The notes beneath the pieces are model-generated. The model saw only the letters and a program-made list of their open reading frames with translations. It searched no databases and was not told the origin of the DNA. Both the position numbers and the translations under genes were made by a program. Shown here in pieces: positions 1-64,000 of a stretch of DNA of 64,000 nucleotides; position 1 is the first letter of the stretch; each line of letters opens with the position of its first letter. The DNA is from Actinoplanes sandaracinus. Lineage in GTDB: Bacteria; Actinomycetota; Actinomycetes; Mycobacteriales; Micromonosporaceae. Location: assembly GCF_030009775.1 (NCBI RefSeq), contig NZ_JASCTH010000008.1, positions 166,589 through 230,588 on the forward strand. The letters run 5' to 3'.

Positions 1-72
1 CCCCCCACCAACCCCCCCCCCGCCCCCGCCCCCCCCCCCCCCCCCGCCCCCCCCCCCCCGGGCCCCCCCCTT
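1..72. other. Low-complexity C-rich tract at window edge
   Basis: Almost every base is C, with a few A and G. Nothing is encoded. Such a homopolymer-like run is atypical even for a 70 percent GC genome and most likely reflects poor base calling or a contig edge. Confidence 0.7.
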
Positions 73-131
73 CTCGCATGCCCGGCCACCGGGGCCCGGA
101 GCCCCGGACGCCGGTGGCGGATGATGATCGC

Positions 132-836
132 ATGCGAGGTGTTGTCTTCGACTTCTTCGGCACCCTGACCGATCCCGCTGTGGAGAGTCAGCGGAAACAG
201 GCCTTCACGGCCACGGCCGAGGTGCTCGGGGTGCCGGCGGAGCGGTTCTGGGCCGCGATGGCGGGCAGCTTCCCGAGGCGGATCGTGGGTGCCTACGGCA
301 GCACGCGGGAGACGCTCCTCGCGATCGCCCGGGAGTGCGGCGCGAAACCGGACGAAGAACAGCTGGACCGTGCGGTGGCAACGCATCGTTCGGGCGCTGA
401 GAGGCTCCGCACGCCCCGTCCGGAGGCCCTCGCGGTACTCGACCACCTCCGGACCCAGAATTACCGTCTGGGCCTTCTCAGCGACTGCTCCAGCGAACTC
501 TGCGAGGCGTGGCCGGACACGGTCTACGCGGCACGGATCGACGCGCCGGTCTTCTCCTGGAAGGAGGGCCACCGCAAACCCGATCCGAGGTTGTACGCGA
601 CCGCCGCCGCCCGTCTGGGTGTGCCGGTGTCCGAGTGCTGGTTCGTCGGTGACGGCGGCAGCCGGGAGCACGACGGCGCACGCCGGGCCGGCATGCGGCC
701 GGTGCTGGTGACCAATGCGGCCTACCCGGGGGCGAACCTGCTGCGGGACGACCCCGATTCGTACCTTCCGGAGCACCGGATCGACGACCTGGGCGAGCTG
801 ATCCGGTTGCTGGGGCCGAGCCATGACAACGGGTGA
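132..836 (+). CDS. HAD-superfamily hydrolase (HAD-IA type)
   Basis: This is a probable cytosolic phosphatase or dehalogenase-like hydrolase of about 234 residues; the substrate is unknown. HAD motif I is DFFGTLTD just after the start, with the nucleophile Asp but Phe instead of the usual second acid, as in dehalogenase and phosphonatase branches. Motif II is LLSDCS, motif III the Lys of HRKPDP, and motif IV FVGDGGSREHDGA. I chose the ATG at 132 because the beta strand leading to motif I begins there; an upstream in-frame ATG at 78 would add an unstructured extension next to the C-rich tract. It is convergent with the conservon GTPase gene and separated from it by a long hairpin. Confidence 0.8.
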   Translation: MRGVVFDFFGTLTDPAVESQRKQAFTATAEVLGVPAERFWAAMAGSFPRRIVGAYGSTRETLLAIARECGAKPDEEQLDRAVATHRSGAERLRTPRPEALAVLDHLRTQNYRLGLLSDCSSELCEAWPDTVYAARIDAPVFSWKEGHRKPDPRLYATAAARLGVPVSECWFVGDGGSREHDGARRAGMRPVLVTNAAYPGANLLRDDPDSYLPEHRIDDLGELIRLLGPSHDNG

Positions 837-874
837 CCGCTCATATACGATTGTGCCCGGCCGAAAGCGCGCGA

Positions 875-960
875 AAGCCCCGCTCCGGTCACAGCAGTGA
901 ATACTTCAGCCCTGGGGTTGATCCAGAGCTGAAGAACTCAGCTGTGTCGCAGCGGGGCTT
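875..960. terminator. Long nested hairpin between convergent genes
   Basis: Four nested complementary segments lie here: a perfect 10-bp outer stem (875-884 with 951-960), then 890-895 with 941-946 (6 bp), 904-910 with 928-934 (7 bp) and 912-915 with 923-926 (4 bp). Together they can fold into one 86-base interrupted hairpin. It lies between two convergent genes, so a bidirectional terminator is the simplest reading. There is no T tract. Confidence 0.55.
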
Positions 961-1044
961 GATCGCCTGAGCCATCGGCCCGGCGAGCAGCGCTGGTTGA
1001 GACCGGCCTGGTGAGACCGGTTTCCGCGCGGGTGGTGCTGCTGG

Positions 1045-1632
1045 TCAGGCAGGCGCCGTGGCGCGAGTGCGACGCATCGTCAACACATACTCGACGAGCG
1101 AGATGAGGACGTTCTTCGTCGACTCACGATTACGGGCGTCACAGCTCACGACGGGCACGTCGCTCGAGATCGCCAAGGCGTCCCGCACGTCCTGCGCGTT
1201 GTGGTACTGCATGCCGTCGAAGCAGTTTATCGCCACCAGGTACGGCAGGCGACGGTGCTCGAAGAAGTCGATGGCGGCGAAGCAGTCGGCGAGCCGACGC
1301 GTGTCCACCATGACGACAGCACCGATAGCCCCCCGGACCAGTTCGTCCCACATGAACCAGAACCGCGTCTGGCCAGGTGTTCCGAACAGGTAGAGGATCA
1401 GGTCACGGTCGATGCTGATCCGGCCGAAGTCCATGGCCACGGTGGTGGTCATCTTTCCCGGCACCTGCCGGTTGTCGTCGACACCCACACCGGCCGAGGT
1501 CATGATCGCCTCAGTGGTCAGTGGGGTGATCTCCGAGACCGACCCCACCAGCGTCGTCTTGCCGACGCCGAAGCCACCGGCGATGACAATCTTCGCCGAT
1601 GTCACGCGTCCCGCAGCGGGACGGTGCGACAT
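1045..1632 (-). CDS. cvnD: Conservon small GTPase (CvnD type)
   Basis: This Ras-like ATP/GTP-binding protein is the fourth member of an actinomycete conservon, a membrane-associated signalling module. The P-loop is GGFGVGKTTLV, the switch II region contains LFGTPGQTRF, and a mid-domain TTTVAMDFGRI follows. Length, about 195 residues, is typical. I preferred the ATG at 1632 because it follows the DUF742 stop codon by one base; an in-frame start at 1653 would overlap that gene. The gene ends the operon. The partner kinase and effector are unknown. Confidence 0.9.
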   Translation of the reverse strand: MSHRPAAGRVTSAKIVIAGGFGVGKTTLVGSVSEITPLTTEAIMTSAGVGVDDNRQVPGKMTTTVAMDFGRISIDRDLILYLFGTPGQTRFWFMWDELVRGAIGAVVMVDTRRLADCFAAIDFFEHRRLPYLVAINCFDGMQYHNAQDVRDALAISSDVPVVSCDARNRESTKNVLISLVEYVLTMRRTRATAPA

Positions 1633-1633
1633 G

Positions 1634-2020
1634 TCAGAGCCTGCGAAGTCCACTCAGCACCCTTTCCAGCAGTTCCGTGCCTACCGCGTCGGTCTCGTCT
1701 TCGAGCGAGGTGGGCTCGTAAACCGCGACCAGACCGTCAGTGGCCATGTCCGCGACGATCACACGTGCCACACCGAGCGGCAGTTGCATGCGTGCGGCGA
1801 TCTCGGCGAGCGATTGGACTCGCCCGCCGTCGCACATCGCCGCGATGTACTGATGCTCGCTTCCACCCTGTCCGCCACGGCTGATCCCAGAACGGCCGCG
1901 CACGGTTGTCTCGACCAGCGCTTCCAGCGCTATCTCAAGCTTCGGCCGGGTCCGACCGCGGGTCATGGCGTACGGCCTGACCAGCGCGCCAGTCGGCTCA
2001 TCGCGTTCAGGCATCGTCAC
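1634..2020 (-). CDS. cvnC: DUF742 conservon protein (CvnC type)
   Basis: This is the DUF742 member of the conservon, about 128 residues. The N-terminal LVRPYAMTRGRT and the winged-helix-like segment LAEIAARMQLPLGVARVIVADM are diagnostic. In studied conservons this protein associates with the GTPase and roadblock partners. The start is ambiguous: TTG 2026, GTG 2020 and ATG 2014 are all in frame behind a purine-rich GGGAGGGG; I chose GTG 2020 for its spacing. Its stop is one base before the GTPase ATG, so translation is probably coupled. A 126-base gap separates it from the roadblock gene. Confidence 0.88.
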   Translation of the reverse strand: MTMPERDEPTGALVRPYAMTRGRTRPKLEIALEALVETTVRGRSGISRGGQGGSEHQYIAAMCDGGRVQSLAEIAARMQLPLGVARVIVADMATDGLVAVYEPTSLEDETDAVGTELLERVLSGLRRL

Positions 2021-2146
2021 CCTCAACCCCTCCCTCGGCCCCTCGAAGTGTATTGGTTATCAAAGCTTTGACCAGTAGCCGGCTGAGCCTGTCCGCGGTG
2101 GTAGACCCCGGACGAAGCAGTAGATCATGCCGGCTCACTACCCGTA

Positions 2147-2551
2147 TCAGCCCAGCACCCCGGCCGCGGAACGCGGCGCGGGGGTCAATGCCTCACCGAC
2201 ACGGTCGACCAGGAGAGCCATCTCGTAGCCGACCTGCCCGACGTCGCAGCTGCGCGCCGCGAGCACCGCGAAGGAGGACCCGTCGGAGATGGACATCAGG
2301 AACAGGAAACCATTGTCCATCTCGACGACCGTCTGAAGGACGGCGCCACCCTCAAAGCATCGCGCGGCGCCCTGGGTCAGGCTTACCAGGCCGGACGCGA
2401 TGGCCGCCAGCTGGTCGGCACGGTCACGCGGAAGGTCCCGCGAGGACGCCAGGAGCAGCCCGTCGGCGGAGACCGCGATCGCGTGCGCGACCCCGGGAAC
2501 GCGGTCGGCGAAGTTGGCCAGGAGCCAACCGAGATCCTGCGTAGATGTCAT
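2147..2551 (-). CDS. cvnB: Roadblock/LC7 domain protein (CvnB type)
   Basis: This 134-residue protein is a single roadblock/LC7 domain, the class that regulates small GTPases. It begins with [19 protein letters not shown] and carries the [24 protein letters not shown] core. Its start overlaps the stop of the sensor kinase by four bases (ATGA), so the two are translationally coupled. It is predicted to link the kinase to the GTPase at the membrane. Confidence 0.92.
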
Positions 2552-5500
2552 GCCTCATGCTCCTTGCCAGCCTGCGAGGGCTGCTGCCCTCCCGGAGTGT
2601 CCTCCAGGTTGGTCGATTGTTCCTTGGTGCGACCGCGCTGAACCCCACGGTGGTACGCGGAGAGTAGCCCGCGAACCCCCTCAGGCGTCCGGCGCTGGAC
2701 GGAGGTACCGCCCCGGTCGACACCACCGGGGACGAGTTGGGCCATCGGCTTGCGCTTCGGCAGGCCCGCCGTGGTGGTGACCTCGACGGGCGCCTCGGCT
2801 GCCGCGCGGGCAGCCTGCCAGCCGTCGTCTGCCGCGGTCCGCCAAGGGTTCGCCGCGGGGGCGCCATTGTTGCCGTACCCAGCCGCAGCCGCGGCCGGTG
2901 CACCAACAGTAGCGGGGTCGAAGGTGCGAGGTTCGGGTGAAGCGGCCTGCTGCGGCACTCCCGCGGTACGGGCCGGCTCACCGGTCGAGATCCGCTGAGA
3001 GATGACCGACTCGTCGCCGACGCCGGAGACCTGCGGCCGGGCGGGCTCGTTGCCGGGCACCGTGATGAACCAGGCCGACTCGAGCTCCCGGAAGATCGGC
3101 AGCTCCATCGTCTCGTCAGCGAACGGCACCGCGCCCTCGCGGGCCGAGGCCATCTGTGCGGCGGCGGTGGCCTGGGCCTCCACCGGCGTCGACGGAGCCG
3201 CCTGTGCGGGCGACACCGGCGCCGTCTGCGGGTTGGCCGGGCGGGCCACCTGCGGCTGCGCGTCGAAGCTCTCCGGGCGGAACCGCGGGATCTCGGCAGT
3301 CATGTCGAGCGCGGCGGCCAGGTTCTCCGGCACGTGCGGGGCGGGGTGCTCGCGTTCCGCGGCGACCGGCGGCCAGGCCGGCGGCGCCGAGGCGTACGGG
3401 CTGCGCTGGTCGGCCGGCGATCCCGAGGTCGGCGAGGCCGAGATCGGTTCGGCCGGGCCCGCGGAGACCGGAGCCGCCGACACCGGCGGAGCCGACACCG
3501 GCGGAGCCGAGACGGGCGGCGCCGAGACCGGGGGCACCGGGGGCGCCGAGACCGGCGGCATGAACGCGTTGCGGCTGTAGCTCTCGGGGTTAGCCGGAAG
3601 CTGGCGCGGAATGGTCGCGCCGAAACCGTTGGCGTCGCCGTCGGGCCGGAAGTCGCCGTTGCGGCGCTCGGCCAGTTCGTCCAGGCCGGCGAAGCCCTGC
3701 GGACCGGACGGCAACGGCGGGATGACCTCGTTGCTGCGCGGGCCGTGGAAACCGTTGGCCGAGCCGTTCGCCGCGTTGAAGCCGCCGCCGTTGGACCCGT
3801 TGGACCCGCCGCCGTTGAAGCCACCGGCGTTGAATCCGCCGAAGCCGACCGGGGGCGCGCCGGTGAGGTCGGACCAGGCCGGAACCGGGCCGTTGGACCC
3901 GTTGGACCCGTTGGAGCCGGGGTAGCCGCTCTCCAGAGCCAGGGGCTCACCGAAGCTCGGCAGGCCGGAGCCGGGACCGCCGTCGAACGAACTCCGTGAC
4001 TGGACCTGGGCGGTAGCCGCCGCGGCCAGGACCGAAGCGGGCAGACCCACCTCGGCGACGGTGCCGCGCTCACGGTCGGCGGGCCGGAGCTCGACCCGGA
4101 CGCTGTGCCGGTTCGCCAGCCGGGCGACCACGACGAGGCCCATCATCCGGGAGACGGCGACGTCCACCGTGGGCGGGTTGGCGAGCCGCTCGTTCAGGTC
4201 GCGCAACTGCTCACGGCTGATGCCGATGCCGTGGTCCTCGACGGTCAGCACGGCGTGGTCACCGAGGCGCCGGGCCTCGACGAGCACGTTCGAGTTCGGC
4301 GGGGAGAACGCGGTCGCGTTGTCGAAGAGCTCGGCGACCAGGTGCACCATGTCGTTCACGGCGTGCGCCGCGACCTCGATGTCCCGGTCGATCATGCCGA
4401 ACTCGATGCGGGTGTAGTGCTCGACCTCGGACTGCGCCGCCCGGAGCACGTCGATCAGGGCGGCCGGCTCCCGCTGCACACGGGTCGAGTCGGCGCCCGC
4501 GAGAACCAGGAGGTTCTCGTCGTTACGGCGCATTCGGGTGGCGAGGTGGTCGAGCTGGAAGAGCTCGGCCAGCCGGTCCGGGTCTTCCTCGCCGCGCTCC
4601 AGGCGGTCCAGGTGACCGATGAGCCGGTCGACCAGGATCTGCGAACGGCGGGCGAGGTTGACGAACATCGTCGCGACCGAGGAACGGAGCGCGGCCTGCT
4701 CGGCCGCGGTACGCACCGCTTCCAGGTGGACCGCGTTGAACGCCTCGGTCACCTGCCCGAACTCGTCCCGGCTTCGGACCGGGAGTGGCTCGGCGATCTG
4801 GTCGGCGACCTGTGCCGGAGTGAGCGACGCGGAGAGCGCCGGGTCACGCAGCCGGCTCACCGCGTGCGGCAGGCCGAACTGGGCGACGGCGAGCGCGCCC
4901 TGGCGGAGCTCACGCAGCGACCGGGCCATCGACCGGGCGACCAACCAGGCGAACAGGATGGCCAACAGGAGCATGCCGAGCAGGAGGCTCGTCTCCAGGA
5001 AGACCTTCTGGTTCGTCTCGTTGCGCAGCACGGTGGCGTCGGCCACGATCCGCTTGTCGAGTTCGACCTCGACCTGGCGGAAGAGCGTGTTGTAGCCGGC
5101 CAGCGCCTCTTCCCACTGTGCGGAGTCGAACGGGAGGTTCCCCGTCGCCTGCGCCTGGCGGAACTCCAGGGGCGCGATGTAGTTCTCCGCGGCCTGCTTC
5201 TTCGGACCGGTGACGGTGTTGTTGAAGAAGTTCAGCTCGTCCGCGGTGCCGACGGCTTCGAGGGTCTCGGCCGCGAGCTTGTAACCGGTCTGCGTCTGCA
5301 GCAGGTCGCGGCGGTCGCGGTTGTCGAACTTCTGGTCCGCCACGAACGTCTGGCCCAGGTAGCGCTGCTGGGCGATGTAGTCCTTCGCCCTGGCGACCGC
5401 GGCCACCACCCGCAGGTGGTCACTCAGCTCCTGGTCGTTGGCGAGCTGCGCGGAGATGTCACGGACCTGGAGCAGGTCGTCGATGAGGGTGTCGTACGTC

Positions 5501-6003
5501 TGCAGGATCTGGTCCGGCGCCTCGTCGCCCTTGGCGACGCGGCTCCGGAGCACCGGCAGGTCCTCCAGGTTGCGTTCCAGGCGGAGCAACAGTGTGCCCA
5601 CGTTCTCCGGAACGTCCTCCAGCGCGGCTCGCTGCTGAACGTAGGGCGCCTTGGCGTCGTCGACGCTCCGGTGCTCCTCGTTGTAGAGCTTGACCGCGTT
5701 GTTGAAGGGCTCGGCGCCCTTGGGCGACTTGGCGATCATGACGCCGTACGTGCGCTCGGCCTGCAGGTGGTCGACCAGACCACCGGCGGCCTCGGAGAGC
5801 ACCGATAGGGTGCGTGCGCGCTCCGCGTTACTGGCTTCGTCGATGTGGTCCACGAGGCCGTTGACACCGACGATGATCGTTGCCACCGTCGGCACCAGCA
5901 TGATGAGGCCAAGTTTGGACCAGATGGGTAGGTCTCGCAGCCGACCCGCGGGTCGCCGCAGACGCGACATGACGCCATTCGCGCTACTGGGGCGCTTGCT
6001 CAC
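2548..6003 (-). CDS. cvnA: Conservon sensor histidine kinase, nitrate-sensor-like (CvnA type)
   Basis: This membrane kinase of about 1151 residues heads the conservon. TM1 is near residues 31-51 and TM2 near 340, bracketing an extracellular helical sensor of the nitrate/nitrite-sensing class. A HAMP-like segment, the [13 protein letters not shown] phosphoacceptor-type helix, and a HATPase domain follow (N-box [10 protein letters not shown] near 556, G-box VEDHGIGIS). The last ~450 residues are disordered, with Asn/Gly/Ser repeats and PPVSA repeats, ending in the basic tail found in this family ([13 protein letters not shown]). I chose the GTG at 6003 because AGGAGG lies eight bases upstream; longer in-frame starts reach back to 6156. 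Confidence 0.9.
3460..3560 (-). repeat. 15-bp coding repeats for PPVSA motifs in the kinase tail
   Basis: Imperfect 15-base units encode successive PPVSA and APVSA pentapeptides in the disordered tail of the conservon kinase. The repeats are in frame, so unit gain or loss would change tail length without frameshift. Confidence 0.75.
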
Positions 6004-6456
6004 GTCACCGTCCTCCTGATTCGGGTCCGGCATTCGGCACGCCAGACACCGCACACGGCCGACTCGCCGACGTCGGGCCCCCGAGATTCCATCACGACAA
6101 GTGTCAAAGAGAAAGAGCAGGCAGACACGGACCGGTTGTGTGACGCGATGTTGCAACTTCGTAGTTGGACATCGCCGGTCCTATTTCACTGCCGATGGAA
6201 CGCATGTCTCTCAAGGTCACTTCACGGTCGGCGCAGCGTTTGGGGGGTGGGTGCCGGCCGACCGGGTCCCGATCGTAGTCGATCGCGATAGGACCCACGA
6301 TGACTCAGGTGCCCCGCGATCGGCAAGGTGAGATGCCAGAGTATGCCGACTTTGCAGGCGGCAGTCTAGCCGAACGGCGGGGCCCCAGAGGCTGACGGTT
6401 GATTTCTTATGACGTACGTTCGTTCAGATCCGGCTATTACCGGACATAGTGCAATC
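6004..6456. other. Intergenic region upstream of the conservon operon
   Basis: No gene is supported in these 453 bases. On the minus strand there is a TTGACA hexamer at 6107-6102 but no convincing -10 element at the right distance. A short inverted repeat at 6429-6444 lies just past the adenosine deaminase stop. The conservon promoter presumably lies here. Confidence 0.5.
6429..6444 (-). terminator. Weak hairpin after adenosine deaminase gene
   Basis: TCCGG and CCGGA flank a six-base loop shortly downstream of the add stop codon. The stem is only five pairs, so this is a weak candidate. Confidence 0.3.
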
Positions 6457-7578
6457 TCATGCCAACAGTTTGGCGTACGCCGGTTTGATGACCTCGTTGA
6501 TGAGCACCAGGCGCTCGTCGTACGGGATGAAAGCGGACTTCATGGCATTGATGGTCAGCCACTGCAGTTCCATCCAGCCCCACCCGAACGCCTCCGTCAG
6601 CAGAGTCATCTCCCGTGTCATCGACGTGCCACTCATCAGCCGGTTGTCAGTGTTGACCGTCACCCGGAACCGGAGATCGTGCAGCAGCTTGATCGGGTGC
6701 TCGGCGATCGACGCCGCCGCACCGGTCTGCACGTTCGACGACGGGCACATCTCCAGCGGGATCCGCTTGTCCCGGACGTAGGAGGCGAGGCGCCCCAGCA
6801 CCGGCGGCGCCGCCTGGGTGCCACCGGTCGCCGACGCGGCGCTCGGCCCGTCCGGGGTGGCCGTGATGTCGTCGACCAGCCGGACCCCGTGGCCCAGCCG
6901 GTCCGCGCCGCACCACTGCAGAGCCTGCCAGATCGAGGGCAGACCGAAGGCCTCGCCGGCGTGGATGGTGAAGTGGAAGTTCTCGCGCTGCAGGTACTCG
7001 AAGGCGTCCAGGTGCCGGGTGGGAGGGAACCCGGCCTCCGCGCCCGCGATGTCGAAACCGACCACGCCGGTGTCCCGGTAGCGGACCGCCAGCTCGGCGA
7101 TCTCCTGCGAGCGGGCGGCGTGACGCATCGCGGTGAGCAGGGTCCCGACCCGGATGGGAGTGCCGTTCGCCGCGGCTTCGGCGGAACCCTCACGGAACCC
7201 CGCGTGGACCACCTCGACCACCCGGTCCAGGGTGAGCCCGCGCTCCAGGTGCTGTTCCGGGGCGTACCGGATCTCGGCGTAGACGACGCCGTCGGCGGCC
7301 AGGTCGAGGGCGCACTCCCGGGCGACGCGGTGCAGACCCTCCTCGGTCTGCATGACCGCCACGGTGTGGGCGAAGGTCTCCAGGTACCGTTCCAGCGAAC
7401 CGGAGTCGGCGGCCGCGACGAACCACTCGCCGAGCCGGTCCGGATCGCGGGTCGGCAGTTCATGCCCCACCGCCTCGGCCAGTTCGACGATGGTGGCCGG
7501 CCGCAATCCACCGTCCAGGTGGTCGTGCAGCAGAACCTTCGGGGCCTTGATGATGTCGGAGTGTGCGATGCCAGCCAT
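6457..7578 (-). CDS. add: Adenosine deaminase
   Basis: The enzyme deaminates adenosine and deoxyadenosine to inosine and deoxyinosine in purine salvage. Zinc-ligand HDHLDGG is near residues 18-24, HAGEAFG (zinc His and catalytic Glu) is mid-protein, followed by the catalytic-His segment [10 protein letters not shown] and the metal-binding [11 protein letters not shown]. The 373-residue length is normal. It is divergent from the RNA methyltransferase gene, whose start lies only 26 bases away, and it complements the cytidine deaminase and thymidine phosphorylase genes nearby. Confidence 0.95.
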
Positions 7579-7604
7579 CAGAAGAGCCTAGAGGGAAGCC
7601 CTGG

Positions 7605-8405
7605 ATGATCGACGGAGCAATTCCGTATCTGCGGTGCCCCGTGTGCCGCGACACACTGTCCCGCCAGGAGCGGTCGCTGCGCTGCGCGCGCCGGCACAGC
7701 TTCGACATGGCGAAGCAGGGGTACGCGGACCTCAGCGCCGGACGCCTCCCGCACACCGGCGACAGCGCCGAGATGGTGGCCGACCGAACCGGATTCCTGG
7801 CCGCCGGGCACTACCGTTTCGTCGCCGAGGCGCTGGCCGCGCACCGGGCCGGTGGTCTCGTGCTGGACGCCGGCACCGGCACCGGTGACTACCTGGCCCG
7901 GTTCCTCGACGCCTCGCCGGAAGCGATCGGTCTGGGCCTGGACGTCTCGAAACCGGCGCTGCGACGGGCGGCGAAGGCTCATCCCCGGGCCGCGGCGGTG
8001 CTGACCGACCTGTGGCGGCCGCTGCCGGTCGCCGACGCGGTGGCCGACGTGGTCCTGAACGTGTTCGCGCCGCGCAACGGCCCGGAGTACCGCCGGGTGC
8101 TGCGCCCGGACGGCGTGCTGCTGGTGGTCACCCCGGCGGCCGACCACCTGGCCGAACTGGTCACCGCGCACGGGCTGATCCAGGTGGACCCGGAGAAGGC
8201 GGCCCGGGTCAGCGGCAGCCTCGGCGAGCACTTCACGCGGGTGACCACCGGCACCCACCGCCGCGAGCTGAGACTGACCGCGGCCGAGGCCCGCACCCTG
8301 ATCGGGATGACTCCCAGCGCCCGGCACGTGCCCGTGGACGACCTGCCCACCCACGATCTGACGGTGACGGCCGCCGTCGACGTCACGGCCTACCGGCCGC
8401 GCTGA
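7605..8405 (+). CDS. Putative 23S rRNA (guanine-N1)-methyltransferase, RlmA/TlrB family
   Basis: This 266-residue SAM-dependent methyltransferase has an N-terminal zinc-finger signature (CPVC ... C ... H within the first 32 residues), characteristic of RlmA/TlrB enzymes that methylate guanine in helix 35 of 23S rRNA. The SAM-binding motif is LDAGTGTGDYL. The family NVFAPRN motif is intact. I chose ATG 7605, preceded by GAGGGA; the longer frame from 7563 would overlap the divergent add start. Whether it gives macrolide resistance (TlrB) or only modifies rRNA cannot be told from sequence. Confidence 0.85.
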   Translation: MIDGAIPYLRCPVCRDTLSRQERSLRCARRHSFDMAKQGYADLSAGRLPHTGDSAEMVADRTGFLAAGHYRFVAEALAAHRAGGLVLDAGTGTGDYLARFLDASPEAIGLGLDVSKPALRRAAKAHPRAAAVLTDLWRPLPVADAVADVVLNVFAPRNGPEYRRVLRPDGVLLVVTPAADHLAELVTAHGLIQVDPEKAARVSGSLGEHFTRVTTGTHRRELRLTAAEARTLIGMTPSARHVPVDDLPTHDLTVTAAVDVTAYRPR

Positions 8406-8480
8406 CCGCCATGCCCGGCGGCGGCGCGGCGGCCCGGTGCGGCGCGGACGTCGCCGGGACAGCGTGGGGGCGACCCGGAT

Positions 8481-8511
8481 TCTCTGGTACGCCCGGTGGC
8501 CGTACCAGAGA
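8481..8511. terminator. Bidirectional hairpin terminator
   Basis: A perfect 11-bp stem (8481-8491 with 8501-8511) and nine-base loop lie between convergent genes. A G-run follows the stem on the plus strand. Confidence 0.8.
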
Positions 8512-8519
8512 GGGGGGTT

Positions 8520-9200
8520 TCAGACCGAGAGATCGACTTCTTCCCACTCGGGGGGTTTCTCGTGGTAGGGGCCGCGGAAGACGACGGCCCACTCGAGCGC
8601 CCAGCGGCGCTGGCCGATCGCGTTGCTGTCCACCTCGCCCGGCAGTGACCGGCCGTTCTGCTCGGCCTCCTGGAAGGCCCAGTCGAGGCAGTAGTAGAGG
8701 TCGAGCAGAACCGCGGCCTCGGCCGGGTCCCGGACCGCGACCAGGGACCGGGACCGCCAGCTGGTGAAGCTCTCCCCCGCCGGCAGGTCGGGCATCTGGG
8801 CCATCAGCCGGTCGTCCGGCGGCACCGTGGGATCGAGGTGCCGGCTCAGGCCGAGCAGCCAGGCCAGCGCGAAGACCGCGTCGTGGTGCAGCACGAAAGA
8901 CCGGTGGTCGCCTTTCGCGCCGATCACGAACTGCCACTCCGGCGGGGTGACCAGCTCGACCAGGTGTGAGCCGAGCAGCCAGCTCATCGCCGCCTCGGTG
9001 GGCATGCCGAAGCAGCGGGCCACGACGACGTGCAGCACCGCGGCGCGGGCTTCCAGCTCCGCGGTGTTGCGCAGCTCGACGGTGTCACCCTCTTCCCAGA
9101 CCAGCGGGAACGCCAGCGGGGGCAGAGGCAGGCCGAGGCGCGCCAGTTCGTCGAGACTCGCCTCGCGGACCGCGCGGGGGTCGGGGACGGCCTTTTCCAT
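8520..9200 (-). CDS. DUF4272 domain protein
   Basis: This 226-residue soluble protein matches the DUF4272 pattern: repeated Trp-rich helices, LDLYYCLDWAFQEAE, and the QRRWALEWAV segment near the C-terminus. Function is unknown. It starts six bases after the deoA stop, so it is probably cotranscribed with cdd-deoA, but a role in nucleoside metabolism is only suggested by position. Confidence 0.75.
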   Translation of the reverse strand: MEKAVPDPRAVREASLDELARLGLPLPPLAFPLVWEEGDTVELRNTAELEARAAVLHVVVARCFGMPTEAAMSWLLGSHLVELVTPPEWQFVIGAKGDHRSFVLHHDAVFALAWLLGLSRHLDPTVPPDDRLMAQMPDLPAGESFTSWRSRSLVAVRDPAEAAVLLDLYYCLDWAFQEAEQNGRSLPGEVDSNAIGQRRWALEWAVVFRGPYHEKPPEWEEVDLSV

Positions 9201-9206
9201 GGCGGC

Positions 9207-10484
9207 TCAGGCTATGCGGTCGAGCAGGAGCGGGGAAGGGGCGGGCGGCTCGGTGCCGACCGTGATCGCTCCGGCGGCGTCGTCGCGGGCGGCCGGGATC
9301 CGGGACTCCTCGTCGGCGCGCAGTTCCAGGAGGACGTCCCCGGCCTTGACCCGGTCACCGGGGCGGACCCGGAGCTGCACTCCGGCGCCGAAGCTGACCG
9401 GGTCCTCCTTGCGGGCCCGGCCGGCGCCGAGACGCCAGGCGGCGATGCCGACGCCGTACGCGTCGATCGAGGTCACCACGCCGTCCGCGGTGGCCCGGAG
9501 CACCTCGGTGTGCGCGGCCGTGGGCAGTGTCGCGTCCGGGTCGCCGCCCTGTGCCCGGATCATCGCCCGCCAGGTGTCCATCGCCGCGCCGGAGGCCAGG
9601 GCCTTCTCCGGGTCGGCGTCGACGCCGGCGGCGGCGAGCATCTCGCGGGCGAGGGCGAGCGTGAGTTCCACCACATCGGACGGTCCGCCGCCGGCCAGGA
9701 CCTCGACCGACTCGGCGACCTCGTTGGCGTTGCCGATGGCCAGGCCGAGCGGAGTGCTCATGTCGGTGAGCAGGGCGACCGTGGTGACTCCGCTGTCCTT
9801 GCCGAGCTGGACCATGGTGCGGGCCAGCTCCTGCGCCATGGCCAGGTCCTTCATGAACGCGCCGGTGCCGACCTTGACGTCCAGGACCAGCGCGCCGGTG
9901 CCCTCGGCGATCTTCTTGCTCATGATCGAGCTGGCGATCAGCGGGATGGCCTCGACGGTGCCGGTGACGTCACGCAGCGCGTAGAGCTTGCGGTCGGCGG
10001 GGGCCAGGCCCTCGCCGGCGGCGCAGATGACCGCGCCGATCTCGTCCAGCTGGCTCTTGAACTGGTCGTTGGAGATGCGGGCCTGCCAGCCCGCGATCGA
10101 CTCCAGCTTGTCCAGGGTGCCGCCGGTGTGACCCAGGCCGCGGCCGGAGAGCTGCGGCACGGCCACGCCGCACGCGGCGACCAGCGGGGTCAGCGGCAGG
10201 GTGATCTTGTCGCCGACGCCGCCGGTGGAGTGCTTGTCGGCGGTCGGCCGGGACACCCCGGAGAGGTCGAGCCGCTCCCCGCTGGCGATCATCGCGGCGG
10301 TCCAGCGGGCGATCTCGGCGGGCGTCATGCCGCGCAGCAGGATCGCCATGGCGAGCGCCGACATCTGCTCGTCGGCGACGACGCCCTTGGTGTAGGCGTC
10401 GACCACCCAGTCGATCTGGGCGTCGGACAGCACCTGGCCGTCCCGTTTGGCCCGGATGACGTCCACTGCGGCAAAAGCACTCAT
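9207..10484 (-). CDS. deoA: Thymidine phosphorylase
   Basis: The enzyme phosphorolyses thymidine and deoxyuridine to the free base and deoxyribose-1-phosphate. At 425 residues it matches the pyrimidine-nucleoside phosphorylase family. Visible motifs are ADKHSTGGVGDK (phosphate binding), SGRGLGHTGGTLDKLE, and the C-terminal barrel-sandwich domain (GAGVQLRVRPGDRVKAGDVL). It follows cdd by 49 bases on the same strand, so deoxycytidine can be deaminated and then cleaved by adjacent gene products. Confidence 0.95.
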   Translation of the reverse strand: MSAFAAVDVIRAKRDGQVLSDAQIDWVVDAYTKGVVADEQMSALAMAILLRGMTPAEIARWTAAMIASGERLDLSGVSRPTADKHSTGGVGDKITLPLTPLVAACGVAVPQLSGRGLGHTGGTLDKLESIAGWQARISNDQFKSQLDEIGAVICAAGEGLAPADRKLYALRDVTGTVEAIPLIASSIMSKKIAEGTGALVLDVKVGTGAFMKDLAMAQELARTMVQLGKDSGVTTVALLTDMSTPLGLAIGNANEVAESVEVLAGGGPSDVVELTLALAREMLAAAGVDADPEKALASGAAMDTWRAMIRAQGGDPDATLPTAAHTEVLRATADGVVTSIDAYGVGIAAWRLGAGRARKEDPVSFGAGVQLRVRPGDRVKAGDVLLELRADEESRIPAARDDAAGAITVGTEPPAPSPLLLDRIA

Positions 10485-10533
10485 CGTTGTTCTCCCTCGG
10501 GCATGCTCTCGCGGCGTGCGCCCCAGCAGTTGA

Positions 10534-11247
10534 TCATGCCGGGTCCTCCCAGCGTTGGGGGATGCCCTCGGGGGCTTCGCCCTCGCCGGCCCAGGACAGG
10601 CCGCCCTCGGCGTCCACCACCACGACCCGCGGGGTGCGGACCAGGCCCCAGGCCACCGCGGCGGCCGTGCTGGCCAGGTTCGGCGCCTCCTCCAGGATGC
10701 CCTTCGCCTCGGCCGATCCGGGCTCGCCGGACGATCTCTCCCAGTACCCGGTCCAGACCGTCTCGCCGCCGGACAGGTCCGGGTGGACGAAGACCGTCCC
10801 GCGGCCGCGCCACTTCGCCAGCTCGGCGGGGACGTCGGCGCCGCCGACCGGGCCGGTCACCCGCTCCATGTCCTCATAGCCGAAGGCGTGCGGCAGCAGC
10901 TCGGTCATCCGCAACGGGCGGGGCACCGCCTCGACCAGCAGCTCGGGGCCACCGTGCTCCCAGAGGAGCTGGCGGCAGCGGCCGCACGGCATCAGCGGGG
11001 CTCCGGTGGCGTCCACGCAGGAGATCGCCACCAGCCGGCCGCCGCCCGTCGCGTGCAACGAGCTGACCAGCCCGCACTCGGCGCACAGGGTCATGCCGAG
11101 GGACGCGTTCTCCACGTTGCAGCCGACGATCACGCGACCGTCGTCGACCAGGCCGGCCACGCCGACCGGAAAGTCGGACACCGGCGTGTAGGCCCGCCGC
11201 ATCGTCTCGATGGCGGCAGCCCTCAGGGCCGCCCAGTCGATCTCCAT
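10534..11247 (-). CDS. cdd: Cytidine deaminase with extra C-terminal domain
   Basis: Residues 1-130 are a standard zinc cytidine deaminase: NVENAS, CAE with the catalytic Glu, and PCGRCRQLL. The protein continues for about 110 residues that normal cytidine deaminases lack. This tail contains GTVFVHPDLSGGE and an Ala-rich helix followed by TPRVVVVDAEGG; I do not recognise it securely. The ATG at 11247 fits family starts. Activity of the first domain should be intact; the tail may be a fused regulatory or interaction module. Confidence 0.88.
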   Translation of the reverse strand: MEIDWAALRAAAIETMRRAYTPVSDFPVGVAGLVDDGRVIVGCNVENASLGMTLCAECGLVSSLHATGGGRLVAISCVDATGAPLMPCGRCRQLLWEHGGPELLVEAVPRPLRMTELLPHAFGYEDMERVTGPVGGADVPAELAKWRGRGTVFVHPDLSGGETVWTGYWERSSGEPGSAEAKGILEEAPNLASTAAAVAWGLVRTPRVVVVDAEGGLSWAGEGEAPEGIPQRWEDPA

Positions 11248-11361
11248 AACACCTGATTCTGCCGTAGGACGGGACAACGCCGTCACGCGCTCCGCGAGAC
11301 GGCGCCCATGACGAACCTTTTACCGCTCCCGGCGAGCGGCTCTCTCATGAGTGCGGAAACA

Positions 11362-11401
11362 GCGATGCCGTGCCGCCGGTCTCCAGGCGGCACGGCATCG
11401 C
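11362..11401 (-). terminator. Strong hairpin terminator after nucleoside permease operon
   Basis: A perfect 16-bp stem (11362-11377 with 11386-11401) with an eight-base loop begins six bases past the permease stop codon. It should separate the importer operon from cdd-deoA. Confidence 0.85.
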
Positions 11402-11406
11402 GGACG

Positions 11407-12678
11407 TCAGCCCTTGATGTACGGCAGACCGTCGGCCGCCGGAGCACGGACCCGGCCGACCAGTCCGGCCACCGCGATTAGCGTCGCCAGGTAGGGCAGC
11501 ATGTTGAGGAACTGGCTCGGCACCGGGCTGTCGATCGCGCCCAGATAGGTGGCCAGTTTCTGCGCGAAGCCGAAGAACAGCGCCGCCCCGAACGCCCCGA
11601 ACGGTGTGTACCGGCCGAAGATGAGCGCGGCCAGGGCGATGAAGCCGGCGCCCGCGGTCATGTTCTTGGTGAAGCTGCCGGTCGCCACCAGCGTGAAGTA
11701 CGCCCCGCCGATACCGGCGACCACGCCGCCGAGCAGCACGTTCATGTAGCGCAGGCCGCGAACCCGGATGCCCACCGTGTCGGCCGCGGTCGGGTGCTCG
11801 CCGACCGCGCGGGTCCGCAGGCCCCACCGGGTCCGGCTGAGCCCGAAGTGGATCACCACGACCAGGCCGAGCGCGACCCAGACCAGCAGGTTCGCCTCGA
11901 ACAGCACCGGCCCGACGACCGGGATGTCGGCCAGCCCGGGGATCCGCCACTCGGGCATCTGAGGCGGGGTGTTGTAGGTCGGCGCGTCCGGCTGCATCAG
12001 CCGCTCGTACAGGAAGCCGGTGATGCCGAGCGCGAACAGGTTCAGCACCATGCCGACGACCGTCTGGTCCACCAGGTAGCGGATCGACAGCACGGCCAGG
12101 ATCCCGGCAATGATCATGCCGCCGACGGCCGCGCTGACCAGCCCGACCCAGACACTGGTCGCCATCGTGCCGACCAGGGCGCCGGCGAACGCGCCCATCA
12201 GGAACTGGCCCTCGATCGCCACGTTCACCACCCCGGACCGCTCGCCGAGCACACCGGCGAGAGCACCGAGGATCAGCGGCAGGGCCAGTTGCAGCGTGCC
12301 GTCGGTGGTGTCCACCAGCGGCATGAACTCGCCCGCCACCTGCCAGCACAGGAAGGACAGCACGAAGGCCAGGATGCCGGCACTGAGCAGCGCGTTCGAC
12401 CAGCGCTTGAGCAGGCCCGCGAAGAGCGCCCCGCCGGCCACCAGGGCGAGCACCCCGAAGAGCACCGCGCCGTACTGGCCGTTGATGGAGAGGGCGGCGC
12501 CCTCGGCGTTCTCGCTCAGCGTGAACCGGGCGTCCTCGCTCGGCGCCAGCGCGCCGAACACCGCGGCGGCCAGGCCGCCGAGCAGGATCAGGGCCAGGCC
12601 GAGACGGCGCTGCCGGGTCCAGAACGGCTCCGGCGCGGCGACGACCTCGGTCGGCTCCTCCACAGTCGCGGTCGACAT
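11407..12678 (-). CDS. Nucleoside ABC transporter permease (NupQ/YufQ-like)
   Basis: This 423-residue BPD_transp_2 family permease has about ten hydrophobic segments. Family motifs include VVNVAIEGQFLMGAF and TVGIRVRGLRYMNVLLGG. It has an N-terminal extension of around 60 residues with an additional membrane helix. It follows the second permease gene by four bases and is the last gene before a strong terminator. With the BMP lipoprotein it is predicted to import nucleosides. Confidence 0.88.
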   Translation of the reverse strand: MSTATVEEPTEVVAAPEPFWTRQRRLGLALILLGGLAAAVFGALAPSEDARFTLSENAEGAALSINGQYGAVLFGVLALVAGGALFAGLLKRWSNALLSAGILAFVLSFLCWQVAGEFMPLVDTTDGTLQLALPLILGALAGVLGERSGVVNVAIEGQFLMGAFAGALVGTMATSVWVGLVSAAVGGMIIAGILAVLSIRYLVDQTVVGMVLNLFALGITGFLYERLMQPDAPTYNTPPQMPEWRIPGLADIPVVGPVLFEANLLVWVALGLVVVIHFGLSRTRWGLRTRAVGEHPTAADTVGIRVRGLRYMNVLLGGVVAGIGGAYFTLVATGSFTKNMTAGAGFIALAALIFGRYTPFGAFGAALFFGFAQKLATYLGAIDSPVPSQFLNMLPYLATLIAVAGLVGRVRAPAADGLPYIKG

Positions 12679-12682
12679 GTCC

Positions 12683-13878
12683 TCAGCCCTTCGCCAGGGA
12701 GGCGCCGAGCCCGGTCGCCCGGGCAGCGCGCAGACGGAAGATCGCCTTCACCAGAGCGGGAGCGGCGATGAAGATGACGATGAGCGCCTGGAGCACCGTG
12801 ACCAGCTCCAGGGAGATGCTGGCGAAGGACTGCATCCGGTCACCGCCGGCCCGCAGCGCGCCGAACAGCAGCGCGGCGAACAGCGTGCCCCACGGGCGGT
12901 TGCGGCCCAGCAGGGCGACCAGCAGGCCGTCGAAGCCGATGTTGCCGGCCACCGCGGGGGTCAGCGCGTGCGCCGTGCCGAGCACCTGGGTGGCGCCACC
13001 GAGCCCGGCCAGGCCACCGGCGATCGCCATGAGCAGCACGTACGTCCTGCCGACACCGATGCCGGCGGTCTTCGCGGCGTGCGGGTTGGCGCCCACCGCC
13101 CGCAGCTCGAAACCGAACGCCGAGCGGTTCAGCAGCCAGGAGACACCGGCCGTGACCAGCACCGCGAGGATGATCCCGAGGTGCACGCGGAGCACGCCGC
13201 CGGGCGACGGCAGTTGCGCGGTCTCGGCGACCGTCTTGCTGATCGCGTCGGTACGCCCGGGAGCCTGAATGCCCTGCTGGATGACCAGCCAGGACAGGAA
13301 GAGGCCGGCCGAGTAGTTGAGCATGATCGTGGTGATCACCTCGTGCGCCCCGGTACGTGCCTTGAGGAAGCCCGGGATGAAGCCCCACAGCGCGCCGCCC
13401 ACGACACCGGCGATCAGCGCGACCAGCAGGTTGAGCACGACCGGAAGGCCGAACGTGAAGCCGGCGATCCCGGCCGCCACACAGCCGAGCACCGCCTGGC
13501 CCTGCGCGCCGATGTTGAACAGGCCGCCCCGGAAGGCGAGCGCGACCGACAGGCCGGTGAAGACCATCGGGGCCGCGTAGGTCAGGGTCTCCGACAGCGG
13601 CGCGAACGCCTGCTGCCAGGTGGCGGTGCCGGCGAACCAGGCGGAGAACACCTGGGGGTCACCGAAGGCGCCCTTGAGCAGGTCGGCGTAGGCGGTGCTG
13701 ACCACCGCCCAGCTCGACTCGATCGCGTCGCTCGGGCGGGCCGTGAAGTAGCCGAACTTCGCCAGCACATCCGCGTCCGAGACGATGATCAGGAGCGCGC
13801 CGATGAGCACGGCCAGGACCATCGACAGGAACGTGAGCGCAACGGTGTTCGCGGACCAGAGCTTCCGCAGGAACGCGG

Positions 13879-13882
<4 letters not shown>
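12683..13882 (-). CDS. Nucleoside ABC transporter permease (NupP/YufP-like)
   Basis: This 399-residue multi-pass permease carries the family patterns ALAFRGGLFNIGAQGQAVLG and NPHAAKTAGIGVGRTYVL. A larger periplasmic-facing loop follows TM1. Its start codon overlaps the ATPase stop by four bases, so the two are coupled. It forms the heterodimeric channel with the other permease. Confidence 0.9.
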
Positions 13883-15405
<1,523 letters not shown>

Positions 15406-15465
15406 CGGAATCTCCCGACGTCGGGTAGCTAAGCCTGGTGGATGGGGGGAATGCGAGCCGCCGCT

Positions 15466-15491
15466 CGGCCCCGGGTGATTACCCGCGGCCG
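15466..15491 (-). terminator. Attenuator hairpin between lipoprotein and ATPase genes
   Basis: An 11-bp stem with one mismatch and a GATT loop lies 30 bases past the lipoprotein stop. It probably lowers expression of downstream transporter genes relative to the binding protein, a common arrangement. Confidence 0.6.
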
Positions 15492-15520
15492 GGCGGCGGC
15501 CAGATGTTACTACCCGTGGG

Positions 15521-16615
15521 TCACTTCGGCGCGTTGGCCGACTCGACCTTGACGGTGCCGGCGACGATGTCGGCCTTCAGCTTCTCCAGCTCGGCCTTCA
15601 GAGCAGCGTCGACCTTGCTGTCGAACTGGTTGAACTTGGCGAGCGAGACGCCGTCGTTCGCCAGGCTGCCCACGTAGCCCGGGGTCGCCGACAGGGTCTC
15701 GCCCTTGGCGCCCTTGACGACGGACTGCTTGACCGCGTCCTCGATGTTCTTGACGACGGTGCTCAGGAAGACCTCGCAGTACTGCGCGGCGCTGACACAG
15801 CCGTCCTGGTCGACCCAGATGACCGAGAGCTTGCCGCCGGAGTCCTTGGCGACCTGGGCGGTGCCCAGGCCGGTGCCGCCGGCGACCGGCATGATCACGT
15901 CAGCGCCCTGGCCGACCAGGGTCTGGGTGACGCTCTTGCCCTTGTTCTGGTCGATGAAGCTCTCGGCGAAGTTGCCGTTCTGGGCGGCTTTGTCCCAGCC
16001 GAGGACCTTGACGTCCTTGCCCTTGACGGTGTTGTAGTGCTTGACGCCGTCGGCGAAGCCGTCCATGAAGATGGTCACCGGGGCGATCTTCAGACCGCCG
16101 TAGGTGGCGACCTTGCCGGTCTTCGAGTAGCCCGCGGCCAGGTAGCCGGCGAGGAACGCCGCCTGGTGGGTCGCGAACTGCATCGGGTAGACGTTGCTGT
16201 TGCCGCTGCCGCTGTCCACGATGGCGAACTGCGACTTGGGGTTCTCCTTGGCGACCTTGGTGGTCACGTCGCCCATCAGACCGCCGACGGCGAGGATGTA
16301 GTTGCAGTTCTGCGTGACGTAACCGCGCAGGCCCGGCTCGTAGGAGGCCTCGGAGGAGGACGCCACGAACTTCGGGTCGACGTTGCTGGCCTCGGTCTTC
16401 GCCGCCTGCAGGCCGGCCCAGGCCGAGGCGTTGAACGACTTGTCGTCGATGCCACCGAGGTCGGTGACCATGCAGGCCTTGTAAGCGGCCCCCGCGGCGG
16501 TGCTGCCACCGGTCTTCGGAGCCTCCGCCGGTGCCTGACCACAGGCAGCGGCAGCGAGCGTCAGCCCACCTGCCGCGAGAATCGCCACGATCCGCTTCCC
16601 ACGTACTGGGCGCAA
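15521..16615 (-). CDS. BMP-family nucleoside-binding lipoprotein
   Basis: This is the solute-binding lipoprotein of the nucleoside importer. A signal peptide (RGKRIVAILAAGGLTLAAAA) ends at the lipobox Cys. BMP signatures include DLGGIDDKSFNASAW near the N-terminus, GYLAAGYSKTGKVATYGG and IMPVAGGTGLG. I chose TTG 16615, preceded by AGGAGGG, because it gives an ordinary-length signal peptide; an ATG at 16729 would add an implausible arginine-rich leader. The 364-residue length is typical. Confidence 0.9.
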   Translation of the reverse strand: MRPVRGKRIVAILAAGGLTLAAAACGQAPAEAPKTGGSTAAGAAYKACMVTDLGGIDDKSFNASAWAGLQAAKTEASNVDPKFVASSSEASYEPGLRGYVTQNCNYILAVGGLMGDVTTKVAKENPKSQFAIVDSGSGNSNVYPMQFATHQAAFLAGYLAAGYSKTGKVATYGGLKIAPVTIFMDGFADGVKHYNTVKGKDVKVLGWDKAAQNGNFAESFIDQNKGKSVTQTLVGQGADVIMPVAGGTGLGTAQVAKDSGGKLSVIWVDQDGCVSAAQYCEVFLSTVVKNIEDAVKQSVVKGAKGETLSATPGYVGSLANDGVSLAKFNQFDSKVDAALKAELEKLKADIVAGTVKVESANAPK

Positions 16616-16816
16616 GACGCCCTCCTTCCGCTGCACACCGAGGCCCTGTTTACCCGGGTGAATCTCAGGTCGGGAGCGTATCCCCGGGCCAGCACCCCGC
16701 AAGGGCATCGGTACGGACTGTTGGCGCACCGTTATACCGCCGCAACCACCCTGGTGGTGGCACGTCGCTTTCGGCTGGTTCAGGTGGGAATTGCGACGGT
16801 GACGGGAAACACTGCG

Positions 16817-17044
16817 TTAATCTGCGGCCCGCCGCCAGGCCCGGACGCCGAGGACGCCGACCGTGGTGCCGATCGCCAGCGAGGCCGTGATCAGCAGGGC
16901 GTGCACCCAGAGGAACGAGGTCGGCGCGCCACCGTCGAACGAGCGGTCGTCGTTCCAGATGGCGAGCCCGAACCGGGGCCAGATGATCCAGGTCCACACG
17001 CCCACCGCGATCAGGAACGCCGCCCACCGTCTGTTGATCAGCAC
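16817..17044 (-). CDS. Small two-TM membrane protein, SCO4848-like
   Basis: The 75-residue protein has two predicted helices (AAFLIAVGVWTWIIWPRF and LWVHALLITASLAIGTTVGV) around the motif NDDRSFDGGAPTSFL. It resembles a small family widespread in actinomycetes (SCO4848-like), whose function is unknown. It starts with GTG. It is 21 bases downstream of the following minus-strand gene and probably closes that operon. Confidence 0.75.
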   Translation of the reverse strand: MLINRRWAAFLIAVGVWTWIIWPRFGLAIWNDDRSFDGGAPTSFLWVHALLITASLAIGTTVGVLGVRAWRRAAD

Positions 17045-17065
17045 GCGGGCCAGTATCCCATCGGC

Positions 17066-17467
17066 TCAGGCGGTCAGCTTCCCGGCTATCCGCCGCCAGC
17101 CGGCCAGCACCTCGGCCGGTTCCGGCGGGGCGCCGGGGTGCTCCCGGGCGAGCTGGGGTTCGAAGTCCCCGGCGTCCGGCGCCTCGGCCGCCGCCCGGGC
17201 CAGCTCGATCTCCTTGCGGATCGCGTCCACCCCGTCCAGCGGCAGCATCGGCTCGACCACGGCCATCAGATCGTCGTCGGCGACCACCGCGCGGGCCAGC
17301 GCGAGCGCGTGCCGGTGTTCATAGGGCCCGCAGACGATGGGCTCCCACTCCTCCAGGTCGCCGAGCGAGCCGATGGTGATCACCCATGGCTGCTCGACGA
17401 TCGGCGAGCCGGGTGGGAGGTGCAACGTCACGAGGGTGCCCATCGGCCCATCATCGTGGGCGCTCAT
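17066..17467 (-). CDS. Hypothetical protein
   Basis: This roughly 133-residue acidic, soluble protein has no motif I recognise; it includes SIVEQPWVITIGSLGDLEEWEP-like start residues in which the exact reading is PIVEQPWVITIGSLGDLEEW. ATG 17467 overlaps the YihY stop by 17 bases; ATG 17443 would avoid overlap. Neither has a clear ribosome site. Third-position GC and intergenic fit support a real gene. Confidence 0.65.
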   Translation of the reverse strand: MSAHDDGPMGTLVTLHLPPGSPIVEQPWVITIGSLGDLEEWEPIVCGPYEHRHALALARAVVADDDLMAVVEPMLPLDGVDAIRKEIELARAAAEAPDAGDFEPQLAREHPGAPPEPAEVLAGWRRIAGKLTA

Positions 17468-18371
17468 CCCTGATCCAGGTGTTTTGGCCCACGGGAGCGG
17501 TCTTGTCATCAGCGGAGAGATCGACCACCCGGCCGTGCGGGCTGGTCGCCGCCCAGGACGCGCCGAAGAGCAGCAACTGGTTGAAGACATAGAGGTAAAC
17601 CAGCGCGCCGACGGCGGAGCCGACCAGGCCGTACGCCGGATTCCGCTGCACGATCTCGACGAACGACTTGCCGATCGTGTTGAGCAGCATCAGCCCGATC
17701 GCCACCTGGAGGACCGGCGGGGCCATCCGGCGCGCGGTCATCCGCAGCCGCGGCACGGCGGCGAGCAGCGCCGTCGCCAGGAACATGTTGACCCCCAGCG
17801 TCAGCACCCAGCTCACCACCGACAGCGTGGTGCTGAAATCGTCGCCGGCCAGCCAGTGCAGCAGCCGTTCCAGGCCGTAGACGGCCATCTGGGTGAGCGC
17901 CAGCAGGAGCAGGAGCCCGACCAGCACCAGCAGGTCGACGGCTTGGCGCACCCCGATGTATCCCGGCTGCTCGCGCAGTTGCCAGATCAGCCGCTGCGAG
18001 GAGCGGATCGACTCGACCCAGCCGATGCCGGTGAAGGTGAGGCCCACCAGGCCCACGATGCCGACGCTGCCCTTGCTCTCCAGGATGGCCTGGATGTCCA
18101 GGAAGGGCAGGTTGTGCCGCAGGAAGTCGCGCACGAGGGCGAGCAACTCGACGTTGTTGGTCAGCAGGAAGCCGAAGACCGAGTAACCGATCAGCAGCAG
18201 GGCGAAGACCGCGAAGAATCCGTAGTAGGCGATCGCGGCCGCGAGCCGGCCGCCCTGGACGCTCTCGTACCGGAGGATGGCCCGGCACAGATGGTCGAAG
18301 TAGGGCGACCGGTAGCGCACCACCATGATCCGGGCCGCGGTCGCGTCATAGGCCCGGTCGATCGGATTCAC
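17451..18371 (-). CDS. YihY/virulence factor BrkB family membrane protein
   Basis: This 306-residue inner-membrane protein has six predicted helices. Family hallmarks are the N-terminal GGRLAAAIAYYGFFAVFALLL, the GLTFTGIGWVESIR loop and the C-terminal NPAYGLVGSAVGALVYLYV segment. It was once misnamed ribonuclease BN; function is unsettled. GTG start. It sits between a 2H phosphoesterase gene and a hypothetical gene on the same strand. Confidence 0.9.
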   Translation of the reverse strand: MNPIDRAYDATAARIMVVRYRSPYFDHLCRAILRYESVQGGRLAAAIAYYGFFAVFALLLIGYSVFGFLLTNNVELLALVRDFLRHNLPFLDIQAILESKGSVGIVGLVGLTFTGIGWVESIRSSQRLIWQLREQPGYIGVRQAVDLLVLVGLLLLLALTQMAVYGLERLLHWLAGDDFSTTLSVVSWVLTLGVNMFLATALLAAVPRLRMTARRMAPPVLQVAIGLMLLNTIGKSFVEIVQRNPAYGLVGSAVGALVYLYVFNQLLLFGASWAATSPHGRVVDLSADDKTAPVGQNTWIRDERPR

Positions 18372-18392
18372 CGGCCGACCGTATAGGACAGG

Positions 18393-18923
18393 TCAGCGTC
18401 CGAGGGGGAAGTCCCGCCGTGGCTGCCAAGGTCCTTCGCCGCCGTGCGAGAAAAGCGTGAACGCGGAGACCTCGAACCTGGCCGAGAAACCGGCCAGATC
18501 CTCGAAGACCGAGTCCAGCGCGCCGGCCGGCACGTCCTGGGCGACGGTGACGTGCGGGTGGTACGGGAATCGGGTGTCCCGGTTGATGTCCTCCGACCGG
18601 GTGATCGCCTCGGCCAGCAGCTCGCACTCGCTGATGCCCTGGGCCAGTGTCACGAACACCACTTCGGTGATCGGCCGGAACGTGCCGGTCCCCCGCAGGT
18701 GGACGGTGAACGGGGCCTGCGCCGAGGCGATCGCCTCCAGGTGTTTCTCCACTGCCGGCAGCGCGTCGGCGGCCACCTCGGTGGGCCCGAGGAGGGTGAC
18801 GTGCGCCGGCGTGTAGGCGGCCTGCGGGTCACCGGCCTCCGCGCGCCTGCGGGTGAGCGCCGAGCCCCAGGGCTCGGGTATGTCGATAGCCACGCCGATG
18901 CGGGTGATGGCCGGCTGGGACAT
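18393..18923 (-). CDS. 2'-5' RNA ligase family (2H phosphoesterase)
   Basis: The 176-residue protein has the two H-x-T motifs of the 2H fold: AHVTLLGP near residue 41 and HPHVTVAQ near residue 123. The family hydrolyses or ligates cyclic nucleotide ends in RNA; the substrate here is unknown. It starts five bases after trpS on the same strand and so is likely cotranscribed with it. Confidence 0.85.
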   Translation of the reverse strand: MSQPAITRIGVAIDIPEPWGSALTRRRAEAGDPQAAYTPAHVTLLGPTEVAADALPAVEKHLEAIASAQAPFTVHLRGTGTFRPITEVVFVTLAQGISECELLAEAITRSEDINRDTRFPYHPHVTVAQDVPAGALDSVFEDLAGFSARFEVSAFTLFSHGGEGPWQPRRDFPLGR

Positions 18924-18928
18924 TCGGC

Positions 18929-21056
<2,128 letters not shown>

Positions 21057-21060
<4 letters not shown>

Positions 21061-22205
21061 GCATGAGCATTCCCTCGGCCGCCACGGCGGCTTTCCTCGA
21101 GGCGTACGCGACGGAGCCGGCCGGACTGTGGGCGGCGCCGGGCCGGGTCAACCTGATCGGCGAGCACACCGACTACAACGACGGCTTCGTCCTGCCCTTC
21201 GCCCTGCCGCAGCGGACGGTCGCGGCCGCCGGCCCGGCGCCGGACGGCCGCTGGTCGGTCTGTTCGACTCTGGCGCCGGACCCGGTCTCGTTCGGGGTCA
21301 CCACCCCGGGTGACGTGACCGGCTGGGGCGCGTACGTCGCCGGGGTGGTCTGGGCCCTGAAGGACGCCGGCTTCGAGGTGCCGCCGGCCCGCATCGCCAT
21401 CGCCTCGGACGTGCCGCTCGGCTCCGGCCTGTCGTCGTCGGCCGCCCTGGAGTCGGCCGTGCTGACCGCTCTGGTCGATCTCGGCGGTCTGGACGTCGCG
21501 CTGGAGCGCCGGCCGGCGATCGCGCAGCGGGCCGAGAACGTGTATGTCGGCGCCCCCACCGGCATCCTCGACCAGTCCGCGTCGATCCGCTGCCAGGAAG
21601 GCCGCGCGCTGTTCCTGGACTGCCGGACCTACCAGGTCGAGCAGATCCCGTTCGACCTGACCGCCGAGGGCCTGGCCATCCTGGTGATCAACAGCAACGC
21701 GCCGCACCGGCACGTCGACGGCGAGTACGGCGAGCGCCGCAAGAGCTGCGAGGCGGCGGCCGCCACACTGGGGGTGGCGGCGCTGCGGGACGTCTCCACC
21801 GACAGCCTGCCGCAGGCGCTGGAGCGGCTCGACGACGACGTGATGCGGCGCCGGGCCCGGCACATCGTCACCGAGAACCAGCGGGTCCTCGACACCGTGT
21901 CGCTGCTGCGTTCGGGCCGGGTGCGGGAGATCGGCCCGCTGCTGACCGCCTCGCACGCGTCGATGCGCGACGACTTCGAGATCACCGTGGACCAGGTGGA
22001 CGTGGCCGTGGAGGCGTCGCTCGCGGCGGGGGCGTACGGCGCCCGGATGACCGGCGGCGGATTCGGCGGCTGCGTGCTGGCCCTGGTCGACGCCGAGCGG
22101 GCGGACGCGACGGCGGCCGCGGTCGACGCCGCGTACCGGAAGAGGGACTTCACCGCCCCCACCAGTTGGGTGGCGACCGCCGGCCCGGGCGCGGCCCGGC
22201 TCTGA
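21057..22205 (+). CDS. galK: Galactokinase
   Basis: This GHMP kinase phosphorylates galactose to galactose-1-phosphate. The signature GRVNLIGEHTDYNDGF is at residues 28-43, the ATP loop is PLGSGLSSSAALE, and the third motif is RMTGGGFGGCVLAL. It starts at GTG 21057, overlapping galE by four bases, or possibly at ATG 21063. The 382-residue length is typical. Coupling with galE implies equal expression. Confidence 0.94.
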
Positions 22206-22241
22206 CGCTTCGATCGACCTGCGGCGGGTATGCCGGTTCTC

Positions 22242-22439
22242 ATGACCAACGAGCCCAACCCGCCGCAGGACGAGCGCAACGAGCCCAACGAGTTCGGCTT
22301 CGCCGGAGCCGCCACCGCACCGCAGCCGCGGCCGAAGCCCTCCAGCACCGACGGTGAGCAGATCGCGGTGCCGTCCGGCGATCTCACCGGCGCCCTCGGT
22401 GAGGCCATCGAGGAACGCACGGCCCGCAACGGCGACTGA
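22242..22439 (+). CDS. Small hypothetical protein
   Basis: A 65-residue hydrophilic, Pro/Glu/Asn-rich protein (MTNEPNPPQDERNEPNEFGF) with no recognised domain. It follows galK by 36 bases and is closed by a terminator hairpin, which supports a transcribed gene; the ribosome site is weak. Confidence 0.5.
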   Translation: MTNEPNPPQDERNEPNEFGFAGAATAPQPRPKPSSTDGEQIAVPSGDLTGALGEAIEERTARNGD

Positions 22440-22446
22440 CCCGCCC

Positions 22447-22491
22447 GGCCGAGCCTCCGGCACCCCTCATCCGCGGGGGCCGGGCTCGGCC
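22447..22491 (+). terminator. Terminator after galE-galK operon
   Basis: A 9-bp stem (22447-22455 with 22483-22491), extended by an inner CCGGC/GCCGG pairing, is followed by CTTTC. It lies just beyond the small hypothetical gene. Confidence 0.8.
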
Positions 22492-22559
22492 TTTCGCCCG
22501 ATCACCCGCAGGAGCGAGACCAGGGGCTCGGTCCCGGGCGCCGGACTATGGTGTGCGAC

Positions 22560-23360
22560 ATGGGGGTAAGCCCACCGTATCTTCACGATCACACCGAGCG
22601 AGGCGTCAGCGTCGACACCACCGAGGACGCCGCCGTCTCGCTGCTCACGGTCCGCGGGCCGTGGGACGCCCAGCTGCGCCTGCACGCGTCCGCGACGCTG
22701 CGCCGGTGCTTCACCGATCACCCCGACGGGCTGATCGTTGATCTGACCGGGCTGCACGACCCGCACAGTGAGAGCGCCACCACCTGGACCACCGCCCGGC
22801 ACTTCGCCGCCCGGCTGGAACCGCCGGTGCACCTGGCGCTCTGCGTGCCGCCGCATCTGCCGCTCGCCGACCGCATGCAGGGGCTGGGCGCCGGCCGTTT
22901 CCTGCCGATCTATGCGAAAGTGCGGCAGGCCCGGGTTGCGCTGGCCGGCCGGATCCCCGGCGAGGACCGCCTCACCGCCACCCTGCGACCCGACGCGGAA
23001 GCGCCGAGCCTGGCCCGCAACCTGGTCAGCGACGCCTGCCTGACGTGGGGCCTGGCCCATCTGCTGCATCCGAGCCGGGTGGTGATGTCGGAGCTGGTCA
23101 CCAACGCGGTCGAGCACGCCCGCACCGAGATCCGGGTGGCGGTGAGCCGGCGCGGCGCCGGGCTGCACCTGGCCGTGAGCGACGGCGACCCCCGCCTGCC
23201 CCGGATGATGCCGGTGTCCCGCCCGCGCCCGGACCTGCCGCTCGACGAGCGGGGCCGCGGGCTGCGGACGGTGCACGAGGCGGCCGCCCTGTGGGGGTGC
23301 GAACCGACCGAGACCGGCAAGGTCGTCTGGGCGACGATCAGGGTCAGCGCGCCTCGATGA
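22560..23360 (+). CDS. STAS-like domain fused to anti-sigma HATPase
   Basis: The 266-residue protein joins an N-terminal STAS-like region (residues ~15-120, LIVDLTGLHDPHSESATTW) to a serine-kinase-type HATPase domain. The ATP N-box is VVMSELVTNAVEHART, and the lid contains DERGRGLRTVHEAAALWG. Proteins of this type resemble SpoIIAB/RsbW anti-sigma kinases combined with their STAS antagonist. No sigma factor gene is adjacent. The C-terminal end overlaps the convergent cysN stop by 17 bases. Confidence 0.78.
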   Translation: MGVSPPYLHDHTERGVSVDTTEDAAVSLLTVRGPWDAQLRLHASATLRRCFTDHPDGLIVDLTGLHDPHSESATTWTTARHFAARLEPPVHLALCVPPHLPLADRMQGLGAGRFLPIYAKVRQARVALAGRIPGEDRLTATLRPDAEAPSLARNLVSDACLTWGLAHLLHPSRVVMSELVTNAVEHARTEIRVAVSRRGAGLHLAVSDGDPRLPRMMPVSRPRPDLPLDERGRGLRTVHEAAALWGCEPTETGKVVWATIRVSAPR

Positions 23361-24642
23361 TCATTCCGGCGCCGACCGTACGGTTGGTGCTCTCGTCGAT
23401 CAGGATGAAACCGCCGGTGGTGCGGTTACGGCGGTACTCGTCGGCGAGCAGCGGCACCGTGGTCCGCAGCTTGACCCGGCCGATCTCGTTGAGGGCGAGC
23501 CCGTCCGCCGACTCGTCGCGGTGCAGCGTGTTCACGTCGAGCCGGTACTGCAGGCCACGCACCACGGCACGGGCGGTCCGGGTGGTGTGCTTGATCGCGT
23601 ATTTGCCGCCGACCCGCAGCGGGGCCGTCTCGTCCATCCAGCAGATCATCGCCTCGATGTCCTGCGCGACGGCCGGCGCGTTGTTACGGCGGCAGATCAT
23701 GTCACCGCGCGAGATGTCGATCTCGTCGTTCAGCCGGACCGTCACCGACATCGGCGGGAACGCCTCGCCGACCGGGCCGTCAGCGGTGTCGATCGACGCG
23801 ATCGTGCTGGTCATGCCGGAAGGCAGAGCCATCACCTCGTCACCGGGCTTGAGGATGCCGGAGGCGACCTGACCGGCGTAGCCGCGGTAATCGGTGACCG
23901 TGGTGGACTGCGGACGGATCACGTACTGCACCGGGAAACGCACGTCGACCAGGTTGCGGTCGCTGGCGATGTGCACGTGCTCCAAGTGGTGCAGCAGCGA
24001 CGAGCCCTCGTACCACGGGCTCTTGTCCGAACGGGAGGCGATGTTGTCGCCGTTGAGCGCCGAGATCGGGATGGTCGTCAGATCGGGGACGTCCAGCTTC
24101 GCCGCGAACGAGGTGAACTCGTCGGCGATCTTGTCGTAGACCGCCTTGTCCCAGTCCACCAGGTCCATCTTGTTGATGCAGAGCACCAGGTGCGGCACCC
24201 GCAGCAGACTCGTCAGGAAGGCGTGCCGGCGCGACTGCTCGACCAGGCCCTTACGCGCGTCGACCAGGATCAGCGCCAGGTCGGCGGTGGACGCGCCGGT
24301 GACCATGTTCCGGGTGTACTGAATGTGCCCCGGGGTGTCGGCGATGATGAACTTGCGGCGCGGCGTCGCGAAGTACCGGTACGCCACGTCGATCGTGATG
24401 CCCTGCTCCCGCTCGGCCCGCAGACCGTCGGTGAGCAGCGCGAGGTTCGTGTACTCGTCACCGCGGGAGGCGCTGGCGGTCTCCACCGCCTCGAGCTGAT
24501 CCTCGAAGATCGTCTTGGTGTCGTAGAGCAGACGGCCGATGAGGGTCGACTTGCCGTCGTCCACACTGCCCGCGGTGGCGAACCTCAGCAGGTCCATGCC
24601 ACGCCCGGCGGTGGCGTCCGGCTCCAGAACAGCCTGGCTCAT
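23344..24642 (-). CDS. cysN: Sulfate adenylyltransferase GTPase subunit
   Basis: The GTPase subunit powers APS synthesis by CysD. G1 is GSVDDGKST, G3 is DTPGH, and G4 is NKMD. At 432 residues it stops after the EF-Tu-like domains and has no fused APS kinase (CysC). Its ATG overlaps the cysD stop by one base (TGATG), indicating coupling. Confidence 0.95.
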   Translation of the reverse strand: MSQAVLEPDATAGRGMDLLRFATAGSVDDGKSTLIGRLLYDTKTIFEDQLEAVETASASRGDEYTNLALLTDGLRAEREQGITIDVAYRYFATPRRKFIIADTPGHIQYTRNMVTGASTADLALILVDARKGLVEQSRRHAFLTSLLRVPHLVLCINKMDLVDWDKAVYDKIADEFTSFAAKLDVPDLTTIPISALNGDNIASRSDKSPWYEGSSLLHHLEHVHIASDRNLVDVRFPVQYVIRPQSTTVTDYRGYAGQVASGILKPGDEVMALPSGMTSTIASIDTADGPVGEAFPPMSVTVRLNDEIDISRGDMICRRNNAPAVAQDIEAMICWMDETAPLRVGGKYAIKHTTRTARAVVRGLQYRLDVNTLHRDESADGLALNEIGRVKLRTTVPLLADEYRRNRTTGGFILIDESTNRTVGAGMIIEAR

Positions 24643-25553
24643 CAGAAGTAACCCTCTCGCTTACGGTCTTCCATCGCGGCCTCGCTGACCTTGTCGTCAC
24701 CGCGAGTGGCGCCGCGCTCGGTGATCCGCGTGGCGGCGACCTCGTCGATCACCTTCTCCACGGTGTCGGCCTCGGACAACACGGCCGCGGTCTGCGACGC
24801 GTCACCGACCGTGCGGTACCGCACCCGGCGGACCTCGGACGTCTCACCGTCACGCAGCCGGATGAACTCGTTCACCGCGTAGAACATCCCGTTACGCTCG
24901 ACGACCTCACGGTCGTGGGCGTAGTAGATGTCCGGCAGCGGGATGTCCTCCTTGGCGATGTAGTGCCAGACGTCCAGCTCGGTCCAGTTGGACAGCGGGA
25001 ACACCCGGATCGACTCGCCCGGGTGGTGCCGGCCGTTGTAGAGCGACCACAGCTCGGGCCGCTGGTTCTTCGGGTCCCACTGACCGAACTCGTCACGGAA
25101 GCTGAACATCCGCTCCTTGGCGCGGGCCTTCTCCTCGTCCCGCCGGGCGCCGCCGAACAGGGCGTCGAACCGGTACTTCTCCACGGCGGCGAGCAGCACC
25201 GGCGTCTGGATCCGGTTGCGCGTGCCGTCCGGCAGCTCACGCACCTGGCCCGCGTCGATCGCCTCCTGCACGCTCGCGACGACCAGGTTCAGGCCGAGCG
25301 AGGCGACCCGCCGGTCCCGGTACTCCAGAACCTCGGGGAAGTTGTGGCCGGTGTCGACGTGCATGACCGGGAACGGGATGCGCGCCGGCGCGAACGCCTT
25401 CTCCGCGAGGCGCAGCATCACGATCGAGTCCTTGCCGCCGGAGAACAGCAGCACAGGGCGCTCGAACTCGGCCATGACCTCACGCATCACGAAGATGCTC
25501 TCCGCTTCGAGAGCATCCAGATGCGAAACGCGATAGGGCTTCGTCTGGCTCAT
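24642..25553 (-). CDS. cysD: Sulfate adenylyltransferase subunit 2
   Basis: The ATP-pyrophosphatase fold subunit forms APS from sulfate and ATP. The PP-loop is LLFSGGKDSIVM; VDTGHNFPEV and the C-terminal KREGYF are family marks. Length, 303 residues, is standard. It lies 54 bases downstream of cysQ and is coupled to cysN. Confidence 0.96.
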   Translation of the reverse strand: MSQTKPYRVSHLDALEAESIFVMREVMAEFERPVLLFSGGKDSIVMLRLAEKAFAPARIPFPVMHVDTGHNFPEVLEYRDRRVASLGLNLVVASVQEAIDAGQVRELPDGTRNRIQTPVLLAAVEKYRFDALFGGARRDEEKARAKERMFSFRDEFGQWDPKNQRPELWSLYNGRHHPGESIRVFPLSNWTELDVWHYIAKEDIPLPDIYYAHDREVVERNGMFYAVNEFIRLRDGETSEVRRVRYRTVGDASQTAAVLSEADTVEKVIDEVAATRITERGATRGDDKVSEAAMEDRKREGYF

Positions 25554-25607
25554 GGGTTCAGTCCCCAGACCTTTCTCCGGTGTCGGTCGGCAGGGCAGAC
25601 GTCATTG

Positions 25608-26492
25608 TTACGGAAGATGCCTCTGCAACGCAGCAAGCAACCGAGGAGCGAGATCCTTACGACAAACGACCAGGTCAGGCAAACTTGGATCGGCCTGGTT
25701 GTACGTCAATGGTGAGCCGTCGACCCGGGACGCGTGCAGGCCAGTGGCCAACGCCACAGCCACCGGAGCGGCCGAGTCCCACTCGTACTGGCCGCCGGCG
25801 TGCACGTAGGCGTCCGCCTCGCCGTTGATCACCGCCGCGATCTTCACCCCGGCCGAGCCCATCGGCACCAGCTCGGCGCCGAGATCCTCGGCCAGCGCGG
25901 TCACGAACGCCGGCGGACGGGTCCGGCTCGCCGCGATCCGGATCGACCCGCCGGTCGCCGACTCCAACGGCATCGGCGGGTACGCCGGAGGCTGATCGGT
26001 GGCGAGCGTGCAGTGCCGGGCCGGCATCGCCACCGCGCCCGCCGTCAGATGGGCCGGAGCCGACGAATCGGCCGTCCACAGCGCCACGTGCACCGCCCAG
26101 TCGTCGCGCCCCTCCTCGGAGAACTCCCGGGTGCCGTCCAGCGGATCCACGATCCACACCCGGTTCGCGCCGAGCCGGTCCGGCCGCGACACCGGCGCCT
26201 CGTCCTCGGACCACGCCACCCGGGCATGCTCGTCCTCCTCGGACAGCACCGCGTCCGCCGGACGCCAGCGGGCCAGCTCCGCCCGCAACAACTCGTGCGC
26301 GGCCCGGTCGCCGGCCGCCTTGAGAGCCTTGCCGTCCGCGTGCCCCATCTCGGCACGAACCTGGAGAAGCACCTGGCCGGCACGGTCCGCCAGCCAGCGG
26401 GCGAAAGCGGCGTCGATGACCGGCGGGGATCCGCCCTCACCCGCGTCCCGCGGACCCGCTATGCGTGCTGACGTCTTCGTCTGCTCGCCCAT
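25608..26492 (-). CDS. cysQ: 3'(2'),5'-bisphosphate nucleotidase
   Basis: This inositol-monophosphatase-family enzyme dephosphorylates PAP to AMP. Metal ligands appear in LSEEDEH and WIVDPLDGTREF, and the C-terminal motif is QYEWDSAAP. The 294-residue length is normal. It lies between the sugar transferase gene (30 bases upstream) and cysD. PAP arises only where PAPS is consumed, so its presence implies PAPS-dependent reduction or sulfation somewhere in the cell. Confidence 0.92.
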   Translation of the reverse strand: MGEQTKTSARIAGPRDAGEGGSPPVIDAAFARWLADRAGQVLLQVRAEMGHADGKALKAAGDRAAHELLRAELARWRPADAVLSEEDEHARVAWSEDEAPVSRPDRLGANRVWIVDPLDGTREFSEEGRDDWAVHVALWTADSSAPAHLTAGAVAMPARHCTLATDQPPAYPPMPLESATGGSIRIAASRTRPPAFVTALAEDLGAELVPMGSAGVKIAAVINGEADAYVHAGGQYEWDSAAPVAVALATGLHASRVDGSPLTYNQADPSLPDLVVCRKDLAPRLLAALQRHLP

Positions 26493-26522
26493 CTCTCGCT
26501 CCTCACTGAAAGATCGCCTCTG

Positions 26523-28283
26523 TCAGTACGCTCCCGACGACCGCGCCACCGCGGTCACCGTCCTGAGCAGGATCACCAGATCCAGGCTCAGCGACCAGTT
26601 CTCGACGTAGCGCAGATCCAGCCGAACCGCCTCCTCCCAGGAGAGGTCCGACCGCCCCGACACCTGCCAGAGACCGGTCATTCCCGGCTTGACTGCCAGC
26701 CGGCGCCGCACGTCGTCGGCATAGGCGGCCGCTTCCGTGGGCAGCGGCGGCCTCGGGCCGACCAGAGACATCCGCCCCGACAGGACGTTCAGCAGTTGCG
26801 GCAGCTCATCCAGCGAGAACCTGCGCAACCACCGCCCGACCGGGGTGACACGCGGGTCGTCGCGAATTTTGAAGAGCACACCGTCGTGCTCGTTGAGGTG
26901 CCTCAGCTCGGCAAGCCGGGCCTCGGCGTCGACATACATGCTGCGGAACTTGAAGATCCGGAACAAACGGCCATCACGTCCCACGCGCACCTGGCGAAAG
27001 AGTACCGGGCCACGTGACGTAAGGCCCACGCAGAGCGCCACGCTCAGAAGCACAGGACCGAGAAGGATCAGCAGAATCAGCGCACCGACCCGATCGACCA
27101 ACTCCTTCACCAGCCGCGAGCCACCGTGCAGCCGGGGATGCTCGACATGCAGCATCGGCAGACCGTCGAACGGGCGGATCGTGGTCCGCGCACCGGCCAC
27201 ATCCACCAGCGCGCTCGCCACCACCAGGTCCACCTCGTCGCGCTCCAGCCGCCACGCCAGCCGCCGCAGCGCCGCCCCGTCCAACTCCGGGCAACTGAGC
27301 ACCACCACGGTGTCCGCGTCGGCCCGCTCCACCGCGCTCGCCACATCGTCGAACGTCCCGAACACCGGCAGATCGGTCACCCCGACCCCGTCGGCGCCCG
27401 GCGGCAGGCACGCGCCCACCACCTCCAGGCCGTGATAGCGCTCGCGGCGCAACTGCCGGGTCATCCCGATGACCGACAACTCGTGGCCGACCACGATCAC
27501 CCGGCGGAGGTTCTCGCCCCGCACCCGCGACAGATGCAACCGCTTACGCAACGCGAACCGCAGAACCACGATCGTGGCTATCGCCAGCGGAAACGACACC
27601 AGGACGTACGACCGGGCCAGATCCAGATTCAAGGCGTACGACACCAGAGCCGCGCCACCGACCACACCCGCCCCGCCGCGCAGCACCCGCTGATACTCGT
27701 CGGAACCGACGAACAGATACCGCGACTCGTACGCCCGGGCCGCCACCAACACCAGCAACAGCACCACCGGCATCAGCGCCGACCAGATCAGATACAGCCG
27801 GTTGTAGTCGGTGACCGCGTCCCCGAACCGGACGACGAACGTGCCCGCCCCCGCCACCACACCCGCGCTCACATCCGCGAGGACCAGCGTCCGCACATAG
27901 CGGCGCTCCCAATCCTGCCGGCGCGACATCGCCGCGTGCCGCCCCCGCGTCCGCACGAACGGCCGGCTCGCCGGACGAGCGGCCATCGACCGGTTACGGC
28001 CCGTCGACGCATGCCGGTCGACCGCCTGGTTGCGGGCCGGATCGGTCTCCCCGCCCGCCACCCGCGGCGGGGCGTTCTCCACACCCGCCGCGGGCACCGG
28101 AATCCTGCTGTTACGGCCACTGCGCCGCACCGCCGGCCGCTGCGGACCCTGATTACCGGGCGGATGATTCGCCACGCCGTGACCCGGCGGCGCCTGCGGC
28201 ACACGGTCCGGACGGACCACCGGCAGAGCCACCGTAGCTTCGGTCAACGCGTCCGCCCGGCCCTCGGACACGTCCTGCGACAT
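26523..28283 (-). CDS. Polyprenyl-phosphate sugar-1-phosphate transferase (exopolysaccharide priming)
   Basis: This 586-residue protein begins with ~110 disordered residues, then four to five membrane helices, a CoA-binding-like Rossmann domain, a further helix, and the C-terminal bacterial sugar transferase domain (PVGRWLRRFSLDELPQL, GRMSLVGPRPPL, KPGMTGLWQVSGRSDLSWEE). Such enzymes move a hexose-1-phosphate onto undecaprenyl phosphate to start polysaccharide synthesis. ATG 28283 has GGGAGG nine bases upstream. It is the first gene of the operon that continues with cysQ-cysD-cysN. Confidence 0.9.
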   Translation of the reverse strand: MSQDVSEGRADALTEATVALPVVRPDRVPQAPPGHGVANHPPGNQGPQRPAVRRSGRNSRIPVPAAGVENAPPRVAGGETDPARNQAVDRHASTGRNRSMAARPASRPFVRTRGRHAAMSRRQDWERRYVRTLVLADVSAGVVAGAGTFVVRFGDAVTDYNRLYLIWSALMPVVLLLVLVAARAYESRYLFVGSDEYQRVLRGGAGVVGGAALVSYALNLDLARSYVLVSFPLAIATIVVLRFALRKRLHLSRVRGENLRRVIVVGHELSVIGMTRQLRRERYHGLEVVGACLPPGADGVGVTDLPVFGTFDDVASAVERADADTVVVLSCPELDGAALRRLAWRLERDEVDLVVASALVDVAGARTTIRPFDGLPMLHVEHPRLHGGSRLVKELVDRVGALILLILLGPVLLSVALCVGLTSRGPVLFRQVRVGRDGRLFRIFKFRSMYVDAEARLAELRHLNEHDGVLFKIRDDPRVTPVGRWLRRFSLDELPQLLNVLSGRMSLVGPRPPLPTEAAAYADDVRRRLAVKPGMTGLWQVSGRSDLSWEEAVRLDLRYVENWSLSLDLVILLRTVTAVARSSGAY

Positions 28284-28381
28284 CCCCCGAACCTCCCGTC
28301 ACATCGGCCTCGCACCGAATTCGTGCGTCCGTGTGACCAACGGACGACCGCGGGCGGCGTCACGGCATCGTCAGATGGAGA

Positions 28382-28969
28382 TCAAACGCCGTGGTACTTG
28401 TTCTGCGCCCACTCGACACCCTCGCCGACGATCGCCTCCACCACGTCAGCCGCCCGATCCACCAGGAAATCCAGCTCCTTGCGCTCAGCCGCGGAGAAGT
28501 CGGAGAGCACGAAGTCGGCCGGATCCTGACGTCCCGGAGGCCGTCCGACCCCGAAGCGCACGCGAGCGTACTCCTTGCTCGCCAGCGACTTCGACATCGA
28601 ACGAAGACCGTTGTGACCGCCTTCGCCGCCGCCACGTTTCGCCCGGACCTGCCCGAACGGCACATCAAGCTCATCATGCACCGCGATCACATGAGCCACG
28701 GGGATTTTGAAGAACTGCACCAGGGACACCACCGGAGCACCCGACAGGTTCATGTACGTCAATGGCTTCAACACGATCAGTTTCGGCCCGCCCAGCCCCA
28801 GACGGCCCTCCGCCATCTCGCCCTGCGCCCGCTTCGCCCGCCCGAACTTGCCGCCGGTCCGCGAGGCCAGCAGATCGGCCACCATGAACCCCACGTTGTG
28901 CCGGTTACCGGCGTACTCCCGGCCCGGATTCCCCAGACCGACCACCAGCCACGGCGCCTCGTCGCTCAA
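28382..28969 (-). CDS. pth: Peptidyl-tRNA hydrolase
   Basis: The enzyme releases peptides from peptidyl-tRNA. Motifs are VGLGNPGREYAGNRHNVGF (catalytic His), LKPLTYMNLSG and GGGEGGHNGLRSM. I chose TTG 28969, preceded by GGAGG at eight bases, which gives the family-typical SDEAPWLVVGLGNPG start. A GTG at 29008 would lie within a terminator hairpin and add an unsupported leader. It follows rplY, as in many actinomycetes. Confidence 0.93.
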   Translation of the reverse strand: MSDEAPWLVVGLGNPGREYAGNRHNVGFMVADLLASRTGGKFGRAKRAQGEMAEGRLGLGGPKLIVLKPLTYMNLSGAPVVSLVQFFKIPVAHVIAVHDELDVPFGQVRAKRGGGEGGHNGLRSMSKSLASKEYARVRFGVGRPPGRQDPADFVLSDFSAAERKELDFLVDRAADVVEAIVGEGVEWAQNKYHGV

Positions 28970-28992
28970 CCTCTTCGCCTCCACATAACGAA

Positions 28993-29024
28993 TCAGGGAA
29001 AGTGCCACCCGGCACTTTCCCTGA
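28993..29024 (-). terminator. Perfect hairpin between rplY and pth
   Basis: A flawless 14-bp stem (28993-29006 with 29011-29024) with an ACCC loop lies 30 bases past the rplY stop. It probably attenuates read-through into pth. Confidence 0.85.
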
Positions 29025-29054
29025 CATCTGGCTCACCGCTGAGACGTGACGGAA

Positions 29055-29657
29055 CTACTCCGCGGTCTCGCCCTCAGCCTCAGCCTCAGCCTCGGCCGGA
29101 GCCTCGTTCGACTGGGCCGCGTTGATGACCGCGAGCACCGTGTCGGCGTCCACAGCCAGCTCCACACCCTTCGGCAGCTTCACGTCGCCGGCGGTGAGGT
29201 GCGACCCGGCCTCGAGGCCCTCGATCGACAGCTCCAGCTCGGACGGCAGGTGCAGCGCCTCCGCGACCACGGCCACGGTGTTCGACTCGTGCGTGATCAG
29301 GGTGTTCTTGGCGGCCTCACCCGTCAGAACCACGGTGATGTCCACCTGGATCCGCTCGCCACGCTTCACGATCAGCAGGTCCACGTGCTCGAACGTGTCC
29401 TTGATCGGGTCACGCTGAATCGCCTTCGGCAGCGCCAGCGTGGCAGCCGCGTTACCGGCGATGTCGATCGTGAAGATCTGGTTGATGCCGCCGTGCCGGA
29501 TGGCGGCGGCGAACTCACGGGCCGGAAGGGCGATGTGCTGCGGCGCCTCGCCGTGGCCGTACAGCACGGCAGGCACGAGGCCGGCCCGGCGCGTGCGGCG
29601 AGCACCACCCTTGCCGAACTCGGTGCGGGGCTCGGCGCTGATCTTTACCTCGGACAC
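29055..29657 (-). CDS. rplY: 50S ribosomal protein bL25, CTC type
   Basis: The 200-residue protein has the N-terminal 5S-rRNA-binding L25 domain (SEVKISAEPRTEFGKGGARR) and the C-terminal TL5 beta domain (LPSELELSIEGLEAGSHLTA), ending in a very acidic tail of Ala-Glu repeats. This long CTC form is usual in actinomycetes. Confidence 0.95.
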   Translation of the reverse strand: MSEVKISAEPRTEFGKGGARRTRRAGLVPAVLYGHGEAPQHIALPAREFAAAIRHGGINQIFTIDIAGNAAATLALPKAIQRDPIKDTFEHVDLLIVKRGERIQVDITVVLTGEAAKNTLITHESNTVAVVAEALHLPSELELSIEGLEAGSHLTAGDVKLPKGVELAVDADTVLAVINAAQSNEAPAEAEAEAEGETAE

Positions 29658-30062
29658 GGGGAAACTCCTGAAACTCTTCGATGCGGGCTGCGTCTAAGTC
29701 TGCGGCTGCGGTATCCGGCAGTGCTGCGTTGGTGACCTTTGACGGCGTTGCGGGCCGTCGCTGGCGACGGTGTTGCGGCGCTGATCTTGTTACGGCGCTG
29801 CCGGGCAAGGGGGCGCGCTGGGCACAGGCCCGGAGCACCGCGTCGATGACGGCACCTCGAGTGGACTGCGAACCTCAGCAGACCACGAGGCACCCTCGCC
29901 GTGGCAACCGTACTAGCTTACCTGCCACGATCGTGCATCAGTCAGCGGGTCTGCCCGGCTGACGGCATCCAGGAAAAAATCACCCCACTGATGCAACTTG
30001 CACCACCACAGGAAACACCCGTCACACCCGACGGGCGCCCCTGAAGCGAGACAACCGCACGA
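29658..30062. other. Intergenic region between prs and rplY
   Basis: No gene is supported in 405 bases. A hairpin at 29941-29963 (six plus three base pairs, TCTG loop) may terminate prs. The rplY promoter should lie here; a TAAGCTAGTAC stretch on the minus strand near 29916 is AT-rich enough to be a -10 region, but I see no clear -35. Confidence 0.45.
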
Positions 30063-31043
30063 TCAGCTGAGGCCACCGAACAAAGTGGTCACCGAACCGT
30101 CATCGAACACCTCACGGATCGCCCGCGCCAACAACGGCGCGATCGACAACACGGTGATCTTGTCGAGCTGCTTCTCCGGCGACAACGGCAACGTGTTCGT
30201 CACCACCAGCTCACTGATCCGGCTGTTCTTCAACCGCTCCGTCGCCGGATCCGACAGCAGAGCATGCGTCGACGCCACGATCACATCAGCCGCACCCTCC
30301 TGGAACAGGATGTCCGCCGCCTTCGCGATCGTGCCACCCGTGTCGATCATGTCGTCGACAATCAGGCACACCCGGCCCTCGACCTCACCGACCACCCGGT
30401 TCGCCACCACCTGGTTCGGCTTCAACGGATCACGGGTCTTGTGAATGAACGCCAGCGGGCAACCACCCAGCCGGTCCGTCCACCGCTCCGCCACCCGCAC
30501 CCGGCCCGAGTCCGGCGCCACCACCGTCATCGGGCGGCCCGCGTACTTCCGCTGCACATAGTCAGCCAGGATGTCCATCGCGAACAGGTGATCCACCGGG
30601 CCGTCGAAGAAACCCTGAATCTGCGCGGTGTGCAGATCGACCGTCAGAATCCGGTTCGCACCCGCCGTCTTCAGCAGGTCAGCCACCAGCCGCGCCGAAA
30701 TCGGCTCACGGCCACGGTGCTTCTTGTCCTGCCGCGAGTACGGATAGAACGGCAACACCACGGTGATCCGCTTGGCCGACCCACGCTTCAACGCGTCGAT
30801 CATGATGAGGGTCTCCATGACCCACCGGTTCACACCCTCCGTCACCGACTGCACGACGAAAGCGTCCGAACCACGAACCGAGTCCTTGAAACGGACGAAG
30901 ATCTCGCCGTTCGCGAACTCATAGGAATCCGACGGCGTCGGCGCCACGCCGAGCACCTGGCCGATCTCTTCCGCCAGCTCGGGAAAACCCCGGCCGGAGA
31001 AAAGCATCAAACTTTTACGGTTCTCGGCGACGATGCTGCCCAT
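30063..31043 (-). CDS. prs: Ribose-phosphate pyrophosphokinase
   Basis: This makes PRPP from ribose-5-phosphate and ATP. It has the ATP-loop region, DLHTAQIQGFF, and the PRPP signature LIVDDMIDTGGTIAKAA. The length, 326 residues, is normal. It follows glmU by about 113 bases on the same strand, a conserved glmU-prs order. Confidence 0.96.
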   Translation of the reverse strand: MGSIVAENRKSLMLFSGRGFPELAEEIGQVLGVAPTPSDSYEFANGEIFVRFKDSVRGSDAFVVQSVTEGVNRWVMETLIMIDALKRGSAKRITVVLPFYPYSRQDKKHRGREPISARLVADLLKTAGANRILTVDLHTAQIQGFFDGPVDHLFAMDILADYVQRKYAGRPMTVVAPDSGRVRVAERWTDRLGGCPLAFIHKTRDPLKPNQVVANRVVGEVEGRVCLIVDDMIDTGGTIAKAADILFQEGAADVIVASTHALLSDPATERLKNSRISELVVTNTLPLSPEKQLDKITVLSIAPLLARAIREVFDDGSVTTLFGGLS

Positions 31044-31156
31044 CGGCTCGCTGCTCCCGTGGTTAGGGGGTAGGGGTTTCGCAGTGAAGTATCCCTTGCC
31101 GCAACGTAACCGCCATGTTTCCAGGCCCGCGGGTGGGATGCCTCACCCCAGCTGGA

Positions 31157-32596
31157 TCAGTCCTGCTCAGGGGTGATATTCGCGGCCTCCGCGGCAGCCG
31201 CCGAAACCGTCCCAGGACGCTTGCGCGCCGTCCAGCCCTCGACGTTGCGCTGCTGCGCCCGCGTCACACCCAGGCTGCCCGCCGGCACATCCTTCGCGAT
31301 CGCGCTGCCCGCCGCGACATACGCCCCCGGACCGACCTCCACCGGAGCGATCAACACCGTGTCCGACCCCACGAACGCCGCCTCGCCCACGGTCGTGTGA
31401 CTCTTCTTCACCCCGTCGTAGTTCGCGAAAATCGTACCGGCGCCGATGTTCGCCCTCGCGCCGATCGTCGCGTCACCCACATAGGTCAGATGCGGCACCT
31501 TCGCACCCTCACCCAACTCGGCGTTCTTCGCCTCGACGAAACCACCGATCTTCGACTGCCGCGCCAGCCTCGTCCCCGGCCGCAGGAACGAGAACGGCCC
31601 CACCGTCGCCGAAGGACCCACCACCGCGCCGATCGAATGAGTCCGCAACACCGTCGCGCCCTCAGCCACCACCGTGTCGATCAGCGTCGTGTCCGGCCCC
31701 ACCACCGCACCCCGGGCCACCGAACTCGACCCGAGGATCTGCGAATTCTGATCCACCACCGCGTCCGGCTCCAGAGTGGCCGTCACATCGATCCAGGTCG
31801 TCGCCGGGTCCAGCAGCAACACACCGGACCGCATCCACCCCTCGTTCACCCGGTCGCGCATCAGCACCCTCAGCCTCGACAACTCGGCACGGTCATTGCA
31901 ACCCAACGTCTCGAAGGCGAACTCCGCCACCTCGATCGCCACCGGATGCCCCTGCGACGCCAGAATCGCGAACACGTCCGTCAGATACTCCTCGCCCTGC
32001 GCGTTGTCCGTCGACAGCTTGCCCAGCGCCTCACGCAACAACACCGCGTCGAAGGCATAGATCCCCGAGTTGATCTCGCGAATCCGGCGCTCCTCCGCCG
32101 AAGCGTCCTTCTGCTCGACGATCCGCTGCAGATTGCCGTCCGCACCCCGCACGATCCGGCCCAGCCCACCCGGCTCCGCCACCTCGGCGCTCAGCACCGT
32201 CGCCGCCGCACCCGCCCGCTCGTGCGTGGCCAGCAGCGCCTCCACCGTCTCCGGGCGCAACAGCGGCACATCGCCGCTCAGCACCACCACGGTGCCGGTC
32301 AGATCAGGCGACGCGTCCAGCGCGATGCGCACCGCATGCCCCGTCCCGTTCTGCTCGGCCTGCAACACCGGCGTCGCCTGCGGGGCGGCCTCGGCCAGGA
32401 ACGCGCCGACCTCGTCGGCCTTGTGCCCGACGACGACCACCGTGCGGTCGGTGTTGATCGCCGACGCGACGGCCAGGACGTGGCCCAGCAGGGTGCGCCC
32501 GAGCAGAGGCTGAAGAACCTTGGGCGTCGCGGATCTCATCCGCTTGCCCTCGCCGGCGGCAAGGACGACGACGGTACGGCTGGGGGCCTGGCTCAC
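31157..32596 (-). CDS. glmU: Bifunctional UDP-GlcNAc pyrophosphorylase / GlcN-1-P acetyltransferase
   Basis: This forms UDP-GlcNAc for peptidoglycan. The N-terminal pyrophosphorylase motif is LAAGEGKRMRSATPKVLQPL and the C-terminal half is a left-handed beta helix with hexapeptide repeats and YDGVKKSHTTVGE. The GTG at 32596 has GGAG upstream; the longer frame from 32671 runs into the tRNA-Gln flank. Length is about 479 residues. Confidence 0.94.
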   Translation of the reverse strand: MSQAPSRTVVVLAAGEGKRMRSATPKVLQPLLGRTLLGHVLAVASAINTDRTVVVVGHKADEVGAFLAEAAPQATPVLQAEQNGTGHAVRIALDASPDLTGTVVVLSGDVPLLRPETVEALLATHERAGAAATVLSAEVAEPGGLGRIVRGADGNLQRIVEQKDASAEERRIREINSGIYAFDAVLLREALGKLSTDNAQGEEYLTDVFAILASQGHPVAIEVAEFAFETLGCNDRAELSRLRVLMRDRVNEGWMRSGVLLLDPATTWIDVTATLEPDAVVDQNSQILGSSSVARGAVVGPDTTLIDTVVAEGATVLRTHSIGAVVGPSATVGPFSFLRPGTRLARQSKIGGFVEAKNAELGEGAKVPHLTYVGDATIGARANIGAGTIFANYDGVKKSHTTVGEAAFVGSDTVLIAPVEVGPGAYVAAGSAIAKDVPAGSLGVTRAQQRNVEGWTARKRPGTVSAAAAEAANITPEQD

Positions 32597-32684
32597 GTGG
32601 CAACTCCATCGATCAGCGGTCGGCATCCTGGAGGGCGGCATCGTGGCCGCCCTCAGCCATTCGGTTCGCATATCACAGAAGTTG

Positions 32685-32756
32685 CTCGGCCGCCAGGACT
32701 CGAACCCGGAAAGCTAGGACCAAAACCTAGAGTGTTGCCAATTACACCACGGCCGA
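32685..32756 (-). tRNA. tRNA-Gln (TTG)
   Basis: The minus strand folds into a 72-base cloverleaf: a 7-bp acceptor stem (TCGGCCG with CGGCCGA), an anticodon stem CTAGG/CCTAG, and loop TTTTGGT giving anticodon TTG. The T arm carries GTTCGAGTC. CCA is not encoded. It lies upstream of glmU on the same strand. Confidence 0.95.
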
Positions 32757-32773
32757 ATAGTTCTATGGACAGA

Positions 32774-33664
32774 CTAGCGCCCCTCCAGACGATCGCGATA
32801 AGCGGACGAGGCCTCACGGATGACCGCCTTCACGACCCCCTCCATCCGCCAATAGAGCTCCCGGCTCTTCGGGGCCGTGACCGTCAGACAGCCGTGGTAG
32901 TCGTCGCCTACGTTCTGGCGCGGAGTCTCAGGCACGTGCTTCTTGATGGTGGGCCTCTGGAACCGTGCACGAGGGATGGACAAGGTCTCGGCCCACCAGT
33001 CGGCGGCTGCCTCCGCGTCAGCCGTCTCATGGATGCTCACCCGATAAGCCAACTCGCCGGGATCATAGCCACTGAGCTGCAGGAACCTCATGATGAGGGC
33101 CAGCAGACCGGGGTCGCTGTTGATGAAAGCGAAGCGATCGGCACGCGCCCACGGCTTCGACTTGGCGCCCTCGCACCAGTAGGAGATGGCGCCGAGCAGA
33201 AGCACGTCGCGATCCGACAACCGACCGGCATCACGTGCCGCCATCTCCCAGATCGCCATCTGCTGCCGGTCGCGCTCCTCTCGGAAGCCGTCCCACCGGG
33301 CCGCTATCCGCTGCTTGGCCAGCTCACGCTTTTCCCGTGCACGCTCGCTGTCGGGATCGAGCGGGACATGGCCCACCCAGTTGAACGCCGTTGATTTTGC
33401 GACCCCCATCCGGGTGGCGATGTCGTTGATCGACCACCCTTTCTCGCGCAGGTCCGCCGCCTCGCGCCGGAGGTCGTCCTTCGCGTTCGGCCGACGGGTC
33501 CACTGAGGGGGTTCGATGCCGCGCAGCCAATCGGTCAACGTGCCGTTGCTGACGCCGAACAGCTTGATCAGCTGGGATCGCGACAGTCCGGGATCGACAC
33601 GGAGCCGCCTCGCCTCAGCCCGCATGTCAGCCATCCGCGCACTTGCTTCATAACTAGTGGTCAT
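32774..33664 (-). CDS. Two-HTH protein with possible LAGLIDADG-like core
   Basis: I do not recognise this 296-residue protein with certainty. The N-terminus has one helix-turn-helix (SRSQLIKLFGVSNGTLTDWL, ~28-47) and a second (SINDIATRMGVAKSTAFNWV, ~78-97), then a basic helix. The C-terminal half begins with LLLGAISYWCEGAKSKPW and includes FINSDPGLLALIMRFLQLSGY, a pattern reminiscent of LAGLIDADG homing-endonuclease-derived proteins in actinomycetes. Canonical acidic catalytic residues are not obvious. It lies immediately beside tRNA-Gln and is divergent from the TetR gene. Confidence 0.6.
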   Translation of the reverse strand: MTTSYEASARMADMRAEARRLRVDPGLSRSQLIKLFGVSNGTLTDWLRGIEPPQWTRRPNAKDDLRREAADLREKGWSINDIATRMGVAKSTAFNWVGHVPLDPDSERAREKRELAKQRIAARWDGFREERDRQQMAIWEMAARDAGRLSDRDVLLLGAISYWCEGAKSKPWARADRFAFINSDPGLLALIMRFLQLSGYDPGELAYRVSIHETADAEAAADWWAETLSIPRARFQRPTIKKHVPETPRQNVGDDYHGCLTVTAPKSRELYWRMEGVVKAVIREASSAYRDRLEGR

Positions 33665-33732
33665 AGAGCAAGGCTATAGGCGCACGACAAGGGAGCGCAA
33701 GATGCATGTGTCATTCCTGGCAGGATGGGCGG

Positions 33733-34395
33733 GTGACTGAGCAGGGCGAGAGCATCGACAAGCAACGGCGGGCCCCCGCGCCACGGGTCCGGATGTCGGC
33801 CGCTCAGCGGCGGGAACAGCTGATCACGATCGGCCGGCAGTTGTTCGCCGAGCGCGGGTTCGACGCGACGAGCGTCGAGGAGGTCGCCGCGCGGGCGAAG
33901 GTGTCGAAACCGGTGGTCTACGAGCACTTCGGCGGCAAGGAGGGCCTCTACGCCGTGGTCGTCGACCGTGAGATGCGGGCTCTGCTGGACCGGATCGCGA
34001 CGGCGCTGACCGCGGGTCACCCGCGCGAGTTGCTGGAGCAGGCGGCGTTGGCTCTGCTGGATTACATCGACGAGGAGCCGCACGGGTTCCGGGTGCTGGT
34101 ACGCGAGTCGCCGGTGCTGTCGTCGACAGGGAACTTCTCCAGCGTCATGGGCGACGTGGCGCACCGGGTGGAGCACATTCTGGGTGCGGAGTTCAAGAGC
34201 CGTGGTCTCGACCCGAGATTGGCCGAGTTGTACTCACAGGCGCTGGTGGGGATGGTGGCGCTGGTCGGGCAGTGGTGGCAGGAGGCGCGGAAGCCCAAGA
34301 AGGAGATGGTGGCCGCGCATCTGGTGAATCTGGCGTGGAACGGCTTGTCTCATCTGGAGGCGAAGCCGGGCCTGCTGACTCGCCGGGTCCGCTGA
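33733..34395 (+). CDS. TetR-family regulator
   Basis: The 220-residue protein has an N-terminal TetR HTH (QLFAERGFDATSVEEVAARA, KVSKPVVYEHFGGKEGLYAV) and an alpha-helical C-terminal ligand/dimer domain. GTG 33733 follows a GGATGGG site. It is convergent with the DUF4383 gene and divergent from the HTH gene. The target is unknown. Confidence 0.88.
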   Translation: MTEQGESIDKQRRAPAPRVRMSAAQRREQLITIGRQLFAERGFDATSVEEVAARAKVSKPVVYEHFGGKEGLYAVVVDREMRALLDRIATALTAGHPRELLEQAALALLDYIDEEPHGFRVLVRESPVLSSTGNFSSVMGDVAHRVEHILGAEFKSRGLDPRLAELYSQALVGMVALVGQWWQEARKPKKEMVAAHLVNLAWNGLSHLEAKPGLLTRRVR

Positions 34396-34421
34396 GGGGA
34401 CCCGGCGACGGTCAGGACGGA

Positions 34422-34883
34422 TCAGGCGGTGCGGCCTTCTCGGACCTGGCGGGGTGCGCCGGCCTTGGACTCCGGTGCGGTCTTGCTGTAGAGGCTGACC
34501 GTGATGAGGAGCAGTCCGACGAGGTAGGTGACGATCACCGTGGACATGGTGAAGCCGAAGATGTTCACCTCGTCGGTGCGCAGGACGGCCAGTTCGTAGC
34601 TGCCGAGGACGAGGAGGCCCCAGCCGAGGTACTGGTCGACGAGAACGTCGATGTTGCGGCCGACGGCGGTGCCGAGCAGCACGAGGGCGCCGAGGGCGAG
34701 CGAGATGAACGACCAGAGCAGGTTGCTGCCCTGTCCGATGACTCGCACGCCGGGGCCGGTGAAGGCTTCGCCGCTGGTGGTGATGAACCCGATGATCCCG
34801 AAGGCCACCAGGTACGCGCCGGTGATGAAACCGACCACGCGGTAAAGGGGCCGAAGCGGGTGGTTGACCGGGGTGTGCGCCAT
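34422..34883 (-). CDS. DUF4383 four-helix membrane protein
   Basis: The 153-residue protein begins HPLRPLYRVVGFITGAYLVAFG and has four predicted helices, fitting DUF4383. Function is unknown; such proteins are common in actinomycetes. ATG start; convergent with the TetR gene with only 26 bases between stops. Confidence 0.8.
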   Translation of the reverse strand: MAHTPVNHPLRPLYRVVGFITGAYLVAFGIIGFITTSGEAFTGPGVRVIGQGSNLLWSFISLALGALVLLGTAVGRNIDVLVDQYLGWGLLVLGSYELAVLRTDEVNIFGFTMSTVIVTYLVGLLLITVSLYSKTAPESKAGAPRQVREGRTA

Positions 34884-34961
34884 GGTTCCGTCTCCAAGGT
34901 CGGGTGTCTTAGTGCAGATTCTCGCGTATCCCCGACAAGCGGCGCAGGTACACCCCCCGCT

Positions 34962-36758
<1,797 letters not shown>

Positions 36759-36765
36759 GATGCGT

Positions 36766-37713
36766 CTAGGTTACCCGCGCCCCGGGTTGTGGTCCGCGGG
36801 CGGTGACGGCTGCCCGGCACACTTTCGCCGCGGTGAGGCCGGCGGCGACCTCTTGAGCGTGTGCGGCGTCGGCGGCGAGGAAGACGCAGGTGGGGCCGGA
36901 GCCGGAGACGAGCCCGGTGATGGCGCCGGCCTCGTGGCCGGCTTTGAGCACGTCGGCCAGTTGGGGGCGCAGCGAGAGGGCGGCCGGTTGCAGGTCGTTG
37001 CCGAGGGCGGCGCCGAGGACCTCCGGGTCGCGCTGGCGTAGGGCGGCCATCAGCTGGTCGGGGCCGCCGAGCGGGGCGGGTGGCCAGGAGTCGTCGCGGA
37101 GTCTGTCGAGTTCGCGGTAGACCGCGGGGGTGGAGAGGCCGCCGTCGGCGATCGCGACCACCCAGTGCCAGGTGGTGGGCCGGGCGAGGATGGGGCTGAC
37201 GGTCTCGCCGTGGCCGGTGCCGAGGGCGGTGCCGCCGTGCAGGAGGAACGGCACGTCGGAGCCGAGTTCGGCGCCGACTTCGGCGAGTCGGTCGCGGGAC
37301 ATGCCGAGGCCCCAGAGCAGGTCGCAGGCGATGAGGGTGGCGGCGGCGTCGGCGCTGCCGCCGGCCAGCCCGCCGGCCAGAGGGATGCTTTTGCGCAGGT
37401 GGAGGCGGGCGTAGGCGGGGACTCGTGCCCGGGTGGCGAGGGCGCGCGCGGCCTTGATGATCAGGTTGCTCTCGTCGAGGGCCAGCTCGCCGGTGCCCTC
37501 GCCCTCCATGGTGACGGTGAGGGTGTCGCCGCGGCGGGCGGTGAGCTCGTCGAAGAGGCTGATCGCGTGGTAGACGGTGTTCAGCTCGTGGTAGCCGTCG
37601 GGCCGCAGCGGGCCGACACCGAGGTGCAGGTTGATCTTCGCCGGGACGCGCACTTTGACGGGGCCACGGTGCGGGCGAAGCTCGTCGTCGTCCGGTCCCC
37701 AGGCCTCCGTCAC
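36766..37713 (-). CDS. ispE: 4-diphosphocytidyl-2-C-methyl-D-erythritol kinase
   Basis: This GHMP kinase serves the MEP pathway to isoprenoids. It has [19 protein letters not shown], the ATP loop [17 protein letters not shown], and SGSGPTCVF. Length is 315 residues. GTG 37713 overlaps the rsmA stop by four bases (GTGA). Confidence 0.95.
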
Positions 37714-38660
37714 GGAGTGATGTCCCGGATCGCTTCCGCGGTCATGAGTGTCATCTCCTCGGGCTCTACGACAGAGGGATCTACGCCGGAGGGATCTACG
37801 CCGGACCGGCTGAGCTTACCGCCGTGCCCCTGCGCTTTCGCCGCCGCCGCGATCGCGGCGAAGTCGCCGACGGTCAGGGCCTCGCCGCGGGCCTGCGGGC
37901 TGATGCCGGCGGCACGCAGCATCGCCTCGGCCTTGTCCGGGCCGCCGGCCCAGCCGGCCAGGGCGGCCCGGAGGGTCTTGCGGCGCTGGGCGAAGGCGGC
38001 GTCCACGACGGCGAACACGTCACGGCGTGCGGCGCCTGCCGGTGGTTCGCGGCGGGTGAAGGCGACCAGGCCGGAATCCACGTTGGGGACGGGCCAGAAC
38101 ACCGCGGGCGGCACCTTGCCCGCGGACCTGGCCTCGGAGTACCAGGCGAGTTTGACCGAGGGCACCCCGTAGACCTTCGATCCGGGGCCGGCGATGAGGC
38201 GGTCGGCGACCTCTTTTTGCACCATGACGAGACCGCCGCGGAGGGTGGGCAGTTCAGCGAGCAGGTGCAGGACGACCGGCACGGCGACGTTGTAGGGCAG
38301 GTTCGCCACCAGCATGGTCGGCGCCGGGTCGAATCGGTCGCCGGTGATCCGGAGGGCGTCGGCCGTGTGCACGGTGAGGTGCGGCGCGGTGACGGTGTCC
38401 GGCAGGGCTTTCGCCAGGGCCGGGTCGATCTCGACGGCGTGCACGTGGCGCGCCGCCGTGACCAGGCCCAGGGTCAGCGAGCCGAGACCGGGGCCGACCT
38501 CCAGCGCGACGTCGTCGGGGCGCAGGCCGGCGGCGGCGACGATCCGCCGGATGGTGTTCGGGTCGTGCAGGAAGTTCTGGCCGAGCTTCTTGGTCGGCGC
38601 GACGCCGAGACGCGCCGCCAGCTCCCGGATCTCCGCCGGGCCGAGGAGTCCATCCGCCAT
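37710..38660 (-). CDS. rsmA: 16S rRNA (adenine1518/1519-N6)-dimethyltransferase
   Basis: The enzyme (KsgA) dimethylates two adenines in helix 45 of 16S rRNA. Visible are [18 protein letters not shown], the SAM loop [11 protein letters not shown], and the catalytic [11 protein letters not shown] chose ATG 38660, consistent with family starts. The C-terminus carries a short extension with SGVDP repeated twice from a 15-bp tandem repeat. It is coupled to ispE. Confidence 0.94.
37775..37804 (-). repeat. 15-bp tandem repeat in rsmA tail
   Basis: Two exact copies of a 15-base unit (37775-37789 and 37790-37804) encode consecutive SGVDP pentapeptides just before the end of RsmA, outside the conserved domain. 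Confidence 0.85.
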
Positions 38661-38720
38661 GTCCGAGAGCCTACGGTGACGGGTCCGGGCCACTGGACAC
38701 CGCCGGGTAGGAATGGAGTG

Positions 38721-39143
38721 ATGACGGAGTTGCTGGAGCTGCGGGGAGTGGTCGAGGCGGCCCCGGACGTGGTCGCCGCGGTGCTGCTGGACGTCGGTCC
38801 CGGCGGCCGGTCTCCGCTGACGGTCTCCGGCACGGTGGAGCGCGGCGGCGGTGACGCCTTCGTCGTCGTGCGGGAGGGCAGCCGGATCACGGTGACCGTC
38901 GATCGTGCCGTTCGTTCGGTGACCCAGCAGGGCGAGTGGTGGTACCGCGGTGTGACGTCGGTGGAGCCCGATCCGCGCGGGTCGGTCGTGGTGCACCGCG
39001 TCTTCAACATCGCGCTGGGGCATCGGTGGGCGGTCCGCATGGTCTCCCGGGGCCCGCTGATCGCCGCGCCGACGGCTTTCGCCACCCAGCTTGAGCTGCT
39101 GAGCGGCGTGCTCGGCGTCGCCGCCTGGGTCATCCCGGACTGA
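38721..39143 (+). CDS. Hypothetical protein, possibly SRPBCC fold
   Basis: This 140-residue soluble protein begins [20 protein letters not shown], a pattern like ligand-binding START/SRPBCC proteins, and ends with a long helix ([19 protein letters not shown]). The fold call is tentative. A GGAG lies close to the ATG. It is divergent from rsmA and convergent with tatD. Confidence 0.6.
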
Positions 39144-39221
39144 CGTCCGCCCTCACCCGCGGCATACAAAATCCCGCTTTCGTACGGCCACAACGCCCCG
39201 CCGAACCGTGTCGTCACGGGC

Positions 39222-39324
39222 CTACCACGCGACGTGGGGCCGGTGCCGGGTCGCTGCGCGTCTTTCGGGCGGGGCGGCGGGTGACCGGCGCGGTGCGGCC
39301 GGGGACCGCCACGTCGCGTGGTAG
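39222..39324. terminator. 16-bp inverted repeat between convergent genes
   Basis: Two exact inverted copies of CTACCACGCGACGTGG (39222-39237 and 39309-39324) flank 71 GC-rich bases. They lie between the convergent hypothetical and tatD genes. Terminator function is likely, but the long spacer is unusual. Confidence 0.5.
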
Positions 39325-39400
39325 CCGGGGACGGTCTGGTTCGGCCGCGGCGGCCTGGCCGTACCGGATGCGGGTGGGAAGTGCCGGAGCGCGGCGACGC

Positions 39401-40315
39401 TCAGGTCCAGGGGCCGAAGACGGCCTCGCCGTTGGCGGAGACGGCGGCGCAGAGAGTGTCGAGGTCGGTGCCGGAGGCGGCGGCGAGGGCCCGCATGGTG
39501 ACGGGGATGAGGTAGGAGGCGTTGGGCCGGCCACGGTAGGGGGTGGGGGTGAGGTAGGGGGCGTCGGTCTCGACCATCATCTGTGTGGGCGGGGTGATCG
39601 CGGCGGCTTCGCGCAGGTTGGTGGCGCTGGCGAAGGTGACGGTTCCGGCGAAGCTGAGGTGGTAGCCGCGCCGGACGCAGACGGCCGCGAAGTCGGCGTC
39701 GCCGGAGAAGCAGTGCAGCACGACCCGGTCGGGGGCGCCCTCCTCGTCGAGGACGCGCAGGACGTCGTCGTGTGCCTCGCGGTCGTGGATGATCAGGGCT
39801 TTGCCGTAACGCTTGGCGATGGCGATGTGGGCGCGGAAGCTCTCCTCCTGTGCGGCGCGGCCGTCGTCGCCGGTGCGGAAGGTGTCGAGGCCGGTTTCGC
39901 CGATGCCCCGGACCCGGGGCCGGGCGGCGAGCGCCTCGATCTGGCGGAGGGCCTCGTCCAGATCGGCGAGGCGGGGCGCCTCGTTCGGGTGAAGGGCGAC
40001 CGCGGCGAGGACCGTGTCGTTGCGGTCGGCGAGGTCGGCGCCCCAGCGGGACGAGTCGACGTCGACTCCTACCTGGACGAGCCGGTCGACGCCGCTCTTC
40101 GCGGCGGCGGCGATGAGTGCCTCGATGGGGTCGCCGTCACCGTCGCCGGGCCCGCCGGCCTCCTGGATCGTGAGGTCGAGGTGGGTGTGGCTGTCGAAGA
40201 CCGGGACCGCTAGCGGCTCCGGCGCCGGCGGGAATCCGCCTGCGCGGCGGGACTCCTTGGCGCGGCGGCGGTCTGAAGGAGACTGACCGGAGGGAGACGA
40301 AGGCATGTGAGACAT
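39401..40315 (-). CDS. TatD-family DNase
   Basis: This metal-dependent hydrolase of 304 residues has the amidohydrolase motifs FDSHTHLDL, GETGLD, VLHCFSGD and ETDAPYLTP. TatD proteins are 3'-5' DNases in repair or quality control. The start may be ATG 40315 or the ATG nine bases inward. The first ~35 residues are basic and likely disordered. Confidence 0.88.
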   Translation of the reverse strand: MSHMPSSPSGQSPSDRRRAKESRRAGGFPPAPEPLAVPVFDSHTHLDLTIQEAGGPGDGDGDPIEALIAAAAKSGVDRLVQVGVDVDSSRWGADLADRNDTVLAAVALHPNEAPRLADLDEALRQIEALAARPRVRGIGETGLDTFRTGDDGRAAQEESFRAHIAIAKRYGKALIIHDREAHDDVLRVLDEEGAPDRVVLHCFSGDADFAAVCVRRGYHLSFAGTVTFASATNLREAAAITPPTQMMVETDAPYLTPTPYRGRPNASYLIPVTMRALAAASGTDLDTLCAAVSANGEAVFGPWT

Positions 40316-40384
40316 TGTGCACGCCGAGATTTCGGTAACCGGGTGTTCATCCGATATCCATCGCGGTCACTTAGGTTGCGCTCC

Positions 40385-41419
40385 GTGACCGTGACTGGTG
40401 AGGAGAGCGAGCTGGGCGCCGACCCGCTCGACCCACCCCTGATGGCGCCGCTTCGCCGCGATCTGAGCTGGCCGCAGGTCCAGGCGATGAGCCAGTCCGC
40501 CGGTTACCGCGACGATCCCGGGTTGCGCCGGATCCGGGCGACCGCCGCGGTCCGCCGGGGCACCCGGATGACGAAGATGCTGTCGCCGGCCCAGGTCGCC
40601 GGCCATCTCGGCGGCTGGCTGCCGTACGGCTTCTGCTATCGCGCGTGCGACATCGCCCACCTGCGGGAACCCGGCGATCTGGCGCTGCTGCGCACCGACG
40701 GGCTGGCCGATGGTCACGCCACGTTCGCGCTGCGCTGGCGGGCTGTCGACCCGCTGGACTACGAGGTTCCGGCCGGGCCGGCGCAGCCGGGGCTGGCGTC
40801 TCTGCCGGGGCATTCGCGGATCGGGGCGATGGTCCTCGGCACCGGTTTCACCCCGAGCACCGACGATCTGATCCCGGAGTATGTGACGGCCGGGTTCGCG
40901 GACCTGCCGCTGTCGGCGAACGCGCAACTGCTGGCCTGCCTGCCGGGCGGCGACGAGGTGGTGCTGTACACGTACCAGCCGGAACAGCACGGCTGGCTGC
41001 GGCTGGCCGGGCCGCGCTGGCGGGGCCTGCTGTCGGAGATTCCCGGCGGCAGCCCGGACCGGGAGTACGTGCCGTGTTCGGCGGCCGCTTCGGCGCGCCT
41101 GGTGGGCCGGATCGACGACAGTGAGTACGAGGCGGTCGCGGACCCGCCCGGTGAGTTCCGGGTGCGGGCGCTGACCCGGGCGGCGCGGTACCCGGTGCAG
41201 GCCCTGAGCCGGCGGGCCGAGCAGGCGCGCTGGCGGGATGTGCCGTGCTGGGTGCTGCAGCGGGACGAGACGTGGGCGCGGCTGCGGCTGCTCCGCCCGG
41301 ACGCCGAGACGATCAGCGCGGTGGGAGCCCGCTGCTACGAGCGCGGCGTCTATGAGGCGTGGGCGCCGGTGGGCGAGCTGACCGATCATCACATCGCGGA
41401 CATCGCCTACCAGCTGTGA
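40385..41419 (+). CDS. Hypothetical protein
   Basis: I do not recognise this 344-residue soluble protein. It has an N-terminal acidic segment, a central region with LPYGFCYRACDIAHLREPGD, and DREYVPCSAAASARLVGRID further on. No transmembrane or signal peptide is seen. I chose GTG 40385; the longer frame from 40307 is arginine-rich and lacks a ribosome site. Codon use is like its neighbours. It ends ten bases before a strong terminator. Confidence 0.7.
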   Translation: MTVTGEESELGADPLDPPLMAPLRRDLSWPQVQAMSQSAGYRDDPGLRRIRATAAVRRGTRMTKMLSPAQVAGHLGGWLPYGFCYRACDIAHLREPGDLALLRTDGLADGHATFALRWRAVDPLDYEVPAGPAQPGLASLPGHSRIGAMVLGTGFTPSTDDLIPEYVTAGFADLPLSANAQLLACLPGGDEVVLYTYQPEQHGWLRLAGPRWRGLLSEIPGGSPDREYVPCSAAASARLVGRIDDSEYEAVADPPGEFRVRALTRAARYPVQALSRRAEQARWRDVPCWVLQRDETWARLRLLRPDAETISAVGARCYERGVYEAWAPVGELTDHHIADIAYQL

Positions 41420-41428
41420 GAGCACGGC

Positions 41429-41461
41429 GATGCCCGCCGAGCTCACGGCTCGGCGGGCATC
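41429..41461. terminator. Bidirectional hairpin terminator
   Basis: A perfect 14-bp stem (41429-41442 with 41448-41461) and a five-base loop lie between convergent genes. The arm GATGCCCGCCG recurs in the terminator at 42924-42958. Confidence 0.9.
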
Positions 41462-41467
41462 AGCGGA

Positions 41468-42781
41468 TCACTTGCGGGTGATCTTCGCGGTGCGGTACGT
41501 GCCGCGGTAGTTGTTGGCCCAGTCGAACGCCCAGGCCTCGGCCCAGATCATCTGGTTCTTGGAGATGCCGGCCGGCACCTTCAGCGACCACTTGCCCTTG
41601 ACGATCTTCACCTTGATGCCGCCGGCGGCGTAGCAGTGCTTGACGATGCCGGCCTCGTTGTAGACCCGCTTCCACTTCCGGTTCGGCTTCAGGCAGTACA
41701 TCTTGCCGGTCGAGGTGACCCGGGTGACGGTGACGCCCACGTGGCGGAGGCCGGAGCCCTTGTCGGACACGGTGCCGGTGATCGTCTTCCAGGAGCCGGC
41801 CCGGTTCGCCGAGGACGGCTTCTTGATCGTCAGGCCGGGCTTCCAGCTGTCCTTGACGATCTTGATCCGGCCGGCGGTCTGGGGAACGGCGTGCCCCTTG
41901 GCGTTGCCCCACGCGACCGTGATCGCCCGGACACCGGAGAGACGTCCGGTGCCGACCTGGACGTACGTGTTCGTGGCCGGATCCCAGCGCCACTGGTAGA
42001 GCACACGGCCGACGACGGAGCCGGTCTTCGCCTTGTGCGTGGAGACCCAGCCGTCGCTCCAGTCGATCCGCATCGTCGTCGCGCCGGCCGGGACCTTGGC
42101 TACCTTCACCGCGAACGCCGTGCCCTGGTAGGCGGACTTCTTGGTGAGCGACAGCTTGCCGACCGGGACGGTCACCGCGACGGTCCGCGACGGGATCGCG
42201 GACTGGTTCCCGGCCGGGTCGGTGACGGTCACGCTGACGGTGAAGTTGCCGGCCCGGGTGTACGCCTTGGTGGCGGAGAACGTGGCCGGGTTCAGCTCGG
42301 TGGTGGTGCCGTCACCCCAGCTGATCACACGCTTGAGGGTGTCGGGAGCGTCGACCGGGTCGCTGAACTCGGTGGCGGACTGGTCGACGGTGATCTGCTG
42401 GCCGGCCCAGACCGAGGTGTGGTTGAGCCGGAACGAGCCGGTCGGCTTCGTGGTGTCGGCCGCCGGAGGCTCCGCGGCGGTGACGGGCGGCTCGGCGTTG
42501 GTGACCGGCGGCGCCGGGTCGGTGACCGGCGGAACCGGCTCGGTCGCCGGCGGCACGGCCTGGGTCGCCGACGACTCCTGCTCGGTGGTCACCGACTCCG
42601 GCTCGGCGGTCAGCGGCTCCGGCTCGGTGGACAGCGGGTCGCTGTTGAGGTTCGCGGTGGGTGCGTCGGCGGACGACGAATCCGGGTTCGCGTAGGCCGG
42701 CGAGCCATGCAGTGCGCCGCCGACGAGAAGCGCGCCGCCGACGAAAGCCGCCAGAACTGGCCGCGCGAGGCGTGTTTTCAC
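41468..42781 (-). CDS. Secreted protein with PKD/Ig-like domains
   Basis: A 437-residue exported protein. The signal peptide (VKTRLARPVLAAFVGGALLVGGA) ends near SPAYA. A ~90-residue linker of Pro/Thr/Glu repeats (PPVTD, PPVTN, PPVTA) follows, then a PKD-like domain (VISWGDGTTTELNP ... YTRAGNFTVSVTVTDPAGNQ), an Ig-like segment and a C-terminal region with two Cys. Likely extracellular; function unknown. GTG 42781 has AAGGAG upstream; the frame from 42811 is an extension. Confidence 0.75.
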   Translation of the reverse strand: MKTRLARPVLAAFVGGALLVGGALHGSPAYANPDSSSADAPTANLNSDPLSTEPEPLTAEPESVTTEQESSATQAVPPATEPVPPVTDPAPPVTNAEPPVTAAEPPAADTTKPTGSFRLNHTSVWAGQQITVDQSATEFSDPVDAPDTLKRVISWGDGTTTELNPATFSATKAYTRAGNFTVSVTVTDPAGNQSAIPSRTVAVTVPVGKLSLTKKSAYQGTAFAVKVAKVPAGATTMRIDWSDGWVSTHKAKTGSVVGRVLYQWRWDPATNTYVQVGTGRLSGVRAITVAWGNAKGHAVPQTAGRIKIVKDSWKPGLTIKKPSSANRAGSWKTITGTVSDKGSGLRHVGVTVTRVTSTGKMYCLKPNRKWKRVYNEAGIVKHCYAAGGIKVKIVKGKWSLKVPAGISKNQMIWAEAWAFDWANNYRGTYRTAKITRK

Positions 42782-42923
42782 AGAACTCCTTCGAGGGGGT
42801 GGATGCCACATGAAGGAGCTGAGCTGAAGTTACGTACCCGTACCGACGAAACGCCCCCGTTCCCCCGTGGCGTACGCGACAGTACCGACTCCACCACCGC
42901 TGATCAATAGATTTGAGATAGAC

Positions 42924-42958
42924 GATGCCCGCCGGGAAATCTCACACCGGCGGGCATC
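42924..42958 (-). terminator. Terminator after metG
   Basis: A perfect 12-bp stem (42924-42935 with 42947-42958) with an 11-base loop lies 20 bases past the metG stop. Its arm shares GATGCCCGCCG with the terminator at the other end of the secreted-protein gene. Confidence 0.85.
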
Positions 42959-42977
42959 TCATGTGGAAACGCTCAGG

Positions 42978-44783
42978 TCAGGACTCTTCGCCGCCCAGGC
43001 GGGCCAGCTCCTCGTCCACAACCGACGGATCTAGTTTGCGGAACACCGGTTTCGGAGCGGCGAGCGGCGTGCCGGCCACCACCGGCACCGACTCCCACCG
43101 GGCGCCGGCCTTGTAGTCACCGGTCAGCACCGGATAAGCGGGCCCGCCGTCGAGATCCTCGACCTCCTCGATCCGCGGCATCGGCGCGTGCACGCCCTCG
43201 CCGCCGAGCAGCTCGAACACCTTCTGTGCGGAGTGCGGCAGGAACGGGGTGAGCAGCGTGTTCGCGTCACTGATCACCTGGAGCGCGACATGCAGGATGG
43301 TGCCCTGGCGCGGCTTGTCCTCTTCGGACTTCAGTTTCCACGGCGCCTGCTCGGACAGATATTTGTTGGCCTCGGCGACGACCCGCATGGCCTCGCCGAT
43401 CGCCGCCTTCTGCCGGTGCTTGCCGATCAGCTCGCCGACCGTGGCGAACCCGGCCTTGGCGACCGCGAGCACCGCCTCGTCCTCACTGGTCAGCGGGCCG
43501 GGCTCGGGGATGACGCCGAAGTTCTTCGCCGCCATCGAGACCGACCGGTTGACCAGGTTGCCCCAGCCGGCGACCAGCTCGTCGTTGTTGCGGCGGACGA
43601 ACTCCGCCCAGGTGAAGTCGGTGTCGTTGGACTCCGGGCCGGCCGCGGCGATGAAGTAGCGCAGCGCGTCGGCGTCGTAGCGCTCCAGGAAGTCGCGCAC
43701 GTAGATGACGACCCGGCGCGAGGAGGAGAACTTCTTACCCTCCATCGTCAGGTACTCGCTGGAGACGACCTCGGTCGGCAGGTTCAGCTTGCCGAACTGC
43801 CCGGCCTCGCCGCCCTTGTCGCCCTCACCGGAGTAACCGAGCAGCAGCGCCGGCCAGATCACCGAGTGGAAGACGATGTTGTCCTTGCCCATGAAGTAGT
43901 AGCCGAGCGCGTCCTTGCCCTGCGCGTCGGCCGACCACCATTTCCGCCACGCGTCCGGGTCGCCGGTGCGGCGGGCCCACTCGACCGACGCCGACAGGTA
44001 GCCGATGACCGCGTCGAACCAGACGTAGATGCGCTTGTCGCCGCGGTCGCGCCAGCCGTCGAGCGGGATCGGCACGCCCCACTCCAGGTCACGGGTGATG
44101 GCCCGGGGCTGGAGGTCGTCGAGCAGGTTGCGGGAGAACTTGAGCACGTTGGGCCGCCAGTTCTCCCGGCGGTCCAGCCAGCCGCCGATCGCCTCGGCGA
44201 AGGCCGGCAGGTCGAGGAAGAAGTGCTCGGTCTCGACGAACTTCGGCGTCTCGCCGTTGATCCGGGAGCGCGGGTTGACCAGTTGCTCGGGGTCGAGCTG
44301 GTTGCCGCAGTTGTCGCACTGGTCGCCGCGGGCGCCGTCGTAACCGCAGATCGGGCAGGTGCCCTCGATGTAGCGGTCGGGCAGGGTGCGGCCGGTGGAC
44401 GGGGAGATCGCGCCGAGGGTGGTGCGGGCGACGATGTAGCCGTTGCGGTGCAGACCCTCGAACAGCTCCTGGACGATTCCGTAGTGGTTGCGGGTCGTCG
44501 TGCGGGTGAACAGGTCGTAGGAGAGGCCGAGACCGTGCAGGTCCTCGACGATCACCCGGTTGTAGCGGTCGGCGAGCTGGCGCGGGGTCACCCCGTCGGC
44601 GTCGGCCTGCACCTGGATCGGGGTGCCGTGCTCGTCGGTGCCGGACACCATGAGCACGTCGTGGCCGGACATCCGCATGAACCGGCTGAAAACGTCGGAG
44701 GGCACTCCGAAGCCGGAGACATGACCGATGTGGCGCGGACCGTTGGCGTAGGGCCAGGCGACCGCGGCGAGAACGTGACTCAT
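42978..44783 (-). CDS. metG: Methionyl-tRNA synthetase
   Basis: This class I synthetase charges tRNA-Met and tRNA-fMet. HIGH-type motif [10 protein letters not shown] is near the start; the zinc knuckle has CPICGYDG and CDNCG; the KMSKS loop is KKFSSSR. At 601 residues it lacks the C-terminal EMAP tRNA-binding domain, as usual for this clade. ATG 44783 gives the family start [15 protein letters not shown]; the frame extends to 45125 without support. Confidence 0.95.
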
Positions 44784-44915
44784 GTCGTACAAGGGTAGTG
44801 ACCGTCCGGGGTGCGCCGCGAACGGATTGCCGCCTCCCGCGCTGGTATGCCGATTTGTCCCGACACGCCCCATCAGTGACGTGCTCGGCACGGGGCCGCG
44901 GCGTTCAATGGGCAG

Positions 44916-45887
44916 GTGACCGGAAACGCGCCGCAGCCAGGGGAAACGCCCCAAGATCAGGGCAACCCGTGGACTCTGTCCGACCCCGACGGCGCCTGGT
45001 GGCGTGGGGAGACCGGCCGGGACGCCCCCGACGCCGGCCCGCCGGCCGCCCCGGCCCACGCCGCCGGGGTCCGGGACCTCACCGAGCATCTGAGCGAGAC
45101 CGGAAACCCGAGCGAACCCGGACACCTGAGCGAACGTCCGACCGAGAGCCTGGACCTCAGCCCCGGCGGGTCACGGCTCGCCACCGCGGGCGAGCTGATG
45201 ATCGTCGAACCGGGCGCCGAGCCGGTCCCCCGTCCAGGGGTCACCCCGCTGCCCGAGGTGCTGGGCGCGCCCGAGGTCGAGGCGCGGCTGGAACGGATGG
45301 AGAACTCCCCGTTCTGGCTCAGCGAGGAGGAGCGCATCGCCTCGGAGGCGGCGCAGGCCGACCGCCGGCCCGGCAGACGACGCCGGCCGCCCGCCCACAA
45401 CCCGCTGACCGCGCTCTTCTCGCTGGTCGTGCTGAGCCTCGTGGCGGCCTTCTTCGGCTGGGTCAGCGCGGAGCCGTTCTGGCTGGCGGTGGGGCACGGC
45501 GACCACGGGTACGCGACGACGACCCGGTGCCATGGCGACGGGCTGACCCAGCGGTGCACCGGGCGGTTCGCCACCGAGAACGGGAACATCACCGTGGCCC
45601 GGGTGACCCTGCTGGGCGTGACCGGCGACCAGCGGCACCCGGGAGCGATCTCACCGGCCCGGATGGTGAGCCCGGCCAGCACCCAGGCGTACGCCGCCCC
45701 GGCCGGGCCGCTCATGCACCTGCGTTGGGGGCTCGGCTTCCTGCTCGTGCTGATCTGCGGTTACGGCATCGCCGAGACGACCGGGGCACGGCGGCTGCCG
45801 TCCCGGCCGACCCGGCGGTCGGCGATGATGGCGAGCTTCCTCGGGCCGCTGCTGCTCCTCGCCGGGTTCCTGATCTCGGCCTACTGA
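44916..45887 (+). CDS. Hypothetical membrane protein
   Basis: The 323-residue protein has a long hydrophilic N-terminus (residues 1-165) with Ser/Glu/Pro-rich repeats such as [16 protein letters not shown], then three predicted helices: [18 protein letters not shown], a pair separated by a ~75-residue extracytoplasmic loop containing two Cys ([16 protein letters not shown]), and a final helix. No family is recognised. GTG start. It is closed by a very strong terminator. Confidence 0.7.
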
Positions 45888-45944
45888 CCGGCCGGCGGTC
45901 AGCGCGGTGTCAGGGACGCTGATACCGCGCTGACGGCCGGCCGG
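45888..45944. terminator. Very long hairpin terminator
   Basis: Starting at the base after the stop codon, a 21-bp stem with a single mismatch (45888-45908 with 45924-45944) is extended by an inner TCAG/CTGA pairing. It also faces the end of rsmI, so it may work in both directions. Confidence 0.88.
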
Positions 45945-46041
45945 GTGGGCCGCGAGCAGGCAGCAGCCCGCAGGTCGCGTTACGGCCGGGCCCGCGCGGG
46001 CCTCGCGCGGACCGCCACGGCGCTGCGGTGGCCGTACGAGA

Positions 46042-46899
46042 TCAATGGTTTTCGTGGACCAGGGCGTAGACGTCGCGTTTGCGCAGTCCGTATTCGTCGG
46101 CCACCGCCTGGATGGCGTCCCGGCGGGTGGCGCCGCCACTCTCGCGCAGGGCGACCGCCGCCCGCAGTTCGTCGTCGTCGGGCGGCGTCGCCGGCCCGGC
46201 CGGCGCACCCGCCACGACGAGGGTGATCTCACCGCGCGGTGGGTCCGCGGCGGCGCCGGCGGCGAGGGCGGCGAGCGTGTCCCGGCGGATCTCCTCGTAG
46301 GTTTTGGTGAGCTCCCGGCAGATCGCGGCCTGCCGGTCCGCCCCGAAGATCGACGTCAGGTCCTCCAGCGCGCCCACGATCCGGTGCGGAGCCTCGAAGA
46401 AGACCAGCGTGCGCGGTTCGCCGGCGAGTTCGCGCAGCCGGGAGCGGCGGCCGGAACCGGACCGCGGCAGGAAGCCCTCGAAGACGAAACGGTCGCTGGG
46501 CAGGCCGGACAGGGCCAACGCGGTGGTCACCGCGCTGGGTCCGGGCGCCGCGGTGACCGGGAACCCGGCGTCGAGGGCGGCCCGGACCAGCCGGTAGCCG
46601 GGGTCGGAGACGCTCGGCATGCCGCCGTCGGTCACCACGGCGACGACGGCGCCGCCCCGCAGGGCTTCGACCAGTTCGGGGGTACGGCGTTCGTCGTTGC
46701 CCTCGAAGTAGGAGACGATCCGCCCGCGCACGGTGACGTCCAGGTCGCGGGCGAGCCGGGCCAGGCGCCGAGTGTCCTCCGCGGCGATGACGTCGGCCGA
46801 GGTCAGGACCTCGCGCAGCCGGGCCGAGGCGTCGCCGGTGTTACCCAGCGGGGCGCCCGCCAGGATCACGCGACCGCCGGTTTCTTGTGCATCAGGCAT
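46042..46899 (-). CDS. rsmI: 16S rRNA (cytidine1402-2'-O)-methyltransferase
   Basis: This SAM-dependent TP_methylase modifies C1402 of 16S rRNA. It has GAPLGNTGDASARLRE, AEDTRRLARL, VTDGGMPSVSDPG, and AAPGPSAVTTAL. Length, 285 residues, is standard. It is divergent from pmt with 75 bases between starts, a conserved actinomycete arrangement. Confidence 0.95.
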   Translation of the reverse strand: MPDAQETGGRVILAGAPLGNTGDASARLREVLTSADVIAAEDTRRLARLARDLDVTVRGRIVSYFEGNDERRTPELVEALRGGAVVAVVTDGGMPSVSDPGYRLVRAALDAGFPVTAAPGPSAVTTALALSGLPSDRFVFEGFLPRSGSGRRSRLRELAGEPRTLVFFEAPHRIVGALEDLTSIFGADRQAAICRELTKTYEEIRRDTLAALAAGAAADPPRGEITLVVAGAPAGPATPPDDDELRAAVALRESGGATRRDAIQAVADEYGLRKRDVYALVHENH

Positions 46900-46974
46900 C
46901 GGAAAAGTCCATCACATGACAGGACGCGCCGACGGCGGGCACCGGTTCTCAGGGTCGCGTCCTACGATCGCGGG

Positions 46975-48558
46975 GTGACGACGGCGGCGACAGCTGAGAC
47001 AGACCGCACCACCGCGGACTCCCCCGCCGGGGTGGAACCGCCGGTGGGCGTGCGTGCCATCCCCGTGATCGTCCGGCGCCGCCTGTCGACGCTGGACCGG
47101 GCCTTCGACCCGTACTCCTGGCTGGTGACCGCGATCATCACGCTGGTCGCCGGGATCCTGCGGTTCGACGGGCTCAGCGCTCCCAAGGGGTACATCTTCG
47201 ACGAGGTGTACTACCCGACCGACGCCTGGGACATGCTCCAGCACGGTGTGGAGTGGGACGAGAAGGTCAACGGCGCGGCGTACGTGGTGCATCCGCCACT
47301 CGGCAAGTGGCTGATCGCGCTCGGCGAGCTGATCTACGGCAACAACGAGCTGGGCTGGCGGTTCTCCACCGCGGTCGCCGGCACGCTGATGGTGCTGATC
47401 ATGATCCGGGTCGCCTACCGGCTGTTCCGCTCGATCGTGCTGGCCGGGACGGCCGGCCTGCTGATGGCGCTGGACGGTTTCCAGCTGGTGCTGTCGCGCA
47501 CGTCGCTGCTCGACATCTTCATCGGCCTGTTCATCCTGATGGCGTTCGCCGCGTTGGTGCTGGACCGCGACCACTACCGGCGCAACCTCCAGCGGGCGCT
47601 GGAACGCGGCTGGGACCCGTCGACGACGCCGCACCTGCCGCGCATCGTGCCGTGGTGGCTGCTGGCCTCCGGGATCGCCTTCGGCATGGCGTGCAGTGTC
47701 AAGTGGAGCGCGCTCTTCTTCGCCCCGTTCTTCGCCGCGATGGTGCTCGTCTGGCGCTCCCAGGCGCGCCGCTCCGCCGGGGTGCGCGGGCCGATCATCG
47801 CCGGGGTCCTCGGCGACCTCGGCTGGCTGGTGCTGGCCTTCGTCCTGACGATCGGCGTCTACCTGGCCAGCTGGACCGGCTGGTTCGTCACCGACCACGG
47901 TTACTTCCGGCACTACCGGGCCGACAACAACTGGAGCGAGCCGCCGGTCATCGGAGCGTTGCTCAACCTGGCCCATTACCACTCCGAAGCGTTCAACTTC
48001 CACACCGGACTGACCCAGAAGCACACCTATCAGTCGTGGCCGTGGCAGTGGCTGCTACTCGGGCGGCCGGTGGCGTTCCACTGGGGTTCCACCGGCAACT
48101 GCGGGGCGCCCAGCTGCGCCTCCGAGATCCTGCTGGTGGGCACGCCGGTGCTGTGGTGGTCGTTCCTGCCCGCGCTGGCCGCGCTGGCGTTCGTCGGCAT
48201 CGCCCGGCGGGACTGGCGGGCCTACGCGATCATGACCGGTGTGGTGGCGGGGCTGCTGCCGTGGTTCTACTTCGCGGTCCAGGACGGCCGGACGATGTTC
48301 GCGTTCTACGCGATGCCGGCGCTGCCGTTCCTGATCCTCGCGGTGGTCTACGTCCTCGGAGCGATCATGACGCCGGCGGACGGGATGGCCACCGGATCGG
48401 CGCGCACCGACCGGCAGTTGGTGGGCACGGTGGTGGTAGCGACCTATGTCGTCCTGGTTGCGCTGTGTTTCGCGTACTTCCACCCGATTTTCGTGGGCAC
48501 GCTCATGCCGTACGACGACTGGTCGGTCCGCATGTGGCTGGGCAGCCGCTGGATCTGA
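46975..48558 (+). CDS. pmt: Protein O-mannosyltransferase
   Basis: This GT39 integral-membrane enzyme transfers mannose from polyprenyl phosphate mannose to secreted proteins. The DE acid pair is in FDEVYYPTDAWDML, followed by VHPPLGKWLIALGE; ten or more helices follow, and WFVTDHGYFRHY lies in a periplasmic loop. At 527 residues it matches actinomycete Pmt. GTG 46975 start. Confidence 0.92.
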   Translation: MTTAATAETDRTTADSPAGVEPPVGVRAIPVIVRRRLSTLDRAFDPYSWLVTAIITLVAGILRFDGLSAPKGYIFDEVYYPTDAWDMLQHGVEWDEKVNGAAYVVHPPLGKWLIALGELIYGNNELGWRFSTAVAGTLMVLIMIRVAYRLFRSIVLAGTAGLLMALDGFQLVLSRTSLLDIFIGLFILMAFAALVLDRDHYRRNLQRALERGWDPSTTPHLPRIVPWWLLASGIAFGMACSVKWSALFFAPFFAAMVLVWRSQARRSAGVRGPIIAGVLGDLGWLVLAFVLTIGVYLASWTGWFVTDHGYFRHYRADNNWSEPPVIGALLNLAHYHSEAFNFHTGLTQKHTYQSWPWQWLLLGRPVAFHWGSTGNCGAPSCASEILLVGTPVLWWSFLPALAALAFVGIARRDWRAYAIMTGVVAGLLPWFYFAVQDGRTMFAFYAMPALPFLILAVVYVLGAIMTPADGMATGSARTDRQLVGTVVVATYVVLVALCFAYFHPIFVGTLMPYDDWSVRMWLGSRWI

Positions 48559-48605
48559 TCCCGGCCTCGTCGATCGAAGCCCCGGGGCGTGCCGCAAACG
48601 AAAGG

Positions 48606-48653
48606 GCGCGCCCCGATCGCCTGCCACGGGGGAAGCGGGCGATTGGGGCGCGC
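48606..48653 (+). terminator. Terminator after pmt
   Basis: A 16-bp stem including one G-T pair (48606-48621 with 48638-48653) lies 48 bases past the pmt stop. Confidence 0.88.
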
Positions 48654-49023
48654 AGGAAGAGCTTAACGAGCGGAGATGTCCCGCACAACGGGTGCCGTAG
48701 CGAGAATGTCGCGTCGCTCCCACCATCCCAACGATACGGACATTAGCCTCTTACCTCGCTTATAGGATTTATCCTCTCACGAAACATGTTCGACAAACGA
48801 GTCGGCAATGCGACAGCAGATTGCCTCAGCAAACGGCGTAACCTCTTTTCTTTTGGCGTGGCGTCGCTGCTCAGCAGATTGGCGCGACTGAACCGGCACA
48901 CCCCCCTCCATCAGGCCCCTTCAGGCAGCCGGTTGCTTTGTCCTTTTTGTGACGATTAGTCGGCGGTCCCCCTTGTGGGTGATCTGTGCCAAGATCGCGA
49001 CAAATGTTCTTAGGCTTCGCCGC
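48654..49023. other. AT-richer leader region upstream of polysaccharide operon
   Basis: No gene is supported in 370 bases. The stretch near 48740-48870 is notably AT-rich for this genome and probably holds the promoter. I compared the leader by eye with known riboswitch patterns, including the c-di-AMP class, and found no convincing match. Confidence 0.5.
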
Positions 49024-50040
49024 GTGACTTCGCAGGAGCCCCAAACCTCGCACCAGGCCGACGAGTACGCCCCCGAGACGGAAGTGATCGCCGTACCGGA
49101 GCCCGCACCGGTGTTCGTGGACTCCACCGGACGGCGCAGCCGACTCCTCCGGCACCTCGCGTTGGCCTTCGGCATCCTCCTCGTCGCCTACGGCGGGCTG
49201 GTCAGCGTCAGCCTGGCCGGCGGGCCGGTGAGTTCGAGCGCCGTGTTCCCCCTGCCCGGACTCGACGACGACTCCGACGAGCCGAAAACCGAGCCCGTCC
49301 CCACACCGACGCCGACACCGACACCGACCACCAGCGCGGCCCGCCGGATCGTGGAATCGGCACAGCGTGACGGGACCGACCAGCGCCGGCCGGCCCTCTC
49401 GCCCTCGCCGAAGGCCTCCACCAAGCCCTCGAGGTCGCCCAGCCCCAAGCCGTCGCCGCCGAAGACGTCGGTCAGCCCGACGGTCACCAAACCGGTCGAG
49501 TCGGCAACCGTGACCAAGGAACCCGAGCCCGGCCCCGGCTCCGGCACACCCGTGCCCCCGGTGCCGCCGGTGCCGCCGCCCGTGGCGCGGATCCCCGACA
49601 GCGGCGGCGCCGGTGGCGGCGGCCCGGTCACCGGCTCCACCACCGCTCCCGCCGGCGGGTCCGCGGCCGCGGACCCGTCCCCGCCGACGCTGCCGACGGT
49701 CGCCGACGATCCCGTCGACCGCGCCGCACCATCCACCCGGCCGCACCATCCACCCGGGCCGCGCCGTGAGCGCCGCCCCCGCCCGCCGGGCCCGGCGCCG
49801 CATCCTGCCGCGCCCCCGGGTACTCCTCGGCGCCCTGCTGGCCGGCTCGTTCGTCGCCGTGCTGGCCGTGCAGGCCTACATCAACGCCGAGTTCGCCCGC
49901 GACCACGTCCAGACCACGGTCGGCGACCAGACCGCAGTGCCACCCTCGATCCTCAAGGGCGGCCCGATCATCAACACCACCGGCGGCCAGGAGAACAGCA
50001 GCCGGCTACCCGAACGCACCATCGCCCTCACCTTCGATGA
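49024..50040 (+). CDS. Pro-rich single-TM protein, probably frameshifted at its end
   Basis: The frame begins at GTG 49024, has ~40 cytoplasmic residues, a helix (LLRHLALAFGILLVAYGGLV), and a long extracytoplasmic tail rich in Pro/Thr/Ser/Lys (PTPTPTPTTS, SPSPKASTKPSRSPSPK). Up to about residue 239 it looks genuine. After a 17-bp tandem duplication at 49724-49757 the frame becomes an Arg/Pro shadow of the next gene and runs to 50040. With one copy of the 17-mer removed it would end ...STRAAP with TGA at 49767, overlapping the next gene's GTG. So the last ~100 residues are probably artefactual. Confidence 0.6.
   Translation: MTSQEPQTSHQADEYAPETEVIAVPEPAPVFVDSTGRRSRLLRHLALAFGILLVAYGGLVSVSLAGGPVSSSAVFPLPGLDDDSDEPKTEPVPTPTPTPTPTTSAARRIVESAQRDGTDQRRPALSPSPKASTKPSRSPSPKPSPPKTSVSPTVTKPVESATVTKEPEPGPGSGTPVPPVPPVPPPVARIPDSGGAGGGGPVTGSTTAPAGGSAAADPSPPTLPTVADDPVDRAAPSTRPHHPPGPRRERRPRPPGPAPHPAAPPGTPRRPAGRLVRRRAGRAGLHQRRVRPRPRPDHGRRPDRSATLDPQGRPDHQHHRRPGEQQPATRTHHRPHLR
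49724..49757 (+). repeat. 17-bp perfect tandem duplication
   Basis: CCGCACCATCCACCCGG occurs twice head-to-tail (49724-49740 and 49741-49757). The unit is not a multiple of three, so the second copy shifts the reading frame of the overlapping gene. Confidence 0.95.
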
Positions 50041-52135
50041 CGGCCCCGATCCGGAGTGGACGCCGAAGGTTCTGGAGGTGCTGCGCAGGCACGAGGCGCA
50101 CGGCACCTTCTTCGTCGTCGGGTCCCAGGTGGCCCGCAACCCGGAGGTGGCCCGCCAGGTCGTCGACGGCGGCAACGAGCTCGGCCTGCACACCTTCACC
50201 CACCCCGACATGCAGCAGCTCGCCCCGTGGCGGCGGGAGCTGGAGCTGTCACAGACCCAGATGGCGATCGCCAAGGCCACCGGGGTACGCACCAACCTGG
50301 CCCGGTTCCCCTACTCGTCGAGGAACGCCGCGATCGACGAGGGCAACTGGAATCTGATCAAGGAGGCGGGCGCCCTCGGCTACCTGGTCGTGGTCAACGA
50401 CACGGACAGCTTCGACTGGCAGCGCCCCGGCCCCGAGAAGATCATCGAGAACGCCACCCCGGCCGGCGAGCAGCCCGCCGTCATCCTGTTCCACGACGCC
50501 GGCGGCGAGCGCTCACAGACCATCGCCGCCCTCGACGAGTTCATCCCCCGGATGAAGGCCCGCGGCTACCGGTTCACCACCGTCACCGAAGGCCTCAACC
50601 TCAGCATCGCCGAGCAGGCCGCGAAGGCCGGCGCCGACCGGGCCGAGAGCACCGAGGCGCTCACGCCGCTGCCGCTCAACCCGCGGGCGCTCGCTCACGA
50701 CGAGTGGCGCGGCACCGCCGTGCTCTGGACGGTCGGCCTCGCCGACGGCATGGTCACCGTGATCGCCGGGCTCTTCCTCGTGGTCGGCGCGCTCACCATC
50801 GGCCGCACCCTGCTGCTGCTCCTGCTCGCCACCCGGCACGCCCGGCAACGCAGGAAACCCGGCTGGACATGGGGGCCGCCGGTCACCGAACCCGTCTCCG
50901 TGATCGTGCCCGCCTACAACGAGAAGGAGGGCATCCAGGCCGCGGTCCGGTCCCTGGCCGGCGGCGATCACACCGAGATCGAGGTGGTCGTGGTCGACGA
51001 CGGATCCACCGACGGCACCGCCGATCTGGTCGACCGGATGGCGTGGCCGAACGTCCGTGTGGTCCGGGTCCCCAACGGTGGCAAGCCGAACGCCCTCAAC
51101 ACCGGCGTCGCCCTCGCCCGCCACGACCTGATCGTCATGGTCGACGGCGACACCATCTTCGAACCCGACGCGTTGCGGCTGCTCGTCCAGCCGTTCGCCG
51201 ACCCGTCGGTGGGCGCGGTCGCCGGCAACGTCAAGGTCGGCAACCGGGAGACCACCGTCGCCCTCTGGCAGCACATCGAATACGTGATCGGCTTCAACCT
51301 GGACCGCCGCCTCTACGAGGTGATGAACTGCATGCCGACCGTGCCCGGCGCGATCGGCGCGTTCCGGCGGGAGGCGCTCGCCCAGGTCGGCGGAGTCAGC
51401 GACGAGACCCTGGCCGAGGACACCGACGTCACCATGGCGTTCTGCCGGGCCGGCTGGCGGGTCGTCTACGAGGAGAACGCCCGCGCCTGGACCGAGGCGC
51501 CGACCACCATGGAGCAGTTGTACCGGCAGCGGTACCGGTGGAGTTACGGAACCATGCAGGCGATGTGGAAGCACCGCAAGGCGCTGTTCGACTCGGGGCC
51601 CTCCGGCCGGTTCGGCCGGGTCGGCCTGCCGTTCCTCGCCCTCTTCGGGCTCGCGCTGCCGATGCTCGCCCCGGTCGTCGACATCATGCTCGTGTACGGC
51701 CTGGTCTTCTGGGAACTCGGCGAGACCGCCACCGCCTGGCTCGGCATGCTGGCCCTGCAACTGTTCACCGCGGCCGTGGCGTTCCGCATGGATCGCGAGT
51801 CGTTCAAGCCGCTGCTGAAACTGCCGTTGCAGCAGTTCGCCTACCGGCAGTTGATGTACCTGGTCCTGCTGCAGTCGGCCACCACCGCCCTGACCGGCGG
51901 GCGGCTGCGCTGGCACAAGCTCAACCGGACCGGGCTGGCCCCGCGGTCCGCGGAACCGCCACCGCCGCCGCTTCCACCACCGGCCGTCGCCTCGGTCGCG
52001 CCCGCGCTGGACACCTGGCCCCCGGTCTACGGCGACGTCCCACCGGCGCCGCGGCGGGCGCCGGTCGGGCGGGCCGTCGCGCCCCCGGCAGTGCCGTCCC
52101 AGCCCGCGGCGGAGAACCTGCGGGAAAGGCTGTGA
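49766..52135 (+). CDS. Bifunctional polysaccharide deacetylase / GT2 glycosyltransferase
   Basis: A 789-residue membrane protein. After a helix (VLLGALLAGSFVAVLAVQAYI), a NodB-type deacetylase domain has TFDDGPDP (metal Asp), HTFTHPD, ARFPYSS, DSFDW and ILFHDAGG. A helix follows, then a processive GT2 domain: VVVDDGSTDGT, VDGDT, EDTDVT and QRYRW, with further helices. It probably synthesises and partly deacetylates a beta-linked GlcNAc-type polymer. GTG 49766 was chosen because it forms a GTGA overlap with the ancestral stop of the upstream gene. Confidence 0.88.
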   Translation: MSAAPARRARRRILPRPRVLLGALLAGSFVAVLAVQAYINAEFARDHVQTTVGDQTAVPPSILKGGPIINTTGGQENSSRLPERTIALTFDDGPDPEWTPKVLEVLRRHEAHGTFFVVGSQVARNPEVARQVVDGGNELGLHTFTHPDMQQLAPWRRELELSQTQMAIAKATGVRTNLARFPYSSRNAAIDEGNWNLIKEAGALGYLVVVNDTDSFDWQRPGPEKIIENATPAGEQPAVILFHDAGGERSQTIAALDEFIPRMKARGYRFTTVTEGLNLSIAEQAAKAGADRAESTEALTPLPLNPRALAHDEWRGTAVLWTVGLADGMVTVIAGLFLVVGALTIGRTLLLLLLATRHARQRRKPGWTWGPPVTEPVSVIVPAYNEKEGIQAAVRSLAGGDHTEIEVVVVDDGSTDGTADLVDRMAWPNVRVVRVPNGGKPNALNTGVALARHDLIVMVDGDTIFEPDALRLLVQPFADPSVGAVAGNVKVGNRETTVALWQHIEYVIGFNLDRRLYEVMNCMPTVPGAIGAFRREALAQVGGVSDETLAEDTDVTMAFCRAGWRVVYEENARAWTEAPTTMEQLYRQRYRWSYGTMQAMWKHRKALFDSGPSGRFGRVGLPFLALFGLALPMLAPVVDIMLVYGLVFWELGETATAWLGMLALQLFTAAVAFRMDRESFKPLLKLPLQQFAYRQLMYLVLLQSATTALTGGRLRWHKLNRTGLAPRSAEPPPPPLPPPAVASVAPALDTWPPVYGDVPPAPRRAPVGRAVAPPAVPSQPAAENLRERL

Positions 52136-52142
52136 GACCGGG

Positions 52143-52179
52143 CCCGCCCTCGATCGAACTGCAGCCGGCCGAGGGCGGG
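52143..52179. terminator. Bidirectional hairpin terminator
   Basis: A 10-bp perfect stem (52143-52152 with 52170-52179) lies between convergent stops at 52135 and 52191. Confidence 0.8.
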
Positions 52180-52190
52180 TCCTCACATCG

Positions 52191-53435
52191 TCACGCGACC
52201 GCCAGGTCCTTGATCAGGTCGGCGGGGTTCATCTGCGCGTAGGGGAAGACCACATGCAGCGAAGTGCCGTCCCCCGGCCGGTCGGAAAGGGCCACGGTGG
52301 CGTGGTGCGCGTCCAGGATCCGCTTGGCCACGGCCAGCCCGCGATCCGGTCCCGGCACATCGGCCGGATTCGCGATCGCGCCGTAGTACAGGTGCGGGAA
52401 CAGGTCGGGACGCAGCCCGTCCGGCAGGTCCATGTCGTCCAGCCGTACCGTCGGGCCGGACTCCATCTCCGTGCCCACCCGCACCCGGCCGCCCTCCGGT
52501 GTGTACTTCACCGCGGCGAAGAGAAGGTGCGTCAGCACCTGCTCCAGGCGCACCGGGTCGGCGATGATCGGCAGCGACGGGCCACCGGCCTGGTTCAGGA
52601 TCCAGATGTGCTTGCTCGCCGCGATCGGCCGGACGGCCTCCACCGCCCGCTGGGTCACCCGGGTCAGGTCGCACTGCCGCATGTGCAGGCTCTCCCCGCC
52701 CAGGCCGGCGTCGGCCATCGTGGTCAGGTGGTCGATCAGCTCCCGGAAGCCGCGCACATGCGCCGCCGTGGCCCGGCCCACCAGGTCGGCCATCTCCAGA
52801 TCGTGGTAGCCGGTGTCGCCGAGCCGGTCCAGGTACGCCGACATCAGCCGCAGCGACGACCGCAACTCCCCGCCGACCAGTCCGGCCAGGTCGTCCTTGC
52901 GCCGCTCCAGCTCCTGGAGCCGGGCGGTGGTGTTGGCCAGGGCGAAGGCGTACCGGCGCAGCTCCAACTGGGCGGTCACCTGCCGGGCCAGAGCCCGCAG
53001 CGCCTGCTGCTGCTCGACGTCCAGCGTCCGCGGCACGGTGTCCATCACGCACAGGGTTCCCAGCGCGAACCCGTCCGTGGTGAGCAGTGGCGCACCCGCA
53101 TAGAACCGGACCCCGTCCACGCCGGTCACCGCCGGATTGTCGGCGAACCGGGCGTCCTCCAGGGCGTCCGGCACGATCAGCAGATCGCGGCCGAGGATGG
53201 CGTGGGCGCAGAACGACACGTCCCTCGAGGTCTCCGCCACCTCCGAGCCGGCGCGGGCCTTGGCCCACTGCCGGTCCGCGTCCACCAGGCTGACCAGCGC
53301 CATCGGTGTTTCACATACACCGGCCGCAAGCGCAACGATGTCGTCGAAGTCCTTTTCCGGTGGGCTGTCGAGGATGTCGAGCGAGTACAACGCGGCCAGC
53401 CGCTCGATCTCGTTGTCGGGCAGTGGTGCTTTCAT
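52191..53435 (-). CDS. GAF-domain protein with degenerate histidine-kinase core
   Basis: The 414-residue cytosolic protein begins with a GAF domain (residues 1-165; FDDIVALAAGVCETPMALVS ... FYAGAPLLTTDGFALGTLCV). The helical region resembles a HisKA, but where SHELRTPL is expected it reads GGELRSSL, so the phosphoacceptor His is absent. The HATPase N-box is HLLFAAVKYTPEGG, lacking the Asn, though DRGLAVAKRIL and GDGTSLHVVFP remain. It is probably a pseudokinase or sensor-scaffold. It is divergent from the DUF2199 gene. Confidence 0.8.
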   Translation of the reverse strand: MKAPLPDNEIERLAALYSLDILDSPPEKDFDDIVALAAGVCETPMALVSLVDADRQWAKARAGSEVAETSRDVSFCAHAILGRDLLIVPDALEDARFADNPAVTGVDGVRFYAGAPLLTTDGFALGTLCVMDTVPRTLDVEQQQALRALARQVTAQLELRRYAFALANTTARLQELERRKDDLAGLVGGELRSSLRLMSAYLDRLGDTGYHDLEMADLVGRATAAHVRGFRELIDHLTTMADAGLGGESLHMRQCDLTRVTQRAVEAVRPIAASKHIWILNQAGGPSLPIIADPVRLEQVLTHLLFAAVKYTPEGGRVRVGTEMESGPTVRLDDMDLPDGLRPDLFPHLYYGAIANPADVPGPDRGLAVAKRILDAHHATVALSDRPGDGTSLHVVFPYAQMNPADLIKDLAVA

Positions 53436-53604
53436 GGGGCGTCACCTCCGAGACTCGAATTAGAGGTACCACCCAAAAGTAGCAATTTTCACTTTTCGCC
53501 CATAATTGGGAGCCCCGGTTCGGCTTCGTTTCCCGGCGGCCCGGGGTGTGACGTGCCCCGAGAGGCGCCGACCGCCCCGGTGATCGGCCGTATGCTTCGC
53601 GCCC

Positions 53605-54108
53605 ATGAGCACTGAGCAATTCACCTGCGGCACGTGCGGCGAGACGCACGACGGCCCGCCGCTCAGTTTCGCCGCTCCGGCCCCGGACTTCTGGCAGCCG
53701 GAGATGGCAGACCGTGAAGGCTGCCTGCTGGACTCCGACCTCTGCGTGATCAGCGGGGAGCAGTTCTTCATCCGCGGCCTGATCGAACTGCCGGTGTGGG
53801 ACACCGGCGACATCTTCACCTACAGCATGTGGGTGTCGCTGAGCCGGCCCAGCTTCACCCGGGCCGTCGACGTCTGGGAACAGCCCGGCCGCGAAACCGA
53901 ACCGCCCTACTTCGGCTGGCTCTCCAACGTCATCGCCGGATATCAGCCGTCGACGCTGAACCTGCGGACGAACGTGCACACCCGGTCGGTGGGACAACTG
54001 CCGTACATCGAACTCGAACCCACCGGGCACCCGCTCGCCGTCGAACAGCTCGCCGGCATCACCCGCTCCAGGGTCGAGGAGATCGCAGCCTTCCACCTGC
54101 ACCGCTAG
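53605..54108 (+). CDS. DUF2199 domain protein
   Basis: This 167-residue protein starts with a CGTCGETHDGPPLSF zinc-ribbon-like motif, followed by APAPDFWQPEM and GWLSNVIAGYQ, diagnostic of DUF2199. Function unknown. ATG start. It lies nine bases upstream of the GNAT gene and may be cotranscribed with it. Confidence 0.85.
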   Translation: MSTEQFTCGTCGETHDGPPLSFAAPAPDFWQPEMADREGCLLDSDLCVISGEQFFIRGLIELPVWDTGDIFTYSMWVSLSRPSFTRAVDVWEQPGRETEPPYFGWLSNVIAGYQPSTLNLRTNVHTRSVGQLPYIELEPTGHPLAVEQLAGITRSRVEEIAAFHLHR

Positions 54109-54117
54109 CCTGCCCTC

Positions 54118-54573
54118 ATGGAGCTACGGACCATCGACCAAGGCAACTACGAGGCTGTTCTGGCCATCTCCGTCCGCCCCGACCAGAACGACCTCGTCGC
54201 GCCCGTGGTCAAGTCGCTGGCCGAGGCGTACGTCTACGCCGACTACGCGTGGCCGCGCGCCATCTACGACGGCGACGAGCCGGTCGGATTCGTGATGGCC
54301 TTCATCCGGATCCCGTGGCGCGACCCGTCCGACGACGACCGTCGCTCCGGTCTCTGGCGGCTCAACATCGCCGCCGGCCGGCAGGGCCGCGGATACGGCG
54401 CCTTCGCCGTCGAGGCCGTCTGCGACGAACTCCGCTCCCGCGGCGAGACCAGCGCATTCGTGACGTACGAATCCCGCGACGGCGGGCCGGCACCGTTCTA
54501 TCTCCGACTCGGGTTCCACCCCACCGGCGAACTGGCCGACGGCGAGACCGTCGCCGTCCGCGACCTCAGCTGA
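54118..54573 (+). CDS. GNAT-family N-acetyltransferase
   Basis: The 151-residue protein has the GNAT acetyl-CoA loop (IAAGRQGRGYGAFAVEAV) and a C-terminal PFYLRLGFHPTGE segment. The substrate is unknown. It follows the DUF2199 gene closely. Confidence 0.85.
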   Translation: MELRTIDQGNYEAVLAISVRPDQNDLVAPVVKSLAEAYVYADYAWPRAIYDGDEPVGFVMAFIRIPWRDPSDDDRRSGLWRLNIAAGRQGRGYGAFAVEAVCDELRSRGETSAFVTYESRDGGPAPFYLRLGFHPTGELADGETVAVRDLS

Positions 54574-54634
54574 CCCTCGTCCCGGACCACCGCGAGCGGG
54601 CAGGCCGCCCTAGTCGACGGTGTTGGATCGCGCG

Positions 54635-55048
54635 TCACGGCGTCACGGCGTCACGCCTCGCCGGGACAGCCGCCACGGCGCCGGCCGCGAGTGCGCCGAG
54701 CAGTCCGACGGCTCCGCCGAGGCCGGGGCGTGGCCGCACCATCGGGACGACGGCATCGAAGAAGAGGGAGGCATCGTTGTACCGGCTGATCAGCCACCCG
54801 GTGACGCCGGCCGCAACCAGGGCGGAAAGGACCGCGAGGAGCCCCGGGCGAGCCGCCCGCATCGATCCGGACAAGTGGATCACGGCGCAACCGGCCGCGG
54901 CGGACTGGGCGGCGACGTAGACGGGCCAGCCGGGGATGCTCAGCACAGAGAAGGTGATGCCGCCGTAGTGAGCCCACGGCAGCACCAGCGACAGGCCGGC
55001 GCAGACCACCGCGGCAGCGGCCGTCACCCATGCCGTCGACCTCCGCAC
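54635..55048 (-). CDS. Hypothetical small membrane protein
   Basis: A 137-residue protein with four predicted helices (TAAAAVVCAGLSLVLPW, VYVAAQSAAAGCAVI, GLLAVLSALVAAGVTGWLI, GAVGLLGALAAGAVAAV). GTG 55048 has GGATGGGG three bases upstream. The open frame continues further, but that part is Arg-rich shadow sequence. No family recognised. Confidence 0.65.
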   Translation of the reverse strand: MRRSTAWVTAAAAVVCAGLSLVLPWAHYGGITFSVLSIPGWPVYVAAQSAAAGCAVIHLSGSMRAARPGLLAVLSALVAAGVTGWLISRYNDASLFFDAVVPMVRPRPGLGGAVGLLGALAAGAVAAVPARRDAVTP

Positions 55049-55104
55049 GGCCCCATCCTGTCGGCCCACCACCCGGCTCACAAGCCCCGGCCGGGCACCC
55101 TGGG

Positions 55105-55469
55105 CTATCCGGTTTTGATCACTGGAGTGCAGTTCTCCCGGGCCGGGGTGTCGCGCCATAGGCAGATCTTGAGGGTGACCGGCTGGCCGCCGATGGTCGT
55201 GGCCACTGCCGGGGAGCGGACGTAACCGCGTTCGGTGACCGCCAGCGCGACGGCGCACTCGCGCCAAGGGCCGTCGGCGATGCGCCAGCTGAGGCGGGAG
55301 CCGCCGGAGTGGGGGCTTCGTCGAAGGTCGGCAACAAGTACGGCAAAGGCGCGGCCCGCGACCCGACGACGGCCCGATAGCGGTCACCGTTGACGTCCAC
55401 TCCCTCGGTGTTCACGCCACCCGCACGCTGATCTCCCCGCCTACCGGCACCGGGATTCGCGACAGTCAT
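55105..55469 (-). pseudogene. Probable frameshifted small gene
   Basis: From ATG 55469 one frame encodes ~50 residues to FDEAP near 55317; the natural continuation is then in another frame (HSGGSRLSWRIADGPWRECA ... TLKICLWRDTPARENC) to a stop at 55105. That second frame has no usable start of its own. Together they would make a ~120-residue protein broken by a single frameshift. I do not recognise the family; sequence error is possible. Confidence 0.35.
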
Positions 55470-55561
55470 GTAGTGCTTGGCACGGGTCTCGCCCACGCGA
55501 CGCCGCGCGCCGACTTCGGCGGCACCCATGAGACGGCCCGTGCGCGGCATGTCCTGACGCT

Positions 55562-55765
55562 ATGGAGATCAGCACTGACGCCTCCGGCGCTACCGGAAGC
55601 GAGCCAACCCAGATCATCATTGTCCGCACTACTGCTGTCCGGTGCAGCGTCGGCAAACTGCTTAACGACTCTCCTGGAGCCGGAGAGATTGCGGCGTATC
55701 GGGACGGCTATGCCGACGGATACGTGGACTGCCTGACCGTAAGCAACCGCATCCCCCGACCGTGA
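55562..55765 (+). CDS. Small hypothetical protein
   Basis: A 67-residue open frame with a plausible C-terminal helix (AGEIAAYRDGYADGYVDCL) and a terminator 40 bases downstream. No ribosome site or family is evident. Part of the original chromosomal sequence left of the integrated element. Confidence 0.4.
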   Translation: MEISTDASGATGSEPTQIIIVRTTAVRCSVGKLLNDSPGAGEIAAYRDGYADGYVDCLTVSNRIPRP

Positions 55766-55804
55766 GCTGAGAACCGATTCCACTATCAGTCCCCTAAGAC
55801 ACTT

Positions 55805-55830
55805 CAGGCCCGGTCGAATGACCGGGCCTG
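55805..55830. terminator. Hairpin terminator left of attL
   Basis: A perfect 11-bp stem (55805-55815 with 55820-55830) and GAAT loop lie 26 bases before the left attachment repeat. Before integration it would have stood directly downstream of tRNA-Ala (minus strand). Confidence 0.85.
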
Positions 55831-55856
55831 AGCTGCATATTCATAGATCAATCAGA

Positions 55857-55882
55857 GGTGGAGCTGACGGGATTTGAACCCC
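55857..55882. repeat. Left attachment site (attL), tRNA-Ala 3' fragment
   Basis: The 26 bases match 61909-61934 with one mismatch (C for G at 55868). The sequence is the T-arm and 3' acceptor part of tRNA-Ala and has no other tRNA half, so it is the integration duplicate. Confidence 0.85.
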
Positions 55883-56239
55883 AAAGATCACCAGCTCGGA
55901 CGATCCGGACGTCAGGCGCCTGCTGACCTGCAAATATCGCTCATCATCTCTCGACTTATGACACCGCTGTACAACCCCGGTTGGGCCGGATCTGTGCCCG
56001 ATGATCTTCGGTTGCTGCACGGCTCACCGGGCACTCCTGGCGGCGCTGTCGGCTGAGCCGCAACACTCCGAGCGGGCGACGAGCATCGAACTCGCGTCAT
56101 CAGTTGGGAATCGCGTTAATCGCAACCTAGTTGGCTCCCCTCACGGAGTCAGAGGGTAGTTCCTACACCGGCCGCCGGACTGGTCTGCGCCGATGTTGAC
56201 CCCTGTTGACCCTGCTGATCGGGCACGCGGCGGGCACGC
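55883..56239. other. Left arm of the integrative element, no gene seen
   Basis: No supported gene. The segment contains a pair of 9-base repeats at 56194-56212 that could be integrase arm sites. Confidence 0.45.
56194..56212 (+). promoter_or_regulatory. Tandem TGTTGACCC repeats, possible integrase arm sites
   Basis: TGTTGACCC occurs at 56194-56202 and 56204-56212, spaced by 10 bases, one helical turn. Tyrosine integrases and excisionases bind such arm repeats inside their element ends. Assignment is by position only. Confidence 0.4.
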
Positions 56240-56416
56240 CTAGTTGGGGTAATCGCCGTACCAGATGTTCGATCCCGGATCGGCGTTTACGTCCGCCCGT
56301 TTCAGAACCTTTGAGGCAGCAGCGGAAGCTGCAACAGCCGCAGCACGTTGAACTTTCCGGTTTTTCGCAGCCTTGAACGCAAAGTCGAGTAGTGCCTTGC
56401 CGATTTGAGGATCCAT
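56240..56416 (-). CDS. Small hypothetical protein in element
   Basis: A 58-residue basic, Ala-rich protein (MDPQIGKALLDFAFKAAKNR start, C-terminal SNIWYGDYPN). The helix rich in Ala and Lys looks genuine, but no family is known to me. Longer in-frame starts exist upstream. Confidence 0.45.
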   Translation of the reverse strand: MDPQIGKALLDFAFKAAKNRKVQRAAAVAASAAASKVLKRADVNADPGSNIWYGDYPN

Positions 56417-56844
56417 GTGGCAACACCGTCCCTCTGACTGTGAAGCGTGTGGTGACTGAAGCATCCTCGTAGGTGCTAGCTGGAGCAAGCGCTGTGCGTA
56501 AATACCCACGGATCGAGTGACTGACGTGGATCACCAGCCAGCCGATGCGAGTCTTTGAAGACCAATAAATCACTCGGGCCATGCCAAGCCCGGCATCCTC
56601 GCAGATTGAGCATGCCCAGTCCGCAGAGTCACGGTGCTGGCCGATCGGCGGGTTCCTTGGCCCCCAGGCACTTTTTGATCTTCACTGAACTGCCGTACTG
56701 GCCGCTTGAACTGGAATCCTTGGTCCGCCGCCGCCCATGGCCGTCCGCCGCAATCACTGGTGATTGTCACCCAGTTAGTCACCCAATACCCCAGAGATCG
56801 TCTACCCGTAACGCCACTGCTGCGCTCCGCGAGTCGGCACTCAG
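56417..56844. other. Element segment without supported gene
   Basis: 428 bases of lower-GC sequence. Short open frames are present but none has a ribosome site or plausible composition. Confidence 0.45.
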
Positions 56845-57336
56845 CTAGTCGCCCGGATACCTCAGCGGAGGATTTTCGAATGATGATCCTGCATCAAGGT
56901 CAACACGGGCAGCGTTGATCAGGTCCTTACGGCTAGGGCGAAGAAACGCACTGATCGACTCTGACCCTGGGCCCTCACGGACGGCTAGGTGAGTCCGGAC
57001 CGCGAGGGCGTGAGCGGCTGTCGCCACCTCCGCAGAGCAAAGCAGCTGCACCGGCCTCAGGTTGATCCACAGCTTGTCCAATGTTGTGTTGGATCGCTCC
57101 TCGACATCAAGTCGACCGTCTTGGTGGATGTACTTGGCTACGCGTTCCACTTCCTGCGCGACCTGGAGGAAGGCCACGAGGTGGTTCAGGCGCTCTGGCC
57201 GACGGGCCTCTCGCAGAGACTCGGCATGTCTTTTAGCTGTAGATACTTCGGTTGCGCGTTGCGTTGCAAGCGAGATCCCGCCGCCGATCAAAGCTCCTAG
57301 TAGCACTGCAAACGCCGGCCACACACTGTTCGTCAT
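56845..57336 (-). CDS. Hypothetical membrane-anchored protein (element cargo)
   Basis: The 163-residue protein has one N-terminal helix (VWPAFAVLLGALIGGGISLA) followed by a ~130-residue, charged, mostly helical cytosolic part. GC is lower than the chromosome. I do not recognise it. Its ATG is four bases past the stop of the 57341-57478 gene, so both are probably one transcription unit. The architecture (TM anchor plus helical domain) matches the gene facing it at 57663. Confidence 0.6.
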   Translation of the reverse strand: MTNSVWPAFAVLLGALIGGGISLATQRATEVSTAKRHAESLREARRPERLNHLVAFLQVAQEVERVAKYIHQDGRLDVEERSNTTLDKLWINLRPVQLLCSAEVATAAHALAVRTHLAVREGPGSESISAFLRPSRKDLINAARVDLDAGSSFENPPLRYPGD

Positions 57337-57340
57337 GTTC

Positions 57341-57478
57341 TCAGCCTGGCGGCCGCAGGCAACCCCGCGCGAGGCGCAAGGCTATGCAGTCGCTGCCGAA
57401 CGCAATCAGGTTGAAGATGATCACTGTCAGCTTGGGAAGTGCTTTGAGCGGGCCCTGCGTGGGAGTACCACCAGCCAT
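57341..57478 (-). CDS. Short single-TM peptide (element cargo)
   Basis: A 45-residue frame from ATG 57478 with AGGAGG just upstream. It includes a hydrophobic segment (LTVIIFNLIAFGSDCIAL). It directly precedes the 56845-57336 gene. It may be a leader peptide for coupled translation or a small membrane protein. Confidence 0.45.
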   Translation of the reverse strand: MAGGTPTQGPLKALPKLTVIIFNLIAFGSDCIALRLARGCLRPPG

Positions 57479-57662
57479 GACCTCCTGAAGCGGCTCGGTG
57501 AGGGGCGTCGCGTCGAGCCCAGGATGACCACTCTTGACCTCTACTCTCCTGTCGAGCGGGCATAAAACAGGCACGGCGCGTCGGTCCTTCTCACTGCATG
57601 GCTGAGTAACCTTGCACACTTCTGTCACCGTATAGATACACAGCGTTACGGAGGTGAAGGTC

Positions 57663-58160
57663 TTGGAGATCATTGCAGGCATCGTCGGGGCGATACTCGG
57701 TGCCTTGGGGACGATGATCGTTGCCCGCCTAGAATCGCGGCGCACAGGTCGACTGAAAGCGGTATATGACCTGTACGCAAGATGGCATTCCAGTGAGATG
57801 AACTATGCTCGCATACGCGCCCATCACGTTTTTCATAGCGAGCAGCAGAATCGGGTGCCTAAAAGTTACTGGCAGATTAATGAATCCCTCTGGGCGGGGG
57901 GACGCGAGGACGACTGGATAGCAATCCAACTAGTCATTCACTACTTTGAAAGCTGCGGCGAACTTTTGGAGGAAGGTGCGATCGATCGCAGCCTGTTTCA
58001 ACGCATGATGGGACGTTATGCATCTTACTGGATCGACCGCTATATTCACCCTCTTTGGTTCCGGTCCTTGGAACCTGACGATGGTGCCGAATTGGGTTGG
58101 TACACCAAGATTGCCTGTCTGCGCGAAAATCTTGGTCCAGGGGTTCCACTCAAGGCATAG
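57663..58160 (+). CDS. Hypothetical membrane-anchored protein, DUF4760-like (element cargo)
   Basis: The 165-residue protein has an N-terminal helix (IIAGIVGAILGALGTMIVA), then a helical domain (AVYDLYARWHSSEMNYARIR ... AIQLVIHYFESCGELLEEGA). The pattern resembles DUF4760-like proteins found in phages and islands. I chose TTG 57663, as a perfect GGAGGTGA lies five bases upstream; GTG 57654 would overlap that site. A weak promoter (TTGCAC 57612, TAGATA 57633) precedes it. Low GC suggests recent transfer. Confidence 0.6.
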   Translation: MEIIAGIVGAILGALGTMIVARLESRRTGRLKAVYDLYARWHSSEMNYARIRAHHVFHSEQQNRVPKSYWQINESLWAGGREDDWIAIQLVIHYFESCGELLEEGAIDRSLFQRMMGRYASYWIDRYIHPLWFRSLEPDDGAELGWYTKIACLRENLGPGVPLKA

Positions 58161-58261
58161 CCCGAAATACGGGCGTGCGTCAAGGCGTTCTTGACACACC
58201 CGAGCATGGGGCTTCACGACGACGAGTCGGGTGTCGGGGTTGGCGGCGCGCGCCACGATGC

Positions 58262-58282
58262 GGGCAGGCCGCCGGCCTGCCC
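58262..58282. terminator. Nine-bp perfect hairpin
   Basis: GGGCAGGCC at 58262-58270 pairs with 58274-58282 over a three-base loop, followed by CTTG on the plus strand. It lies about 100 bases past the 57663-58160 gene. Confidence 0.55.
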
Positions 58283-58312
58283 CTTGACACCTGGTCGCTA
58301 GGGCCGCAGAGG

Positions 58313-58376
58313 CTCACGACTCAAGGGCTGCCGCTTGCGGCCGTCGCTTGCGACGCGAAGCGCCCTTGATCGTGAG
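58313..58376. other. Two-lobed cruciform element
   Basis: An outer 15-bp stem with one bulged base (58313-58328 with 58362-58376) encloses two small hairpins, each with 5-bp stems and a TT loop: 58330-58341 and 58343-58354. This is a three-way-junction-like fold and may form in DNA or RNA. Confidence 0.6.
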
Positions 58377-58636
58377 TGCGGCCCGGACACACTGCGCGCC
58401 GCCAACCCTGGCGCTCGGCGGCGGTGACCCGCCCTGCGGCCTGGCGGGACCGCCCGGCCGCGTCGCCCAGGTCGTCCCCCGTCGGCCGCCGGCCAAACTC
58501 CCAACACCCTCCCCCGGGACTCTGGCGGTCTTCGGCAGGCCCGACCCTTCCGTTTTCCACGCCAGCCGACGGGCTGCCTGCGTGGCCGTCGTGTGCGACA
58601 GCTAAGCGACGGACACGCGCCCAGGCGGCGGCGTGA

Positions 58637-58655
58637 GCGGCCCGTTTCGGGCCGC
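58637..58655. terminator. Eight-bp hairpin
   Basis: GCGGCCCG and its complement pair over a TTT loop and are followed by CTT. It lies 58 bases past the HIT gene stop on the minus strand. Confidence 0.55.
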
Positions 58656-58712
58656 CTTGAAGACGTACAGAAAGTTTGCACACGACGGGCGGCGGCCGAC
58701 CGTGCATCGGAA

Positions 58713-59186
58713 TTAGCCGAGCAGCTTCCGAAGTCCCTTGGCGTCCCCGTTCAGCGCCTCGGCGTTGAACTTGGCCTCGCTTCCATCTTGAGGGAGCAGT
58801 GGGAACGGCCTTCCCGGAGCGGGATCGATCTCGTATCGCGGCAGGAGATGCGTGTGAAGGTGCGGAACGGTGTTCCCCAGAGTTTCGTAGTTCATCTTCA
58901 GCGGCTTGTAGAAGGCGGCCAGGGCCTTGCCGACCTTCACCACTTCGAGCCAGTACTCCGCAGCCTCTTCGTCGCTCAACTCGAACGGCTCGATGACATG
59001 TCGTCCTCGCCAGATGACAAGGGTGTAGCCGCGTTGGATACTCGCACTTTGAAGAACAGCGTCCACTTTGGATGACTGGTAGATGCGGATGCCGTATTCA
59101 TCGGACTCCGGACTGCGTTCTCCGCACATCTCGCAGCTTGTACCTGCAACGCGCTCATCCCAGTCAAGGGGCCATTGGGCAGTCAT
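58713..59186 (-). CDS. HIT-family protein
   Basis: This 157-residue protein has the histidine-triad motif HLHTHLLP at residues ~109-116 and an N-terminal CEMCGERSP pair of cysteines. HIT proteins hydrolyse nucleotide conjugates. It starts four bases into the GntR remnant (ATGA overlap), so the two form an operon. It seems intact. Confidence 0.85.
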   Translation of the reverse strand: MTAQWPLDWDERVAGTSCEMCGERSPESDEYGIRIYQSSKVDAVLQSASIQRGYTLVIWRGRHVIEPFELSDEEAAEYWLEVVKVGKALAAFYKPLKMNYETLGNTVPHLHTHLLPRYEIDPAPGRPFPLLPQDGSEAKFNAEALNGDAKGLRKLLG

Positions 59187-59570
59187 CGGCGGATATCACC
59201 CTCGTTCCACTCGTAGGAGAACTCATGACGGTCTGCTGCGTAAATGTCATGGGCGACTTGGAGCGGTCGGTCTTGCTCGTCGTAATCCACGTGCCACATG
59301 TGCACCACCGTTATCCCCGGACGTAGCTGCAATAGCCGTGCCTCCTCCGGCACGGGCATCTCAGCTCGGAATACCTCAATGCCATGCACGAACCGGTGGC
59401 CGAGTCGCTCAATAGGCTCGTCGGGACCTTCCGGAAGTGCATCAGGTGACTCCAGGCGCGTACCGTCAGCAATCCACAATGGGTAGTAACTCGTCGACAG
59501 AACTGCGGGCACATCGTCGAGCAGTTGAAGCCGTCGTCGGATGACAACTTCCTCACCGACGCCATCCGCC
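59183..59570 (-). pseudogene. GntR regulator remnant, UTRA domain only
   Basis: The frame encodes a full UTRA-like ligand domain (EVVIRRRLQLLDDVPAVLST ... VVHMWHVDYDEQDRPLQVAHD), yet the N-terminal winged helix is missing. Upstream of about 59570 the frame runs into antisense rep sequence. So a deletion joined the 3' half of a GntR gene to part of rep. The intact gene probably regulated the element. Confidence 0.75.
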
Positions 59571-59589
59571 ACGATCACCCACGAGACCA

Positions 59590-60276
59590 CCCCAGCACAC
59601 CCCGACCAGCCCGAGGGCTGGCCGATCCGCTGGGGCGATCCCGACAAGGGCCTCGACATCCGGCCCCTCTCTAGCTGGCGATGGTGCTGTCTCCGACGCC
59701 CAGGCCGCCGCCTACCTCGCCAAGTACGCCACCAAATCGACGGAGGCGACCGGCTACCAGTCCACCCGGATCACCGCCGACAGCGACGAAGTCATCGATC
59801 CCACAGGCGGTCACATCGCTCGTCTCGTCGCCGCGTGCTGGCGACTCGGCCGACCCACCCATACCCCGATTCACTGTCAACCCAGCCTTGACACCGAACC
59901 CACCAGCGCCATGCCGGCCAACCCGTACGAGAGGCTCCGGCGCTGGGCACACATGCTCGGCTTCGGCGGCCACTTCCTCACCAAAGCCCGCCGCTACTCC
60001 GTCACCTTCGGCAGCCTCCGCGCCGCCCGTGCCGCCTACCGTCGTGCAACCGATCTCGACCACCCCGGCGAACTATCCGGCCCGGACCCGATCGAGCAGG
60101 CCGTCATCGTCGGCGTCCTCGGCTTCGCCGGAGTCGGCTGGCACACCACCGGAGACGCCCTCCTCGCCAACACCGCCGCCGCCCTCGCCCGCGAACGACA
60201 CCGCACCGGCCGCGAAGAACTCGCCCACGACACAGGCACCGCCCTTGCCGCCTCCACCCTGAGCACCGCCGCATGA
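59590..60276 (+). pseudogene. Truncated and frameshifted replication initiator (RepSA type)
   Basis: Only the C-terminal ~230 residues remain. HPDQPEGWPIRWG and GLDIRPL lie in one frame up to about 59670. The rest (AAAYLAKYATKSTEATGYQ, RLRRWAHMLGFGGHFLTKAR, YSVTFGSLRAARAAYRRA) is in the next frame, shifted by one base. AICE rolling-circle initiators carry the catalytic motif in this part, but the N-terminus is absent, so the gene is inactive. Confidence 0.8.
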
Positions 60277-60377
60277 CGACGCACCACCCCTGCCATTTGC
60301 AGGTGTCAGCTCTTGATCGCCGACCAAGTGCGGCTCGATCCGTTTTCCCTTTCACTGCACCTGAAGGAGACACGGAC

Positions 60378-60587
60378 ATGACCCGCGCCACCACCGAACC
60401 AGTCGACACCCACCCCGGTGCCGAACTGTGGACCATCGAGGAAACAGCCGCGTTCCTCCGGACCCCGGTCGGGACGCTCTACCAATGGCGACACCGCCGC
60501 AAAGGTCCACCAGCCGCCAAAATCGGCCGACACCTGCTCTACGACCCGGCAGACGTCCGCGCCTGGTTCCGGAAGCAGGTGGCCTGA
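60378..60587 (+). CDS. xis: Excisionase, HTH_17 family
   Basis: The 69-residue protein has a MerR-like HTH (TIEETAAFLRTPVGTLYQWR) and a C-terminal wing (GRHLLYDPADVRAWFRKQVA). AAGGAG lies seven bases before the ATG at 60378. It directly precedes int, overlapping it by four bases in the chosen reading. It probably directs excision. Confidence 0.85.
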   Translation: MTRATTEPVDTHPGAELWTIEETAAFLRTPVGTLYQWRHRRKGPPAAKIGRHLLYDPADVRAWFRKQVA

Positions 60588-61846
60588 CCAGGCCTGTCGA
60601 TGACCTCTGGTACCTGTCCCAGCGTGGCCCGAACAAGGAGCGCTTCAAGTCCAAGCGATACGGCCGGGGCAAACGCTGGCGCTGCCGTTACGAGGACGCC
60701 AACGGCCAACCACGGGAACGACTGTTCGAGCGCAAGGCCGACGCAGAGGCGTTCGATCTCGAAGCCCGTACCCGCGTGGCACCGGAGACCCGGATCGACC
60801 AGTCTGAACGGCGCAGCACCTACCGCGATTACGCCGAACGGTGGCGACACTCCCGGAAGGTCAGTCAAGCACTCGACTACCAACGGCACCTTGACTCGCG
60901 TCTACGCCACCATCACTACCCGTACTTCGGCGACCGGCCGATTCGGGCCATCACCGTTACCGACGTCCTCGAATGGGTCGCCAAGCTCATCGGCGCGGAA
61001 GCTGCACAGTCCTCGATCAAGACCTACTTCGACGTGCTGAACGTCATCATGAACGCCGCCGTGATCGACAAGGTCATCCCTGACAACCCCTGCCGGGCCG
61101 TCCGGATATCGGCCATCCTTCGTGGCTTCTCCCGTGCCCCCAAGTGGGTGCCTACCACCGAGGACGTGCTTTCTCTGCTGCACGTCGTTCCACCTCGGTA
61201 CCGCGCGGCCATCTGGCTCGGCGCGGGGGAAGGGATGCGCCTCGGCGAGGTCCTCGGCACCGAGAACGGTCCACGCTGCATCGACCCTGACCACCAGCAG
61301 GTCCACGTGGTTCAGCAACTGCGGTTCCACAAGGTCGCCTATGGCGGCTTCTATCTCGCCCCGCCCAAGTCGGGATCGGTCGGCGACGTCGATCTAGACG
61401 ACACCGTTGCGGCGGCACTCGCCGAACACGTCCGGCGCTTTCCGCCTGCCCGTGTCGACCTGCCCGACATCACCCGTGGAACACCCGATCCCGGAAAGCC
61501 GGCCACCCGACGAGTCGCCGAACTGCTGTTCACCGACGACTACGGTCGGCCCATCCATGACCAAGCCTGGTCGAAGCTCTGGGCAGGATGGCGTAAGGCT
61601 GCGGGCTGGCCTCAGGAAGGCACCTTCCACTCGCTACGCCACTACTTCGCTACGGCTCTGATCGCTGCCAACCTCGACCCGACCGACGTGCAGAACGCGC
61701 TCCGTCACTCCAGCCTGCGAATCACGCTGGAGACCTACGTGCACTGGTGGCCGAAGAAGGATCGTCGCCGGAACGTCATCGGCACCGGCCTGTTGGCCGC
61801 TGAGGACCTTCGTCAGGGCGGCGGTAAGAACCTGATCCTGCTCTGA
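60584..61846 (+). CDS. int: Tyrosine-type site-specific integrase
   Basis: About 420 residues. It has an N-terminal arm-binding part (GRGKRWRCRYEDANGQ), a core-binding domain, and a catalytic domain with all expected residues: Arg in GEGMRLGEVLG, Lys in PPKSGSVGDVDL, HSLRHYFATAL (His-x-x-Arg), His in ALRHSSL, and Tyr in ETYVHWW. The start is unclear. No ATG or GTG suits; CTG 60584 overlaps the xis stop (CTGA). The longer frame from 60428 is xis shadow. Its end lies 65 bases from tRNA-Ala. Confidence 0.88.
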   Translation: MTRPVDDLWYLSQRGPNKERFKSKRYGRGKRWRCRYEDANGQPRERLFERKADAEAFDLEARTRVAPETRIDQSERRSTYRDYAERWRHSRKVSQALDYQRHLDSRLRHHHYPYFGDRPIRAITVTDVLEWVAKLIGAEAAQSSIKTYFDVLNVIMNAAVIDKVIPDNPCRAVRISAILRGFSRAPKWVPTTEDVLSLLHVVPPRYRAAIWLGAGEGMRLGEVLGTENGPRCIDPDHQQVHVVQQLRFHKVAYGGFYLAPPKSGSVGDVDLDDTVAAALAEHVRRFPPARVDLPDITRGTPDPGKPATRRVAELLFTDDYGRPIHDQAWSKLWAGWRKAAGWPQEGTFHSLRHYFATALIAANLDPTDVQNALRHSSLRITLETYVHWWPKKDRRRNVIGTGLLAAEDLRQGGGKNLILL

Positions 61847-61875
61847 GTTGTGCCGGATCTGGGCCTAACGATCAA

Positions 61876-61897
61876 TGGCCAGCGTTTCCGCTGGCCA
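61876..61897. terminator. Hairpin between int and tRNA-Ala
   Basis: A perfect 9-bp stem (61876-61884 with 61889-61897) with a TTTC loop lies between convergent int and tRNA-Ala and may terminate both. Confidence 0.7.
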
Positions 61898-61908
61898 GAT
61901 CATGTGTG

Positions 61909-61934
61909 GGTGGAGCTGAGGGGATTTGAACCCC
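61909..61934. repeat. Right attachment site (attR) in tRNA-Ala 3' end
   Basis: Matches 55857-55882 in 25 of 26 bases. It includes the tRNA 3' acceptor strand and T arm, so the integrated element keeps the tRNA whole. Confidence 0.85.
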
Positions 61935-61984
61935 TGACCCCCTCGATGCGAACGAGGTGCGCTACCAGTCTGCGCCACAGCCCC
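61911..61984 (-). tRNA. tRNA-Ala (CGC)
   Basis: The minus strand folds into a 74-base cloverleaf: acceptor stem GGGGCTG with CAGCTCC, anticodon stem CCTCG/CGAGG, loop TTCGCAT giving anticodon CGC, and T-loop GTTCAAATC. CCA is not encoded. The 3' end is the integration target of the element. Confidence 0.96.
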
Positions 61985-62182
61985 TTGGTTTTCCGGCGAC
62001 AACGTCACCTTGGAACCGACAAAAGGCTAACAGGTCGCTGGCGCATCCCGCGAACCGCCCCTCCCCCCGAACGCCGAGCGGCAGCAGCCCGGATGCGGGC
62101 GCAGCGGCCGGGAGCGCCGCCGACGTCGCCGAGGGAGCCAGGGAACGGCGAAAACAGTGGGGCAGGGTGGCCGTACCCCCGC

Positions 62183-62953
62183 TCAGGAGGCGTTGTGGTG
62201 CCGCCCACCGGCCTCGTAGGGGCGACCGCGCAGACCGCCGCCTCGCCGCCGATAGGAGACGGAGCCGCCGTTGGCGGCGACCGGAAGGTCGGAGGGCTCC
62301 CGGTCGAGGCCCATCGCCGCGCGTCGGACGGCTTCGCGCTGGACGGCGAGGCGGCGCTGGGCTTCGCGGCGGGCGGCGGCGCGGCGGGCTTGTTCGCGGC
62401 GGACCTCGGCCTGGCGGGCGGCGAGCCAGGCCGCTTCGCGGGCCTGGATGTGGCGGCGGCGGCGGTCGGCGACGGCACGGTTGCGCAGGTGTACGAGGTA
62501 CAGGCCGAGCAGACTGCCGGTGACCGCGACGCTGATCCAGAATCCGGGGCTGACCGCGACGACGCCGACGAGTTCGATGACGTTGAGCAGGACGAGCGCG
62601 GCGAAGACTCGGCGACGGCGGACGACCGCGGGGGTGCCGCGGCGTTCCGGGACGCGGCGGGGTGGGCGTTTGCCGGTGACGAGGCGGAGGCGCCGTTCCG
62701 CCGGCGCCTGGACATCGGCCGCATCACCCGTTGGGGCGGGGACCGTAACCGTGACCTGGCGGCCGGGGTTGATCGGTCGGCGTCCGGGCACGGTACGGCG
62801 ACGGCGGTGGCGCTGGAGCACCCGCGCCGTCGAGGACGCCCGCTCCGCGGCGAGGCGCTCGGTGGCGTCGTACCGGCGCACCAAGGCCGGGGCGAGGGCG
62901 AGCAACCCGGCCGCGGCGAGGACGGCGAGGAGCACCGAAGTCGGCACCGTCAC
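62183..62953 (-). CDS. sepX: Divisome protein SepX / GlpR
   Basis: The 256-residue membrane protein has an N-terminal helix (TSVLLAVLAAAGLLALAPAL), a basic linker and two further helices near residues 116-155 (VFAALVLLNVIELVGVVAV, FWISVAVTGSLLGLYLV), then an Arg/Ala-rich coiled-coil tail. In Streptomyces SepX stabilises FtsZ rings; in Corynebacterium GlpR is the membrane receptor for the molybdotransferase-like Glp. The neighbouring glp supports this assignment. GTG 62953 or GTG 62947 may start it; GGAGGGG overlaps the former. Confidence 0.85.
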   Translation of the reverse strand: MTVPTSVLLAVLAAAGLLALAPALVRRYDATERLAAERASSTARVLQRHRRRRTVPGRRPINPGRQVTVTVPAPTGDAADVQAPAERRLRLVTGKRPPRRVPERRGTPAVVRRRRVFAALVLLNVIELVGVVAVSPGFWISVAVTGSLLGLYLVHLRNRAVADRRRRHIQAREAAWLAARQAEVRREQARRAAARREAQRRLAVQREAVRRAAMGLDREPSDLPVAANGGSVSYRRRGGGLRGRPYEAGGRHHNAS

Positions 62954-62974
62954 CCCTCCATCCCGCCACGACGG

Positions 62975-63011
62975 ATGACACGACGAATGACCGTGTCGAA
63001 TGACACGACGA
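62975..63011. promoter_or_regulatory. Paired ATGACACGACGA repeats upstream of sepX
   Basis: ATGACACGACGA occurs at 62975-62986 and 63000-63011; between them lies CGTGTC-GAAT-GACACG, a short palindrome overlapping the second copy. Position just before the sepX start suggests an operator. Confidence 0.4.
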
Positions 63012-63078
63012 CTGCGAGGTTACGGGCGGTAGCGGTGATATTCCGCGCGCCGCGCCGGTAGCGTTCTGACGTTCAAGA

Positions 63079-63717
63079 TCACTGGGCGGTACGGGCACGC
63101 CGCCACCGCGCCAGCAGGCCACCTTCGAGGGCGACCTCTTCGCTGGTCATCGCATATCCGAGGTGATCGCGCCAACCCCCGTCGATGTGCATGTAGCGCT
63201 GGTGGTAGGCCTCCTCGCGGAATCCCAGCTTCTCCACCACCCGGCGGCTCGGCCCGTTCTCCGGCCGGATGTTGACCTCGATGCGGTGCAGACCGCCCGG
63301 GCCGAAGGCGTGGTCGACGGCGAGCGCGAGGGCCGTCGGGATCACGCCGCGGCCGGCCACCCGATGATCCACCCAGTAGCCCGCGTACGCCGACGCGAAC
63401 GCCCGCCGCACGATGTTGCCCAGGTTGACGTGCCCGACCAGCCGTTGCCGGCCGTCCTCGACCAGGCAGACGGCGAACGGCATGCTGTCGCCGTTGCGGG
63501 CGGCCCGTCTCATGTCGCGGTAGACGTAACCGAAGGCGCGCGGGGAGTTCATCTCCGCCCACGGTCCCGGCGGCGTCGACTCCCAGGGCGCCAGCCATGC
63601 CTGGTTCGCGATCCGGACCTCGGACCAGCTCCGGGCGTCGCCCCGTTTGTACGGCCGCAGCAGCACAGCCCCGTCCGCCAGCACAGCGGGCCATCCGGGC
63701 GTGGTGGCCCCCAGCAT
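63079..63717 (-). CDS. RimJ-like GNAT acetyltransferase
   Basis: The 212-residue protein matches ribosomal-protein-alanine N-acetyltransferases: LRPYKRGDARSWSEVR near the N-terminus, GYWVDHRVAGRGVIPTAL (acetyl-CoA loop), and NGPSRRVVEKLGFREEAY. Its ATG immediately abuts the stop of glp (TAGATG). It lies between glp and sepX, a common actinomycete order. Confidence 0.88.
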   Translation of the reverse strand: MLGATTPGWPAVLADGAVLLRPYKRGDARSWSEVRIANQAWLAPWESTPPGPWAEMNSPRAFGYVYRDMRRAARNGDSMPFAVCLVEDGRQRLVGHVNLGNIVRRAFASAYAGYWVDHRVAGRGVIPTALALAVDHAFGPGGLHRIEVNIRPENGPSRRVVEKLGFREEAYHQRYMHIDGGWRDHLGYAMTSEEVALEGGLLARWRRARTAQ

Positions 63718-64000
63718 CTATCGCCTCCGGTCGAGCAGCAGCACGTCGACGGTCGAGCCCGCGGCCGCTGTGGTGACCCGTTCGCCGAGCACCAGCAAGC
63801 CGTTGGCCTCGGCCAAACCGGAGAGAGTGTACGGCCCACCGGCGAGCGGCTGCACCGTGTAACCGCCACCCCGCCGTTCCGCGACGTGGGCCGGCCGGAA
63901 CTCACGCAGCCCGCCGGGCGACGACACCGTCTCCAGCAGGTGCGCCTTGACGCCGGGCCGGAACACCGGCTCGGACCCGGCGAGCAGCTGGATCACCGGC
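63718..64000 (-). CDS. glp: Molybdopterin molybdotransferase-like Glp, C-terminal fragment
   Basis: Only the last ~94 residues lie in the window; the gene continues past the right edge. The segment is the C-terminal MoeA domain IV type (FRPAHVAERRGGGYTVQPL, LSGLAEANGLLVLGE). Next to sepX/glpR it is likely Glp, which binds FtsZ in Corynebacterium, rather than the housekeeping MoeA. Confidence 0.8.
   Translation of the reverse strand, partial: PVIQLLAGSEPVFRPGVKAHLLETVSSPGGLREFRPAHVAERRGGGYTVQPLAGGPYTLSGLAEANGLLVLGERVTTAAAGSTVDVLLLDRRR

Follow-up and report, generated by a model that had tools for sequence, protein, structure and literature searches.

The question raised by this locus is why the reading frame of a matA-like gene fails to stop at the start of the following matB-like gene, as it does in related genomes, and instead continues into it beyond a perfect tandem repeat. 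The frame could record a true mutation, a reversible switch or an error of the assembly. The window (the whole stretch of 64,000 nucleotides analysed here) belongs to a genome assembled into 99 contigs with a total of 10.19 Mb, which its relatives place in the Actinoplanes group. Judged by sequence, the two genes are of the matA-matB kind. The features of the locus are as follows.

49024..50040, + strand: matA-like gene as read, with a GTG start, one hydrophobic stretch (by eye), a Pro/Thr/Ser-rich linker and a run-on to TGA 50038-50040; 338 codons.
49613..49615, + strand: alternative in-frame GTG of matB, 51 codons upstream and within matA; anti-Shine-Dalgarno pairing of -5.0 kcal/mol, compared with -2.5 kcal/mol at 49766.
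49723-49757, + strand: exact two-copy 17-bp tandem array; copy 1 at 49723-49739 and copy 2 at 49740-49756, with the match extending to 49757.
49741..50040, + strand: out-of-frame run-on of matA; its last 94 residues have a pI of about 12 and contain 26 Arg and Lys against 6 Asp and Glu.
49766-49769, + strand: GTGA, in which GTG is the matB start and TGA is the end of the matA frame in relatives; here it is out of phase with matA.
49766..52135, + strand: matB-like gene for a protein of 789 amino acids, with a polysaccharide deacetylase domain (PF01522, residues 81-190) followed by a family-2 glycosyltransferase domain (PF00535, residues 378-540), both according to Pfam.

The matAB genes of Streptomyces (SCO2963/SCO2962; SLI_3306a/SLI_3306) are described as functioning in the synthesis of poly-N-acetylglucosamine (PNAG) and in hyphal aggregation (PMC4391728, PMC5972031). 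In S. lividans, the matA stop and the matB start are reported to overlap, pellets form only when both genes are present, and mutants of either gene lose PNAG (PMC4391728, PMC5972031). The window has the same arrangement, with the gene of a membrane protein that lacks a known domain placed directly 5' of a gene encoding a deacetylase and a family-2 glycosyltransferase. MatA of the window gave no match in Pfam and NCBIfam, and its residues 16-124 match a profile built from the relatives with 134 bits. Its start at GTG 49024 was assigned through the relatives L009, L015, L023 and L039, in which the open frame begins three codons before V-TSQEP. Searched with the genus-MatA profile, 54 of 62 distinct named loci have the core 5' of matB, among them seven of eight Streptomyces loci (L125 gave no match); the E values are 6e-8 to 7e-17 in six of these Streptomyces loci and 2e-7 in L129. 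The closest named relative of the matB gene is that of A. utahensis (86%). Among the NCBIfam models, the glycosyltransferase domain is nearest to PgaC/IcaA (TIGR03937, 187 bits, under the cut-off of 422), which is a likeness to the icaADBC and pgaABCD systems; however, the deacetylase and the synthase are fused in the window.

The surroundings of the pair differ from those in Streptomyces. In the Streptomyces locus L123, an Acyl_transf_3 gene lies 3' of matB, as has been reported for SCO2961, whereas the next gene 3' of the window matB is on the opposite strand and appears to be GAF/kinase-like, as read by eye from the list of open reading frames; the place directly after matB is thus not taken by an acyltransferase gene. 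The 5' neighbour of matA in the window is a protein mannosyltransferase gene, and the Actinoplanes polymer is putative. A literature search for matA in Actinoplanes together with pellets returned nothing on topic, judged by titles.

A near-invariant hairpin element was noticed between the mannosyltransferase gene and matA, at about 48602-48690 of the window; it reads GCGCGCCCCGATCGCC...GGCGATTGGGGCGCGC, followed by AGCTTAAC and ACAACGGGT. The intergenic region containing it matches 58 of 65 same-genus loci, and the alignment, made of 52 of these and the window, varies too little for covariation to be assessed. With at most one mismatch allowed, 35 of 36 same-genus genomes (the source genome included) contain a single copy of its 20-base core, and none of 24 genomes from other families contains it. 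In the genus genome G024, a 6-kb stretch that lacks both matA and matB contains the hairpin, 3' of the mannosyltransferase gene. It had no match above chance in Rfam, and a 15-base piece of it was not found in the literature searched. The element is a candidate small RNA or conserved terminator.

The tandem array is located at the 3' end of the Pro-rich membrane protein gene (matA), shortly 5' of the matB GTG at 49766. A preliminary description of this DNA had reported two exact 17-base copies there, and the copies at 49723-49756 are indeed identical. The matA frame as read crosses GTGA out of phase and ends at TGA 50038-50040, so that it now shares 275 nt with matB in another phase, up to 50040. 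Frame arithmetic, with no sequence built, agrees with the further proposal that one copy fewer restores the overlap: removing 17 bases brings TGA 49767-49769 into phase, forming GTGA with the matB start. By inspection, copy 2 phased to this TGA reads AAPSTRAAP and then stops. An equally good description takes the array as an 18-bp unit, GCCGCACCATCCACCCGG (in-frame AAPSTR), minus one G, and Tandem Repeats Finder likewise offers an 18-base consensus with indels. The motif GCCGC(A/G)CC occurs at 49723, 49740 and 49758, with spacings of 17 and 18.

Exact arrays with a period of 15-60 were absent from all 50 order-2 Markov simulations of the window; therefore, the array is not a product of chance. 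The real window contains three exact arrays with a period of at least 10 (periods 15, 15 and 17), and a 400-kb portion of a different contig from this genome contains 28 exact arrays of at least 15 bp, eight of them not multiples of three. The window array is unusual by its position and not by its existence. Separately, two exact arrays were noticed on contig C13 of the same genome, a 14-bp unit repeated 19.5 times (L163, 9082-9354) and a 22-bp unit repeated 6.45 times (L160, 6622-6763).

The original state of the junction was read from relatives. The same-genus set comprises all 65 relatives with a matB match at an E value of 1e-100 or better; G024 has no such match. The matB start in these 65 loci is GTGA in 55, ATGA in nine and TGATG in one (L146). 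A locus was assessable when the conserved matA core stood in the same frame, which gave 64 loci, L149 being left out for an N gap over matA. The matA frame ends on an overlap with the matB start in 63 of the 64, on NTGA in 62 and on TGATG in L146; the 63 include L011 (204 N in the locus), which was counted as intact although its frame crosses the N run. MatA of near relatives ends on the overlap as ...DPADAAVPSTRAAP, ...ADSTPPSTRAAP or ...ADSAPPSTRAAP, each followed directly by the stop (...STRAAP or similar). The sole same-genus exception is the single-contig genome G029 (L008), where, relative to L037, a C7 run of matA includes an extra C. This extra C joins MatA and MatB in one continuous frame, which reflects either a homopolymer error or a fusion of the two proteins.

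A wider set of 157 distinct loci was assembled from the 65 genus loci, 60 from the family (the highest-scoring of 95 non-genus family genomes with a match) and 32 named loci (the best 80 of 577, after removal of duplicates). The matA core was found in 149. The other eight are L011 and L149, which have N runs; L092, L103, L107, L118 and L120, which have only 95-381 upstream bases; and L125. In 146 of the 149 loci with a core, the matA stop has a start in the matB frame within -5 to +6 nt of it (33 at -5, 96 at -1, 13 at +2 and four at +3 to +6). Some chance start codons would also fall within the search interval of -12 to +8; the clustering of starts at -5, -1 and +2 carries more weight. The three exceptions are L008, L246 and L123. 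In L246, 88 nt separate the matA stop from the matB start, which by eye has a purine-rich site of its own. In L123 (Streptomyces sp. GQFP), an in-frame stop ends matA early, 68 nt before matB, and the typical C-terminus and a TGATG overlap persist further down in the same frame.

No 17-bp array was found in the 64 same-genus matA regions scanned. The preliminary description had suggested that the same two copies in relatives, with conserved residues in the extended frame, would mark the long tail as real, and the search of these regions was negative. The junction is kept in relatives and the array is absent from them; therefore, the state in the window is derived. Both the reading as a frameshift and the claim that the duplication breaks an overlapping stop and start are supported by the 63 of 64 relatives. 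In these matA regions, 23 of 24 exact arrays of at least 12 bp are multiples of three. The 24th, a 16-bp array in G006 (L149), was considered as a second case and rejected, as it lies upstream of matA beside an N gap. At about 1566-1640 of L190 (G006), a 16-bp unit occurs about 4.5 times upstream of matA and is followed by the N gap over the gene. Among arrays of 7-11 bp, 26 of 33 are multiples of three; the remaining seven (7-8 bp) sit in loci with an intact frame and were therefore not counted as frame breaks. This predominance of multiples of three suggests that the linker tends to lengthen by in-frame duplications.

We propose that a recent, derived tandem duplication has occurred at the 3' end of matA, most likely as a true mutation in the sequenced strain, and we assign this reading a probability of roughly 0.5. 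The change should be recent because the two copies are identical. Its origin is probably replication slippage, for which two routes may be considered. A direct duplication of 17 bp could have used one base of microhomology. Alternatively, an 18-bp in-frame duplication, adding a second AAPSTR, could have arisen across the GCCGC(A/G)CC direct repeat, followed by the loss of one G from CCCGGG. MatA would remain the same up to the array and would acquire a basic out-of-frame tail, while its stop, which overlaps the matB start in relatives, would move 271 nt into matB. The ribosomes that complete matA would then no longer stop at the matB GTG.

The matB start itself pairs weakly with the anti-Shine-Dalgarno sequence (-2.5 kcal/mol, against a median of -5.9 kcal/mol in 64 relatives). 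With this weak match and no terminating ribosome at the GTG, translation of matB should fall, and less of a PNAG-like polysaccharide would be made; both the polymer and the phenotype are predictions from the genes. In seven of the 64 relatives, the matB site is weaker than -3 kcal/mol (in three, the same as in the window), and the NTGA overlap is present. The in-frame GTG at 49613 is better paired and could yield a longer MatB that is uncoupled from matA. In view of these weak sites and this GTG, matB may not rest wholly on coupling. Two other possible effects at the junction were rejected. The array contains the heptamer CCCGGGC, but programmed frameshifting there was set aside because, by inspection, the heptamer is out of the required phase, and masking of the matB start by RNA structure was set aside because the predicted fold of 49700-49800 is no better than those of shuffled sequences (z -0.76).

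A serious rival to the true mutation, which we regard as quite possible, is an artefact of sequencing or assembly that would leave the junction of the living strain intact. The assembly could hold an unmerged 17-bp overlap at a join within the contig, or a real in-frame 18-bp duplication from which a G of CCCGGG was lost in the record. Contigs joined with their overlap unmerged would likewise show a duplication with a single base of microhomology, and under the second route the record equals 18 minus 1, so that a single wrong base in the assembly would suffice. The retention of the junction in 146 of 149 loci also favours an artefact. The N gaps within matA of two relatives, L149 and L011, indicate that the gene is hard to sequence, and the S. 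lividans 66 reference sequence is reported to have proved wrong within this pair of genes on resequencing (PMC4391728). In addition, the contigs of this assembly contain filler-like poly-C/G at GC-rich sites between genes, one of them at positions 1-70 of the window. The source genome has 171 and 121 overlapping 16-base runs of poly-C/G, the fourth highest number among 67 genus genomes, of which 27 have any and 40 have none.

Against an artefact, the window has no N, and none of the eight arrays in the 400 kb that are not multiples of three was shown to break a frame by a rough test of flanking codon composition. For two suspicious arrays in that stretch (one of at least 15 bp and one of 10 bp), the surrounding open reading frames were also inspected, and an interrupted coding frame was not demonstrated. 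A comparison with A. utahensis revealed no true frameshift in 39 other genes of the window, although breaks near gene ends are missed by this test, as its failure to flag the array indicates. In this comparison, 39 of 58 picked genes were matched and three were flagged; in the reverse direction, 44 of 48 were matched and none was flagged. The three flagged changes were rejected as frame changes since all are upstream of likely start codons. As a separate observation, the intergenic poly-C and poly-G stretches are imperfect and filler-like, and some lie in GC hairpins; besides positions 1-70 of the window, they were seen on contig C13 at 107751, 159203 and 168354 (L155, L157 and L158).

A broader reading is that matA is a recurrent target of frame breaks that uncouple or fuse matB and thereby tune hyphal aggregation, with cultured strains perhaps selected for dispersed growth. 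The window, G029, L123 and an S. lividans mutant would be its cases, and we consider it unlikely. Frame breaks were found in one of 64 relatives for matA and in none of 65 for matB (open frames of at least 793 codons), numbers too small for any claim about rates. In S. lividans, a one-base deletion in matA reportedly gave a non-pelleting strain, and matA restored the pellets (PMC4391728). This selected frameshift is a precedent for a true mutation in the window, as the mistake in the S. lividans 66 reference is for an artefact. That frameshift (PM01/PM02) resembles the window in that a frame break in matA accompanies an overlapping matB start, and its authors likewise expect an effect on matB translation (PMC4391728). 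However, it is a one-base deletion with an early stop at residue 176, selected in a chemostat (PMC4391728), whereas the window has a duplication near the end of the gene and a longer protein; the window as read also lacks the overlapping matA stop and matB start typical of matAB.

The preliminary description had further raised a slipped-strand switch that could modulate polysaccharide synthesis. Under this reading, coupled translation of matB would be lost and restored in the population as the second copy is gained and lost. Reversion is conceivable in principle, because the direct repeat at the coupling site has two copies, and another type of slip occurs in the same gene of G029 (the extra C in the C7 run). 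However, the array has two copies only, and the repeat tract is not conserved at the site, as would be expected of a phase-variable locus, in any of the 64 same-genus matA regions. Inside matA of the relatives, no array of at least 12 bp departs from multiples of three, the single such array being the one upstream of the gene. Such a switch is therefore very improbable.

That the long tail is a genuine functional C-terminus of MatA is scarcely credible: the frame is open for about 90 codons beyond GTGA, but 42 of 64 relatives, which make no use of the equivalent frame, also have it open for at least 80 codons, so that its openness means nothing; Pfam gives no match for the tail, and matA of the relatives ends at the overlap. 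The run-on of about 90 codons had been called an antisense-like shadow; the run-on is present, but its strand is that of matB, within which it occupies another frame. The basic tail is a shadow of matB and is unconserved as a protein.

The operon is of a known kind, and what it shows here is either a derived lesion or an error, not a new mechanism. If it is an artefact, it marks a gene pair at which assemblies err and at which a wrong frame misleads annotation. The near-universal overlap of the matA stop and the matB start in the loci read is a useful fact about this operon in itself. Industrial growth of actinomycetes is limited by hyphal clumping. If the duplication is real, the strain would be one in which the coupling of matA and matB is cut, and it would offer a ready means of testing how far matB relies on matA termination and whether hyphal clumping is selected against in cultivation.
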